From contig JAURHM010000022.1 in assembly GCA_030833315.1 (NCBI GenBank), forward strand, positions 1-48,605: DNA of 48,605 nt, read 5' to 3'. This DNA is from Burkholderiales bacterium. GTDB taxonomy: Bacteria; Pseudomonadota; Gammaproteobacteria; Burkholderiales; SG8-41. Positions 1 through 48,605 of this stretch are shown here, piece after piece. Each line of letters begins with the position of its first letter. The first letter of the stretch is position 1. Under the pieces are notes generated by a model, which worked only from the letters and a program-made list of their open reading frames with translations, did not search any database and was not told where the DNA came from. A program made the position numbers and the translations under genes.

Positions 1-687
1 ACGCCGACAGCCGACACGCCCATTGCCCAGCAACTGCGCACGGCGATCCAGCGCTATACCGGACTGCACCTGATCGCTTTCGGCAGCGCCGACGCCGAAG
101 CTGATCATGCCCGTCTCGACAAAAACGGCTTCACACCGCTGCCGACGGTGGCACTGCAACGCCAGATCGGCACCGAACAAGGTGAAGAAACCGCGCGCTT
201 CTCGGTCGTGCGCGTGCCGCCCGGAACAATGGCCGAAGGCCGTATCCAGTATTGCCAGCAGCACACGCCGCAATGGCTGTGGCAGGAACGCTGGACCGCC
301 CATGCCAACGGCGCGCACGGTCTCGCTGCGGTCATCATCTGTGTCGCCGATCCGCAGGAAGCCGCGCAGCGTTATGCCCGCTTCACCGGTCTGCTTGCCC
401 AACTCGGCAATGGCCAGTGGCGCATCAATACCCAGCGCGGCGCGCTGCTGTTCGTGACGCCGGAGCAGCTGCAAAGCGCGCTCGGCTTGCGTGCACCGGC
501 GCTGCCGTGGATTGCCGGCTATGTGCTGACCAGCGATGACCTTGCGCTGACGCGGAACCGGCTCAAGGCCGGCGGGTGCAATACGCGCGAACTCGACGCC
601 ACGCATCTGTTGCTGGAATGGCCCAATGCACTGGGCGGACTGGTGATTTTCCAATCGGCCGGCGCTGCGCTGCACCCGCTGACATAA
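1..687 (+). CDS. VOC/glyoxalase-like domain protein (5' partial)
   Basis: The frame is open from the first base and ends at TAA 685-687, so the N-terminus lies outside the window; 228 residues are visible. The sequence has the beta-alpha-beta-beta pattern of vicinal-oxygen-chelate proteins of the Glyoxalase_3-like type: a stretch beginning TGLHLIAFG near residue 20, then a segment with RIQYCQQHTPQ-WLWQ near residue 80, followed by AAVIICVADP, which starts a second half-module. Such proteins are small metal-dependent lyases, isomerases or dioxygenases, or binding proteins, and the substrate cannot be told here. The next gene starts 28 nt downstream on the same strand and encodes a flavoprotein, so the two are probably co-transcribed. 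The family call is from recalled motif patterns; the reaction is unknown. Confidence 0.75.
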   Translation, partial: TPTADTPIAQQLRTAIQRYTGLHLIAFGSADAEADHARLDKNGFTPLPTVALQRQIGTEQGEETARFSVVRVPPGTMAEGRIQYCQQHTPQWLWQERWTAHANGAHGLAAVIICVADPQEAAQRYARFTGLLAQLGNGQWRINTQRGALLFVTPEQLQSALGLRAPALPWIAGYVLTSDDLALTRNRLKAGGCNTRELDATHLLLEWPNALGGLVIFQSAGAALHPLT

Positions 688-715
688 TTCATAAATATAT
701 GTTTTTATTGAGAAA

Positions 716-2275
716 ATGATGAAATTCCCGGAAACCTTTGATGTCGTCGTGTTGGGCTTTGGCCTGGGTGGCGGCATTGCCGCGCTGAATGCCGCGCAGG
801 CCGGCGCCAAAACACTGCTTCTGGAAAAATCCACGGTGCCCGGCGGACTGTCAATCTGCTCCTATGGCGCAGTGCGCAGCGCACTCGATCCAGAACAGGC
901 TTTCGCCTATCTGCAGACCACCAACGGCGGACGCACGCCGGATGACGTGGTGCGCGCATTGGCCACCGGCATGTGCGAACTCGAATCGTATGTACGCGAT
1001 CTGGCCACCATCAACGATGCCCGCGTCATCACCTCGGTCGAAGAAAACGAGGAACGCGCCAAAGCCGGCGATCCCTACCGGCGGCAGATCCGCGGCAACT
1101 ACCCGCTGCCCGGCACCGACACCTTCTATCACACCTCCGTCGTAGACGTTCCCGGCTTTGATGCCCGCAAGGACTATCCCTGGGCCAACGGCGCGCCGAA
1201 CGGCCCGAAACTGTTCAAGGTGGTTCATGACAACGTCATTGCCGCCGGCATCGACATCCGCCTCGGCGTTGGCGCGCAGCGCCTGATCACCGATCCGTCG
1301 ACCCGCGAAGTCATCGGTGTCACCGTGCTGCAGAATGGCGAAGAGCGTCATATCGCCGCACGCCGCGGCGTGGTCATTGCCACCGGCGGTTTCGAAGGCA
1401 ATGCCGACATGAAAGCGCAGTTCCTTGAAACGCATCCGGTTTTCAATGCCGCCGCGCGCCACAACACCGGCGACGGTATCCGCATGGCCCAGGACCTTGG
1501 CGCCGCGCTATGGCATATGTGGCATATCCACGGCGCCTACGGTTTCCGTCACACCGATCCGGCCTACCCTTACGGCATCCGCGTCAAACGTTTCCCTGAC
1601 TGGTTCCCCGGCGACCATGACAAGGTCAATCTGAAAATGGCGTGGATCCTGCTCGACCGCAGCGGCCAGCGCTTCATGTCCGAATACCAGCCCTACACCC
1701 AGGACACCGGCGTGCGTTCGCTGGTGCATTTCGATCCGGTCACGCAAAAAGCCGCGCGCAATCCGGCCTATATGATATGCGACGACATCGGCCGCCAGAT
1801 GTATCCGCTGGGCAAAGCCACCTCCAACGACGAGGGCCTGCGCTACGACTGGAGTGACAACAATCTGAAGGAAGTCGAAAACGGCATCATCCAGCGCGCC
1901 GACACGCTCGGCGAACTGGCCAAAAAACTGGGGCTGGATACGAGCGCCGTCAAAACTTCAGTCGCACGCTGGAATGCACTGTGCGCCGCAGGAAAAGACA
2001 CTGATTTCGAACGCCCCGCCGGCAGCATGATGCCCATCATCAAACCGCCGTTCTACGGCTCAACGATGTGGGCGGTGATTTCCAACACCCAGGGTGGTCC
2101 GGTGCATGACGCCCAGTCGCGCATCATCGATGTCTACGGCCAGCCGATTCCGCGACTGTATGCCGCAGGCGAATGCGGCAGCTCCTTCGGACACCTCTAT
2201 CTGTCCGGCGGAAATATCGCCGAATGCGTGGTTACCGGCCGTATTGCCGGACGCGGCGCGGCGGCGCAAACCTGA
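716..2275 (+). CDS. FAD-dependent oxidoreductase (fumarate reductase/3-ketosteroid dehydrogenase type)
   Basis: This is a 519-residue flavoprotein. The N-terminus carries a dinucleotide-binding motif, GFGLGGG at residues 14-20, after a hydrophobic beta strand. A central ATGGFEGN segment and a C-terminal YLSGGNIAECVVTGRIAG block are typical of the FAD_binding_2 superfamily, which includes soluble fumarate reductases, tricarballylate dehydrogenase and 3-ketosteroid dehydrogenases. No signal peptide or heme-binding motif is visible, so it is probably cytoplasmic. It likely introduces or reduces a C=C bond next to a carbonyl or carboxylate; the substrate is unknown. Two ATGs (716 and 719) are adjacent and the ribosome-binding site is weak. 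It follows the glyoxalase-like gene closely on the same strand. Confidence 0.85.
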   Translation: MMKFPETFDVVVLGFGLGGGIAALNAAQAGAKTLLLEKSTVPGGLSICSYGAVRSALDPEQAFAYLQTTNGGRTPDDVVRALATGMCELESYVRDLATINDARVITSVEENEERAKAGDPYRRQIRGNYPLPGTDTFYHTSVVDVPGFDARKDYPWANGAPNGPKLFKVVHDNVIAAGIDIRLGVGAQRLITDPSTREVIGVTVLQNGEERHIAARRGVVIATGGFEGNADMKAQFLETHPVFNAAARHNTGDGIRMAQDLGAALWHMWHIHGAYGFRHTDPAYPYGIRVKRFPDWFPGDHDKVNLKMAWILLDRSGQRFMSEYQPYTQDTGVRSLVHFDPVTQKAARNPAYMICDDIGRQMYPLGKATSNDEGLRYDWSDNNLKEVENGIIQRADTLGELAKKLGLDTSAVKTSVARWNALCAAGKDTDFERPAGSMMPIIKPPFYGSTMWAVISNTQGGPVHDAQSRIIDVYGQPIPRLYAAGECGSSFGHLYLSGGNIAECVVTGRIAGRGAAAQT

Positions 2276-2302
2276 GGCCGGATTCGCTGGAAAACGCTGC
2301 CG

Positions 2303-2854
2303 TCAGCCGGCGGCGTCGTGTGACGAGAAAGCAATCGTGCAGGGTACGCCCGAGCGATTGCTCCAGGCATGGTTGGTGCCCCGTTGCACGACCGTATCCC
2401 CCGCCTTGAGATTCACTTCCTGCGTATCCAGCACCAGCGTGATTTCACCGTCGAGAATCAGGCAGAAATCCAGCGTCCGGGTTTTCTGCATATAAGGATG
2501 CTTTGCGCCGGCACCACCGGTTGAAGCAGCCGGCGATCCCATCGCCGCGAAGAATGCCTGCACATCCGCCGCACTGACTTTTGGCGCCTCGCGCTCCGGC
2601 GGAAAGGTCACCACGCGACTGACCGAACCGCCGGGCGGCGGCTCCAGCGTATGCGGCAGGTTCACGGTCTCGGTGATCGAACCGATGCGCGCCGGCGTGC
2701 GGTCGGTGACCCAGATGCGCGTGCTGCTGTAGCCGGGTCGTGCTGGATCGGTACGCACGTCCGGGGACGGGCCGTCGGCAATTTTTCGCGAACGGCCGTT
2801 CTCGTCATCAACAGTGATCAACCGGCGCACTGGTTTGGGTATTTTCATGTTCAT
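2303..2854 (-). CDS. Cupin-domain protein (second of a tandem pair)
   Basis: A 183-residue protein that is last in a long minus-strand operon. Its start ATG overlaps the stop of the upstream cupin gene by one base (TGATG at 2852-2856), which favours this start over in-frame codons further upstream; a second ATG at 2848 is also possible. The C-terminal half holds a single cupin barrel: the strand LDFCLILDGEITLVL, then LKAGDTVVQRGTNHAWSN with a metal-ligand-like histidine. The N-terminal half resembles that of its neighbour, so the pair probably arose by duplication. Proteins of this architecture are often annotated as cupin-domain proteins in aromatic or hydroxy-acid catabolic operons. The reaction, if any, is not known. 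Confidence 0.85.
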   Translation of the reverse strand: MNMKIPKPVRRLITVDDENGRSRKIADGPSPDVRTDPARPGYSSTRIWVTDRTPARIGSITETVNLPHTLEPPPGGSVSRVVTFPPEREAPKVSAADVQAFFAAMGSPAASTGGAGAKHPYMQKTRTLDFCLILDGEITLVLDTQEVNLKAGDTVVQRGTNHAWSNRSGVPCTIAFSSHDAAG

Positions 2855-3414
2855 CAATCCTTGTAACGGGCGCCCATCATCACGAAAGCCATCAGGCTGC
2901 CTTCGCGCGGATTGGTCCAGCCGTGCCAATTACCCAACTGCACCACGACATCGCCGGGATGCATCACATGCTCACCATCATCGAGCAGCAGCACGCGTTC
3001 ACCCTGCAACATGATCCCGTAATCGACGGTTTCGGATTTATGCACCGGCGAGGAATAGGCATTCGCCCCGCCCTTGTCCCAGGTGCCGCCGTGACGCTGC
3101 TTCGGCTCATGCAGGGGAATGGCTGTTTTATCTTCCTCGGGCTTGTAACCGTCGGGTTTTCCCGGCGACTGTACAATGCGCAAATGGCCTCCGGCCTCGG
3201 GCGGCTCGAAACTGAAGGGCAGCTTGCCGTCATCACGATTACCCGAAATCGGCACCGGGCATTGCTGATAGACCCAGACATCGGTCATGCAGGTACCCGG
3301 ACGGATGGCACCCGGATTGACGTTCGGCGCATCGCTGTCCCAGAGCACGCAGGAACGACCCTGCGCGTCGTTGCCGGTCACCACCCGGCGTATCGCTTTG
3401 ATCTTGTTGCTCAT
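2854..3414 (-). CDS. Cupin-domain protein (first of a tandem pair)
   Basis: A 186-residue single-domain cupin. The barrel core near the C-terminus reads VDYGIMLQGERVLLL, then MHPGDVVVQLGNWHGWTN, which keeps the PGD turn and the single histidine of the second cupin motif. It shares the overall layout of the following cupin, including an RRVVTGND-like N-terminus and a proline-rich middle. It has a good ribosome-binding site (GGAGG about 7 nt before ATG) and begins 13 nt after the stop of a Bug receptor, so it belongs to the same operon. The encoded pair may form a heteromeric cupin. The function is unassigned. Confidence 0.85.
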   Translation of the reverse strand: MSNKIKAIRRVVTGNDAQGRSCVLWDSDAPNVNPGAIRPGTCMTDVWVYQQCPVPISGNRDDGKLPFSFEPPEAGGHLRIVQSPGKPDGYKPEEDKTAIPLHEPKQRHGGTWDKGGANAYSSPVHKSETVDYGIMLQGERVLLLDDGEHVMHPGDVVVQLGNWHGWTNPREGSLMAFVMMGARYKD

Positions 3415-3427
3415 TGTGTCGCCTCCA

Positions 3428-4405
3428 TCATGCGCCTTCCGCCTGCAATCCGAGTTGCTTGATCAGTTTGCCCATGCGCTCGATCTCCGAGCGAACGGCC
3501 GCTGCAGACTGCTCCGGCGAGGTCGCAAAAATCTCCGCGCCTTCGCCTTCCAGCCTTGCCTTCACATCCGGATGCTGCAACGCCTTCATCAGTTCCTGAT
3601 GCAGACGGGCGACGATTGCCGGCGGCGTTGCGCCCGGCACCAGAATCATGTGACCGCCAACCTCATCCAGACCGGACACGCCGGACTCGGCGATGGTCGG
3701 CACCTCGGGCCATATGCGCGAGCGTTTGGAGCCGCTGATGGCAATGGCCTTGAGCCGGTTGCTTTTGACCAGCGGCACGCTGGCAATCATGTTGGCGAGC
3801 TGGAACTGCACCTGACCTGCCACCAGATCAGCCATTGCCGGCCCTGCGCCTTTGTAAGCAATATGCACAGCGGTCATGCCGGTCGCTGCCTTGAGCACTT
3901 CCGTCGCCAGATGCGGGCCGGTACCGGCGCCGCCCGAGGAATAGTTCATCTGACCCGGACGCTTTTTATCCAGTGCGATCAGCTCTTTCAGATTGCGCAC
4001 CGGCAAGGCGGGATGCACCACCAGCGCATAAGGCGCACCGGCAAGAATCGACACCGGCTTCAGGTCTTTCAGCGGGTCATACGGCAGCTTGGTGTAACGG
4101 CCGGCGTTGATGGTGTAGGTTGCCACCGCCATCAGCAGCATGTTGTAACCGTCAGCCGACGACTTGGCGGCAATGTCAGTGCCGATCACCCCGCCCGCGC
4201 CGGCGCGGTTTTCGACGAACACCGTCTGCTTCATGCTGTCGGTCAGTTGCTGTGCCATGCTGCGCGCCAGGATATCGCTGGGGCCGCCCGGCGCCAGCGG
4301 TACGATCAGGCGGATCGGCCGTGCCGGATAAGCCTGTTGTGCCTGCACCGGCGCCCATGCGCCGGTGACCATCAACGCTGCTAGGAAAACGACGATGCGC
4401 TGCAT
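3428..4405 (-). CDS. TTT-family substrate-binding protein (Bug receptor)
   Basis: A 325-residue periplasmic binding protein of the tripartite tricarboxylate transporter family. The chosen ATG at 4405 follows a strong GGAGGAG site and opens a signal peptide (FLAALMVTGAWAPVQAQ). The mature start YPARPIRLIVPLAPGGPSD is the Bug hallmark, a ligand-carboxylate-binding loop, followed by ENRAGAGGVIGTD and HLATEVLKAATGMTAVHI blocks. Bug proteins capture organic acids for a TctAB-type permease or act in sensing. No tctA or tctB is adjacent, so it probably works with a distant permease, possibly the one at 15021-17026. It lies between the amidohydrolase and the cupin pair. Confidence 0.92.
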   Translation of the reverse strand: MQRIVVFLAALMVTGAWAPVQAQQAYPARPIRLIVPLAPGGPSDILARSMAQQLTDSMKQTVFVENRAGAGGVIGTDIAAKSSADGYNMLLMAVATYTINAGRYTKLPYDPLKDLKPVSILAGAPYALVVHPALPVRNLKELIALDKKRPGQMNYSSGGAGTGPHLATEVLKAATGMTAVHIAYKGAGPAMADLVAGQVQFQLANMIASVPLVKSNRLKAIAISGSKRSRIWPEVPTIAESGVSGLDEVGGHMILVPGATPPAIVARLHQELMKALQHPDVKARLEGEGAEIFATSPEQSAAAVRSEIERMGKLIKQLGLQAEGA

Positions 4406-4442
4406 GATTGTTACTCCTCCGGGTTGAACGGTTTTTTTATTT

Positions 4443-5528
4443 CTAGAGTTTTCCGCCGAGCAGATCCATCGCCGTGTCATGACAGATCTGCTCACGATCC
4501 TTCTTCGTGAGGCCTTTGACGCGATCCAGCATCTTCAGCGGCGCCTCTTCGCCCATGTCGAAAGGCGCATCGGTACCGAGCGTGACGCGATCAGCGCCGA
4601 CTTGGTCGATCAGGTAACGCAGCGCCTTGGGATCATGGATCAGCGCGTCGTAATAAAACCGGCGCATCGACTGATAGGGCGAGGTCTTGGTCAGCGCACG
4701 GGTTTCCTTGCGCACCTTGTGACCATGGACAAAACGGCCGATCTGGTAAGGAATGTATCCACCGCCGTGTGCGAGGCAAATTTTCAGTTTTTTCAGTTCA
4801 TCCAGCGCGCCGCTGTACATCAGGTTCGCCGCCATGATCGTCGACTGCAAGGGATTGCCGATCAGGTTACGGAGATAGTAATTCTCCAGACCGCAGGAGG
4901 CATCAAAGGAATACGGGTGAGCAAAGATGAATACCTTCAGGTCCTGCGCCCGGCGCAGCACCTTGCGGAAACGCGGATCGGCCAGCGCAGCCTCCTCCAC
5001 CGAGGTGCCCAATTCAATGGAACGGAAGCCTTTGTCCCGAACGATGCGTTCGAGTTCGGCAATCGCCGCATCCGGATCCTGCATCGGGATCGTACCCATC
5101 GGCCGCAGGCGATCCGGATAGGCCGCCGCCATATTGGCGATGCCGTCATTGATCAGGCGTGAGGCCGACAGCGCGGTATCGCGGTCGAGCCAGTAGAAAA
5201 AAACCATCGGCGCGGGCGAGATGAAAGAAACGTCAATGCCCTTGCGGTCCATGCCGCGCACTTTGACCGCAGCGTCGGAAAACTCGTCGAACACCGGGAA
5301 GGTATGCCCGCCCTCGCGGACGATGCGACGCTTGCCGTCGACATCCTTGATGCGCATCTGGTAACGCTCCGGCTCGCGCTCGATGGCCTGCAGCATTTCC
5401 AGCGGGATGACGTGGCTGTGCACGTCAATTCGCGGGCGTGATGCCGTTTTGGCCTTTTTAGCGGGTCCTGCTTTTTTGACTGCAGCAGCCTTTTTCGCCG
5501 TTGTTTTTTTCTTTGCCTTGACCGCCAT
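4443..5528 (-). CDS. Amidohydrolase family protein with Lys/Ala-rich histone-like N-terminal tail
   Basis: A 361-residue TIM-barrel metal hydrolase or decarboxylase of the Amidohydro_2 (ACMSD/gamma-resorcylate decarboxylase-like) family. Visible motifs are IDVHSH (H37 and H39, metal ligands), IFAHPYSFD, LAHGGGY and LGTDAPFDMG with the catalytic aspartate. The start at 5528 is set by an AGGAGGAG site 5 nt upstream. Residues 1-30 are unusual: they consist almost only of Lys, Ala, Thr and Val with AKKA/VKKA repeats, like a histone H1 C-terminal tail, and they precede the barrel directly. The frame and codon use continue smoothly, so this is not an obvious sequencing artefact. Its place among Bug receptors, lactonases and cupins suggests a role in breaking down a ring or carboxylated compound. 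Confidence 0.88.
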   Translation of the reverse strand: MAVKAKKKTTAKKAAAVKKAGPAKKAKTASRPRIDVHSHVIPLEMLQAIEREPERYQMRIKDVDGKRRIVREGGHTFPVFDEFSDAAVKVRGMDRKGIDVSFISPAPMVFFYWLDRDTALSASRLINDGIANMAAAYPDRLRPMGTIPMQDPDAAIAELERIVRDKGFRSIELGTSVEEAALADPRFRKVLRRAQDLKVFIFAHPYSFDASCGLENYYLRNLIGNPLQSTIMAANLMYSGALDELKKLKICLAHGGGYIPYQIGRFVHGHKVRKETRALTKTSPYQSMRRFYYDALIHDPKALRYLIDQVGADRVTLGTDAPFDMGEEAPLKMLDRVKGLTKKDREQICHDTAMDLLGGKL

Positions 5529-5563
5529 GATGCTCCTCCTGTTCCCGGACGCTCCGGGGTTGA

Positions 5564-6538
5564 TCAATCCATTTTGATGCCGGCATCCCGGATCACCTGG
5601 GCCCAGCGCTCGATATCCTTGCGCACAAAATCCGCGAATGCCGCCGGCGTGCTGCCGACCGGCTCAAAACCGGTCGCCGCCAGTCTCTGGACGATATCCG
5701 GCTGCTTCAGTGCCTTCTCCAGTTCGCCATACAGCTTGTTGATAATCGCCGGCGGCGTGCCGGCCGGTGCCAGCACACCGTTCCAGCCGATGACATCAAA
5801 ACCCGGCACGCCGGCTTCGGCGACCGTCGGCAGATCCGGCGCCATGCGTGATCTCTGTGCGGTCGATACTGCGATGCCGCGCACCCTGCCCGCCTTGACC
5901 TGCGGCAAACCAACCGGCGCCACGGCAAACATCAGTTGCGGTTGACCTGAAAGCACGTCGATCATCGCCTGTGCAGCAGTCTTGTAAGGCACATGAACCA
6001 GATGGATGCCGGCGAGAGTCTTCAGCATCTCCCCGGCCAGATGCGGCGGCGTGCCGTTGCCGGCCGAGCCATAGTTCAGTGCACCGGGTTTGGCACGTGC
6101 AAGTTCAATCAGTTCCTTGACGCTGTGCACCGGCATCGACGGATGCACGACCAGAATGAAGGGCACCGAGCCGACCAATGACACCGCACGGAAATCACGA
6201 ATCAGGTCATAACTCTGCTTTTGCAAGGCGGCATTGATGGTGTGAGAGCCGGTCGCCAGCAGCAGCGTGTAACCGTCGCCGCGCGCCTTGGCGACGATAT
6301 CGGCAGCAATGCTACCGCCGGCGCCCGGACGCTGGTCGATGACGATCTGCTGCCCCCAGGCATCAGTCAGCTTCTGGCTCACCGCCCGCGCCAGCGCATC
6401 GGGACCGGGGCCAACCACAAAACGGATCGGCTTGGCCGGATAGTCCTGGGCGATCAGCGTATTGGACAGAAGAGCCAGCAGCAGCGCCGCAGCACCCTGC
6501 CCCGCCCGCATCGACATCGTTTTAATCCGGTTGTGCAT
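5564..6538 (-). CDS. TTT-family substrate-binding protein (Bug receptor) with shortened ligand loop
   Basis: A 324-residue Bug-type receptor with a signal peptide (AALLLALLSNTLIAQ). Its start overlaps the end of the preceding Bug gene by 17 nt, so the two are translationally linked. The usual VPxxPGGxxD ligand loop is shortened to VVGPGPDALAR, about four residues fewer than in the other five Bug proteins of the window. Downstream blocks (DQRPGAGGSIAAD, HLAGEMLKTLAGIHLVHVPYKT) are normal. The gap could alter ligand size or specificity. It sits 36 nt upstream of the amidohydrolase in the same operon. Family assignment is firm; the ligand is unknown. Confidence 0.9.
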   Translation of the reverse strand: MHNRIKTMSMRAGQGAAALLLALLSNTLIAQDYPAKPIRFVVGPGPDALARAVSQKLTDAWGQQIVIDQRPGAGGSIAADIVAKARGDGYTLLLATGSHTINAALQKQSYDLIRDFRAVSLVGSVPFILVVHPSMPVHSVKELIELARAKPGALNYGSAGNGTPPHLAGEMLKTLAGIHLVHVPYKTAAQAMIDVLSGQPQLMFAVAPVGLPQVKAGRVRGIAVSTAQRSRMAPDLPTVAEAGVPGFDVIGWNGVLAPAGTPPAIINKLYGELEKALKQPDIVQRLAATGFEPVGSTPAAFADFVRKDIERWAQVIRDAGIKMD

Positions 6539-7484
6539 TGGAATCCTTCACCGCCTTGCCCCATTTGCGGATTTCACTCTGGATGAATGTGGCGAATGCC
6601 GGGACTGTCATTGCCTGCGGTTCGCTGCCCAGCGCCAGCAGCCGCTCGGCAACATCAGGTTGTGCGATCACCTGCTGGGTTCCCTGGTGCAGGCGCGACA
6701 GCACGGCCGGCGGCGTGCCCGCAGGCGCCAGCAGGCCGTACCAGCCAATGACGTCAAAATCACGCACGGTTTCGCTGATCGCCGGCACTTCAGGTGCCAG
6801 CTTCGAGCGGCTGGCGCTGGTCATGCCCAGCGCGCGCAAGCGGCCCGATTGCACCAGCGGCATCGCGATCGGCGTCACGCCGATGGTGAAATGCACATGG
6901 CCGCCGATCAGGTCGTTGATCGCCAGCATGATGCCCTTGTAGGGAACATGAACAAAATCTATGCCCGTCGCAGTCTTCAGCATCTGCGACGCCAGATGCG
7001 GCGGCGTGCCCGAGCCGCCACTGCCGAACAGCAGTTCGCCGCGCCGCGATTTCGCCAGCGTGATCAGTTCGCGTACCGAGCGCACCGGCAGGCTGGGATG
7101 CACAGCCAGCACAAACGGCGCTGTGGCCACCATCGCAACCGGCACCAGATCGCGGGTCAGGTCGTAACCCAGCTTGGGAAACAATGTCATGCTGATCGCT
7201 TGGCTGGCCGAACCAAGCAACAGGGTATGGCCGTCCGGCGTTGCGCGTGCGACCAGCTCGGCGCCCAGATTGCCCCCGGCGCCGGGACGGTTCTCGACAT
7301 AAAACTGCTGGCCCATGCGTTCGGCAAACTTTGCCGCCACCATGCGCGCAATCAGGTCGGGACCGCCGCCGGCCGCAACCGCGATGACCCGCACCGGCCG
7401 CTGCGGATAGATTTGCGCGACAGCCGTGACGGCTGTCAGCAGCAAAGCGGCTGCAATGCAGGAATGGACGCGCAGTCCGTTCAT
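6522..7484 (-). CDS. TTT-family substrate-binding protein (Bug receptor)
   Basis: A 320-residue Bug receptor. The ATG at 7484 opens a signal peptide (SCIAAALLLTAVTAVAQ); an upstream in-frame extension would add a charged segment before it and overlap the preceding gene. The mature protein begins YPQRPVRVIAVAAGGGPD, in which the usual Pro-Phe of the ligand loop is replaced by Ala-Val. Next come ENRPGAGGNLGAELV and HLASQMLKTATGIDFVHVPYKG. It is 8 nt downstream of the lactonase gene and overlaps the following Bug gene, so two receptors are made from one message. Tandem receptors may serve different substrates of the pathway encoded around them. Confidence 0.91.
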   Translation of the reverse strand: MNGLRVHSCIAAALLLTAVTAVAQIYPQRPVRVIAVAAGGGPDLIARMVAAKFAERMGQQFYVENRPGAGGNLGAELVARATPDGHTLLLGSASQAISMTLFPKLGYDLTRDLVPVAMVATAPFVLAVHPSLPVRSVRELITLAKSRRGELLFGSGGSGTPPHLASQMLKTATGIDFVHVPYKGIMLAINDLIGGHVHFTIGVTPIAMPLVQSGRLRALGMTSASRSKLAPEVPAISETVRDFDVIGWYGLLAPAGTPPAVLSRLHQGTQQVIAQPDVAERLLALGSEPQAMTVPAFATFIQSEIRKWGKAVKDSNAQPD

Positions 7485-7492
7485 GACGGCAT

Positions 7493-8395
7493 TCAGGCGG
7501 CTCGCGCAATACCGCGACGGCCGCACTGGCGCGCGCGCAGCAGCTCGCCGTTGGAGGTCGTTACATACAGACTGTCCAGCCCTGCGTCGCCGAAAGCGCA
7601 GCGCATCGGCAGATCAAGGGGCAAACTATGGGTTTCAAGCACGGGGCCCGAAGGGCTGAATACATAAACCAGCGGCCCGGCACCGGCACCCCGTGCGCCG
7701 CCGCAGGCGATGATATTGCCATCCGCATCCAGACACAGGCCTTCGATGCCGCGATGCGGCCCGCGATGGTCGCTGCCGAAGGTATGCAGCACGGCATAAG
7801 GACCAAGACTGCCATCCTCCCTCACCGGATAAGCCCGCAGTTCGCGCACGGCGGACTGCGCATCGCCTTCCGCAACATAAAGCGTTTTTTCGTCGGCGGA
7901 CAGCAACACCGCACGAGGTGCGCGGGTGTCATAAGTCATCCGCCGCAGTGCCCAGGACTTGCGGTCATCACGCTCGACGCGCAACACCGAGGCATGGTCC
8001 AGCGGCGAAAAGATTTTCGGGCCGAAGGCCGGCGTGCCGCTGTGCGGATCGGAAAACCAGATACGACCGCTGCGGTCCACCGCCAAGTCACAGGGATGGT
8101 TATGCACCCGCCCCTGCAGCCGCAGCGCAGTTACCGTGGCCGAACCGTCGGCCAGAAACTGCACGACGCGGCGTCCGCCCTCCTGACAACCGTAGAGGGA
8201 ACCGCGCGGGCCTGCGGCAATGCCGTTGGTACGCCCGGTGTAACGACGGAACTCGGATGTCGCATTTTTTGCCGGATCGAAGCGCAGGATGCGCTCTTCG
8301 TTGATCAGACTGAACAGCATGCCGCCACCGTCCCAAACCAGACCGCCGGCCGGGCCGTTGAACGGACCCGCCACTGTTTCAAATGTCCATGCCAT
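7493..8395 (-). CDS. SMP-30/gluconolactonase family protein
   Basis: A 300-residue six-bladed beta-propeller of the SMP-30/LRE/gluconolactonase family. Blade signatures are visible: GPAGGLVWDGGG near the N-terminus, TNGIAAGPRGSLYGC, HNHPCDLAVDRSGRIWFSDP (with the Asn/Asp calcium-site positions) and GIEGLCLDADGNIIACGG. Such enzymes hydrolyse sugar-acid or other lactones using a bound divalent metal. It follows a second SMP-30 protein by 11 nt and precedes two Bug receptors. The pairing with a TPP-dependent enzyme suggests a catabolic route passing through a lactone; the exact substrate is inference. No signal peptide is apparent. Confidence 0.88.
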   Translation of the reverse strand: MAWTFETVAGPFNGPAGGLVWDGGGMLFSLINEERILRFDPAKNATSEFRRYTGRTNGIAAGPRGSLYGCQEGGRRVVQFLADGSATVTALRLQGRVHNHPCDLAVDRSGRIWFSDPHSGTPAFGPKIFSPLDHASVLRVERDDRKSWALRRMTYDTRAPRAVLLSADEKTLYVAEGDAQSAVRELRAYPVREDGSLGPYAVLHTFGSDHRGPHRGIEGLCLDADGNIIACGGARGAGAGPLVYVFSPSGPVLETHSLPLDLPMRCAFGDAGLDSLYVTTSNGELLRARQCGRRGIARAA

Positions 8396-8406
8396 TGGCG
8401 TGCCCC

Positions 8407-9300
8407 TTACCAGACCGCGACACCGGGTATCTTCACCCGGGTGCGATAAACCGAATCGTAGGTGGTGACGTACAGCGACTTCCAGTCGTCGTCACCCCAG
8501 GCCATATTGGTGCTGTGTCCGGGAATCTTCAGCCGGCCGAGCACAGCTCCTTTGCTGTCCAGCACATAAACGCCGCCCGGACCGGTGCAATAGACATTGC
8601 CTTCGACGTCGACCTTCATGCCGTCGGCGACGCCGGGTTCCGGCTCGGTGAACTTGTGGAACAGCCGTCCGGCGCTGACCGTGCCATCGGCCTTCACATC
8701 GTGCACATTGATCAACCCCAGCCGGCTGTCATTGACATACAGCAGCTTCTCGTCCGGCGAAAACGCCAGACCGTTGGGATAGGTGCAGTCGGCAATCGCC
8801 AGGCTGACGGTCTTGCCGTCAGGCGACAGCCGGAACACGCCCATCACATCGAGATAACGCTGGGTGTCCTGCGCCACCATGCCCGGAATCACCAAACCAC
8901 CGGCGGAATCGGTCCACCAGATCGAACCGTCGGATTTGACGACGATGTCGTTGGGACTGTTGAATTTATTGCCGTCGTAACGATCGGCAATCACCTTGGT
9001 GGAGCCGTCTTTCTCGAAACGCCAGATCGTACGGTTCGACCAGCCGGCAACGACGATGCGTCCGTCGAGATCGTAAGTCATGCCGTTGGCATGCCCCGAA
9101 GGACGCATCACCACTTCCTGACTGCCGCCCGGCTTCCATTTCCAGATGGTGTTGCCGATGATGTCCACCCAGTACAGCTGACCGGCGCGACGGTCCCATA
9201 CGGGGCCTTCACCGAAAGTCAGGCCATGAGCGATGCGGTCCATCGGCGCATCGCGGCCGATGATGTGCGCCAGTCCGGGCGCTTCGAGATCAATATCCAC
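8407..9300 (-). CDS. SMP-30/gluconolactonase family protein
   Basis: A 297-residue beta-propeller lactonase, closer to the classical form than its neighbour: LTFGEGPVWDRRAGQLYWVDI carries the first metal-binding Glu, then FNSPNDIVVKSDGSIWWTDS, YPNGLAFSPDEKLLYVNDS and GVADGMKVDVEGNVYC match the canonical motifs. The start is GTG at 9300, with AAGGAG 6 nt upstream, and it overlaps the 3' end of the TPP-enzyme gene by 11 nt, so the two are translationally coupled. It probably hydrolyses a lactone in the same pathway. The two SMP-30 genes differ enough to suggest distinct substrates rather than simple redundancy. Confidence 0.92.
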   Translation of the reverse strand: MDIDLEAPGLAHIIGRDAPMDRIAHGLTFGEGPVWDRRAGQLYWVDIIGNTIWKWKPGGSQEVVMRPSGHANGMTYDLDGRIVVAGWSNRTIWRFEKDGSTKVIADRYDGNKFNSPNDIVVKSDGSIWWTDSAGGLVIPGMVAQDTQRYLDVMGVFRLSPDGKTVSLAIADCTYPNGLAFSPDEKLLYVNDSRLGLINVHDVKADGTVSAGRLFHKFTEPEPGVADGMKVDVEGNVYCTGPGGVYVLDSKGAVLGRLKIPGHSTNMAWGDDDWKSLYVTTYDSVYRTRVKIPGVAVW

Positions 9301-10987
9301 CGGCAGCTCCTTCCGGAGTCCATGCCTTCTTGGCGAAAGCCTTCACGTCACTCGCCGCATCAATCACCACCGGACGGTTCAGCGTATAGGCCTTTTGCAT
9401 CGCAGCGCGCAGTTCCGCCGGCGTTTTGGCGCGCATGCCGACGCAGCCGAAAGATTCCGCTACTTGCGCGAAATCCGTGGCGCGGAACTTCCACAGATCT
9501 TCCGGACTCGCCTGCTCGACGCCGTCGAAAGCCTTGTCCCATAGCGGAATTTCCTGATTCAGGGCATTGTTGTTATTGACCACCACCACCAGATTGATGC
9601 CGAAGCGCGCGGCGGTTTCGAGCTCGCCGATGTGATAATAAAAAGCGCCGTCGCCGGTAAAACACACCACCGGCTGATCGGGCAGCGCACACTTCACGCC
9701 CATCGCGCCGGGGAAACCCCAGCCCATCGAACCGGCGCAGCGGATATAACGCTGCGAGGGATGACGCAGTTCGACCATCACGCCGGTCCACATGCCCGAA
9801 TGCCCGGTATCCGACACCACCACACCGTTGTCGGGCAGCGTGTCCGAAATCTCCTTGCAGATGCGTTCCGGCCGCATCGGCACCGCATCGGAATCGCGCA
9901 GCGGTGCGCGCTCGGCGCGCCAGTCGGCAACCAGCTTCTGCACCCGTGCCACCCATGGCGCCATCGCAGCGGACGGCTTTGCCGGAATCACTGCCAGCAA
10001 TAGCTGCAGCGTGGCCTTGGCATCGCCGGCCAGTGACACGCTGTTGGGATAGTTGCGGCCGAGTTCCAGCGGTTCGATATCGAGTTGAATGACCTGCGTA
10101 CCGGTACCCGGAATTTTCCAGTTCACCGTGGTCTGCCCGCCGGTGCGGCTGCCGATGAAAAACACCAGATCGGCTTCGTGCACGGCGCGGTTGGCGCAGG
10201 CGCGTGAATAGGTGCCGACAACGCCCACCGCCAGCGGATGCTGATCGACGATCGCCGCTTTGGCATTCAATGAAGTCGCCACAGGGATGGACAGCCGCTC
10301 GGCCAGCGCGAGGACTTCCGCCTGCGCGCCCGACGACATCACCCCGCCGCCGGCAACAATGATCGGCCGCTGCGCCGCGGCCAGCTGCTTCGCGACTTCC
10401 CGGATCGCCGCCACATCGGCAACGGGCCGGAACGGCGGCACGCGGGAAAACTGTGTTTCGGTCATCGACGACAGTTCGGCTTCGCCGTCTGCCACCTGAC
10501 CATGCAGGCCGCGCAGTTGCAGATGCACCGGTCGTGGCGCACCGGTGGTAGCCGCACGGAAAGCCTGGCGGATCAGGTCCGGCAACCGGGAGAGGTCGTC
10601 GACGCGGGCGTTGAACTTGGTCACCGCATCGAACTGCGACATGTCCTCGACTTCCTGATAGGCATTGCGATAACGGCCGGAGGGCACATGACCGCCGGTA
10701 ATCGCGATCAGCGGCGCGGACGCCATATAGGCATCACGCAGGCCGGCAGCCAGATTGGATGCGCCGATCTGCTGCGACATGCAAATGCCGGGTTTGCCGC
10801 TGGCCCGGGCATAACCGTCGGCCATGTAGACCGCAGATTTTTCACCATGGGTCATCACGCGGCGGATATTCATGCCCTCCATTTCCGCCATGCCTTTCAG
10901 CAGGATGGCCGGAACATAAAAAAGGTGGCTGACCCCGTAGCCGCGCAACATCTCCGCGACCAGGCGCGAACCCGTCATTCTTGGCAT
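9290..10987 (-). CDS. Thiamine pyrophosphate-dependent enzyme (acetolactate synthase-like)
   Basis: A 565-residue protein with the three-domain TPP-enzyme layout. The N-terminal pyrimidine-binding domain has the cofactor-activating Glu49 in THGEKSAVYMADGYARASGK. The middle domain has RPIIVAGGGVMSSGA. The C-terminal domain has the TPP/Mg motif GDGAF starting near residue 445 and the NNNNALNQ segment. The family includes acetolactate synthase, glyoxylate carboligase, benzoylformate decarboxylase and related decarboxylases or carboligases; sequence alone does not choose among them. It is the first gene of the minus-strand operon, with a GGGGGAG site 7-8 nt before ATG, and is divergent from a LysR gene. 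The acetolactate synthase label should be treated as family only. Confidence 0.9.
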   Translation of the reverse strand: MPRMTGSRLVAEMLRGYGVSHLFYVPAILLKGMAEMEGMNIRRVMTHGEKSAVYMADGYARASGKPGICMSQQIGASNLAAGLRDAYMASAPLIAITGGHVPSGRYRNAYQEVEDMSQFDAVTKFNARVDDLSRLPDLIRQAFRAATTGAPRPVHLQLRGLHGQVADGEAELSSMTETQFSRVPPFRPVADVAAIREVAKQLAAAQRPIIVAGGGVMSSGAQAEVLALAERLSIPVATSLNAKAAIVDQHPLAVGVVGTYSRACANRAVHEADLVFFIGSRTGGQTTVNWKIPGTGTQVIQLDIEPLELGRNYPNSVSLAGDAKATLQLLLAVIPAKPSAAMAPWVARVQKLVADWRAERAPLRDSDAVPMRPERICKEISDTLPDNGVVVSDTGHSGMWTGVMVELRHPSQRYIRCAGSMGWGFPGAMGVKCALPDQPVVCFTGDGAFYYHIGELETAARFGINLVVVVNNNNALNQEIPLWDKAFDGVEQASPEDLWKFRATDFAQVAESFGCVGMRAKTPAELRAAMQKAYTLNRPVVIDAASDVKAFAKKAWTPEGAAGGY

Positions 10988-11045
10988 GCCTGTTCTCCCC
11001 CTTGTTGGAGCCGGCAGTTTAAAGCCGCCTGTTTATGTAATAAAA

Positions 11046-11061
11046 GAATATTTGGGTATTG
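11046..11061. promoter_or_regulatory. Possible LysR operator in divergent intergenic region
   Basis: The 102-nt space between the TPP-enzyme gene and the divergent LysR gene is the only AT-rich segment nearby. It contains an imperfect inverted repeat, GAATA-N6-TATTG, located 29-44 nt upstream of the regulator start. LysR proteins usually bind such interrupted dyads between divergent genes. The assignment rests on position and symmetry only. Confidence 0.3.
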
Positions 11062-11089
11062 TTCGATGCCTGTTTGATATAGTTGCGGC

Positions 11090-12019
11090 ATGAACCTCCG
11101 ACAGCTCCGTTACCTGCAGGGCATTGCCGAATCCGGCTACAACATTTCGCGCGCGGCCGAGCGCCTGCATACCGCGCAGCCGGGCATCAGCCGCCAGATC
11201 CAGTTGCTGGAACAGGAGCTTGGCGTCAGCCTGCTGCTGCGTCGCGGCAACCGCATCGTCGGCGTCACCGAAGCCGGTGGCGAAGTGCTGGAGGTGGCCC
11301 AGCGCATGCTGCGCGATGCCGACAACCTGCGCCATATCGGCGCCGAGTTCACCGAGCAGGCCTCGGGTCGGCTGGTCATCGCCACCACGCACATCCATGC
11401 GCGTTATGTGTTGCAGCGCGTGATCAAGACCTTCATGGTGACCCACCCTCGCGTGCAGCTGGTGCTGCGCCAGGGCGGACCGTCACAGATTGCGCAGCTG
11501 GTGGCGGCCGGCGAAGCCGACCTCGGCATCAGCAGCGAGCCGCCGGAACCCGTGGATGAACTGGTGATGCTGCCCTGCTCCAAGCTGGACCGCAGCGTGA
11601 TCACCCGCAAACGCCATCCGCTGCTGAAGGAAAAGCGCCTGACGCTGAAGGCGCTCGCGGCCTACCCGCTGATCACGCTGGACCAGAGTTATATCGGCGG
11701 CTCGGCCGTATTGCGCGCCTTCGAGAAAGCCCGCATCACGCCGAATATCGTGCTGTCGGCGATTGATGCCGACGTCATCAAGACCTATGTCGAACTGGGG
11801 CTGGGCATCGCCATCCTGCCGACGGTGGCCTATGAACCGGACCGCGACCGCAATCTGCAGGTACGCGACGCCAGCGGGTTGTTCGAGCCCACCATCGCGC
11901 GCATTGAAATCCGCCGCAGCAGTTTCCTGCGCGACTATATGTACGATTTCATCCGGCTGGTCGCGCCGTCATGGAACCGTGAAATGATCGACCAGATCAT
12001 GCGTTCCGGCCCGCGCTGA
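11090..12019 (+). CDS. LysR-family transcriptional regulator (CysB-like)
   Basis: A 309-residue regulator. The N-terminal winged helix-turn-helix reads LRQLRYLQGIAESGYNISRAAERL, then QPGISRQIQLLEQELG. It resembles CysB/Cbl more than other LysR groups in the NISRAAERLHTAQPGISRQI helix and in a sensor domain beginning LVIATTHIHARYVLQRVIKTF. CysB-type proteins respond to sulfur-related ligands, but close relatives control catabolic genes. It diverges from the TPP-enzyme operon with a 102-nt shared upstream region, so it probably regulates that operon. The gene is convergent with a Bug receptor, with 9 nt between the stops. Confidence 0.92.
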   Translation: MNLRQLRYLQGIAESGYNISRAAERLHTAQPGISRQIQLLEQELGVSLLLRRGNRIVGVTEAGGEVLEVAQRMLRDADNLRHIGAEFTEQASGRLVIATTHIHARYVLQRVIKTFMVTHPRVQLVLRQGGPSQIAQLVAAGEADLGISSEPPEPVDELVMLPCSKLDRSVITRKRHPLLKEKRLTLKALAAYPLITLDQSYIGGSAVLRAFEKARITPNIVLSAIDADVIKTYVELGLGIAILPTVAYEPDRDRNLQVRDASGLFEPTIARIEIRRSSFLRDYMYDFIRLVAPSWNREMIDQIMRSGPR

Positions 12020-12028
12020 AAAAGCCCT

Positions 12029-13015
12029 TTACAGATCAGCCTTGATACCCGCGGTCTTGACGATTTTGGCGTATTTGCCGATATCAGATCTGATCGTCGC
12101 GGTGAACTGCTCGGACGTACCGCCGATCGGCTCATAACCCAGCGCACCCAGGCGCTGAATCACATCGGGCGACTTCAGGCTACCGGCAATTGCGGTGTTC
12201 AACCGCGTCACCACCGGCTTCGGTATGCCTTCCGGCGCGACCACGCCGAACCACGGTGAAATGTCGTAACCGGGCAAACCCGACTCCGCGATGGTCGGAA
12301 TATCCGGCGACGACACCACCCGCTTTGCACTGGTCACGCCGACGGCGCGCAATTTTCCAACCGACGCATGCGGCTTGATCAGGGACAAGTCCGCAAACAT
12401 CATGTCAATCTGACCGCTGACAACATCGGTCAGTGCCGGCGCCGTACCTTTGTACGGCACATGCAGGATGTCGGTTTTGGCCATGGCATTGAACAATTCA
12501 GCCGCCAGACTGGACATGCTGCCCATTCCGGAAGATCCGTAGCTGAGGAAGCCCGCTTTTTTAGCGGCAATCGGTATCAGTTCCTTCACCGTCTTTGCCG
12601 GCACTGTGGGATTGAGCGCGACGGCGTAAGGCACCAGTGCGACATTGATGACCGGCGTGAAATCACGGACCGGATCGTAAGTCAGTTTTTCATACAGGCT
12701 TGGGGCGACCGCGAGATTGCTGGTGCCGCCCATGGCAATGCCGTAACCGTCCTTGGGCAGGCGGGCCGCGGCCTCAAGGCCGATCGTGCCGCCGGCGCCG
12801 CCGCGGTTTTCCACGATGACCTGCTGCCCCCACTGCTCGGTCAGCTTCTGCCCGACCAGTCGGCCGAGTATGTCATTGGGCCCGCCTGGTGCGAAAGGCA
12901 CGATCAGCTTCATCGGCCGGACCGGAAATGTCGGGGGCTGGGATTGCGCGAGGCTGCCGAAAGCCAGCAGCAGCATTGAAATACCCAGACAGAACGACAG
13001 TGCAAACATTTTCAT
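12029..13015 (-). CDS. TTT-family substrate-binding protein (Bug receptor)
   Basis: A 328-residue Bug receptor. The start at 13015 follows CAGGGG by about 7 nt and opens a signal peptide (LGISMLLLAFGSLAQS); a longer in-frame reading would add about 50 residues with no signal-peptide character. The hallmark loop MKLIVPFAPGGPNDILGR is intact, followed by ENRGGAGGTIGLEAA and a SSLAAELFNAMAKTDILHVPYKG block. It is separated by 190 nt from the upstream MFS gene, so it may have its own promoter. No permease gene is next to it. Confidence 0.91.
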   Translation of the reverse strand: MKMFALSFCLGISMLLLAFGSLAQSQPPTFPVRPMKLIVPFAPGGPNDILGRLVGQKLTEQWGQQVIVENRGGAGGTIGLEAAARLPKDGYGIAMGGTSNLAVAPSLYEKLTYDPVRDFTPVINVALVPYAVALNPTVPAKTVKELIPIAAKKAGFLSYGSSGMGSMSSLAAELFNAMAKTDILHVPYKGTAPALTDVVSGQIDMMFADLSLIKPHASVGKLRAVGVTSAKRVVSSPDIPTIAESGLPGYDISPWFGVVAPEGIPKPVVTRLNTAIAGSLKSPDVIQRLGALGYEPIGGTSEQFTATIRSDIGKYAKIVKTAGIKADL

Positions 13016-13206
13016 GAAATACCCCTGTTTAAAAATCCTCGACGGGATAAAAGCAAACATCGTGCCCATGGATCCGGCGCGGTAAAGGCCATCTCCGGAC
13101 GAAAGCGCATTCACATCGTGCATGATCCCACGGGACCGCCCTAAGCGGGTGCGGGTGCGACTGCGCATCGTCGGCTGTTCAGGACAATGGTTTCAGAAGC
13201 GTGATT

Positions 13207-14430
13207 TCAGGCGCAGGATTGGAGATTGCGGTGCGCCGACCAGACATACCACAGTCCGATGGCCGCCGGCACCGACATCAGTGCAAAGGTCAGGGTGTAA
13301 TCGCCGGTCAGCAGGAAAACGTTGGCGCAGGCGATGGGGCCGACCGCCTTACCGGTATTGACATAAACCAGCGCACCACCGGTCAGCGGACTGATCTGCT
13401 CCCGCGGTGCGATGCGCGCGATCTCTGCAAGGAAGGCGCCGTTCCAGCCGCTGGCGGTGGAGCCCATCACAAAAAACAGAGCACAGGCCCCGGCCATCGG
13501 CCATTGCGGAGTCAGCGCAATACACAGCAGTGATGAGGCCACCATGACCACGCCGAGTATGACCATGGAGGCGAAAGCATTACCAAGAAGGTCTGCCATC
13601 CATCCCCAGAACAGGCGCCCGGCGACACCACCGACCTGCGCCGCCGTCAGCACGAATCCCGCGGCAATCAGGTCCCAGCCCAGCGCTTCGTTGAACAGGA
13701 TCACGGTGAACGTGGAGATACCGAACTGCACGACGACAAAACAGCCGCCGCTGATCGACAGCCCGCGCAATGCGGGATGACGCCAGATCGCCACAACCCC
13801 GCTGAATGGATTGCCGCCGATGGGCGCCCCGGGGTCACGGTCAACATCCCAATAAGGACGCGCACGCCCCATGATCAGCACCAGAATGAACAACGCCAGT
13901 GAATTGCACGCAATCGCCCACTGCCAGCCGTAGTGAACCGCCACTGCCGGCGTGATCAGCGCGGCGCCGATGCCGCCCAGAGGAACGCCGGTCTGCTTCA
14001 GCGAAAAAATCAGGTTGCGCTTGTCAGCCGGCGTGTATCGCAGCAGCAAATTGGATGCCGACGGCGTCAGCGAACCGTAGCCCAGGCCCAGCGCAATCGA
14101 GGCCAGAAAAAAACAGGCGACATGGGGCAGGATCGCAATCAGTCCGCCGATGGCCACCAGCGACAGGCCGATCTGCTGCATGCGGGTAGAGCCCCAGCGG
14201 TTGTTGAATTTGCTGCCGAAGGCGAGCGACACAATCATCGCGCAGGCGAGCATGCTGATCTGGTAGCCGACCAGCGCCGATGAAATGCCGTAGGTCTGCG
14301 CCACCTTGGGCGCCACCGCAGGTATCATCGTCGTACCCATGGTGCCGATGCTCTGCCCTGCGAGCAGAACACTCATCAGAAAGACGAAGGACGGCTGCCC
14401 TTTGGCTTCAGCCGGCGTGTCCGCGCTCAC
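13207..14430 (-). CDS. MFS transporter
   Basis: A major facilitator superfamily carrier of about 407 residues with roughly 12 hydrophobic segments, starting with FVFLMSVLLAGQSIGTMGTTM. A SKFNNRWGSTRMQQIG segment sits where the family's cytoplasmic loop motif is expected between helices 2 and 3. The GTG at 14430 overlaps the stop of the upstream methyltransferase gene in a GTGA arrangement; an alternative GTG at 14457 would add 9 residues and overlap more. MFS proteins of this class take up organic acids or export drugs. Being in the same operon as TctCBA and two FAH-family hydrolases, an organic-acid role is plausible but inferred. Confidence 0.85.
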   Translation of the reverse strand: MSADTPAEAKGQPSFVFLMSVLLAGQSIGTMGTTMIPAVAPKVAQTYGISSALVGYQISMLACAMIVSLAFGSKFNNRWGSTRMQQIGLSLVAIGGLIAILPHVACFFLASIALGLGYGSLTPSASNLLLRYTPADKRNLIFSLKQTGVPLGGIGAALITPAVAVHYGWQWAIACNSLALFILVLIMGRARPYWDVDRDPGAPIGGNPFSGVVAIWRHPALRGLSISGGCFVVVQFGISTFTVILFNEALGWDLIAAGFVLTAAQVGGVAGRLFWGWMADLLGNAFASMVILGVVMVASSLLCIALTPQWPMAGACALFFVMGSTASGWNGAFLAEIARIAPREQISPLTGGALVYVNTGKAVGPIACANVFLLTGDYTLTFALMSVPAAIGLWYVWSAHRNLQSCA

Positions 14431-15020
14431 CGCGCGTCCGGCTGCGGAACCGTCCACAGATGAATGGTCGAGGACCAGGAGCCGCTGGTATCATACTTTT
14501 CGTTAAGCTCGATACTGACGCTTCGGTCCGGCCGCCAGTTGCCGAAATCGAAATCATGGGACACGATCCGCGTTCCGGGCTTTAACTCGCGCAACAGCTT
14601 GGCACGCAGTTCATTCATCATTGCCGGCAGCAGATAAAGGGTCACTACGGAGGCTTCCGAAATGTCGGCCTTGAGTACGTCGCCTTCAACGAAGCGCACC
14701 ACCTTCTCCAAACCGAGTTTGCGCGCATTGCTGTTGCTGCGATCGACCAGTTCGCGGTCGATGTCGTAGCCGCGACCGCTAGCGCCGTATTTCTGTGCCG
14801 CAGTAATGACGATGCGACCGTCACCGGAACCAAGGTCGATGACATGGTCACGGCCGGTCACACCGGCCATGCGCAGCATTTCATCGACCACCTGCGGCGG
14901 CGTCGGCACATAAGGTCCGCCGCTCAGCGGCGCATCCGCAGCATGTGCCGCAATGGCAACGCCGAAAAGCACTGCCGCGCAAAGACCTTTAAAATTTACT
15001 TTTAAATCAATTACTTGCAT
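14427..15020 (-). CDS. SAM-dependent methyltransferase-like protein with signal peptide
   Basis: A 197-residue class I methyltransferase fold. The SAM-binding motif IDLGSGDGRIVI lies at residues 61-72, followed by GYDIDRELVDRSNSNARKLG and an LYLLPAMMNELRAKL segment. The N-terminus (KGLCAAVLFGVAIAAHAAD) looks like a cleavable signal peptide, which is odd because SAM is a cytoplasmic cofactor. Homologues with the same leader are, as far as I recall, common in proteobacteria, so the export signal is probably real and not a wrong start. Its ATG directly abuts the TAG stop of tctA, indicating coupling. Substrate and site of action are unknown. Confidence 0.82.
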   Translation of the reverse strand: MQVIDLKVNFKGLCAAVLFGVAIAAHAADAPLSGGPYVPTPPQVVDEMLRMAGVTGRDHVIDLGSGDGRIVITAAQKYGASGRGYDIDRELVDRSNSNARKLGLEKVVRFVEGDVLKADISEASVVTLYLLPAMMNELRAKLLRELKPGTRIVSHDFDFGNWRPDRSVSIELNEKYDTSGSWSSTIHLWTVPQPDAR

Positions 15021-16544
15021 CTAATCCACATTCTCATCCAAACCCACGCTGGAACGCCAGTCCTTGCTCTTGAAGATCAGTGGTTTCAGCGCAAGGCCGA
15101 GCAGCACCAGACCCAGCACCAGCATCGTCACCGCAATCGGCCGCTGCAGGAAGATCATGTAATCACCGCCACTCATCGCCAGCGACTGGCGCAGCGATAA
15201 CTCCAGCATCGGTCCCAGCACCAGGCCCAGAGCGACCGGCGCGAGGTCGAATCCGAATTTGCGCAATACGTAACCGATACCGCCCATCACCAGCATGATC
15301 CAGACGTCCATCGTGCTGTTGCTCACCGAATAACAGCCGAGAATGCAGAACGCGAGAATGCAGGGATACAGATAGGCATAGGGTATGCGCAGCAGGTTCA
15401 CGAACAGACCGACCATCGGCAGGTTAAGCACCAGCAGCACAACGTTGCCGACATACATGCTCGCGACAAAGCCCCAGAACAGATCGGGCTGCTGCTGGAT
15501 CAGCATCGGGCCCGGCAGGATGCCGTGCACCATGATCGCCGCCAGCATCACCGCGGTGACCGGACCGGTCGGAATGCCCAGCGCGAGCATCGGGACAAAA
15601 GCGCCGGTGGCCGCGGCATTGTTCGCCGACTCCGGACCGGCAACGCCCTCGATGGCGCCGTTGCCGAAAAGCTCCGGGTGTTTCGACAGCCGGCGCTCGA
15701 TACCATACGAAACAAACGACGAAATGATGTGCGCCGAACCCGGAATGATGCCGATCATGAAACCCAGCACGCTGCCGCGCATGATCGGTCCGACGGACAG
15801 TTTGAGATCGGCCTTCGTCGGCACCAGCTGGCGCAGCGTCGGCTGCTGGACCTTGGGCGGATCCGCCTGCCCCGCCGTCAGCAGGATTTCCGAAATACCG
15901 AACAGGCCGACCGCCACCGGCACAATGCCAACGCCATCTCCCAGCTCGACAATGTCAAAACTGAAACGCGTGTAGCCGCTCATCACATCGATGCCGATCA
16001 TGCCGAGCAGCAGGCCGAGCACCGCCATCGCCAGCGTTTTGAGCATCGAGCCGCCGCTCATATAGGCCAGCACGAACAGGCCCATCAGCAGCAGCGCCGT
16101 ATATTCCGGCGGACCGAATCGCAAAGCAAAAGATGCCAGCGTAGGCGCCATCAGCATCAGGCCGATCACACCCAGCGTACCGGCAACAAAGGAACCGATC
16201 GCGGCAATAGCCAGTGCCGGACCCGCGCGCCCCTGCTGGGTCATCGCATAACCATCGACACAGGTCATCACCGAAGCAGCCTCGCCGGGAATGCGCATCA
16301 GGATGGAGGTCGTGGAACCTCCGTACATCGCACCGTAATAAACACCGGCCAGCAGCACGATGGCGATGATCGGATTGAGCCCGAAGGTGGCCGGCAGCAG
16401 CAGGCTGATGCCCGCCAGCGGCCCGAGTCCCGGCATCATGCCGACCAGCGTGCCGATGATGCAGCCGAAAAAGGCATACATCAGCACTTCCGGCTGGAAA
16501 GCCACCGAAAACCCCATCATCAAACTGTTGAAGGTTTCAATCAT
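15021..16544 (-). CDS. tctA: TTT permease large subunit TctA
   Basis: A 507-residue integral membrane protein, the usual length for TctA. The start at 16544 overlaps the tctB stop by one base (TGATG), and the protein begins IETFNSLMMGFSVAFQPEV. Family blocks are visible: GTLVGMMPGLGPLAGISLLLP, YYGAMYGGSTTSILMRIPGEAASVMT and GIIPGSAHIISSFVSYG. About eleven to twelve membrane segments are expected. TctA forms the sodium- or proton-driven permease with TctB and takes organic acids delivered by a TctC/Bug protein. It is the only TctA in the window and may serve several of the six receptors encoded here. Confidence 0.95.
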   Translation of the reverse strand: MIETFNSLMMGFSVAFQPEVLMYAFFGCIIGTLVGMMPGLGPLAGISLLLPATFGLNPIIAIVLLAGVYYGAMYGGSTTSILMRIPGEAASVMTCVDGYAMTQQGRAGPALAIAAIGSFVAGTLGVIGLMLMAPTLASFALRFGPPEYTALLLMGLFVLAYMSGGSMLKTLAMAVLGLLLGMIGIDVMSGYTRFSFDIVELGDGVGIVPVAVGLFGISEILLTAGQADPPKVQQPTLRQLVPTKADLKLSVGPIMRGSVLGFMIGIIPGSAHIISSFVSYGIERRLSKHPELFGNGAIEGVAGPESANNAAATGAFVPMLALGIPTGPVTAVMLAAIMVHGILPGPMLIQQQPDLFWGFVASMYVGNVVLLVLNLPMVGLFVNLLRIPYAYLYPCILAFCILGCYSVSNSTMDVWIMLVMGGIGYVLRKFGFDLAPVALGLVLGPMLELSLRQSLAMSGGDYMIFLQRPIAVTMLVLGLVLLGLALKPLIFKSKDWRSSVGLDENVD

Positions 16545-17026
16545 CAGAAGCCCCAGGGGCCGACGGGCAGCGGCACTTTGAGCAGTGTACCGATGACATA
16601 AAACGAAGCGATGCTGAAACCGGCGGAGACCATCATCACCGCCAGCGGATGTTTGCGTTCGATGACGCCGAGGAAAAACACCAGGAATGCCGCCGTGGTC
16701 AGCCGGTAACCGATGCGCTCCAGCGCAAACGTTGCGGCGATACAGGCCAGCATGATGATCAGCGCGCGCGTGGCTTCCGGCCATTCGATTTCAGCCATGG
16801 ACTGCGACCGCGCCCCCATCACCGCCACCAGCAGGCCGATGCCAGCCAAAGTGCAGGCCAGCAGCAGCGGCACATAACCCGGCCCCGGATCGGCCAGCGT
16901 GCCGACGGGAAATTCCCGATTGAACCAGATCACCACCAGCGCAATGGCGATCAGCACAACACCCGAAATCTGGTCGCTGCGCAAACCGCCCTTCACCTCA
17001 ACATTCCCCTCGTTTGCACCGGTCAT
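16544..17026 (-). CDS. tctB: TTT permease small subunit TctB
   Basis: A 160-residue membrane protein with four hydrophobic segments, matching TctB: ISGVVLIAIALVVIWFNREFPVG, YVPLLLACTLAGIGLLVAVMG, ALIIMLACIAATFALERIGYRL and a final pair around LAVMMVSAGFSIASFYVIG. It forms the small membrane subunit of the tripartite tricarboxylate transporter. It lies between tctC (3-nt gap) and tctA (1-nt overlap), the standard CBA order, so the three are certainly one transcription unit. Confidence 0.93.
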   Translation of the reverse strand: MTGANEGNVEVKGGLRSDQISGVVLIAIALVVIWFNREFPVGTLADPGPGYVPLLLACTLAGIGLLVAVMGARSQSMAEIEWPEATRALIIMLACIAATFALERIGYRLTTAAFLVFFLGVIERKHPLAVMMVSAGFSIASFYVIGTLLKVPLPVGPWGF

Positions 17027-17029
17027 GAA

Positions 17030-18007
17030 TTACGGTCCCACCTTGCCGACGACTTTGACCACTGCAGCCAGACGTTTGGCGTCGGCATCCCAGTATTTGG
17101 CGAACTCGGGCGCATCGAGGTATTTAACGGGTGAATTGACCTTGGCCATCTGGTCCTTGAACTCGGCATCACTCACCGCCTTGCGCACGCCGTCACGCAG
17201 CACCTTGACCACCGGTTCGGGCGTTGCGACCGGCACGAACATGCCGGCCCAGATGTAGTACTCGATGTCGTAACCCTGCTCCTTGAAGGTCGGCACATCC
17301 TTGTAGTTCGGATGGCGCTCCGCGCCCCAGCTGACGATGGTGCGCAGCTTGCCGGCCTTGACGTGCGAAGTGATTGCCGCCGGGCCGCCGGCGGTCATTG
17401 TCACATGGCCGCCGAGCAGCTGGGTGATAGCCGGGCCGCCACCGGTGGTCGGCACATGACGCATTTTCAGCTGCGCCGCATGCAGGAACATTTCCATCGG
17501 CATGTGCAGCGCGCCGTAAACCCCGGAAGACGAATAGGACAGCTCACCCGGCTGCTTGCGCGACAGCGCAATGATGTCCTTGACCGTTTTCACCGGCAGC
17601 GAAGGATGCACCACCAGGATCACCGGGTCCGCGGAAATCAGAGCAATCGGAGCCAGCTGGTCCAGTGTATAGGCCGGCTTGCGGTTAAAAAGCTTGTCGG
17701 CCTCGGGAATCACCGAGACGCTCGACAGCGCCATCAGCACGGTGTAACCGTCAGGACGCGCACTCGCCACCGCAGCATTGCCGACCGCACCGCCGGCGCC
17801 GGGCCGGTTCGACACCGTCACCGGCTGTTTGAACACTTTTTCCAGCGCAATCGCGGTAGGACGGCCGGTGACGTCAGCGACGCCGCCCGGCGGGAAAGGC
17901 ACCACCATCGAAATTGCACGGTTCGGAAACGTTTCCTGAGCCTGTGCGGAAAACGCGGCTGTTGCCGCCATCACCGCGAACATGCTGCGTTTTACGATGC
18001 TTTTCAT
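17030..18007 (-). CDS. tctC: TTT substrate-binding protein TctC (Bug receptor)
   Basis: A 325-residue receptor. The ATG at 18007 has GGAGG 8 nt upstream; an ATG five codons earlier lacks a site. The signal peptide is MFAVMAATAAFSAQAQ, followed by FPNRAISMVVPFPPGGVADV, the ligand-loop hallmark. SNRPGAGGAVGNAAVA and an ALHMPMEMFLHAAQLKMRHVP segment follow. It is the first gene of tctCBA and hence the cognate receptor of this permease. The upstream gene is an FAH-family hydrolase 35 nt away on the same strand, which hints that the imported acid relates to the substrate of those hydrolases. Confidence 0.94.
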   Translation of the reverse strand: MKSIVKRSMFAVMAATAAFSAQAQETFPNRAISMVVPFPPGGVADVTGRPTAIALEKVFKQPVTVSNRPGAGGAVGNAAVASARPDGYTVLMALSSVSVIPEADKLFNRKPAYTLDQLAPIALISADPVILVVHPSLPVKTVKDIIALSRKQPGELSYSSSGVYGALHMPMEMFLHAAQLKMRHVPTTGGGPAITQLLGGHVTMTAGGPAAITSHVKAGKLRTIVSWGAERHPNYKDVPTFKEQGYDIEYYIWAGMFVPVATPEPVVKVLRDGVRKAVSDAEFKDQMAKVNSPVKYLDAPEFAKYWDADAKRLAAVVKVVGKVGP

Positions 18008-18042
18008 ATTGTCATCCTCCACGTCATTGAAGCTGCAACCGA

Positions 18043-18993
18043 TCAGGCGGCCACGACTCGATTGACCAGACGCCCAACCCCTTTGACTTCACAGATCACT
18101 TCATCGCCGGGCTGCAGATAACCCGAAGCCGTGACGACATCCTTGCGCATCGGCTTTTTGCCGCCGAGCTCCGCATCGCTGCCCCAGGCCGTACCGCCCG
18201 GCGTTCCGGTCGAGATGATCACCCCGGGCTGCAATGTGACAAAAGTCGAAAAGAATTCCACCAGCTGCGCACAGGTCCAGATCATCTTGCCAGTGGTGTT
18301 GCTCTGACGCAGCTCACCGTTGACATAAGTGCGCAGATCCAGTGCCTGCGGATCGCGGATTTCGTCGGCAGTGACAATCGCCGGACCGATCGGCGCACAG
18401 GTATCGAAATTCTTGCCCGGACCGAGGTTGTAAACCGAAGAGCCGTCGGGACGCAGCGTGACCTGGCGGTCGCGGGCGGTGACATCGTTCATCACCGAAT
18501 AGCCGTAGATGTGTTCATGCGCGCGCGCCGCCGGAATATGCCGGCCGGGCTTGCCGATGACAATCAGCATTTCGGTTTCGTAGTCGAGCTTTTTCGTCAC
18601 CTGCTCGTCACGCACGATATTGTCGCCGGGGCCGATGACGCCCAGCCCGGTCTTCAGGAAAAACTCCGGATCCTTGCGCGTGACTTCAGGCTTCTCTTCG
18701 CGGTGGTCCCAGTAGTTCTCGCCGCTGCACAGGATCAGCGACGGCGCGATCGGAGCGCGCAGCCGGGTTTTGGCCAGCGATATGCGCACGGCAGCCGGCG
18801 CCGCTTTCACCGCGTCACGGGCCGCATCGATTCCGGCATCCCCCGCCGCAATCAGCAGCGTCATGTCGGAAAAAGCCGCAAGCATCGCCGGTGCAGTGCC
18901 GTTGGGCGCCGCATCCAGCAGATCCACCACATCATCACCGGCCAGCGCGCCCAAGCGCAGCGCGCCGTTACGTTCATAACGGACGAATTGCAT
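18043..18993 (-). CDS. Fumarylacetoacetate hydrolase (FAH) family protein
   Basis: A 316-residue FAH-domain protein. The metal-site motifs are clear: LDYETEMLIVIGKPGRHIPA (acidic ligands) and IYGYSVMNDVTARDRQ, then IISTGTPGGTAWG near the C-terminus. The start overlaps the stop of the upstream FAH gene (TGATG at 18991-18995). FAH members act as C-C hydrolases, acylpyruvate hydrolases, decarboxylases or hydratases in aromatic meta-cleavage and related pathways; 2-hydroxyhepta-2,4-diene-1,7-dioate isomerase-like and ureidoglycolate lyase-like labels are also used. With its neighbour it forms a tandem but divergent pair, so two consecutive steps or a heteromer are possible. Confidence 0.9.
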   Translation of the reverse strand: MQFVRYERNGALRLGALAGDDVVDLLDAAPNGTAPAMLAAFSDMTLLIAAGDAGIDAARDAVKAAPAAVRISLAKTRLRAPIAPSLILCSGENYWDHREEKPEVTRKDPEFFLKTGLGVIGPGDNIVRDEQVTKKLDYETEMLIVIGKPGRHIPAARAHEHIYGYSVMNDVTARDRQVTLRPDGSSVYNLGPGKNFDTCAPIGPAIVTADEIRDPQALDLRTYVNGELRQSNTTGKMIWTCAQLVEFFSTFVTLQPGVIISTGTPGGTAWGSDAELGGKKPMRKDVVTASGYLQPGDEVICEVKGVGRLVNRVVAA

Positions 18994-19880
18994 CAGGACA
19001 CCGGATTTTCGAGGGTGCCGATCGGCTCGATGGTGATAGCAACATGATCGCCGGGTTTGAGGTACTTTGGCGGATTGAAGCCGATGCCGACGCCGGCGCA
19101 GGTGCCGGTGGCGATCAGGTCGCCCGGTTCCAGCGTCATCACCCGCCAAAGGTCTTCGATCAGCCGCGCACTGTCAAAAATCAGCTGGCTGACGAAGGCG
19201 TTCTGGCGGATCTCTCCGTTGACCTTGGTGATCAGCTGCAAATGGGTGACGTCCTTGATCTCGTCGGAAGTCACGATGCACGGACCCATCGGGCAGAAGC
19301 CGTCGAGGCTCTTTCCGAGGAACCACTGCTTGTGGCGGTTCTGCAGCGTGCGCGCCGTGACGTCATTGATGATGGTGTAACCGTAGACGTGTTTGTAGGC
19401 GTCTTTCTGCGGGATGTTGCGACCGCCTTCGCCGATGACCACGGTCAGCTCACCTTCGTAATCGACGGAATTGGTGTAATCATTGGCGCTGGGGATAGCT
19501 TCTCCCTGCGCAATCACCGAATTCGGCCATTTGGTGAACATGATGGGCACATCGGGAATAGCATCCTTGCCCGCGCTCGCATCAAAGCCGCTGTTGTGGA
19601 ATTCCTTGGCATGGTCGTGATAATTCTTGCCAACGCAGAGAATGTTTTTTGCCGGACGCGGAAACGGCGCGAGCAGTTTCACGCTGGCGACGGGAATGCG
19701 GCCCTCACCGCTTTTGACAGCCTTGCGTGCACGCGACAGGCCTTTTTTGCCCAGCGCGACAAAGGCCGTCATCTCCTTCGGCAGCCGGGTCGATGCTGAC
19801 AGATCGACAATCGTGCCGGATTCCTGGTCGTGCACGCCGATGCGTGCGCCCTGGGCATCAGAAAAAGTAACCAGACGCAT
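18993..19880 (-). CDS. Fumarylacetoacetate hydrolase (FAH) family protein
   Basis: A 295-residue FAH-domain enzyme. The catalytic domain begins near residue 75 with NILCVGKNYHDHAKEF (the conserved His/Glu segment), then VDYEGELTVVIGEGGRNIP and VYGYTIINDVTARTLQ, and ends with LIATGTCAGVGIGF. This is the layout of acylpyruvate hydrolase/HpcE-type enzymes. It precedes a second FAH gene with a one-base overlap and lies 66 nt after a Bug receptor gene. An operon coding for uptake of a carboxylated compound and its hydrolytic cleavage is the likely context; the substrate is not defined by sequence. Confidence 0.91.
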   Translation of the reverse strand: MRLVTFSDAQGARIGVHDQESGTIVDLSASTRLPKEMTAFVALGKKGLSRARKAVKSGEGRIPVASVKLLAPFPRPAKNILCVGKNYHDHAKEFHNSGFDASAGKDAIPDVPIMFTKWPNSVIAQGEAIPSANDYTNSVDYEGELTVVIGEGGRNIPQKDAYKHVYGYTIINDVTARTLQNRHKQWFLGKSLDGFCPMGPCIVTSDEIKDVTHLQLITKVNGEIRQNAFVSQLIFDSARLIEDLWRVMTLEPGDLIATGTCAGVGIGFNPPKYLKPGDHVAITIEPIGTLENPVS

Positions 19881-19946
19881 TCAGTTCACCCCTTGTTGAA
19901 TAATCAAAAGCGCCGCCTACGGCAGCGCATCAATACCAAATCCTGA

Positions 19947-20921
19947 TCAGTCCGGCTTGGCGCCCGAGACCCTGACCACGTGCGCCCACTTGGCGATGTC
20001 CTGGTTCAGGTATTTCTCGAATTCGCTCACCGACATCACCAGCGCCTCGGCACCCTGCTTTTCCCAGTTTGCCGCCGTGTCGGCGCGGGTGGTGACCTTG
20101 GTAATTTCGCCATTCAGCCGGTCGAGAATGGGCCGCGGCGTCTGCGCCGGTGCCATCACACCCAGCCAGATCGTTGCTTCGTAACCCTTGACGCCAGCCT
20201 CCGAGACCGTCGGCAATTCCGGCGTGACTTTGGAGCGCTTCAGGCCGGTCGTCGCCAGCGCCCGAACCTTGCCGGTACGCGCATGCGTAGTCATCGTGGT
20301 CACCGCATCGAACATCATCTCGACCTGCCCGCTCAGCACACTGGTGCGCGCCTCGCCGCTGCCCTTGTGTGGCACATGCACGATGTCTGCCTTGATCAGC
20401 GATTTGAAGTATTCGCCGGCCATGTGGTATGGCGTGCCGTTGCCTGACGATGCGTAGTTCAGGCCCTTGTCCTTGGCTTTGGCGAGTTTGACCAACTCAC
20501 TGACACTGCGCACAGGCAACGACGGATGCACGACCAGAATCAGATCGGAATAATTGATCGGCGCCACCGGCGCGAAGTCCTTCATCAACGTGAAGGGCTT
20601 TTTCGGGATCAGCGATTCGTTGACGGTATGGGTGTTCGACATCAGCAGCAGCGTGTAGCCGTCAGCAAGGGACTTGGCCACGACATCCGTACCGATGATG
20701 GAGCCTGCGCCTGGCCGGTTCTCGACAATGATGTTCTGCCCCATAGGCTGCTGCAGCTGCTGTGCGAGGAATCGCGCATAAAGGTCGGCCGGTCCACCCG
20801 CACCGAAGGGAACAACAATACGCACCGGTTTCACCGGATAATTCTGGGCCGATACCAGGCTGGCGACAGCCGCCATCACGGTAAATGCAACACCGCGCAA
20901 CGCCAATTGCAGGACACGCAT
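19947..20921 (-). CDS. TTT-family substrate-binding protein (Bug receptor)
   Basis: A 324-residue Bug receptor. GAGGAG lies about 5 nt before the ATG at 20921, and a longer frame upstream has no signal-peptide character. The signal peptide is VAFTVMAAVASLVSAQ, followed by YPVKPVRIVVPFGAGGPADLYAR, ENRPGAGSIIGTDVVA and HMAGEYFKSLIKADIVHVPHKG. It is the first gene of the minus-strand block that also holds two FAH hydrolases and tctCBA, so two receptors feed this operon. Confidence 0.92.
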   Translation of the reverse strand: MRVLQLALRGVAFTVMAAVASLVSAQNYPVKPVRIVVPFGAGGPADLYARFLAQQLQQPMGQNIIVENRPGAGSIIGTDVVAKSLADGYTLLLMSNTHTVNESLIPKKPFTLMKDFAPVAPINYSDLILVVHPSLPVRSVSELVKLAKAKDKGLNYASSGNGTPYHMAGEYFKSLIKADIVHVPHKGSGEARTSVLSGQVEMMFDAVTTMTTHARTGKVRALATTGLKRSKVTPELPTVSEAGVKGYEATIWLGVMAPAQTPRPILDRLNGEITKVTTRADTAANWEKQGAEALVMSVSEFEKYLNQDIAKWAHVVRVSGAKPD

Positions 20922-21187
20922 TGTGATCTCCTCACGGGATTTGAATGGACCTGTACTGCGCGCGCTGCGGCTGGGCCGGCGGCGCAAATTGTTCCATATA
21001 TTGTAACCCACGGCGCTGCCCGCAGACCTGCGCCCGGGCCGCTGAATACAGCGTTTCTGCAGGTGCTGCAGCGGTGCCGCCGGCCTGTTCTGCTAAACTC
21101 AAAACCAGCTGACTCCGCCGGGAATTACGCCATGAATTCAAACGATAACAGCAACACCCGCGCATCCCGCCGAAAATCCTGAATCCG

Positions 21188-22498
21188 ATGAACAGCCTCC
21201 TGCAGCGGACGGTAGACCGTCTGGTCACCACGCGCGCCGGCGAGCTGCGCGCCCTGTTCTGGTCTTTTGCCTATTTTTTCTGCCTGCTCGCCGGTTATTA
21301 CGTGCTGCGGCCGCTGCGCGACGAAATGGGCATCGCCGGCGGCGTGCGTAACCTGCCTTGGCTGTTCACAGCAACCTTTTTTGTCATGCTCGCTGCGGTG
21401 CCGGTATTCGGCGCTATCGTTGCCCGCCTGCCGCGCCGCCGCTTCATTCCGCTGGTCTACCACTTCTTTGTCGCCAACATCGCCATTTTCTGGCTGCTGC
21501 TGACTTTCGACATCGGCAAGGTGCATGTCGCCCGGGTGTTTTTTGTGTGGATCAGCATCTTCAACCTGTTTGCGGTCTCGGTGTTCTGGTCCTTCATGGC
21601 CGACCTCTACGCCTCGGAACAGGGCAAGCGGCTGTTCGGATTCATCGCTGCCGGCGGCTCCGCCGGCGCCCTGCTCGGCCCGACCGTGGCGCTGTGGCTG
21701 GCCGTACCGCTGGGGCCGGCGAACCTGCTGATCGTTGCAGCGCTGTTGATCGAAGTCGCCGTGTTCTGCGCGCTGCGTCTTGAAGCCGCCGCACCGCAAT
21801 TACGTGCCTCGGCAGAAGCGGCTGCGGGTTCATCGGCGAACGTAAAAGCCGGCAGCACCTCTCTCGGCGGCAGCTGGTTCGCCGGCATCGCCATGCTGGT
21901 GCGCTCGCCTTATCTCGCCGGCATCGCGCTGTGGGTGGCGCTGCTGTCCCTGGCCGGCACTTTCCTGTATTTCCAGCAGGCCGAAATCGTCAAAGCCGCA
22001 TCGGATGATCCGGCGGTGCGCACACGCATTTTTGCCGCTATCGATCTCGCGGCCGGACTGCTAACACTGCTGGTGCAGTTCCTTGCCACCGGCCGGCTGA
22101 TCACCCGCTTCGGCGCCGGCCCCGCCGCCGCCGTGCTGCCGCTGGTGTTTTTACTGGGTTTTCTCACCCTGTGGTTGAGTCCGATGCTGTGGTTGGTGAT
22201 TGCCTTCCAGGCCATACAGCGCACCGCCAACTTCTCGCTATCGAATCCGGCGCGCGAAGTGCTGTTCACCGTGCTCGACCGCGAGGAAAAATACAAGGCC
22301 AAGAACGTCATCGACCTGGTGGTGTTCCGCGGCAGCGATGCGCTGAGCAGCTGGTTGTTCTCTGCCTTGCGCGGCACCGGTCTTGAACTCGGCGCCATTT
22401 CACTCGCGACCGTGCCGGTCACTGCCGGCTGGCTCGCGCTGGCGCTGTGGCTGGGCCGGCAGCAGGAACAGCGCGCCGCCGCGCAGAAAATCCGATAA
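21188..22498 (+). CDS. ADP/ATP carrier-like (NTP/NDP exchange family) or MFS permease
   Basis: A 436-residue polytopic membrane protein with about 12 hydrophobic segments. The N-terminal stretch FWSFAYFFCLLAGYYVLRPLRDEMG and the motif SVFWSFMADLYASEQGKRLFGFIAAGGSAGALLGP are characteristic of bacterial proteins distantly related to the ATP:ADP antiporters of obligate intracellular bacteria. In free-living bacteria such homologues are common and their substrate is unknown; nucleotide exchange should not be assumed. The conserved RTANFSLSNPAREVLFTVLDREEKYKAKNVID segment is another family mark. The stop overlaps a candidate start of the following aldo/keto reductase by one base. Confidence 0.8.
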   Translation: MNSLLQRTVDRLVTTRAGELRALFWSFAYFFCLLAGYYVLRPLRDEMGIAGGVRNLPWLFTATFFVMLAAVPVFGAIVARLPRRRFIPLVYHFFVANIAIFWLLLTFDIGKVHVARVFFVWISIFNLFAVSVFWSFMADLYASEQGKRLFGFIAAGGSAGALLGPTVALWLAVPLGPANLLIVAALLIEVAVFCALRLEAAAPQLRASAEAAAGSSANVKAGSTSLGGSWFAGIAMLVRSPYLAGIALWVALLSLAGTFLYFQQAEIVKAASDDPAVRTRIFAAIDLAAGLLTLLVQFLATGRLITRFGAGPAAAVLPLVFLLGFLTLWLSPMLWLVIAFQAIQRTANFSLSNPAREVLFTVLDREEKYKAKNVIDLVVFRGSDALSSWLFSALRGTGLELGAISLATVPVTAGWLALALWLGRQQEQRAAAQKIR

Positions 22499-22524
22499 TG
22501 AACCGATACGCACTGGAGTCACTG

Positions 22525-23484
22525 ATGAAACAAACCGCAACCCGCACGCTATTCTCACGCCGCGACATGCTGGCCCTTGGACTCGGCCTCGGATCGATGG
22601 CATTGGCCGGCAAGGCCCGGGCGCAGACCGCGCCCCTGATGACGCGTCCGATTCCGCGCAGCGGCGAACGGCTACCGGTGATCGGTCTCGGCACCGCAAT
22701 CATTTTTGATATCGGCAACGACAGCGCGCAGCGTGCCGAACGCGCCAAGGTCATCAATGCCTTTCTCGCCGGCGGTGGACGACTGGTTGATACCGCCCCT
22801 TCATACGGCAGCGCCGAATCCGTCGTCGGCGACCTGCTCGCCGACCTCAAGGTGCGCGACAAGGTCTTTCTCGCCACCAAGGTGCGTTCCAACAATAACG
22901 CCGAATTCATCGTCCAAATGAAAGAGTCGCAACAGCGGCTACGCTCGCCGAAATTCGACCTAATGCAGATGCACAACGTCGGCTTTCTCGATCGCGCGAT
23001 GTTTGCCTCCCAGCTGGCGATCGTACGGGAATGGAAACAGCAGGGGAGCTTCCGCTATATCGGCGTCACGCACTCGCAGAATCAGGAACGCGCCAACGAC
23101 CGCCTGATCGAAATGATGCAGCAGGAAAAACTCGACTTCATCCAGGTCAATTATTCGATGGCCGAGCGCAGCGTCGAGCAGCGCCTGCTCGCCGCCGCCG
23201 CCGATACCGGCACCGCGGTGCTGTGCAATCTGCCCTTCGCCCGCGGCGTGCTGTTCCGTGCCGTGCGCGGACAGACGTTGCCGTCATGGGCCGCCGAAGC
23301 CGGCGCGGCCAGCTGGGGGCAGTTCTTCCTTAAGTATCTGCTGGCCCATCCGGCGGTGAATGCGGTGATGCCCGGCACCGACAAGGTCGAATACATGTAC
23401 GACAATCTCGATGCCGGTCGCGGCCTGCTGCCGGATGCCGCGATGCGCCGCCGGATGGCGGCGCATATCGACACGCTGCTCTAA
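22525..23484 (+). CDS. Tat-exported aldo/keto reductase
   Basis: A 319-residue aldo/keto reductase. The ATG at 22525 has GGAG 6 nt upstream and puts a twin-arginine signal at the start: SRRDMLALGLGLGSMALAGKARAQ with R12 and R13. An ATG at 22498, overlapping the preceding stop, would add nine residues. The catalytic tetrad is recognisable: D89 and Y94 in LVDTAPSYGSAE, K119 in FLATKV and H150 in LMQMHN. The Tat leader implies export of a folded, cofactor-loaded protein, which is unusual because AKRs use NADPH. A paralogue with the same design lies at 26827-27747. Physiological substrate unknown. Confidence 0.88.
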   Translation: MKQTATRTLFSRRDMLALGLGLGSMALAGKARAQTAPLMTRPIPRSGERLPVIGLGTAIIFDIGNDSAQRAERAKVINAFLAGGGRLVDTAPSYGSAESVVGDLLADLKVRDKVFLATKVRSNNNAEFIVQMKESQQRLRSPKFDLMQMHNVGFLDRAMFASQLAIVREWKQQGSFRYIGVTHSQNQERANDRLIEMMQQEKLDFIQVNYSMAERSVEQRLLAAAADTGTAVLCNLPFARGVLFRAVRGQTLPSWAAEAGAASWGQFFLKYLLAHPAVNAVMPGTDKVEYMYDNLDAGRGLLPDAAMRRRMAAHIDTLL

Positions 23485-23491
23485 ATCGATC

Positions 23492-24508
23492 TCAGGCGTG
23501 TTTCACCGGGCGGATCGCCACGCCGTCATCGGTGATGCGGCGGTTAAGCAGGTTGGCGCAGGCCGCCACTACCGCCAGCGACGGCGTCGGAACACCGGTC
23601 ATCTGACCGAGTTCAATCAACACATTGATGATGGCATCCATCTCGAGCGGACGGCCGGCGCGCACGTCCTGCAGCGTCGAGGTCGGCAGCGATGCGCGTT
23701 TCGCCGCGTCGGCCACCCGTGCCTCGACATCAATGTCCATTTTCGTGCCCACGGCATTGGCCAGCGCCATCACCTCGCGCATCATCGCCACCGCCAGCGG
23801 CTTGGAACCGGCGAATTCAGCAACCTCGCGCGCGGTCGACTGGGTGATCGCACCCAGCGGATTCCACACCGCATTCGACAGCAGTTTGGTCCATTTGACC
23901 AGGCGCACATCGTTCGACACCTTGCCGGTCCAGCCGGCGCGGGTGGCGATATCGGCAATCGCCTGAACGCGCGGCGTCACCGTGTTGTCGATTTCGCCGA
24001 TGACCAGGGCGTCGGTATCGCCATCCGGCACGCGGATATGTCCGGGCGCGACCAGATCGGAAGGCTTCAGTGCCGTACCGCCAATGATCATCTGCGGTTC
24101 AAAAGTCCGCATCAGCACGCCGTCCGGATCCAGAGATTTCAGCTGCGCATCCTTGAACTTCGACGACACGCCCTGGAAATACCACCACGGGATGCCGTTC
24201 TGCGGGAATACCAATACGCCGTCCTTTTTCACCAGACTGCGCAGATGTTGCGCCACCGGTGCGATCTGCTGCGACTTCAGCGTCACGAACACCACGTCAT
24301 ACGGACCCTTCTCCTCGCCTGGCTTGCACACGCGCACCTTGATCGGATCGGGCACGCCGCTTTTCGGACCTTCGAGGATCAAACCGCGCGTCGTCAGCGC
24401 ATCGTATTGCGCGCCACGTGCCACCAGCGTCACATCCTCACCGGCGACCGTCAGACGACCGCCAAAAAAACCACCGATGGCGCCAGCGCCATAAACCAGA
24501 ATCTTCAT
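23492..24508 (-). CDS. Ketopantoate reductase (PanE/ApbA) family protein
   Basis: A 338-residue protein with an N-terminal Rossmann motif, ILVYGAGAIGGFFGGRL, for NADPH. LVKWTKLLSNAVWNPLGAI carries the catalytic Lys of 2-dehydropantoate 2-reductases, and a helical C-terminal domain contains GRPLEMDAI. At 338 residues it is slightly longer than E. coli PanE (about 300). It may make pantoate for coenzyme A or reduce another 2-oxo acid; PanE-like paralogues are common and not all work in pantothenate synthesis, so no gene symbol is given. It lies 84 nt downstream of the UGSC selenoprotein gene on the same strand, probably in the same operon. Confidence 0.88.
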   Translation of the reverse strand: MKILVYGAGAIGGFFGGRLTVAGEDVTLVARGAQYDALTTRGLILEGPKSGVPDPIKVRVCKPGEEKGPYDVVFVTLKSQQIAPVAQHLRSLVKKDGVLVFPQNGIPWWYFQGVSSKFKDAQLKSLDPDGVLMRTFEPQMIIGGTALKPSDLVAPGHIRVPDGDTDALVIGEIDNTVTPRVQAIADIATRAGWTGKVSNDVRLVKWTKLLSNAVWNPLGAITQSTAREVAEFAGSKPLAVAMMREVMALANAVGTKMDIDVEARVADAAKRASLPTSTLQDVRAGRPLEMDAIINVLIELGQMTGVPTPSLAVVAACANLLNRRITDDGVAIRPVKHA

Positions 24509-24592
24509 TGATATTCCCGGGTTGAGTTACAGAGTGCCGGCGCAATGCCCCGTCGGCGATAGATCATAAGTATTTGTTTTTATTAATTAATA

Positions 24593-25114
24593 TTAAGCGG
24601 TTAAACAGGCCAGCGCCGACTCGATCACGGCATCTGCCACGGCAGCCAGCTCAGCCGCCGTACGGTTCTGCACCGGGTGAGGAACATACACCACCGCCGG
24701 CTCAAAACCCAGCGCCCGGCTCTGCACGGCGACCGCATCACGGAACTCCGTCGTCACCACTGACACGCCGGGCAAACCGCGCTGATCAAAAGTCATCAGG
24801 TCGTGCAGACTGCACGACGTGCATGACCCTCAATCCGAGAGCCCGATCAACACCACATCGGCTTCACTGACCACCTTGTCGACGATTTCCTTCGAAGCAA
24901 CCTTGGCATTGGTCGGTTTGCCGAAGCGTTTGGTATTGATGCCGCGCTCCCCCATACGCTGTTCGATCCGGTTCAGGAATTCATCACTGCGTGTCTTGCC
25001 GATATCGAACAGGCCCACGGTCAGGCCTTCCAGCGTCCTTGGCGGCGCACGCCTTGCCCGCATCACCGCTCCGGTTTCCGCGGTCGGATCGCGCATCCAA
25101 TTCATCGTGCTCAT
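24593..25114 (-). CDS. UGSC-type selenoprotein (in-frame TGA read as selenocysteine)
   Basis: Reading TGA 24830-24832 as Sec joins two open stretches in one frame into a 173-residue protein with Sec95. The sequence around it is VVLIGLSD-Sec-GSCTSCSLHD, the motif of the UGSC family known from marine metagenomes (recalled). The N-terminal half is a Rossmann-like domain (GLTVGLFDIGKTRSDEF), and the C-terminal half reads LPGVSVVTTEFRD, then VVYVPHPVQNRTAAEL. A hairpin lies just after the TGA (24792-24827). The start overlaps the stop of the upstream partner-fusion gene (ATGA at 25111-25114). The Sec-Gly-Ser-Cys array looks like a redox centre; a Sec-x-x-Cys array also occurs in glycine reductase GrdB, but relationship to it is speculation. 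The true stop is TAA 24593-24595. The reaction is unknown. Confidence 0.88.
24792..24827 (-). promoter_or_regulatory. Putative bacterial SECIS element, UGSC gene 1
   Basis: Immediately 3' of the TGA at 24830-24832 the message folds as an outer stem GTCAT/ATGAC, an internal loop, then a perfect inner stem GTCGTGC/GCACGAC closed by the loop AGUCU. The loop starts 18 nt after the TGA and has G at its second position, within the spacing and sequence limits described for bacterial SECIS elements. The apex GCAGTCTGC closely resembles the apex of the E. coli fdhF SECIS (GCAGGTCTGC, recalled). It would bind SelB. Confidence 0.8.
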
Positions 25115-26562
25115 TCCTTGATCTCCTTGGTCACGGGTTGCAGTTCGGTACGGCTGCGGCCAGCCAGCCAGCCCGGCAGGATCGCCGAGAACAGTCCGGC
25201 AGCACCACCGGCACGCACCACCATCAATGCATCTTCATGAAACTTCGGCACCTGCTCACCGGCACGGCTGGCCGGTATGCCCTCGCCCACGCCATCCGCA
25301 CCGGCAACCAGTTCTGCGCCGGGTCTGATGGTTGCCTCGTACAGTGCACGTTCAATTCGCGCGCGGTCCCAGCCAGCTTCACGGTAAATGCCGTAATGCT
25401 CCGGCGACAGCACCAGCACCGCACGTGCCGACTGCACCAGCCTGGGATGGCCGATATTCACCAGCGACATCGCGAACGATTTCGTCAACGCTTCGGGCGT
25501 GCGTGATTTCTGGTCGACAAACGCCTCGGGACCGTGCCCCTGGAACAGCGTCACCGCGGACTTGCCCGGCGCAATGCCGCGCGCCTGCGCCAGCGGCTGC
25601 CAGGCCGGATCGGATTCATCTTCGGCAAAACACAGTGTGAATTTGCTCGGTGCGCCCAGCGTTGCACGGTCCACTTCTCCCGGACGGCCACCGCCGACAT
25701 TGCGCACGATCAGATTCAGCGCACGACCGATGGTGGCGTTGGCGCGATTGCCCTGACCCAGCGCATTGATGCCGCTGTTCATGCCGATACGCTTGACGAT
25801 CGGGCCGTTGACGATGATCACCGGCGACGAGAAATACGTGGTTGCCAGCACGCCATGCAGCGTGAACACCGGCTCCAGTGCCGCCTCGATTGCCGCCAGC
25901 AGCACCGGCATATATTCCGGTTTGCAACCGGCCATCACCGCATTGATGGTGACTTTTTCGACCGTGCATTCGGCAAGATTCGGCGGAATGCGACCGACAA
26001 TCTCGTCGGGCTTGCGCGAAGTACCTTTGAGCATCGCGATCACCCGTTCGTCAGTCGGTGGCGTGACCGGCAGGCCGTCGGTCCAGCCGAGCTCGTAACA
26101 GACTTCGGCCGGATCGATGTTTTCGCCGTATTCCACCTTGCGCGCTGCGAGCCATGTGGCGCCGCTGTGTTTGGCTTCCAGCTTCTCGGCCACCCCGGGC
26201 TCGAGTGAACGCGACCCTCATCCCGGCCGCAATACCGGCAGATGCACGCCGAGGTCGGCAATACCGGTCAGGCGCTGCCAGCCGGCGCGGTCCCAGCCGA
26301 CGACGCGCTCGACTTCACGGCCGCCCTGATAACGGATCAGCGTCGGCATGGATTCAATATTGTTTCTCCACGACCAGCCGAGTTCACGGTCATCAATCAC
26401 GCCGGTCACACCCGCAGGGAACTGCGGATCATCCTGCGATACAACACGGAAATCACGGCACTCGGCAGCCGCACGACGCATTTCATTTTCAATCAGCACG
26501 CAGGTTTCGCAGGCGCGCTTGGCAAACACGACCAGGCCGTCGCGGATCAATGAATCAGACAA
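25111..26562 (-). CDS. Thioredoxin-like/partner-domain fusion selenoprotein (in-frame TGA)
   Basis: One frame runs from a TTG start at 26562 (GGAGG 6 nt upstream) to TGA 25111, interrupted only by TGA 26218-26220. Read as Sec115 it gives 483 residues. Residues 1-105 are thioredoxin-like: VVFAKRACETC with a CxxC (C18, C21), and MPTLIRYQGG with the cis-Pro. The junction is VLRPG-Sec-GSRSLEPG. Residues 124-483 form the partner domain also encoded alone at 45641-46753: DGLPVTPPTDERV, NAVMAGCKPEYMP (C213) and NSGINALGQGNRANATIGRA. I recall Cys-containing homologues with a CGS at this junction, which would support Sec. The alternative is two genes, the second from GTG 26193, but that GTG has no convincing ribosome-binding site. 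The reaction is unknown; a thiol/selenol redox role is inferred. Confidence 0.8.
26185..26205 (-). promoter_or_regulatory. Putative bacterial SECIS element, fusion selenoprotein
   Basis: Downstream of the TGA at 26218-26220 the message can fold as CTCG/CGAG and GCC/GGC, with one bulged A, closed by the loop CGGGGU. The loop begins 20 nt after the TGA and has G at its second position, as expected for a bacterial SECIS. The stem is shorter than in the two UGSC genes, so this is the least certain of the three. Confidence 0.55.
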
Positions 26563-26625
26563 CAGGCGCCTCCGGAATTGTTGCAGTTGGGTGAATCGCC
26601 TCTCATTCTGCTACGCTAATCGCCC

Positions 26626-26820
26626 ATGCTCAACCCTGAAAAAACCTGCCGGCTTCAGTTCATCCTGTTGATTGCGGCCCTGACGGCTTGCGCGCCGCTG
26701 GAATGGCACCAATCCGGCGCATCGCCGGACTCGGAAGGTTTTGCACAGGAACAGGACCTGATGCGCCGCTGCATGCAGAATCAGGGTTATATCCTGCAGA
26801 CCAAACCGCAATCCCCGTGA
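26626..26820 (+). CDS. Small putative lipoprotein
   Basis: A 64-residue protein with a type II signal peptide: a basic start, the hydrophobic core LQFILLIAALTAC and a lipobox LTAC with the lipidated Cys near residue 22. The remaining 40 residues are polar, with a QEQDLMRRCMQNQGYIL segment that could be helical and contains one further Cys. It diverges from the fusion selenoprotein gene by about 60 nt and ends 6 nt before the next aldo/keto reductase gene, so the two are probably co-transcribed. Function unknown. Confidence 0.72.
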   Translation: MLNPEKTCRLQFILLIAALTACAPLEWHQSGASPDSEGFAQEQDLMRRCMQNQGYILQTKPQSP

Positions 26821-26826
26821 GCGACC

Positions 26827-27747
26827 GTGACCGATCCTTCCTTCAAGCGACGCCTGCTGCTGCAGGCTGGCGCTGCCGCCCTGCTTTTACCAGTGACTGA
26901 AACCCGCGCAGCGCCGGCCGGCCTGATTACCCGCGCGATACCGCGCAGCGGCGAACGCCTGCCGGCAATCGGACTCGGCACCTACCAGGTGTTTGACCTG
27001 CCCCAATCGCAGCTGGCCGGCACCGAACTGCAGGCCGTGCTGAAACGCTTCGTCGAACTCGGCGGTGCCGTTGTTGACTCCTCCCCCATGTACGGTCACG
27101 CGGAAGCCACCACTGGCATACTCAGCAGCGCATTAAATGCGCGCAAATCGCTGTTTTTCGCCACCAAGGTCTGGACCAGCGGTCGCGAAGCCGGCATTCG
27201 CCAGATGGAAGACTCCTTTCGCCTGATGCAGACCAAAACCATTGACCTGATGCAGGTACACAACCTGCTCGACCTGAAGGTCCACCTGCCGGTGCTGCGC
27301 GACTGGAAAAAAGCCGGGCGCATCCGCTATCTCGGCATCACCCACTATCACGCAGGCGCCCATGCCGAAGTCGAAAAACTGGTCAAAACCGGTGATTTCG
27401 ATTTTGTACAGATCAACTATTCGATGGATGAACCCGAGGCCGAGGCGCGCCTGCTGCCTGCCTGCGCAGACTCCGGCACTGCAACATTGATCAACCGGCC
27501 GTTTTCACAGGCGGGCCTGTTCGGCAAAGTGCGCGGCAAACCGCTGCCGCCTTGGTGCGCCGACATCGACTGCAGCAGCTGGGCACAGTTTTTCCTGAAA
27601 TGGATCATCAGTCACCCGGAAGTGACATGCGCGATCCCCGGCACCGGGCGCGTCGCGCATATCGAGGACAATATGGCCGCCTGCATCGGACGCCTGCCCG
27701 GTGCAGCACTACGAAAAAAAATGACAGCGTATTTTTCAACTCTGTAA
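26827..27747 (+). CDS. Aldo/keto reductase with Tat-like signal
   Basis: A 306-residue aldo/keto reductase starting at GTG 26827. The N-terminus SFKRRLLLQAGAAALLLPVTETRA is Tat-like, with R8-R9 and a following LLL, although the residue after the arginines is Leu. The catalytic tetrad is complete: D84 and Y89 in VVDSSPMYGHAE, K114 in FFATKV and H145 in LMQVHN. It is a paralogue of the protein at 22525-23484, sharing the IPRSGERLPxIGLGT start and the SWxQFFLKxxxxHPxVxxxxPGT end. Export of an NADPH-dependent fold is odd and implies insertion of the cofactor before transport or a different electron source. Confidence 0.86.
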   Translation: MTDPSFKRRLLLQAGAAALLLPVTETRAAPAGLITRAIPRSGERLPAIGLGTYQVFDLPQSQLAGTELQAVLKRFVELGGAVVDSSPMYGHAEATTGILSSALNARKSLFFATKVWTSGREAGIRQMEDSFRLMQTKTIDLMQVHNLLDLKVHLPVLRDWKKAGRIRYLGITHYHAGAHAEVEKLVKTGDFDFVQINYSMDEPEAEARLLPACADSGTATLINRPFSQAGLFGKVRGKPLPPWCADIDCSSWAQFFLKWIISHPEVTCAIPGTGRVAHIEDNMAACIGRLPGAALRKKMTAYFSTL

Positions 27748-27814
27748 GGTTTGCGCGGCCAGCGTCTGCAGCGTATTGTGAACTCCGCTTCATCCACACT
27801 CAAAGGGAGGGGTC

Positions 27815-28297
27815 ATGTCTGCAATAAAAACAGCTCTGAAACTGCTGTCGGCTGCCTGCATCACCGCAATCTCGCTGAACGCTGCCGCTCAGGCACGGCC
27901 CGATTACGGTCCAGCCATCAATGCGGCCACTGCAAAAAAACTCGCCGCAGCAGCAATCGCCGAATGCACCAAAAACAAATGGAATGTGGCTATCGCCATC
28001 GTTGACACCCACGGCGGCCTTGTCTATTACGAGCGCATGGAAAACACCCAGACTGCCAGCTTCGATATCGCCATCATGAAAGCAAAGGTCGGCGCCATGT
28101 ACCGCCGCGCCACCCGCGCCTTCGTTGAAACCATTGCCAAGGACGGCCCTGCAGCATTGTCCCTTCCCGGCGTCGTCGCCTCCCCTGGCGGCATGCCGAT
28201 CTTCCAGGATGGCAAGGTCATCGGCGGCATGGGCGCCAGCGGTGTCACCGGCGATCAGGACGAGCAGTGCGTCAAGGCCGGTCTCGCCGCAATGTAA
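27815..28297 (+). CDS. GlcG/HbpS-family heme-degrading domain protein, secreted
   Basis: A 160-residue protein with a good ribosome-binding site (GGGAGGGG) and a signal peptide ending NAAAQA. The rest is one GlcG/HbpS domain (formerly DUF336): AKKLAAAAIAECTKNKWNVAIAIVDTHGGLVYYERM, ASFDIAIMKAKVGAMYRR, and the glycine-rich end GGMPIFQDGKVIGGMGASGVTGDQDEQC. Members bind heme or cobalamin-like cofactors or accompany glycolate and alcohol catabolic genes, often in the periplasm. A strong terminator follows, so the lipoprotein, AKR and this gene may form one unit. Confidence 0.9.
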   Translation: MSAIKTALKLLSAACITAISLNAAAQARPDYGPAINAATAKKLAAAAIAECTKNKWNVAIAIVDTHGGLVYYERMENTQTASFDIAIMKAKVGAMYRRATRAFVETIAKDGPAALSLPGVVASPGGMPIFQDGKVIGGMGASGVTGDQDEQCVKAGLAAM

Positions 28298-28322
28298 CCA
28301 AGCCTTCACCAGTGGTATAAAC

Positions 28323-28346
28323 GGGACCTTCAAGGTCCCTTTTTTT
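28323..28346 (+). terminator. Rho-independent terminator after GlcG/HbpS gene
   Basis: GGGACC pairs with GGTCCC around a TTCAA loop and is followed by seven T residues. It lies 25 nt after the stop of the GlcG/HbpS gene and just before the next gene's start, so it separates two transcription units. Confidence 0.88.
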
Positions 28347-28361
28347 CGTGTGCGCACATTC

Positions 28362-29249
28362 ATGAATCTGTCCATCCATTCCCTGCGGCTGCTCCTCTGC
28401 GCCTGCATCCTGATGCTTGCCGCCGGCTGCAGCATGGTGCGCGTCGGCTACAACCAGGTCGACACGCTGGCAGGATGGATGGCACATGAGTACTTCGATC
28501 TCGAGCCCGCACAGCGGGATGATTTTTCCCGGCGCTTTGAAAAACTGCATGCCTGGCATCGGCGCGACCAGTTACCCGAATACGCGCAATTCCTGTCTGA
28601 AACCAAAATCAGGGCGCAACGCGGAATATCCGCCACCGACATGCTCTGGCTGTTCGACGGCATGAAATCCCGCTATGCGGCGATTGCGGTTCGAGCCGCC
28701 CCGGATGCCGCAGAACTGCTTGCAGGATTAAGCGATAGCCAAATCGACCACCTGCGCCGCGAATTTGGCCGTATGAACGAAAAATTCCTCAAGGAAAACC
28801 GGACACTGGAATCGATAGCGGCACGCCGGCTGCGCCAGCAGCGCACCGCGCTCGCCCAGATCCGCGACTGGGTTGGCCCGCTCTCCGACAGCCAGGAATC
28901 GCGCGTCATCACACTGCTGCAAACATTACCCCTGACCGACGCACTGCGCCACGAAGACCGCCAGCGCCGCCAACGCGAATTCCTCGCGCTGCTCGAAACC
29001 CGCAAGACCGACCGCAACGGATTCACCAAGCGCGTGCGCGAGTGGCTACTGAACTGGGAACGCAACCGTCCGCCGGAACTGGCGCGCAGCTTGGAAGAGT
29101 CCTGGAAAAAGCGTGCCGAGTTTTCCGCTGCGGTCGACAAAATGCTCACGACCGAGCAACGCAGCCACCTCAGCCACCGGCTGCAGGATTACATCGACGA
29201 TTTCCGTTACCTCGCCGCCCAAAAAACGGCGGTCGCCAGAAACGACTGA
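28362..29249 (+). CDS. DUF6279-type lipoprotein
   Basis: A 295-residue predicted lipoprotein: a hydrophobic leader LRLLLCACILMLAAGC with the lipobox LAAGC, then MVRVGYNQVDTLAGWMAHEYFDLEPAQ, a block I associate with the DUF6279 family. The remainder is highly charged and helical, rich in Arg, Glu and Leu (for example RRLRQQRTALAQIRDWVGPLSDSQ), probably a helical bundle facing the periplasm. The start at 28362 is chosen for the signal peptide; the frame is open further upstream but overlaps the preceding gene. Function unknown. Confidence 0.83.
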   Translation: MNLSIHSLRLLLCACILMLAAGCSMVRVGYNQVDTLAGWMAHEYFDLEPAQRDDFSRRFEKLHAWHRRDQLPEYAQFLSETKIRAQRGISATDMLWLFDGMKSRYAAIAVRAAPDAAELLAGLSDSQIDHLRREFGRMNEKFLKENRTLESIAARRLRQQRTALAQIRDWVGPLSDSQESRVITLLQTLPLTDALRHEDRQRRQREFLALLETRKTDRNGFTKRVREWLLNWERNRPPELARSLEESWKKRAEFSAAVDKMLTTEQRSHLSHRLQDYIDDFRYLAAQKTAVARND

Positions 29250-29286
29250 GCTAAAATCCGTCATCCCCAAACACCTAATTGCACTG

Positions 29287-30444
29287 ATGCCCACCTATAC
29301 CGGCCGTATTGACTCCAAACTGCCCCGCGTCGGCACCACCATTTTCACGGTGATGTCGCGCCTTGCCGCCGAGCACAATGCGATCAACCTGTCGCAGGGA
29401 TTCCCCGACTTTGACTGCGCACCAGAACTGCGTGCACTGGTCACCAAATACATCAATTCCGGGCTAAACCAGTATCCGCCGATGGCCGGCGTCGCGCCGC
29501 TGCGCGAAGCCATCGCCGCCAAGAATGAAACGCTGTACGGTATCCGCTACGACGTCGAACAGGAAATCACCGTGGTGCCCGGCGCCACCTACGGCATCTA
29601 CACCGCCGTCGCCGCGATGATCCGGCCCGGCGACGAAGTCATCCTGTTCGAACCGACTTATGACAGTTACGCCCCGGCCGTGGAAGTGCATGGCGGCGTG
29701 CCGGTTTATGTGCAACTGCGTTACCCCGACTACAGCATCGACTGGCAAGCCGTTCAGGCGGCGATCACCCCCAGAACCAAATTACTGATCATCAACACAC
29801 CGAACAATCCGACCGCGACCGTCATGTCATCGGAAGACATGCGCATGCTTGAAGGCCTGTTGCGCGGCACCGATATTGCCGTGATCAGCGATGAAGTCTA
29901 TGAACACATCGTGTTTGACGGCCACCAGCACCAGAGCGTGACGCGTTTTCCCGGACTGGCCGAACGCAGCTTCCTGGTTTCTTCTTTCGGCAAGACCTAC
30001 AGCGTCACCGGCTGGAAAATGGGCTATGTCGCCGCACCCTGCGAACTGATGACGGAATTCCGCAAGGTGCACCAGTTCAACGCCTTTGTCGCCAATGGCC
30101 CATTCCAGTACGCCTTTGCCGAATTCATGAAAAATCCTGAGGCCTATCTACAGCTCGCTGCTTTCTATCAGAAAAAGCGGGATTTCTTTCTGGACGGAAT
30201 GAAGGGCTCACGTTTCAAACCCCTGCCCTCGCGCGGCACCTTTTTCCAGAACCTCGCCTATGACGCGATCAGCGATGAAAAGGATACCGATCTGGCGGTA
30301 CGCCTGACCAAGGAACACGGCGTCGCTTCAATACCAGTGTCGGTGTTTTACCGCCAGCCGCCGGCACATCGGGTGCTGCGGTTTTGTTTTGCCAAGTCCG
30401 AGGCAACTTTGGCGAAAGGGGCCGAAATCCTGAGCCGCCTCTAG
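29287..30444 (+). CDS. Pyridoxal-phosphate aminotransferase (methionine/kynurenine aminotransferase type)
   Basis: A 385-residue class I/II aminotransferase. Motifs include INLSQGFPDFDC, PGATYGIYTAVAAMIRPGDEV, NTPNNPTATV with the cofactor-binding Asn, and SSFGKTYSVTGWKMGY with the Schiff-base Lys and its flanking Ser. The C-terminal LRFCFAKS carries the substrate-carboxylate Arg. The pattern is closest to YbdL/methionine aminotransferase and kynurenine-glutamine transaminase-like enzymes, but substrate preference cannot be read directly. The ATG at 29287 gives the typical family length. It begins 37 nt after the lipoprotein gene. Confidence 0.9.
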   Translation: MPTYTGRIDSKLPRVGTTIFTVMSRLAAEHNAINLSQGFPDFDCAPELRALVTKYINSGLNQYPPMAGVAPLREAIAAKNETLYGIRYDVEQEITVVPGATYGIYTAVAAMIRPGDEVILFEPTYDSYAPAVEVHGGVPVYVQLRYPDYSIDWQAVQAAITPRTKLLIINTPNNPTATVMSSEDMRMLEGLLRGTDIAVISDEVYEHIVFDGHQHQSVTRFPGLAERSFLVSSFGKTYSVTGWKMGYVAAPCELMTEFRKVHQFNAFVANGPFQYAFAEFMKNPEAYLQLAAFYQKKRDFFLDGMKGSRFKPLPSRGTFFQNLAYDAISDEKDTDLAVRLTKEHGVASIPVSVFYRQPPAHRVLRFCFAKSEATLAKGAEILSRL

Positions 30445-30446
30445 GG

Positions 30447-31760
30447 TTAAAGACCGCCGTGCAAAGCGGCATACACATAAATCACCGCAATACAGATCAC
30501 CGTCACCTTGGCACTGAACCAGCGGTTCATCCCCAGCAGTTCCCCGAAGGGCAGTCCGTAACGCCCCGCCATCGCCAGCATGGTGTTCGACATCGGACAG
30601 GCGGTCAGTCCGACGCCCCAGCACATCAGGAAAGTCATAGCCAGCATCGTCTGATCGGGTTGCAGCGGCATGATCCACGGCCCCAGTACCGAAACCAGGA
30701 TGATCGGATGCAAGCCGATCCAGGCACAGAGATTCATCACGATCAGCACCAGGCTGGCCTGCAGGGGGCCGAAGTGCGAGAACGGCAACGCCAGATCCAG
30801 CACGTCGATGGCGCCGGTCATGCCGGCGGAAAGAATGCCCGCCGCCAGAAACAGGGTCAGTTCACCGTTCATTGCCGGAAGGCGGTTATGCACATGGCGC
30901 AGCAGTATTGCGACGGCACCCGCTCCACTGCGCACCAGTAAAGTCAGCACGGTGACCAGCGACGCCATTGCAGCAATGATCGCCAGTACCGACCAGCGCG
31001 GCTGCCATTCGTGGATAGCGAGCACGCTGACCGCCAGCACCGCCGGAACCCATAAGGCCTCAAGGTGCAGCGGGTAACCGACAAAATCGCGCCCGCCGCG
31101 GTGCCGTTCCGAGGTCAGCGTAAACCAGGTCACGGTAATGCCGGCAATGGCCACCGGAATGCCCCAGAAAATCAATTGTGTCAGGCGCGCTTCCGGCGCA
31201 AAGGTCAGCGCCGCTGCCATCGCGCCGTAAAACGGCGACCAGGCCGCGCCGACGATAAAGGCCTGCGACAGGCCCATCGCCTGCTCCATGGTCAGTTTGG
31301 CCCTTGCGCTGAGCCGGTCGGCAAAGATCGCCACCGCCGAAAAATTGATGACCGCACCGAACAGATGCACGCCGATCATGGTCTTGAACAACGCGCCGCG
31401 ACCGCTTTCCAGCGGTTCGGCATCCGACTCGCTGCTGACGGCAATCAACTGCAGGAAGGAAACCGCGATCAACATCCCAGCGAGCGGCACGTTTTGCGTC
31501 AAAGCCATCCCGATCAGGCCGCTGGCGCCACGCGTCATACTCCAGGCGATACCCAGAGCGCCGATACCGGCCAGCACCAGCACCATAACCAGCTGTTGCT
31601 GCGGCAGTCGCGGCAACAGCAACAGGCAGGCCGCCCAGGCAATGACGCCGGTCATCCATGCCGGATAGCCGGGCAGCCACACGGCCGCCACGACCAGAAT
31701 GACCACCGCGAGATAAAGCCACGCCGCAAGCACGTTGCGCGGCGACACCGGATTGTTCAA
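30447..31760 (-). CDS. Polytopic membrane transporter of ion-transporter type
   Basis: A 437-residue hydrophobic protein with about 11-12 membrane segments and long glycine-rich loops (VGAAWSPFYGAMAAALTFAPEA and GLTACPMSNTMLAMAGRYGLPFGELLG). The layout, with two similar halves and a polar re-entrant-like segment in each, is like secondary anion transporters of the CitMHS/DcuC/ArsB superfamily, but I do not recognise the exact family. The start is TTG at 31760, or GTG at 31748, and has a weak ribosome-binding site. It follows the SDR gene, with a strong palindrome between them. It is convergent with the aminotransferase, with 2 nt between the stops. Confidence 0.72.
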   Translation of the reverse strand: MNNPVSPRNVLAAWLYLAVVILVVAAVWLPGYPAWMTGVIAWAACLLLLPRLPQQQLVMVLVLAGIGALGIAWSMTRGASGLIGMALTQNVPLAGMLIAVSFLQLIAVSSESDAEPLESGRGALFKTMIGVHLFGAVINFSAVAIFADRLSARAKLTMEQAMGLSQAFIVGAAWSPFYGAMAAALTFAPEARLTQLIFWGIPVAIAGITVTWFTLTSERHRGGRDFVGYPLHLEALWVPAVLAVSVLAIHEWQPRWSVLAIIAAMASLVTVLTLLVRSGAGAVAILLRHVHNRLPAMNGELTLFLAAGILSAGMTGAIDVLDLALPFSHFGPLQASLVLIVMNLCAWIGLHPIILVSVLGPWIMPLQPDQTMLAMTFLMCWGVGLTACPMSNTMLAMAGRYGLPFGELLGMNRWFSAKVTVICIAVIYVYAALHGGL

Positions 31761-31775
31761 CGGAGACTTTCAGAT

Positions 31776-31799
31776 AGCCGGCGGGCGAACCCGCCGGCT
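31776..31799. terminator. Perfect 10-bp palindrome with UUCG loop
   Basis: AGCCGGCGGG pairs perfectly with CCCGCCGGCT around a four-base loop that is TTCG on the minus strand, the very stable UUCG tetraloop. It lies between the SDR gene and the downstream transporter gene. There is no T-run on the minus side, so it may stabilise the SDR message end or attenuate read-through rather than act as a full terminator. Confidence 0.55.
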
Positions 31800-31807
31800 G
31801 TTTGCGC

Positions 31808-32581
31808 TTAGAGCACGCCGGACAGGCCGCCGTCGACGTTGATACAGCAGCCGGTGACATAACTCGCTGCGTCGGAGGCGAGGAATGCAATCACATTGGC
31901 CACCTCTTCCGACTCACCCATGCGTTTCATCGGCACGGTTTTACCGGTATCGGCGTAATGCTGCTCCACCGTCTTGTTGTTGCGTGCAGCACCACGCTCC
32001 TGCTGCTTCGACTTGATCTTGCCCACGGCAACAACGTTGACCAGGATGTTGTCCGGCGCGAGTTCCTTGGACAGGCCTTTGGCCAGCGCCAGTCCTGCCG
32101 CACGGCTGACCGTGGTCGGGAACATTGCCGCCCCCGGCTGCTTGGCACCGACCATGTTCAGGTTGATGATGCGACCACCGCCGACTTTTTTCATGTGCGG
32201 AACCGCCGCGCGCGTGGTGCGCACCTGGGCCATGACCTTGATTTCCATATCCAGGTTCCAGAAAGAGTCATCGACTTTGTCAAAAGCCACCTGGCCGGAC
32301 CCGCCGGCATTGTTGACGACGATATCGAGGCGGCCGAAATATTTCGCAGCCTCCTCGATGAAGCGCTCCATGTCGCCTTCCTTCGACGCATCGGCAACAA
32401 CACCCAGCACGTCGCCGCCCTGCTTTTTCAGTTCGGCGGCGAAGGCCTGGATCAGCTCCGGACGCCGCGCACAGAACGCAACCTTCACGCCCTCCGCCAC
32501 CAGACGCTCCACAGTCGATTTGCCGATGCCCTCGGTGCCGCCGGTCACGGCAGCCACTTTTCCACGCAATCCCAATTCCAT
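31808..32581 (-). CDS. Short-chain dehydrogenase/reductase-like protein lacking the YxxxK motif
   Basis: A 257-residue Rossmann protein. The cofactor motif VTGGTEGIG (residues 12-20) and the NNAG motif (90-93) are normal. The catalytic region is not: where SDRs have Ser, Tyr and Lys, this protein has INLNMVGAKQPG and PTTVSRAAGL, so the YxxxK positions are T156 and R160. The C-terminal YVTGCCINVDGGLSG is typical. It may bind NAD(P)(H) without standard SDR catalysis, or use a different mechanism, as some divergent subfamilies do. It has a good AAGGAG site 8 nt before ATG and no sign of decay. Confidence 0.87.
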   Translation of the reverse strand: MELGLRGKVAAVTGGTEGIGKSTVERLVAEGVKVAFCARRPELIQAFAAELKKQGGDVLGVVADASKEGDMERFIEEAAKYFGRLDIVVNNAGGSGQVAFDKVDDSFWNLDMEIKVMAQVRTTRAAVPHMKKVGGGRIINLNMVGAKQPGAAMFPTTVSRAAGLALAKGLSKELAPDNILVNVVAVGKIKSKQQERGAARNNKTVEQHYADTGKTVPMKRMGESEEVANVIAFLASDAASYVTGCCINVDGGLSGVL

Positions 32582-32638
32582 AACGACAACTCCTTCTGAT
32601 GATTTAAACCTGCCAATGGCACACTAAGCAGTGCCGAA

Positions 32639-33406
32639 TCAGTTGCGCACCGCAGCAATCAATCTCCAGCGATGAAAAAACACGGTCTTGCCGTCCTTGA
32701 TTGCCAGTCCCATCCCGGCGCTGCGGCCCTCCTCGGCCAGCGCCCGCGCGACCACACGCAGCGATTGTGTCCGCAGCCCGTCGTCGGCAATACCCATCCA
32801 CTCCTCGAACTCCCGGGATTTGACCCAGGCTGAACGATCGAGAATTTCAAAACCCGATGCGGCAACCAGCGCATCCAGCCCGGTCGCCGGTAGCATGCGC
32901 AGATGCGAAGGATCGCGCAGATTTTCGATCGCGTTCTGTAACGCAGCCTCCGCCGCATCCTCGGAAACCACTACATCGACGACCACCAGACGCCCACCGG
33001 GACGCAGCACTCGGGCGACCTCGCGCAAAACAAGACCGGGATCAGCGAAATGATGGATGGCCAGACGGGTCACCACACCGTCAAACGATGCGTCGGCAAA
33101 AGGCAGTGCTTCGGCATTGCCTTGTTTGAATTCAACATTGGTCAACCCGGCTTCCGCACAGCGCTTGCGCGCTTTTTCCAGCATCGCCGGCGTGACGTCG
33201 AATCCGACCGCCTTCTTCGCGCCTCTGGCAACAGCGGCAGTCACCACACCCGGACCGCAGGCGAGATCAAGGATCACGCCCTTTGCGGCTTTTCCGAGCG
33301 CATCACCGAAGCGGTCTTCCACACGGTCATCCGCCTTCGGTGCATAAGCATCGAATGTCTGGGCCTGGCGGGTGAACTCCTCTTCAACGCGCTTGATGTG
33401 TTCCAT
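32639..33406 (-). CDS. Class I SAM-dependent methyltransferase
   Basis: A 255-residue methyltransferase of the Methyltransf_11/UbiE-like type. VILDLACGPGVVTAAVARG is the SAM motif, VGFDVTPAMLEKARKRC follows, then FKQGNAEALPFADASFDGVVTRLAIHHF and VARVLRPGGRLVVVDVV. The start at 33406 (EHIKRVEEEFTRQAQTFDAYAPKAD) gives the family length; a longer reading adds about 28 unlike residues. Substrate unknown. It is divergent from the hydroxyacid dehydrogenase gene and lies 57 nt upstream of the SDR gene, which runs in the same direction. Confidence 0.9.
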   Translation of the reverse strand: MEHIKRVEEEFTRQAQTFDAYAPKADDRVEDRFGDALGKAAKGVILDLACGPGVVTAAVARGAKKAVGFDVTPAMLEKARKRCAEAGLTNVEFKQGNAEALPFADASFDGVVTRLAIHHFADPGLVLREVARVLRPGGRLVVVDVVVSEDAAEAALQNAIENLRDPSHLRMLPATGLDALVAASGFEILDRSAWVKSREFEEWMGIADDGLRTQSLRVVARALAEEGRSAGMGLAIKDGKTVFFHRWRLIAAVRN

Positions 33407-33516
33407 GGCAGGCTGGTGTGTATAAGACGTGTATTGGACTACGGTGGCCGGCAAACAGCGAAATATTGTAACCTGATTGCCCTTCGACAACGCCCGACTT
33501 TCACTGCCGAAACACC

Positions 33517-34485
33517 ATGATCATCGCCATTCCCGACGACTACCATAATCTGGTCTGCACGCTGGACTGCATCAAGCTGTTGAAAGACCACGAGGTCCGC
33601 ATCTATAGCGACGCCGCACCGCCCGCCGCAGACCTCGTCCGCAATCTGCGCGATGCCGAGATCATTATTCCGATTCGCGAACGCAGCCGCTTTACGCGTG
33701 ACATCATCAGCCAGCTGCCGAAGCTGAAACTGTTCAGTCAGACCGGCCGCAGCTGCCATCACATCGATCTGGATGCCTGCAATGAACTGGGCGTAGCCGT
33801 TGCCGCCGGCAGCCATGCTTCCCCCCATACCGTCGCCGAACAGACCTGGGCAATGATACTCGGCAGCCTGCGAGAAATTCCGGCAGAAACCGCACTGATG
33901 AAACGCGGTGGCTGGCGCAACCGCTTCAGTACCGGCCTCAAAGGCCGCACGCTGGGCGTTTTCGGACTCGGCACCATCGGCGCCCTGGTTGCTGCAACGG
34001 GCAAGAGCTTCGGCATGCGCGTACTGGTCTGGGGACGCGAAAATTCATTGAGCGCCGCACGCGCAGCCGGCTATGACACCGCAGCCAGCCAGGATGAGCT
34101 GTTTGAGCAATCCGACGTGCTTACACTGATGGTGCGCCTGACCAAAGAGACCCGCGGTATCGTCAATGCAGGACACCTCGCACGCATGAAACCGACTGCG
34201 TTGCTGATTAACACTGCACGTGCCGAACTGGTTGCGAGGGGCGCATTGGAAACGGCTCTGCGAAATGGCCGACCGGGATACGCTGCGGTTGATGTCTATG
34301 AAAACGAGCCAGTGCTTGATGGCAAACATCCGCTGCTGGGACTGGATAATGCGCTGTGCACTGCGCACAGCGCCTGGCTGGAACGCGATACCTATGAGCT
34401 GTATTTTGGCGAAGCTTTCGCCAACGCTGCGGCTTTTGCTTCAGGACAGCCAGTGCGACTGGTCAACACACCGATCCGTCGCTGA
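33517..34485 (+). CDS. D-isomer-specific 2-hydroxyacid dehydrogenase
   Basis: A 322-residue NAD-dependent dehydrogenase. The NAD motif is VFGLGTIGALVAATGKSFGM. Catalytic residues are all present: the Arg in LINTARAELV, the Glu in VYENEPV and the His in CTAHSAWLE. The substrate-binding domain includes LKLFSQTGRSCHHIDLDAC. It reduces a 2-oxoacid to a D-2-hydroxyacid, or the reverse; substrate not determined. The gene stands alone on the plus strand, between a divergent methyltransferase and a convergent MBL-fold gene. Confidence 0.91.
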   Translation: MIIAIPDDYHNLVCTLDCIKLLKDHEVRIYSDAAPPAADLVRNLRDAEIIIPIRERSRFTRDIISQLPKLKLFSQTGRSCHHIDLDACNELGVAVAAGSHASPHTVAEQTWAMILGSLREIPAETALMKRGGWRNRFSTGLKGRTLGVFGLGTIGALVAATGKSFGMRVLVWGRENSLSAARAAGYDTAASQDELFEQSDVLTLMVRLTKETRGIVNAGHLARMKPTALLINTARAELVARGALETALRNGRPGYAAVDVYENEPVLDGKHPLLGLDNALCTAHSAWLERDTYELYFGEAFANAAAFASGQPVRLVNTPIRR

Positions 34486-34534
34486 AACATCCTGATCAGC
34501 GCACCGCACCACCTTCAAACGCGGCGTCCAGCAA

Positions 34535-35377
34535 TCACCCGATACGCCAGAGGCCTGCATCGCTGACGGCCTGGCCGTTGCTCTCAAGGCGTATCAGTGA
34601 TGCATGAAGGGAACGCATCGCGACATTATGGATACGCGGCGGCACATCATCGTAGGCGTGTATCACCAGTTGCTCCAGTGTGGCCGGTCCGACGCACTCC
34701 AGTGCGGCGCGTACTTTTTCTTCGCGCTTCAGCCGGTGTGCAATCAGCCGGCGAACTTCATCCTGCGGCGTTTCAATGACATGGCCGTGACCCGGCGCCA
34801 GCGCCCCGACAGGCAGTTCCAGCAGCCCCTGCAGAGAGTCCAGATAAGCCTGCATATCTCCGTCGGGCGGAGAGATCACTACCGTGGACCCCTGCATGAC
34901 GTGATCACCGGTGAACAGCACGCCGCGATTTTCGAGCAGGTAGCAGAGGTGATTCGAAGCATGACCGGGGGTATGCACGGCGCGCAGACTGAATTCGCCG
35001 CAGACCACCACATCGCCATCCACCAGCGCGCGGTCCGGCGCAAACAATTCATCCTGCCTGCCGTCGGCAGGCACATGGCCGTAACCGAACACCGTCGCGC
35101 CGGTCGCTGCGCGCAGCGCACGGGCCAATGGTGAGTGATCACGATGGGTATGCGTACAGAAGATCCAGCGCAACCGGTTACCGACCGCATCCAGCAGCGC
35201 ATCCCGGTGCGCATCCAATTCGGGGCCGGGATCAATCATCGCTATCTGCTCGTGTCCGAGCAGATAGGTATTGGTCCCGGGGCCGGTCATCATGCCGGGA
35301 TTAGGCGCAGTCAGCCGGCGCACACCAGGTGCGATCTCGACAACTTCACCGGGAATAATTGGCTTCAGTTCTGCCAC
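34535..35377 (-). CDS. MBL-fold metallohydrolase (LACTB2-like)
   Basis: A 280-residue metallo-beta-lactamase-fold hydrolase. CTHTHRDH supplies the HxHxDH zinc ligands (H76, H78, D80, H81), HTPGHASNHLCYLL and LFTGDHVMQG supply the others, and ALAPGHGHVI is the last. A C-terminal winged-helix-like segment, LKREEKVRAALECVGPATLEQLV, places it near the LACTB2/glyoxalase II-type group, whose members are RNases or thioester hydrolases. The start is GTG at 35377. It overlaps the upstream Nudix gene by 13 nt, so both are co-translated. Confidence 0.9.
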   Translation of the reverse strand: MAELKPIIPGEVVEIAPGVRRLTAPNPGMMTGPGTNTYLLGHEQIAMIDPGPELDAHRDALLDAVGNRLRWIFCTHTHRDHSPLARALRAATGATVFGYGHVPADGRQDELFAPDRALVDGDVVVCGEFSLRAVHTPGHASNHLCYLLENRGVLFTGDHVMQGSTVVISPPDGDMQAYLDSLQGLLELPVGALAPGHGHVIETPQDEVRRLIAHRLKREEKVRAALECVGPATLEQLVIHAYDDVPPRIHNVAMRSLHASLIRLESNGQAVSDAGLWRIG

Positions 35378-36207
35378 TGACCTGCACCTTCCTTGGTGCC
35401 GGCCTCTTCGTAGCCGGACTCGCCCGGAAGATAACGCCGTCCGTCCTTGCCGATTCTGGGCATCAGCGCCTGCACATTGCCCTGTATCGAATGCAGGCTG
35501 CGGCGCAGTCCGGCAACATTGCTGCAGTCGGCGAAAGTTTCCAGCGTGCGCACAGTCGGCGTGCGCATCTCGAATTCACCGCGCTTGTGCAGCGTCAGCG
35601 CTTCGCCCGGACTGATCCAGGTGGCGGCAATGGTTTCATGATCATCATGAAAGGGTTCCTGCTCAGCCGGCGCTTCCGCCATGAAAAAGCGCGTGTCATA
35701 TCGGCGCGGCGCAGTTATCGGTGTAATCCAGTGCGCAAAATAGGTCAGCTGATCCGCGGCTAATTGCAGTCCTTCCGCCTGAAGGATTGCGGCGAAATCC
35801 AGCTCACCCGCATTAAGCTGGCGGCGATACGTATCAAAACGCACCGAGGCCTGTGCATCGCACAGCTTTACGATGTCGCCGGCACGATCACGTGCCAGCA
35901 GCAATCCGGCCTCTTCGAATGCCTCTCGGATGGCGGCAACCCAGTAACCCACGCCATCGGCAGCCAGGCCCAATGCAGCGCAGGCCGCCGCATCATCGAG
36001 GCAAGAACATAAGCCATTGTTTTTAAATAATAAATCAGCCTCGTCGAGACCGCCACCGGGAAACACATACATACCCGGAACAAAACCTGATTTGAGATTG
36101 CGACGCATCATCAGCACTTCGATGCCATCACCCGCATCACGCACTATGGTAACCGTCGCCGCCGGCAACGCCGGCACCGGAGTCCCGCTTTCTTTTTTAA
36201 CGTTCAC
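35365..36207 (-). CDS. Nudix hydrolase (NUDT19-like)
   Basis: A Nudix protein of about 280 residues. The PGGGLDEAD part of the Nudix box is separated from REAFEEAGLLL by an insertion of about 40 residues. That arrangement is characteristic of the NUDT19/RP2p-like subgroup, which hydrolyses CoA derivatives; a CoA substrate is therefore a reasonable inference. The preferred start is GTG at 36207, with AAAGG 6 nt upstream; TTG at 36213 is the alternative. It overlaps the following MBL-fold gene, and the two may act together on CoA thioesters. Confidence 0.86.
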   Translation of the reverse strand: MNVKKESGTPVPALPAATVTIVRDAGDGIEVLMMRRNLKSGFVPGMYVFPGGGLDEADLLFKNNGLCSCLDDAAACAALGLAADGVGYWVAAIREAFEEAGLLLARDRAGDIVKLCDAQASVRFDTYRRQLNAGELDFAAILQAEGLQLAADQLTYFAHWITPITAPRRYDTRFFMAEAPAEQEPFHDDHETIAATWISPGEALTLHKRGEFEMRTPTVRTLETFADCSNVAGLRRSLHSIQGNVQALMPRIGKDGRRYLPGESGYEEAGTKEGAGQWQN

Positions 36208-36217
36208 TGACAACCTT

Positions 36218-37084
36218 TCAATATTGCACCAGCAGCTTGATCAGACTGGATGTATCAAGCTTACCACCGCCCTGTTTCTGCACTCCCGCGTAAAACTGGT
36301 CGATCAGCTCAGTACCCGGCAACTGGGCGCCGTTGCTGCGCGCCGCTTCCATCGCAATACGCAGATCCTTGCGCATCAGATCCACAGCAAAACCGAAGTC
36401 AAACTTTCCGTCGATCATGGTTTTCCCGCGGTTTTCCATCTGCCATGACGTTGCAGCCCCTTTCGAGATGACGTCGACAACGCGTTTGCCGTCGAGTCCT
36501 GCATGCAGCGCAAACGCCAACCCTTCGGCCAAACCCTGCACCACACCGGCAACACAGATCTGGTTGACCATCTTGGTTTTCTGGCCGGCGCCGGCCGGAC
36601 CCATCAACGTCACCGCACGCGCGTAATGCGCGATCACAGGCTCGGCCTTCGCAAAAGCTGCGGCATCGCCGCCCACCATCACTGTCAGGATGCCCTGCTC
36701 CGCACCGGACTGACCACCGGAGACCGGTGCATCGAGAAAATGCAAGCTTCGTGCCCGTGCTGCAGCATATAACTCCTCAGCAACGCTGGCGGACGTCGTC
36801 GTGTGGTCAACGAAAATCGCGTCTGCAGTCATCGCCTGGAAGGCACCGTCCGGTCCAGCTGTGATTTCGCGCAGGTCGTTATCGTTACCGACACAGCTGA
36901 ACACCAGCGCAGCGTCGCGGGCCGCAGCGGCCGGTGTCTCCGCCACCTGACCGCCATGTGTTGCCGCCCAGGCCCGGGCCTTGGTCTTGCTGCGGTTGTA
37001 GACGATGACCGTATGACCGGCCTTGACCAGGTGCCCGGCCATGGGACCACCCATGACGCCAGTACCGATAAATGCAATTTTCAT
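36218..37084 (-). CDS. NAD(P)-dependent 3-hydroxyisobutyrate dehydrogenase-family oxidoreductase
   Basis: A 288-residue beta-hydroxyacid dehydrogenase. IAFIGTGVMGGPMAGHL is the NAD(P) motif, HFLDAPVSGGQSGAEQG is the substrate-binding DAPVSGG signature, and GAGQKTKMVNQ carries the catalytic Lys171 position. Members reduce or oxidise 3-hydroxyacids such as tartronate semialdehyde, 3-hydroxyisobutyrate or succinic semialdehyde; the exact substrate is undetermined. It lies a few bases upstream of the Nudix gene, so three genes may form one operon (dehydrogenase, Nudix, MBL hydrolase). Divergent from the ChaN-like gene. Confidence 0.92.
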   Translation of the reverse strand: MKIAFIGTGVMGGPMAGHLVKAGHTVIVYNRSKTKARAWAATHGGQVAETPAAAARDAALVFSCVGNDNDLREITAGPDGAFQAMTADAIFVDHTTTSASVAEELYAAARARSLHFLDAPVSGGQSGAEQGILTVMVGGDAAAFAKAEPVIAHYARAVTLMGPAGAGQKTKMVNQICVAGVVQGLAEGLAFALHAGLDGKRVVDVISKGAATSWQMENRGKTMIDGKFDFGFAVDLMRKDLRIAMEAARSNGAQLPGTELIDQFYAGVQKQGGGKLDTSSLIKLLVQY

Positions 37085-37243
37085 AAGATTAGTCCTGAAC
37101 AGAAGAAATCATGAAAATCCGGGAACCTAGCCCGGAAATTACGGAAAACCGGAACGTATCGCATACACTGCCTCCCCACCACTGTTCGAAAACAAAATCA
37201 GCGTTCAAGCCCGGCGATGCATGCCCCAGAAAGCGCTATGTAA

Positions 37244-38212
37244 ATGATACAAAGACTTTGTCAGCTATGGATGTGCGGGTTAGCTTATACCCTATTCGCA
37301 ACGTCACCCGCGTGGGCACAAACCGATTCCGGAAACACCAGGCACCCGCTGATCAACCGGATCTGGGACACCCGCATGCAACAACCAGTGACCCGGAGCG
37401 ATCTGGAGCGCCGGCTGCAAGGCGCACGTTACGTACTGCTCGGTGAAGTCCATGACAACGGCGCCCATCACCGCATGCGCCGTGATCTGATCGCAGCGCT
37501 GATCCGGGATGGTCGCCGCCCGGCGATTGCAATGGAACAATTTGACCGAGAACAGCAGACGGCAATGGACCGAGCCATTGCTGATGCACCGCGGGATGCT
37601 GAACGGCTGCGCGTTGCCAGCGGCTTCAATGATCAAGGCTGGAACTGGCCGGACTATGCACCGATCATCAGCCTTGCTCTCGACGCCGGACTGCCGCTGC
37701 TGGCAGCCAATCTGTCGCGGGACCAGGCCTTCCGCGTTGCCACTTCAAATGCCGCGACCGTTCTCGGCACGCAAACCGCGGAAACGCTGGGACTGAATAA
37801 ACCCTTGCCGCCGCCGGCACAACGCAAGCTGGAACGCGTCATCGACGACGGGCACTGCGGCAAGGCGCCTGCAAAGATCCTGCCCGGCATGATCGCCGCG
37901 CAACGGGCACGCGATGCGGTGATGGCGCAGATTGTCGCGAAGCACGCCGGAACCGGCGCCGTACTGGTGGCGGGCAACGGCCATGTGCGGCGTGATTTCG
38001 GCGTGCCGCTCTATCTTCAGGACAGCACTGCACCGGCCAACCTCCTTGCCGTGGGATTTATCGAGGTGCAGGACGGGCAACTGCAAACTGCGGATTACTA
38101 CGACAGCAGCGCTCCCGAATACGATTACATTGTGTTTACGGAACGGGTAGCGAGGGAAGATCCCTGCGCCACGCTCAGTTTCAAACCGCGTCAGCCGATG
38201 ACGCAACCCTGA
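37244..38212 (+). CDS. ChaN-family (heme-binding uptake/Tiki-like) exported protein
   Basis: A 322-residue exported protein. A signal peptide (LWMCGLAYTLFATSPAWAQ) is followed by the ChaN/Tiki-like domain: YVLLGEVHDNGAHHRM with the conserved Glu and His, PAIAMEQFD, FNDQGWNWPDY and AVLVAGNGHVRRDFGVP. ChaN-type lipoproteins bind heme and are linked to iron uptake; related proteins are TraB/Tiki proteases. No clear lipobox is visible, so it is probably periplasmic. The gene's 3' end overlaps the convergent XdhC gene by 22 nt. Confidence 0.87.
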   Translation: MIQRLCQLWMCGLAYTLFATSPAWAQTDSGNTRHPLINRIWDTRMQQPVTRSDLERRLQGARYVLLGEVHDNGAHHRMRRDLIAALIRDGRRPAIAMEQFDREQQTAMDRAIADAPRDAERLRVASGFNDQGWNWPDYAPIISLALDAGLPLLAANLSRDQAFRVATSNAATVLGTQTAETLGLNKPLPPPAQRKLERVIDDGHCGKAPAKILPGMIAAQRARDAVMAQIVAKHAGTGAVLVAGNGHVRRDFGVPLYLQDSTAPANLLAVGFIEVQDGQLQTADYYDSSAPEYDYIVFTERVAREDPCATLSFKPRQPMTQP

Positions 38213-39189
38213 GTGGTCGCCTTCAACGGCTCGACAAAGGTTGTGACATCCACACCGTTGCGGATCGCCGTCATCTCGGCCAGGATCGCCACGGCAATTT
38301 CCGGCGGCGTCTTGCTGCCGATTTTCAGTCCGACCGGCCCATGCAGGCGGGCAATCTCCTCCTGCGACAGATCAAACTCCGCGAGACGCTTGCGCCGCGC
38401 ATCGTTGTTTTTCCGGGAACCGATGGCGCCGATATAAAACGCCGGCGACTTCAGCGCCTCCAGCAGCGCCATGTCATCCAGCTTCGGGTCGTGGGTAAGC
38501 GTTACCACCGCACTGTGCCCGTCCAGATTCATTTCGGTGACGACATCGTCGGGCATGCCGCGCTTCAGGGTCACGCCCGGCACATCAAAGGTCTCGGTAT
38601 ATTCTTCACGCGGATCGCAAATCGTGATCTGGTAATCCAGCGCCTGCGCCATCTGTGCCAGATAAGTCGACAGTTGCCCCGCGCCAATGATCAGCAGCCG
38701 CCAGCGCGGTCCGTAAACCGTGGTCAGCGTCGCGCCGTCAAACGCCAGCTGGTCCTGCCATTTCGCCGAGGTCGTCGTCGCCCGGCCGGTTTTCATGTCG
38801 AGACTGCGCAATACCAGCTCATGGCGCTCGATACGCGCCAGCAGTTCGTCGAGTCCGCTGCCGGTCGACAAGGGCTCCAGCACCAGTTCCAGCGTGCCGC
38901 CGCAAGGCAGGCCGAAGCGCTGGGCTTCTTCCGCGGATACGCCGTATTGTGTCGTCGTCGGCAGACTGCCGGCGAGCTTGCCGGATTTGACGCGGTCAAT
39001 CATGTCGTCTTCGACACAGCCGCCGGAAACCGAACCGACCACCATACCGTCGCCGCGGATCGCCGACAGCGCGCCGATCGGACGCGGCGCGGAACCCCAG
39101 GTCCTGATGACGGTAGCAAGCACCACGCGATAGCCAACGGCGACCCAGTCGCGGGCGGTGCGGATTACCTGTAAATCAACGCTATCCAT
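38191..39189 (-). CDS. XdhC-family molybdenum-enzyme maturation protein
   Basis: A 332-residue XdhC/CoxI protein. The N-terminal domain has RTWGSAPRPIGALSAI and VVGSVSGGCVEDD with the conserved Cys; the C-terminal Rossmann domain has LLIIGAGQLSTYLAQMA and FYIGAIGSRKNNDARRKRL. XdhC inserts the sulfurated molybdenum cofactor into xanthine-dehydrogenase-family enzymes. The chosen ATG at 39189 follows AAGGA by 7 nt. A CoxG gene lies divergently 92 nt away, which fits a Mo-hydroxylase setting, yet no large, medium or small subunit gene is in the window. Confidence 0.91.
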   Translation of the reverse strand: MDSVDLQVIRTARDWVAVGYRVVLATVIRTWGSAPRPIGALSAIRGDGMVVGSVSGGCVEDDMIDRVKSGKLAGSLPTTTQYGVSAEEAQRFGLPCGGTLELVLEPLSTGSGLDELLARIERHELVLRSLDMKTGRATTTSAKWQDQLAFDGATLTTVYGPRWRLLIIGAGQLSTYLAQMAQALDYQITICDPREEYTETFDVPGVTLKRGMPDDVVTEMNLDGHSAVVTLTHDPKLDDMALLEALKSPAFYIGAIGSRKNNDARRKRLAEFDLSQEEIARLHGPVGLKIGSKTPPEIAVAILAEMTAIRNGVDVTTFVEPLKATTQGCVIG

Positions 39190-39281
39190 AAGCAATTCCT
39201 TAAACAATCATCGGCAGGACATTATTGTAGCGTGCCGCATGGGTTAACATCGGACCATGGCAACAATGGAGCAATCAAGCA

Positions 39282-39734
39282 ATGGAAATGACCGGCGAAC
39301 AACTCATCGCCCTGCCTCACCAGGCCACCTGGGATGCGCTGAACGATACCGCTGTCCTGATGGACTGCATTCCCGGCTGCAATTCAATGGAAAAACAGTC
39401 CGACAATGAATACCTGCTGACCATGACCGCCAAGGTCGGCCCGGTCAGCGCCAAATTCAAGGGCAGGATGACGCTGAGTGAAGTCAATGCGCCCGACTCG
39501 TACATGTTGCACTTCGAAGGCCAGGGTGGCGTCGCCGGCTTCGCCAAGGGTGAAGCGCGTGTGCAACTGACGCCCGAGGGCGACTCCACCAAACTGTCCT
39601 ACAGCGTCAAAGCCAGCATTGGCGGCAAACTGGCCCAGGTCGGCGCAAGGCTTATCGACGGCGTGGCCAAAAAAATGGCCGAACAGTTTTTTGCCGCGTT
39701 CAACAAACGCGTCAGCGGCGAAACTCCTGCCTGA
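39282..39734 (+). CDS. CoxG-type SRPBCC protein (carbon monoxide dehydrogenase subunit G)
   Basis: A 150-residue SRPBCC-fold protein: ATWDALNDTAVLMDCIPGCNSME, YLLTMTAKVGPVSAKFKGRMTL, LHFEGQGGVAGFAKGEARVQL and KLSYSVKASIGGKLAQVGARLIDGVAKKMAEQFF follow the CoxG pattern closely. CoxG in carboxydotrophs helps anchor CO dehydrogenase to the membrane; homologues accompany many Mo-hydroxylases. It is much shorter than the fused forms that have a C-terminal membrane helix, and it has none itself. An orphan here apart from the XdhC gene. Confidence 0.9.
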   Translation: MEMTGEQLIALPHQATWDALNDTAVLMDCIPGCNSMEKQSDNEYLLTMTAKVGPVSAKFKGRMTLSEVNAPDSYMLHFEGQGGVAGFAKGEARVQLTPEGDSTKLSYSVKASIGGKLAQVGARLIDGVAKKMAEQFFAAFNKRVSGETPA

Positions 39735-39750
39735 GCGTTCCTGAAACAAC

Positions 39751-39773
39751 AACGCCGGCACAAGGCCGGCGTT
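39751..39773. terminator. Stem-loop between convergent genes
   Basis: AACGCCGGC and GCCGGCGTT form a perfect 9-bp stem with a 5-base loop between the convergent coxG-like and dienelactone hydrolase genes. The flanks are only weakly T-rich on either strand, so bidirectional termination is plausible but not certain. Confidence 0.6.
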
Positions 39774-39796
39774 GCGTAAAACAGAAATCCACTCCC

Positions 39797-40465
39797 TCAG
39801 CCGACGTATTTTCTGAAAAACGCCAGCGTGCGATCGCGCGCCAGTTTGGCGCTGACAGCATCAAACGAGCCGCGCTGGTCGCAATTGAAACCGTGGCCCG
39901 CCGGATAGAAGTGATGCTCCCACTGCGGCTGCGCAGCCTTGACCTTCTGCGCCGCCTCAAGCGTAATCGACTGGTCCTTTTCGCCCCAATGGAACATCAC
40001 CGGACATTTCGCCTGCAGTGAAGCATGGTTAGGGATGCCACCGCCGTAATGCGGCGCGGAACAGGCCAGGCCCGCAACATCCGCCGCAGCTTTCCAGGCC
40101 ACGGTTCCGCCCCAACAATAACCGACGATACCAACCTTGCCGGCGGACTCGACGGCTTTGATCGCCGCAGTCACGTCCTTGATCGCGTCATCGAGGCTCG
40201 CTTTCTGCATCAGTCCGCGACTGACTTCGATTTCCGGCGGCGTGTAACCACACTCGTAGTTGCGCTGCACGCGGTCGAACATCGCCGGCGCAATGGCCAG
40301 ATAGCCGTCCGCGGCGTAACCGTCAGCCACCGAACGGATATGACTGTTGACGCCAAAGATCTCCATCACCACCACGACCGCGCCGCGCGGCTTGCCTAAC
40401 GGCTCCGCCTTGTAGGCACCGAATTTGTGGCCATCCGAGGCCGTCAGTTCAATCATGCTGCCCAT
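39797..40465 (-). CDS. Dienelactone hydrolase family protein
   Basis: A 222-residue alpha/beta hydrolase of the dienelactone hydrolase family. The Cys nucleophile is C117 in GYCWGG, with D164 in HWGEKDQ, H191 in PAGHGFNCD and E35 in VMEIFGVN, the positions of the DLH triad plus the activating Glu. GGAGGAG lies just before the ATG at 40465, which fixes the start. The classical reaction is hydrolysis of 4-carboxymethylenebut-2-en-4-olide in chlorocatechol breakdown, but the family has broader esterase roles. No chlorocatechol genes are adjacent. Confidence 0.93.
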   Translation of the reverse strand: MGSMIELTASDGHKFGAYKAEPLGKPRGAVVVVMEIFGVNSHIRSVADGYAADGYLAIAPAMFDRVQRNYECGYTPPEIEVSRGLMQKASLDDAIKDVTAAIKAVESAGKVGIVGYCWGGTVAWKAAADVAGLACSAPHYGGGIPNHASLQAKCPVMFHWGEKDQSITLEAAQKVKAAQPQWEHHFYPAGHGFNCDQRGSFDAVSAKLARDRTLAFFRKYVG

Positions 40466-40587
40466 GCTGCTCCTCCGCCATTGAGTGAATAAAAACGCTG
40501 GAGCATTATAGCTTGGCGCCAACGACCAGCAATCTTCCTTCATGTAAACTGTCCGCTGATCCGAATTACCGCAACAGGAGCCGGGGC

Positions 40588-41208
40588 ATGCTGAAAATCT
40601 GGGGGCGCACCAACTCGATCAATGTGCAGAAGGTGTTGTGGACCTGCGCTGAACTGTCTCTGCCATATGAGCGCATTGATGCCGGCATGCAGTTCGGCGT
40701 CAACAACACGCCGGAATACCGCGAGATGAATCCGAACGCGCTGGTGCCGCTGATCAGCGACGACGGTTTCCTGCTCTGGGAATCCCATGCCATCGTGCGT
40801 TACCTTGCGCGCAAACACGGACTGGGCACCCTCTGCCCGAAGGAAGCGCGGGCCGCTGCTGACGCCGACCGCTGGATGGAGTGGTATAGCACCACGCTGT
40901 GGATACACATGAAACCGGTGTTCTGGATACTGATCCGCACGCCGCCTGAAAAACGCAATATGGCGGAAGTCGAAGACAACCGCAAAAAACTGGCCGCCTA
41001 CCTGGAAATGGCCGACGCCCATTTGGCGAAAAACGAATACTTTACCGGCACCGCATTCACGATGGCCGACATACCTCACGCCGTGCTGGCGCACCGCTGG
41101 TTCAATGTGCCGATCGAACGCCCCGCCCTGCCGCACTACGAACGCTGGTTCCGCACGGTGTCAAAACGCCCGGGATTCCAGCAGCACTGCGCCGCAGCGC
41201 TGACCTGA
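40588..41208 (+). CDS. Glutathione S-transferase family protein
   Basis: A 206-residue GST. The thioredoxin-like N-terminal domain starts LKIWGRTNSINVQKVLWTCAELSLPYERIDAG and includes PNALVPLI and WESHAIVRYLA; the helical C-terminal domain includes FTMADIPHAVLAHRW. The start at 40588 has AGGAGCCGGGG before it. The N-capping Ser/Asn region (TNSINVQKV) suggests a bacterial theta/beta-like class. Probable cytosolic conjugation or isomerisation; no substrate known. The next gene begins 14 nt later on the same strand. Confidence 0.92.
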   Translation: MLKIWGRTNSINVQKVLWTCAELSLPYERIDAGMQFGVNNTPEYREMNPNALVPLISDDGFLLWESHAIVRYLARKHGLGTLCPKEARAAADADRWMEWYSTTLWIHMKPVFWILIRTPPEKRNMAEVEDNRKKLAAYLEMADAHLAKNEYFTGTAFTMADIPHAVLAHRWFNVPIERPALPHYERWFRTVSKRPGFQQHCAAALT

Positions 41209-41221
41209 TCGGCAAACCCCG

Positions 41222-41926
41222 GTGAACACCTCGCGCAATTACCGTTACTACGAGTTCGTCATGGTGGCTTTTGTCACCGTGCTGATCTGTTCCAACCTGA
41301 TCGGTCCGGCAAAAATCGCGCAACTCGATCTACCCTGGCTGGGCGTGGTGACTTTCGGTGCCGGCGTGCTGTTTTTCCCGATCTCGTACGTCTTCGGCGA
41401 CATCCTGACCGAAGTGTACGGCTATGCCCGCGCGCGCCGGGTGATCTGGGCGGGATTTGCTGGACTGGGATTCGCATCATTCATGGCAACCGTGGTGGTC
41501 GCACTGCCGCCGGCACCGTTCTGGCCGCATCAGGAAGCCTACGAAATCGCCTTCGGCAACACATCCCGCATCGTCGCCGCTTCAATGCTCGCCTATTTCT
41601 GCGGCGAGTTCGTCAATTCCTATGTGCTGGCGAAAATGAAAGTGGCCACGCAGGGACGCTGGCTGTGGACGCGTACCATAGGCTCAACCATCGCCGGGGA
41701 AGCCGTTGATTCAATGCTGTTCTACCCGCTGGCCTTTTATGGCGCCGGCATCATTCCCGACGACAAGCTGCCGCTGGTAATGGCGGCGCAGTTTGTCACA
41801 AAGGTCGGCGTTGAAATCGTGTTGACGCCGCTGACCTACCGGATTGTGGGGTTTCTGAAACGGGTCGAACAGGAAGACCACTACGACCGCAATACCGATT
41901 TCAGCCCGTTTACGCTTAGACCGTAA
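41222..41926 (+). CDS. Queuosine precursor transporter (YhhQ/VUT family)
   Basis: A 234-residue protein with about six to seven membrane segments. The family signature is clear: PISYVFGDILTEVYGYARARRVIWAGF, then FCGEFVNSYVLAKMKVATQGRWLWTRTIGSTIAGEAVDSMLFYPLAF. YhhQ-type proteins import 7-cyano- or 7-aminomethyl-7-deazaguanine for queuosine in tRNA. The start is GTG at 41222, 13 nt after the GST stop, so the two are in one operon. Confidence 0.92.
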   Translation: MNTSRNYRYYEFVMVAFVTVLICSNLIGPAKIAQLDLPWLGVVTFGAGVLFFPISYVFGDILTEVYGYARARRVIWAGFAGLGFASFMATVVVALPPAPFWPHQEAYEIAFGNTSRIVAASMLAYFCGEFVNSYVLAKMKVATQGRWLWTRTIGSTIAGEAVDSMLFYPLAFYGAGIIPDDKLPLVMAAQFVTKVGVEIVLTPLTYRIVGFLKRVEQEDHYDRNTDFSPFTLRP

Positions 41927-41933
41927 GGGACGT

Positions 41934-42227
41934 TCAACCGCGCAGGAAACTCACCATCGCATATATGCCGCCGCCGGCGAGCATGCCGAATACCAGCAGC
42001 TGCAGCAGGTAACTGAATGCCGCGTGCGAGATATCTTCGTCACGCTCCATCAGGTTCTTGCAGTAATGCAAAAACGGCGAGGGCTTTTTGAACAGCTGGA
42101 GGTGGCTGTAGCGCACATCAAAAATACCCTTGGCAAGCAACAGGACTGCCAGAACCGACAGCACCAGCACCGGATTGTGCGGAACGATAAAGCCGAGAAA
42201 TGCGCCCAGGGCGATGACGTAGGACAT
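41934..42227 (-). CDS. Small membrane protein of unknown function
   Basis: A 97-residue protein with three apparent hydrophobic stretches: YVIALGAFLGFIVP, VLVLSVLAVLLLAKGIF and a C-terminal LLQLLVFGMLAGGGIYAMVSF, with a basic central segment between them. Convergent with the queuosine-precursor transporter gene, 7 nt apart, and downstream of tRNA-Pro in the same direction. No family recognised. Base composition matches its neighbours. Confidence 0.65.
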   Translation of the reverse strand: MSYVIALGAFLGFIVPHNPVLVLSVLAVLLLAKGIFDVRYSHLQLFKKPSPFLHYCKNLMERDEDISHAAFSYLLQLLVFGMLAGGGIYAMVSFLRG

Positions 42228-42278
42228 GATTGAAGCGGGTGGTACCCAAAAAAGAAAGGACGGTAAAAACGGATTTTC

Positions 42279-42355
<77 letters not shown>

Positions 42356-42547
42356 GGAAACGGAACTCGTTAAAAACAATCTGCGGTCAGGTTTTTCGAT
42401 GCCGATCGAAGCGGTATAACCCGCGATCAGCCTGATTACCCCTGATTTCGCAAGTGCAGCATTCTACCGGAAAAGCCCCTTTGACTGCCCCCTGAAAAGC
42501 ACAGACCTGACATCCGTTAGAATCGGCTTTTTGGGCAGCAGACCACA

Positions 42548-43759
42548 ATGACCACATCCACCTGGCGCACTCCCGCCGCCGTATTGTTCTGCGGCGGCAT
42601 GATCCTGACGATTGCCTTGGGGGTGCGTCACAACTTTGGCCTCTACCTACAGCCGATGACCGCCGATCTCGGCATCGGCCGTGAAACCTTCGCCATCGCA
42701 ATTGCCATCCAGAACCTGTTGTACGGCATTTCGCAGCCGATCACCGGTCTGATTGCCGACCGGTTCGGCACTGCGCGTGTGCTGATCGGCGGCGCCATTC
42801 TCTACGCCATCGGCCTTTGCCTGATGTCGGTCTCCTCTACCGGCCTGGAGCTGACGCTGAGCGCTGGCCTGCTGATCGGCGTCTCGCTGGGCTGCAGCGG
42901 ATTCTCGATCGTGTTCGGTGTCATCGGCCGCTCTTTCCCGCCGGAAAAACGCAGCGTCGCACTCGGCGTCGCCGGCGCCGCCGGATCATTTGGTCAGTTT
43001 GCGATGCTGCCTTACGGCCAATGGCTGATCAATCAGGTCGGCTGGCATCAGGCGCTGGTCATCCTGGCTCTTACCGTTCTGGTGATCATCCCGCTGTCGA
43101 GCGCACTGGTCGAAGACAAAAAAGCGCAGGCCGCCTCAATGCACAAACAGTCGATCAGCGAAGCCCTGCGTGAAGCCGCCGGCCACCGCGGTTATATGCT
43201 GCTGTGCCTGGCATATACGGTCTGCGGCTTCCAGTTGCTGTTCATCGCCGTGCATTTTCCGGCTTATCTGGTCGATCAGAAAATGACGCCGGAAACCGGC
43301 ATGCTGGGACTGGCGCTGATCGGCTTTTTCAACATGATCGGCAGTTATGCCTGGGGCTGGCTGGGCGGCAAACATACCAAAAAATATCTGCTGTCATTGC
43401 TCTATCTGATGCGCTCAATCGCCATTGCGCTATTCATTTCACTGCCAGTGACGCCAATAACGGTTTATTTATTCGCTTCGGTGATCGGCTTCCTGTGGCT
43501 GGGCACGGTGCCGCTGACCGGCGGACTGATCGCCCATGTGTTCGGCGTGAAGTATCTGTCGACGCTGACCGGCATCGCCTTCTTTTTCCATCAGGTCGGC
43601 AGTTTTGCCGGGGTATGGATCGGCGGCTATGTGTTTGACACCACGGGTTCGTACACCATCATGTGGGTACTGACCATAGGCATGGGCATCGTCGCCGCCC
43701 TGCTCAACCTGCCGATTGATGACCGGCAGATTTCGCGCGCCGCCGCAAAACCCGCCTGA
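42548..43759 (+). CDS. MFS transporter (monocarboxylate/oxalate-formate type)
   Basis: A 403-residue MFS carrier with 12 hydrophobic segments. ALGVRHNFGLYLQPMTADLGIGRETFAIAIAIQNLLYGISQPITGLIADRFG and the later TGIAFFFHQVGSFAGVWIGGYVFDTTGSY place it in the group often annotated as monocarboxylate or oxalate/formate antiporters. Such proteins move small organic acids. It is convergent with a LysR gene with 3 nt between stops. The region between it and tRNA-Pro holds no other gene. Confidence 0.88.
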   Translation: MTTSTWRTPAAVLFCGGMILTIALGVRHNFGLYLQPMTADLGIGRETFAIAIAIQNLLYGISQPITGLIADRFGTARVLIGGAILYAIGLCLMSVSSTGLELTLSAGLLIGVSLGCSGFSIVFGVIGRSFPPEKRSVALGVAGAAGSFGQFAMLPYGQWLINQVGWHQALVILALTVLVIIPLSSALVEDKKAQAASMHKQSISEALREAAGHRGYMLLCLAYTVCGFQLLFIAVHFPAYLVDQKMTPETGMLGLALIGFFNMIGSYAWGWLGGKHTKKYLLSLLYLMRSIAIALFISLPVTPITVYLFASVIGFLWLGTVPLTGGLIAHVFGVKYLSTLTGIAFFFHQVGSFAGVWIGGYVFDTTGSYTIMWVLTIGMGIVAALLNLPIDDRQISRAAAKPA

Positions 43760-43762
43760 GCG

Positions 43763-44737
43763 TCAGGACCCGCTGGCGCCATCGTCCTTGGCAGCTTCAG
43801 CGATCAGCCAGTCGCGGAAAGCCGCGACTGCCGGCCGGGTCTTGGCATGCGGCTCGCACACCAGGTAATACGCTGAAGTCAGCGGCACCTTCAGGTCAAA
43901 CGGCATGACCAGTTTCCCCGATGCCAGTTCCTCCGCAGCGAGCAAAGGCATCGAAGCGACCACGCCGACGGCATCAATCGCCGCTTCAAAAGCCAGCACG
44001 GCATGGCTGAAACGGGCACCGCGCTTGGCGTCGATGTCCGTAATGCCGGCCGCCTCCAGCCAGACTTCCCAGAACGACTCACCGTCGTACATGTCGCCGG
44101 TATCGTCATGCAGCAGCATGTGGTGCCTCAAATCTTCGGGTGTTCGCAGCGGATGTTCGCCGGTGAGCAGCTTGGGACTGCAGATCGGCGATATGGTCAG
44201 CGACAGCAGGCGATGCACATCCAGTTCGGGATAATGGCCATGTCCGTAAAGGATGGCGACATCGGAATCATCAAGCCAAGTATCAATGGTGGCACGCTCG
44301 GCCACATCGTCCTTGCCGTCAACGCTGACCCTGCGCATGCGTGCGGATACCCGGACATCGATCTCCTGATGCGCCGCGATGAAACGGTGCAGCCGCGGCA
44401 TCAGCCAGCGCGAGGCAAAAGACGGCGCCACACTGACAGTCAGCATGCCCCCGCTGGTGTGAGTGCGCAGCCGCTCCACTGCCTGGGCCAGACAATCGAA
44501 ACCTTCGCGAAGCTTGGGCAGACAGGCCCGGGCCGCGTCCGTCAACTCAAGGGCCCGGTTGTAGCGATGAAACAACTGGACGTCGAGATACTCTTCCAGC
44601 GTGCGGATCTGGTGGCTGACCGCCGCCGGGGTCACATTGAGCTCGACTGCAGCTTTTTTCACGCTCAAATGGCGTGCGGCGGCCTCAAAAGCCTTCAAAG
44701 CGTTCAGTGGTGGCAAGCGCTGAGCCATAGTTGGCAT
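43763..44737 (-). CDS. LysR-family regulator (GcvA-like)
   Basis: A 324-residue regulator. PPLNALKAFEAAARHLSVKKAAVELNVTPAAVSHQIRTLEEYLDVQLFHR is the GcvA-type winged helix-turn-helix. The sensor domain begins LTVSVAPSFASRWLMPRLHRF and includes YGHGHYPELDVHRLLS. GcvA activates glycine cleavage in E. coli, but this subfamily is large and mostly of unknown targets. ATG codons at 44737 and 44728 are both possible. It is divergent from the small gene at 44902 and could regulate it. Confidence 0.9.
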   Translation of the reverse strand: MPTMAQRLPPLNALKAFEAAARHLSVKKAAVELNVTPAAVSHQIRTLEEYLDVQLFHRYNRALELTDAARACLPKLREGFDCLAQAVERLRTHTSGGMLTVSVAPSFASRWLMPRLHRFIAAHQEIDVRVSARMRRVSVDGKDDVAERATIDTWLDDSDVAILYGHGHYPELDVHRLLSLTISPICSPKLLTGEHPLRTPEDLRHHMLLHDDTGDMYDGESFWEVWLEAAGITDIDAKRGARFSHAVLAFEAAIDAVGVVASMPLLAAEELASGKLVMPFDLKVPLTSAYYLVCEPHAKTRPAVAAFRDWLIAEAAKDDGASGS

Positions 44738-44813
44738 TCACCTTACCATAAGTATCTCGAACAGTGACAATAAATCAGCTGTTGCGATGCAACATTATGC
44801 TCATAGTGCAGTC

Positions 44814-44819
44814 TATACT
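44814..44819 (+). promoter_or_regulatory. Possible -10 element upstream of small gene
   Basis: The AT-richer interval between the LysR gene and the small gene contains TATACT, a good match to a sigma-70 -10 box, about 83 nt before the small gene's ATG. No clear -35 box lies at the ideal distance, so activation by a regulator would be needed. Low certainty. Confidence 0.3.
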
Positions 44820-44901
44820 TCAGTCCGAACTCATTGAAGTTAAACACAGTGAGACCTCAACGCCGGGACGGCGAACTACTGGAAAGGTAAGGAAAACTAA
44901 C

Positions 44902-45102
44902 ATGAACAACGATCTCAAAATCAAATTTGGCTCAGTCATCTTCGAGAAGATCAACACCGTTCGCATGAGCGAGCAGGAGCGTCAGGTCGCGATTAACGCG
45001 ATGCAAGACGCCGACGCAATCGTCGACGGCTTCGTCTGGATCGCTCGCAAAGTTGAGCAACTGGGTGCCGCGCTGTTCCTGAACCCCAGCGTCAAGCATT
45101 AA
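44902..45102 (+). CDS. Small conserved-looking protein, 66 residues
   Basis: A 66-residue soluble protein starting NNDLKIKFGSVIFEKINTVRMSEQERQVAINAMQDADAIVDGFVWIARK. AAGGAAAACT precedes the ATG. It has no signal peptide and no Cys; it looks like two helices joined by a polar turn. It is monocistronic, with its own long leader and a strong terminator after it, a layout typical of well-expressed small proteins. Family not recognised. Confidence 0.72.
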   Translation: MNNDLKIKFGSVIFEKINTVRMSEQERQVAINAMQDADAIVDGFVWIARKVEQLGAALFLNPSVKH

Positions 45103-45182
45103 ACGGCTCGACTCCAGAACTCCAGCCGGGAGGCCCCTCCTCCTGCCGGCTGCGCGGCGCCCTTCGGGTGTCGCCTGAGTCG

Positions 45183-45211
45183 ACGCGGCGGCTGATGCCG
45201 CCGCGTTTTTT
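45183..45211 (+). terminator. Strong Rho-independent terminator
   Basis: CGCGGCGGC pairs with GCCGCCGCG around the loop TGAT, followed by six T residues. It lies about 80 nt after the stop of the 66-residue gene and ends that transcript. Confidence 0.92.
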
Positions 45212-45582
45212 GTACCTCGCCCGAGAGCGACCGGTAAATTCACAAACAATCAGTTACTTATGGCCACCCTCACGCCTGCAGTCTTCGGCACACGACGGTA
45301 TCCGTGGGAAAGTCCTGATTTACCGGGAATAATCAGCAACCAATTGTTTTAATTGGCTATTTTTTCAGGCTCGGATATTGCATAAGCCTAACTCACCACC
45401 TCCAGCCCATACCGCTCACGCATGCGCCATCAATATCAGGAAATTCCATGCTCAATCGAGACAGCCTTTTCAAAAAGAACGATGACGCTACCCGCCGCGC
45501 CGTCAATGTCAGACCATCACTGACAACCCCGCGCCACTGAGTGACCCTGCCGCACGTCCCGCGGCAAGCGCTGTTTTTATTA
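45212..45582. other. Gene-free interval with weak tandem hairpins
   Basis: No convincing coding frame was found in these 371 nt. The interval is AT-richer than its surroundings. Two short hairpins occur in tandem: CTGATT/AATCAG at 45315-45335 and CCAATT/AATTGG at 45340-45356, the latter followed by a run of T at 45360-45365. They may be terminator remnants or part of an unannotated small RNA. Confidence 0.4.
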
Positions 45583-45612
45583 TAAAAAATGCCGCAGCAA
45601 AAATGCCGCGGC
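45583..45612 (-). terminator. Rho-independent terminator of second selenoprotein operon
   Basis: On the minus strand GCCGCGGCA pairs with TGCTGCGGC (one G-U pair) around TTTT, followed by ATTTTTTATAAT. It lies about 30 nt after the stop of the partner gene and ends the UGSC-partner operon. Confidence 0.85.
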
Positions 45613-45640
45613 ACCGGATACTGCAAACCGGCCCTCGGAA

Positions 45641-46753
45641 TCAACGTCGCCTGAAATCCCCCACCGACTTCGCCAGACGGCCATCCGCGGTTTTCAGCGC
45701 ACGCGTCACCGGCAAGGTCGCACCGAAGGTCGGCACAAAAGCCGAATGTTTGCCGGCGCCGCCGATGACGGCCAGCAGAATGTCTTCCGGTTTCTGCACG
45801 GCATACATCAGATCTTCCGGCTTGGGATTGGCCAGCCGATCCTTGAAGGTGACCTTGATCCGCCGCTCGATATTGTCTTTGGAGAAGCGGCCGACCGGCA
45901 GTGTCGCATGCTGATGCAGAAAACGTTTGGCTTCCGCTTTTGAATATTTCGCGGCAACAGCCCTGGCATGCTCCGGACCCATGATCACCAGCGGCTGCGC
46001 CTTGTAATACACATCGTTTGAGCCGGTGGTACACATCGTGCCGGCAATGGTGGTCAGCACGCCCTCGCCGTCGAGACTCTCATGATCGTTGACGTTATGC
46101 AGGCACTCCGCACCGATCACGGTCACCGCGCTGGCCTCGCGCGGCAGGCCGCGTTCGACATGCAGCGGCTCCCAGGGGTTCTCCGCCTCGTTCTCCGCAA
46201 CCAGATAGCTGTATTTCGCCGGCGAGCCGAAAGTCGACATATCGCCGAGCGCCGGAATCGCACCGCCGATATTGAGCAGCGCCAGACGGATCGCGCGGCC
46301 GATGGAGGCGTTGGCGCGGTGTCCGGGGCCGAAGGCATTGTGGCCGCTATTGATGTTGAGTTCCTTAGCCACCGGACCGTTGACGATGACCAGCGGCGCG
46401 CAAAGATGCGTCGTCGCCTGAACGCCATATAGATTCAGCGGTTCCTCGCACATCGCTTCGATGGCCAGCATGTACAGCGGGAAATAACGCGGCTCGCAGC
46501 CCGCCATCACCGCGTTCGCCGCCAGGCGCAGCGGCGTCGCCTCACCCCAACGTGGCGGGATTTTGGCGATCGGCTGATCCCAGGGACGGTCACAGTATTC
46601 CAGCATGGCCGCGACACGCTCCTCGGTCGGCGGCACCACCGGCAGGCCATCACCCCAGCCTTTTTCCATGACCATCGCATTGACGGCATCAAAGTCACCG
46701 TCGGCCTCGATGCTCATGCCCGGCGCCTGCAGCATCTGCGCGAGCTTGCTCAT
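45641..46753 (-). CDS. Partner protein of UGSC selenoprotein (stand-alone form)
   Basis: A 370-residue protein homologous to the C-terminal domain of the fusion selenoprotein at 25111-26562. Shared blocks are DGLPVVPPTEERVAAML, NAVMAGCEPRYFPLYMLAIEA (conserved C86), PLVIVNGPVAKELNINSGHNAFGPGHRANASIGRA and an AExE-x-PWEPL segment. It has no thioredoxin domain and no Sec. The start ATG overlaps the stop of the UGSC gene upstream (ATGA at 46750-46753), so the two products are made together and probably form a complex. The conserved Cys could pair with the Sec of its neighbour; this is inference. I do not know a characterised function for the family. Confidence 0.85.
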   Translation of the reverse strand: MSKLAQMLQAPGMSIEADGDFDAVNAMVMEKGWGDGLPVVPPTEERVAAMLEYCDRPWDQPIAKIPPRWGEATPLRLAANAVMAGCEPRYFPLYMLAIEAMCEEPLNLYGVQATTHLCAPLVIVNGPVAKELNINSGHNAFGPGHRANASIGRAIRLALLNIGGAIPALGDMSTFGSPAKYSYLVAENEAENPWEPLHVERGLPREASAVTVIGAECLHNVNDHESLDGEGVLTTIAGTMCTTGSNDVYYKAQPLVIMGPEHARAVAAKYSKAEAKRFLHQHATLPVGRFSKDNIERRIKVTFKDRLANPKPEDLMYAVQKPEDILLAVIGGAGKHSAFVPTFGATLPVTRALKTADGRLAKSVGDFRRR

Positions 46754-47289
46754 TGCGAATTCTCCTTCAGCAGCTTCACGAATTGCGGCACTGCATGGTC
46801 GGCGCGCGCCCTGACCTGATCGATGGCCAGACCGCCAAGCGGGTGCGGGATCTCGATGAGTGGCAGATCAGGAACACCGAATACGCGTGCCTGTGACTGC
46901 CCCAATTTGAGGAAGGGACCAGAAACAATGACCGCAGTGGTCAAACCGCGTTTACGCAGGGTCGACATGTCGTGGACACTCCACGACGTGCACGACCCTC
47001 AATCACCCATTGCGGAGAGGACATAATCCGATTCCGCAGCGAGTTGATCAAGAATGGCAGCGGGAGCCGGCAGGCTGACACTGTCCTTGCGCAAGGCCAC
47101 GACCGAGGCCACCGGCAGCAGCGCCTTGACGCCTTCGACGATGAAGCGCAGCAGATGGTCGGCATTGCCCTTGCTGTTATCGAGGATACCGAGGCGGATA
47201 CCGCCCTTGGCAACAGCGCGAGCCTCGGTTACCGCAACGGCCTGCGGCGACGGCGCTTCCGGAATCACCAAACGGATTTTCTGAATCAT
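46750..47289 (-). CDS. UGSC-type selenoprotein (in-frame TGA read as selenocysteine)
   Basis: Reading TGA 46999-47001 as Sec joins two open stretches of one frame into 179 residues with Sec97: YVLSAMGD-Sec-GSCTSWSVHD. It is the paralogue of the protein at 24593-25114, sharing the Rossmann-like start (IRLGILDNSKGNADHLL), the UGSC array, VHD after it, and a C-terminal IPHPLGG that matches VPHPVQN. The ATG at 47289 has GGGAG 6 nt upstream. A long hairpin follows the TGA directly. It is the first gene of a two-gene operon with the partner protein. The sense codons on both sides keep family resemblance, which argues against a pseudogene. Confidence 0.9.
46959..46998 (-). promoter_or_regulatory. 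Putative bacterial SECIS element, UGSC gene 2
   Basis: Directly after the TGA the message forms an outer stem GGGTCG/CGACCC, an internal loop and a perfect 8-bp inner stem GTCGTGGA/TCCACGAC closed by GUG. The loop begins 19 nt after the TGA with G in first position. The structure spans 40 nt and is the strongest of the three SECIS candidates. Confidence 0.85.
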
Positions 47290-47445
47290 GTTAACTCCCG
47301 ATGCTGGATACAAAAGATTCTGCATTTACCGAAAACTACCGGCGAATCTAACCCATGAACCCGGTCGGGGCAATGCGATGAATCAGAGCAGGCATACCCG
47401 CAGTCCAGATAACGGAAAATTACATAACAGGGATACCCCGAGCCG

Positions 47446-47463
47446 CCGCTTTCAGCGGTTTTT
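47446..47463 (+). terminator. Weak terminator-like hairpin upstream of phosphoesterase gene
   Basis: CCGCT pairs with AGCGG around TTC and is followed by five T residues. It lies in the divergent region between the selenoprotein operon and the metallophosphoesterase gene, about 100 nt before the latter's start. It could attenuate that transcript. The stem is short. Confidence 0.35.
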
Positions 47464-47562
47464 ACCGGTCACATGAAGTACCCATCGCGCTTTGTTATGC
47501 TGGCGCTCGCCAATTCTGCAGCCCGCAGTGACCCGCAGATACCAAAGGACAAAAACCGTATC

Positions 47563-48405
47563 ATGAAAGAATTCCGCCTGGTTCAAGTCTCCGACATCCA
47601 TCTCGGTGCCGGACAGGAACATCACCTCGACAACTGGACCAAGGTGATCGAGTGGATCACCCGCGAAAAACCCGATCTGGTCGTGGCCAACGGTGATCTG
47701 ATCATGTCGGACCCGGACAATGACAACGATCACGCCTTCGCGAGCGAGCAGATCGCAAAGCTGCCGGTTCCATTCCGCTGCCTGCCGGGCAACCACGATA
47801 TCGGCGACAACATTGTTTCCGGCCATATGCCCAAACGCATCGACGATGCGCGCCGAGCCCGCTTCATCAAACATTTCGGCACCGAACGCTGGGCCTTTGA
47901 TGCCGCCGGCTGGGGCTTTGTCGGCATCAACGCGCAATTGCTGGGCAGCCAGGGTCAGGTCGCGGAGGCCGATCAATGGGAATGGCTGGAGCAGACACTC
48001 GCCGGCTGGCAGGGGCGCCCCGTCGCGCTGTTCATGCACAAACCCGTCTTCCTCGATCACCCGACTGAACCCGACTACGACGATCCGTGGACGCGGCAGT
48101 CCTGCATCGATTCAGTGAGCCGCACGCGACTGCTGGCGCTTTGCAAGCGCTTCGGCGTCCGCGTCATCAGCACCGGGCACAAGCACCAGACCCGGACGTT
48201 CTCGTTTGAAGGCATTTATTACCTGTGGGCCCCCGCCACTGCCTGCGTCAACAGCGCACCGACCATGCTACATTGGGGAACACGGGAGGTCGGTTTTTTC
48301 GATCTGCGCTTCCGGCCGGACGGCCGCTTCGATCACCGGCTGATCGGACCTGACTTCCTGTTCCGCCACGAAAACTACATCCGCAAACACCAGGCCGTAA
48401 AATAA
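47563..48405 (+). CDS. Metallophosphoesterase (3',5'-cyclic-nucleotide phosphodiesterase-like)
   Basis: A 280-residue calcineurin-like phosphoesterase. All metal-site motifs are present: VSDIHLG (D11, H13), VANGDL (D45), LPGNHD (N77, H78), ALFMHKPVF and STGHKHQ. This set fits the CpdA/class III phosphodiesterase group, but the substrate is not fixed by sequence. The start at 47563 gives a typical family N-terminus; the frame is open about 30 codons upstream with unlike sequence. Divergent from the second selenoprotein operon. Confidence 0.9.
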   Translation: MKEFRLVQVSDIHLGAGQEHHLDNWTKVIEWITREKPDLVVANGDLIMSDPDNDNDHAFASEQIAKLPVPFRCLPGNHDIGDNIVSGHMPKRIDDARRARFIKHFGTERWAFDAAGWGFVGINAQLLGSQGQVAEADQWEWLEQTLAGWQGRPVALFMHKPVFLDHPTEPDYDDPWTRQSCIDSVSRTRLLALCKRFGVRVISTGHKHQTRTFSFEGIYYLWAPATACVNSAPTMLHWGTREVGFFDLRFRPDGRFDHRLIGPDFLFRHENYIRKHQAVK

Positions 48406-48419
48406 GCGAAGGAGAAAAA

Positions 48420-48605
48420 ATGAAATTCCACATTCGTAATCGAGAAAACCTTCAACACAATCGCAAGCGCACGGGCAACTCAAGTAAAAAAGCGGCAACA
48501 TTTATTGCATTGAGCCTCATTGCAAGCCATGTTGTATTTAATTCAGCCTTGGCTGTTAGCGATGCAGATTTTGCGCGCCTTGAACAGCGTGTTCGAGCGC
48601 TAGAA
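48420..48605 (+). CDS. Exported protein, 3' truncated by window end
   Basis: Sixty-two codons are visible. GGAG lies 6 nt before the ATG. A basic N-terminus of about 25 residues precedes a hydrophobic core (ATFIALSLIASHVVFNSALA), the shape of an extended signal peptide, then VSDADFARLEQRVRALE begins a heptad-like coiled coil. Outer-membrane porins with an N-terminal coiled coil often begin this way, but the visible part is too short for assignment. It starts 14 nt after the phosphoesterase gene. Confidence 0.65.
   Translation, partial: MKFHIRNRENLQHNRKRTGNSSKKAATFIALSLIASHVVFNSALAVSDADFARLEQRVRALE

Follow-up and report, generated by a model that had tools for sequence, protein, structure and literature searches.

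A predicted selenocysteine hinge joins a thioredoxin-like domain to a UGSC-partner domain in a Burkholderiales selenoprotein

Results

The window, i.e. the whole 48,605-nucleotide stretch of Burkholderiales DNA analysed here, carries on its reverse strand a gene for a predicted fusion selenoprotein of 483 residues (25111-26562), which begins at a TTG codon and in the ORF translation contains a single internal stop, TGA at codon 115 (26220-26218), before its terminal TGA. A sequence-only reading had described this frame, from TTG 26562 to 25111, as broken by one TGA at 26218, and this is borne out, 26218 being the last base of the codon. Upstream of the TGA lies a thioredoxin-like domain (residues 1-114, 26221-26562, reverse strand), with C18 and C21 in a CETC motif and a conserved P73-T74, and downstream, on the same strand, a UGSC-partner domain (25114-26217) with Cys213 (in MAGC) and Cys311. 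The TGA itself (26218-26220, reverse strand) would place Sec115 between the two in the motif PG-U-GS. The terminal TGA shares bases with the ATG of the next gene in an ATGA overlap. This reverse-strand neighbour (24593-25114) encodes a UGSC selenoprotein with its Sec at TGA 24832-24830 and its own hairpin GUCGUGCAGUCUGCACGAC after that codon; it scores 126.4 bits against PF24696 (cut-off 25) and 120.9 bits against NF041046, just below the cut-off of 125.

A second pair of related genes is present in the window in reverse order, UGSC (47325-46750) then partner (46753-45641). This UGSC selenoprotein gene (46750-47325, reverse strand, TGA 47001-46999) scores 147.9 bits against PF24696 and 125.7 against NF041046 (cut-off 125). 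Its neighbour (45641-46753, reverse strand) encodes a free-standing UGSC-partner protein of 370 residues with no thioredoxin domain; it is homologous to the C-terminal part of the fusion, in agreement with the earlier statement that the downstream domain also exists alone at 45641. The string TGA-GGG-TC is indeed common to the fusion and both UGSC genes (TGA starts 24832 and 47001), as had been remarked, but GGG is not fixed in the relatives of the fusion, and the three-way match is therefore partly chance.

The thioredoxin part falls below the Pfam cut-off (17.2 bits against 27, PF00085/PF13098). When the family profile was compared with the PDB at E<=1, all 44 distinct sequences found were named thioredoxin (best E 0.0012), matching over the first 100 or so profile positions, and these thioredoxin-only matches together with the weak Pfam matches are in line with a CETC thioredoxin-like domain upstream of the TGA. 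For the partner part Pfam gives nothing at E<=1, NCBIfam only a chance-level best match (E 0.14) and the PDB nothing, and neither the fusion nor its parts match PF24696 or NF041046.

A collection of species genomes scanned with the read-through protein yielded at least 581 relatives among at least 585 pattern matches; the analysis went on with the best 80 of these relatives, so that distant forms are under-sampled. The alignments of all 80 cross the junction in one frame, and among the 81 aligned rows (the window plus these best 80 of at least 581) codon 115 is TGA in 18, TGC in 61 and TGT in two. The search for continuous Cys homologues proposed in the sequence-only reading thus returns an ordinary Cys codon at the TGA position in 63 of 81 rows, and its contrary case, in which homologues would all be split at the stop, fails, as every kept relative runs through. 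Residues 18, 21, 115, 213 and 311 are Cys or Sec in all 81 rows (the 80 relatives kept and the window). L028, a Cys row, contains a TAG at another point of the frame. The Cys form is present in Reyranella aquatilis KCTC 52223 and Noviherbaspirillum galbum 17J57-3. In seven comparisons dN/dS was 0.13-0.28 upstream of the TGA and 0.08-0.13 downstream.

Within the window's own family, among the matches listed, the fusion occurs in 43 of 74 genomes, one copy each, 38 of them with the TGA and five without a stop; one (G052) has a TAA besides the TGA, and three (G017, G027, G056) are partial. A wide draw of 398 genomes contained the fusion in two, the window's own included (E<=1e-150). A truncated fusion (L138, G034:C13:69470-69883) ends shortly past the Sec hairpin, where a palindromic repeat and unrelated sequence take over.

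The hairpin in question, CUCG-a-GCC-[CGGGGU]-GGC-CGAG, lies at 26185-26205 on the reverse strand, at positions 16-36 after the TGA. The earlier description of a hairpin with loop CGGGGU 20 nt past the TGA holds, and all seven pairs are formed in the window. Seven pairs are likewise present in 24 of the 25 other Sec rows, i.e. in 25 of 26 altogether, with six in the remaining row (L015); alignment A3 comprises 23 of these 26, three loci in reverse orientation being left out. The complete hairpin is found in none of the 63 Cys rows, three of which have six pairs (L024, L058, L067) and 44 three or four. The Cys rows nearest the window have one pair (L103, on the same contig as L010) and none (L104, genome G029). 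Random synonymous recoding gave seven pairs in 0.4% of cases for the window and in a mean of 1.75% over 18 Sec rows (maximum 6.1%), rows which are not independent of one another. Synonymous choice in the Sec rows is most uniform at codons 120-126 (0.96 against a mean of 0.696), which rank first among windows of seven informative columns. Several Cys rows show a similar stretch merely from coding VEPGxAE, and the hairpin could therefore have arisen there by few changes.

Bacterial SECIS elements are defined in the available part of PMC13188914 by a loop of 3-9 nt, a stem of 4-16 bp, a G in the first two loop positions, a distance of 16-37 nt from the UGA and an MFE of -7.5 or below. The hairpin lies within these limits, its loop measuring 6 nt with a G in second place, its stem 7 bp interrupted by one bulge, and its distance to the UGA 20 nt; the 38-nt segment, also containing a second small hairpin, gives -10.2 kcal/mol. 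The 42-nt RNA starting at the TGA folds no better than its shuffles (z +1.23), its MFE structure being a different hairpin, and covariation is slight, one pair having changed on both sides (L012), which was equalled in 71 of 500 shuffles. No SECIS was matched by Rfam, either across the window at gathering thresholds or in 24500-26700 at E<=5. In the selenoprotein reading the hairpin 26205-26185 would guide decoding of the UGA.

The machinery for Sec insertion is encoded in the same genome (G000, 98% complete), where SelA, SelB, SelD and tRNA-Sec all score over cut-off and selA, selB and tRNA-Sec lie within 5.1 kb (C3:37648-42702). Since the tRNA-Sec cut-off alone is unspecific, being passed by five of 14 control genomes, the tRNA score of 75.9 bits and the adjoining selAB genes weigh more. 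Among the matches listed, tRNA-Sec is over cut-off in 68 of the 74 family genomes, and only three of the 38 genomes with a TGA fusion are without a strong hit (G003, G017 and G052, 86, 79 and 72% complete). The selD gene (G000:C51:34571-35500) has an in-frame TGA, the selenophosphate synthetase being itself a predicted selenoprotein.

In a tree of the 81 fusions the 18 Sec rows and one Cys row, L010, together make up a clade of 19 (SH-aLRT 99), which takes two changes at residue 115. The Sec clade is betaproteobacterial and nested among Cys rows. Alignment A1 holds 72 of the 81 fusions, near-copies or similar rows (L021, L029, L031, L032, L037, L057, L062, L079) and the TAG-containing L028 being left out. 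A second tree combined 71 of the 81 fusions with an outgroup of 30 free-standing partner rows, namely the 29 distinct genes behind 34 hits and the window partner gene, which repeats one of them. The fusions are monophyletic in it (SH-aLRT 100), with the Sec rows once more inside the Cys rows. The Cys fusions of G039, G043, G005 and G029 are under those handles in neither tree. Most likely, to judge from these trees, the Sec form arose once, by a Cys-to-Sec gain in one betaproteobacterial lineage, and the position of L010 suggests, as the simplest history with one gain, a single reversion to Cys inside the Sec clade. Alternatively, the ancestor may have had Sec and lost it several times independently, a history compatible with an outgroup that has no residue 115. 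The L010 genome (G026) and G029, near Cys relatives, have strong tRNA-Sec hits.

The fusion gene is usually paired with one for UGSC. A same-strand UGSC gene lies downstream in 74 of the 80 loci (best 80 of at least 581 relatives), with a TGA in 71 of the 74; it follows every one of the 63 Cys fusions, the codon being TGA in 60, TGC in two and undetermined in one (L072). No UGSC gene was found within 1.3-4 kb downstream in six of 17 Sec loci (L015, L017, L018, L020, L021, L048). At two loci (L046, L056) Cys replaces Sec in both the fusion and the adjoining UGSC gene. A UGSC motif lies within 420 nt of 71 fusions, and 54 of these have a stop that shares bases with an NTGA start in frame with UGSC (ATGA in 49); this stricter count was used in preference to a looser one, NTGA in 64 of 81 rows, which is often expected by chance. 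All 74 family genomes have both a partner or fusion match and a UGSC match, and in two loci (L148, L149, from G006 and G007) UGSC and partner are fused as one chain in that order. Long open frames around other UGSC matches suggest further fusions of this kind. The window's genome, of 3.1 Mb, has twelve partner or fusion matches, including the fusion, and ten UGSC matches, all with TGA, so that it would have several UGSC-partner pairs, perhaps of different substrate range.

Among 34 free-standing partner hits (29 distinct genes, two genomes) Cys213 is present in 33 and Cys311 in 25. A shared active site would more likely use Cys213, the commoner of the two in free-standing partners, while C18, C21 and Sec115 belong to the fusion. 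On the UGSC side, alignment A4 comprises 39 proteins (the two window genes and 37 of 73 located locus genes), of which 33 are matched by the GrdB model TIGR01917 with E<=0.1, the best value being 1.4e-5 and the scores well short of the GrdB cut-offs. The window UGSC gene adjoining the fusion matches positions 321-420 of this 431-position profile with E 2e-4 and 20.4 bits against a cut-off of 602.2. The UGSC profile found one hit in the PDB, at chance level (E 0.54). Flanking-ORF clustering was swamped by antisense frames, and a simple GC3-based gene choice was used in its place; the ten neighbour genes scanned belong to varied families and name no substrate.

In one genome of the window family (G049, a 5.7 Mb MAG, 98% complete and with 2% contamination) there are 58 UGSC matches, 54 with TGA. 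Three of the TGA-containing matches also have a TAA or TAG, some are fragments, and strain co-assembly is possible; this single family by itself approaches the largest bacterial selenoproteomes, of 57 and 63 genes, given in the accessible part of PMC13188914. The pattern TGAGGNTCNTGY was also matched once away from a recognisable UGSC gene (L053:6503, forward strand), and the pattern alone is no evidence.

Discussion

We regard it as very likely, from comparison of sequences, that the gene 26562-25111 encodes one 483-residue selenoprotein in which TGA 26220-26218 is decoded as Sec. The proposal of a CxxC and a Sec in a single chain, already made in the sequence-only reading, is strengthened by the read-through homologues, the Sec machinery, the hairpin of the TGA rows and the low dN/dS on both sides. 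That the locus instead holds two genes, a 114-residue thioredoxin-like protein ending at a true UGA and a partner starting at the GTG at 26193, seems very improbable. This codon, GTG124, is present in all 18 Sec rows and would yield a protein of 360 residues, near the 370 of the free-standing partner, but it sits within the conserved hairpin, which can explain its conservation, and of the 63 Cys rows just 25 have a start-capable codon at this place. The Shine-Dalgarno-like match of the GTG extends over no more than 3 nt in 17 of 18 Sec rows and is absent from L012, and an independent start there, which the sequence-only reading had put forward for checking, is largely rejected; the 63 of 81 rows that read through with Cys and the full Sec machinery also speak against a division into two genes. 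The same GTG could serve a selenium switch, such that with selenium the fused protein would be made, and without it the UGA stop would free the thioredoxin-like protein while GTG124 re-initiates a free partner. We give this an outside chance: a GTG just past the UGA in every Sec row and free-standing partners in the same genome fit it, while the membership of the codon in the hairpin, the weakness of the Shine-Dalgarno-like match and the predominance of Cys relatives (63 of 81 rows), unable to switch in this way, do not. An assembly error or a decaying pseudogene, of which the truncated remnant in one relative (G034) might be a sign, is scarcely credible given that 18 rows, taken from different records, share the position of the TGA and that dN/dS is low on either side of it.

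For the selenoprotein itself, a direct role of Sec115 is the main alternative to a relay. Here Sec115 would act in peroxidase-like fashion on a hydroperoxide, disulfide or electrophile and be recycled by the thioredoxin CxxC, UGSC being a co-expressed neighbour with a reaction of its own. A CxxC and a Sec in one chain and the lack of a UGSC gene over 1.3-4 kb downstream in six of 17 Sec loci are compatible with such a role, which is nonetheless unlikely in view of the UGSC gene downstream in 74 of the best 80 loci (of at least 581), the stop/start overlap in 54 of 71 and the single UGSC-partner chains of L148 and L149. We consider it rather more probable that fusion and UGSC form a two-subunit enzyme with a relay from CxxC to Sec115 to the active site, the relay by itself being a reasoned guess with slightly less than an even chance of being right.

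In this two-subunit scheme SelB and tRNA-Sec would decode UGA 26220-26218, guided by the hairpin 26205-26185, and the fusion would combine with the UGSC selenoprotein from the directly downstream gene. We infer complex formation, the electron path and a reductive chemistry as follows. UGSC would bring a GrdB-like Sec and the partner Cys213; on the model of GrdB, attack on the substrate would come from the UGSC Sec, assisted by Cys213, and leave this Sec oxidised. Electrons would enter at the thioredoxin CxxC and pass to Sec115 on its Gly-flanked hinge (PG-U-GS), which would re-reduce the partner/UGSC active site at each turnover, making the fusion a built-in reductant. The specific form with two seleniums, in which the thioredoxin CxxC charges the hinge Sec and this re-reduces the GrdB-like UGSC Sec bound to partner, is put forward only tentatively.

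The fusion resembles several known systems and differs from each. UGSC selenoproteins (PF24696, NF041046), its operon partner, likewise have Sec followed by Gly-Ser, but within the UGSC domain, whereas the Sec of the fusion is in a hinge after the thioredoxin-like domain. GrdB, the selenoprotein B of glycine/sarcosine/betaine reductase (TIGR01917), is weakly resembled in its C-terminal region, the part that holds the GrdB Sec, by UGSC, and the partner domain has no significant match in Pfam or NCBIfam. With the thioredoxin family (PF00085/PF13098) the fusion shares an N-terminal CxxC and a conserved Pro-Thr, but it remains below the Pfam cut-offs, its motif is CETC or CPTC rather than the usual CGPC, and its Sec is outside the CxxC. 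In mammalian thioredoxin reductase a Gly-flanked Sec beside dithiol redox centres acts as a swinging arm; this is an unrelated protein, and the Gly-flanked hinge Sec offers a possible mechanical analogy only. The UxxC thioredoxin selenoproteins tabulated in the available part of PMC13188914 differ in having Sec within the motif.

The Trx-PGUGS-partner protein is absent from the table of 119 selenoprotein families, UGSC included, in the accessible part of this 2026 review (PMC13188914), NCBIfam has no model for it (June 2026), and the deep-Sep paper, in its available part, names other families. A literature search gave no paper on such a fusion among the matches listed, Haft and Tolstoy 2025 being outside its coverage. 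The fusion thus appears to be a selenoprotein family unnamed in the available family lists. UGSC itself was among the largest selenoprotein families in the 2008 ocean (GOS) survey, with 255 sequences, and a 'UGSC/Unknown_1' fusion is named in the accessible part of that paper (PMC2398784); the UGSC-partner single chain of L148 and L149 may be this protein.

Ordinary gene callers probably split the fusion gene in two. Read as one, it offers a natural Cys-to-Sec series, with partial hairpins in Cys forms, full hairpins in Sec forms and close Cys relatives that are hairpin-less yet tRNA-Sec-bearing. It also gives a handle on the function of UGSC by indicating a partner domain with a conserved Cys and a likely reductant, and as the Cys form occurs in the two named strains, R. 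aquatilis KCTC 52223 and N. galbum 17J57-3, the system may be testable. Were the two-selenium relay true, the fusion would serve as the dedicated reductant and represent one catalytic variant within a Sec enzyme family that is very large and uncharacterised, and Sec115 would be a Cys-to-Sec gain whose SECIS hairpin arose within an already conserved coding motif, SxEPGxAE.
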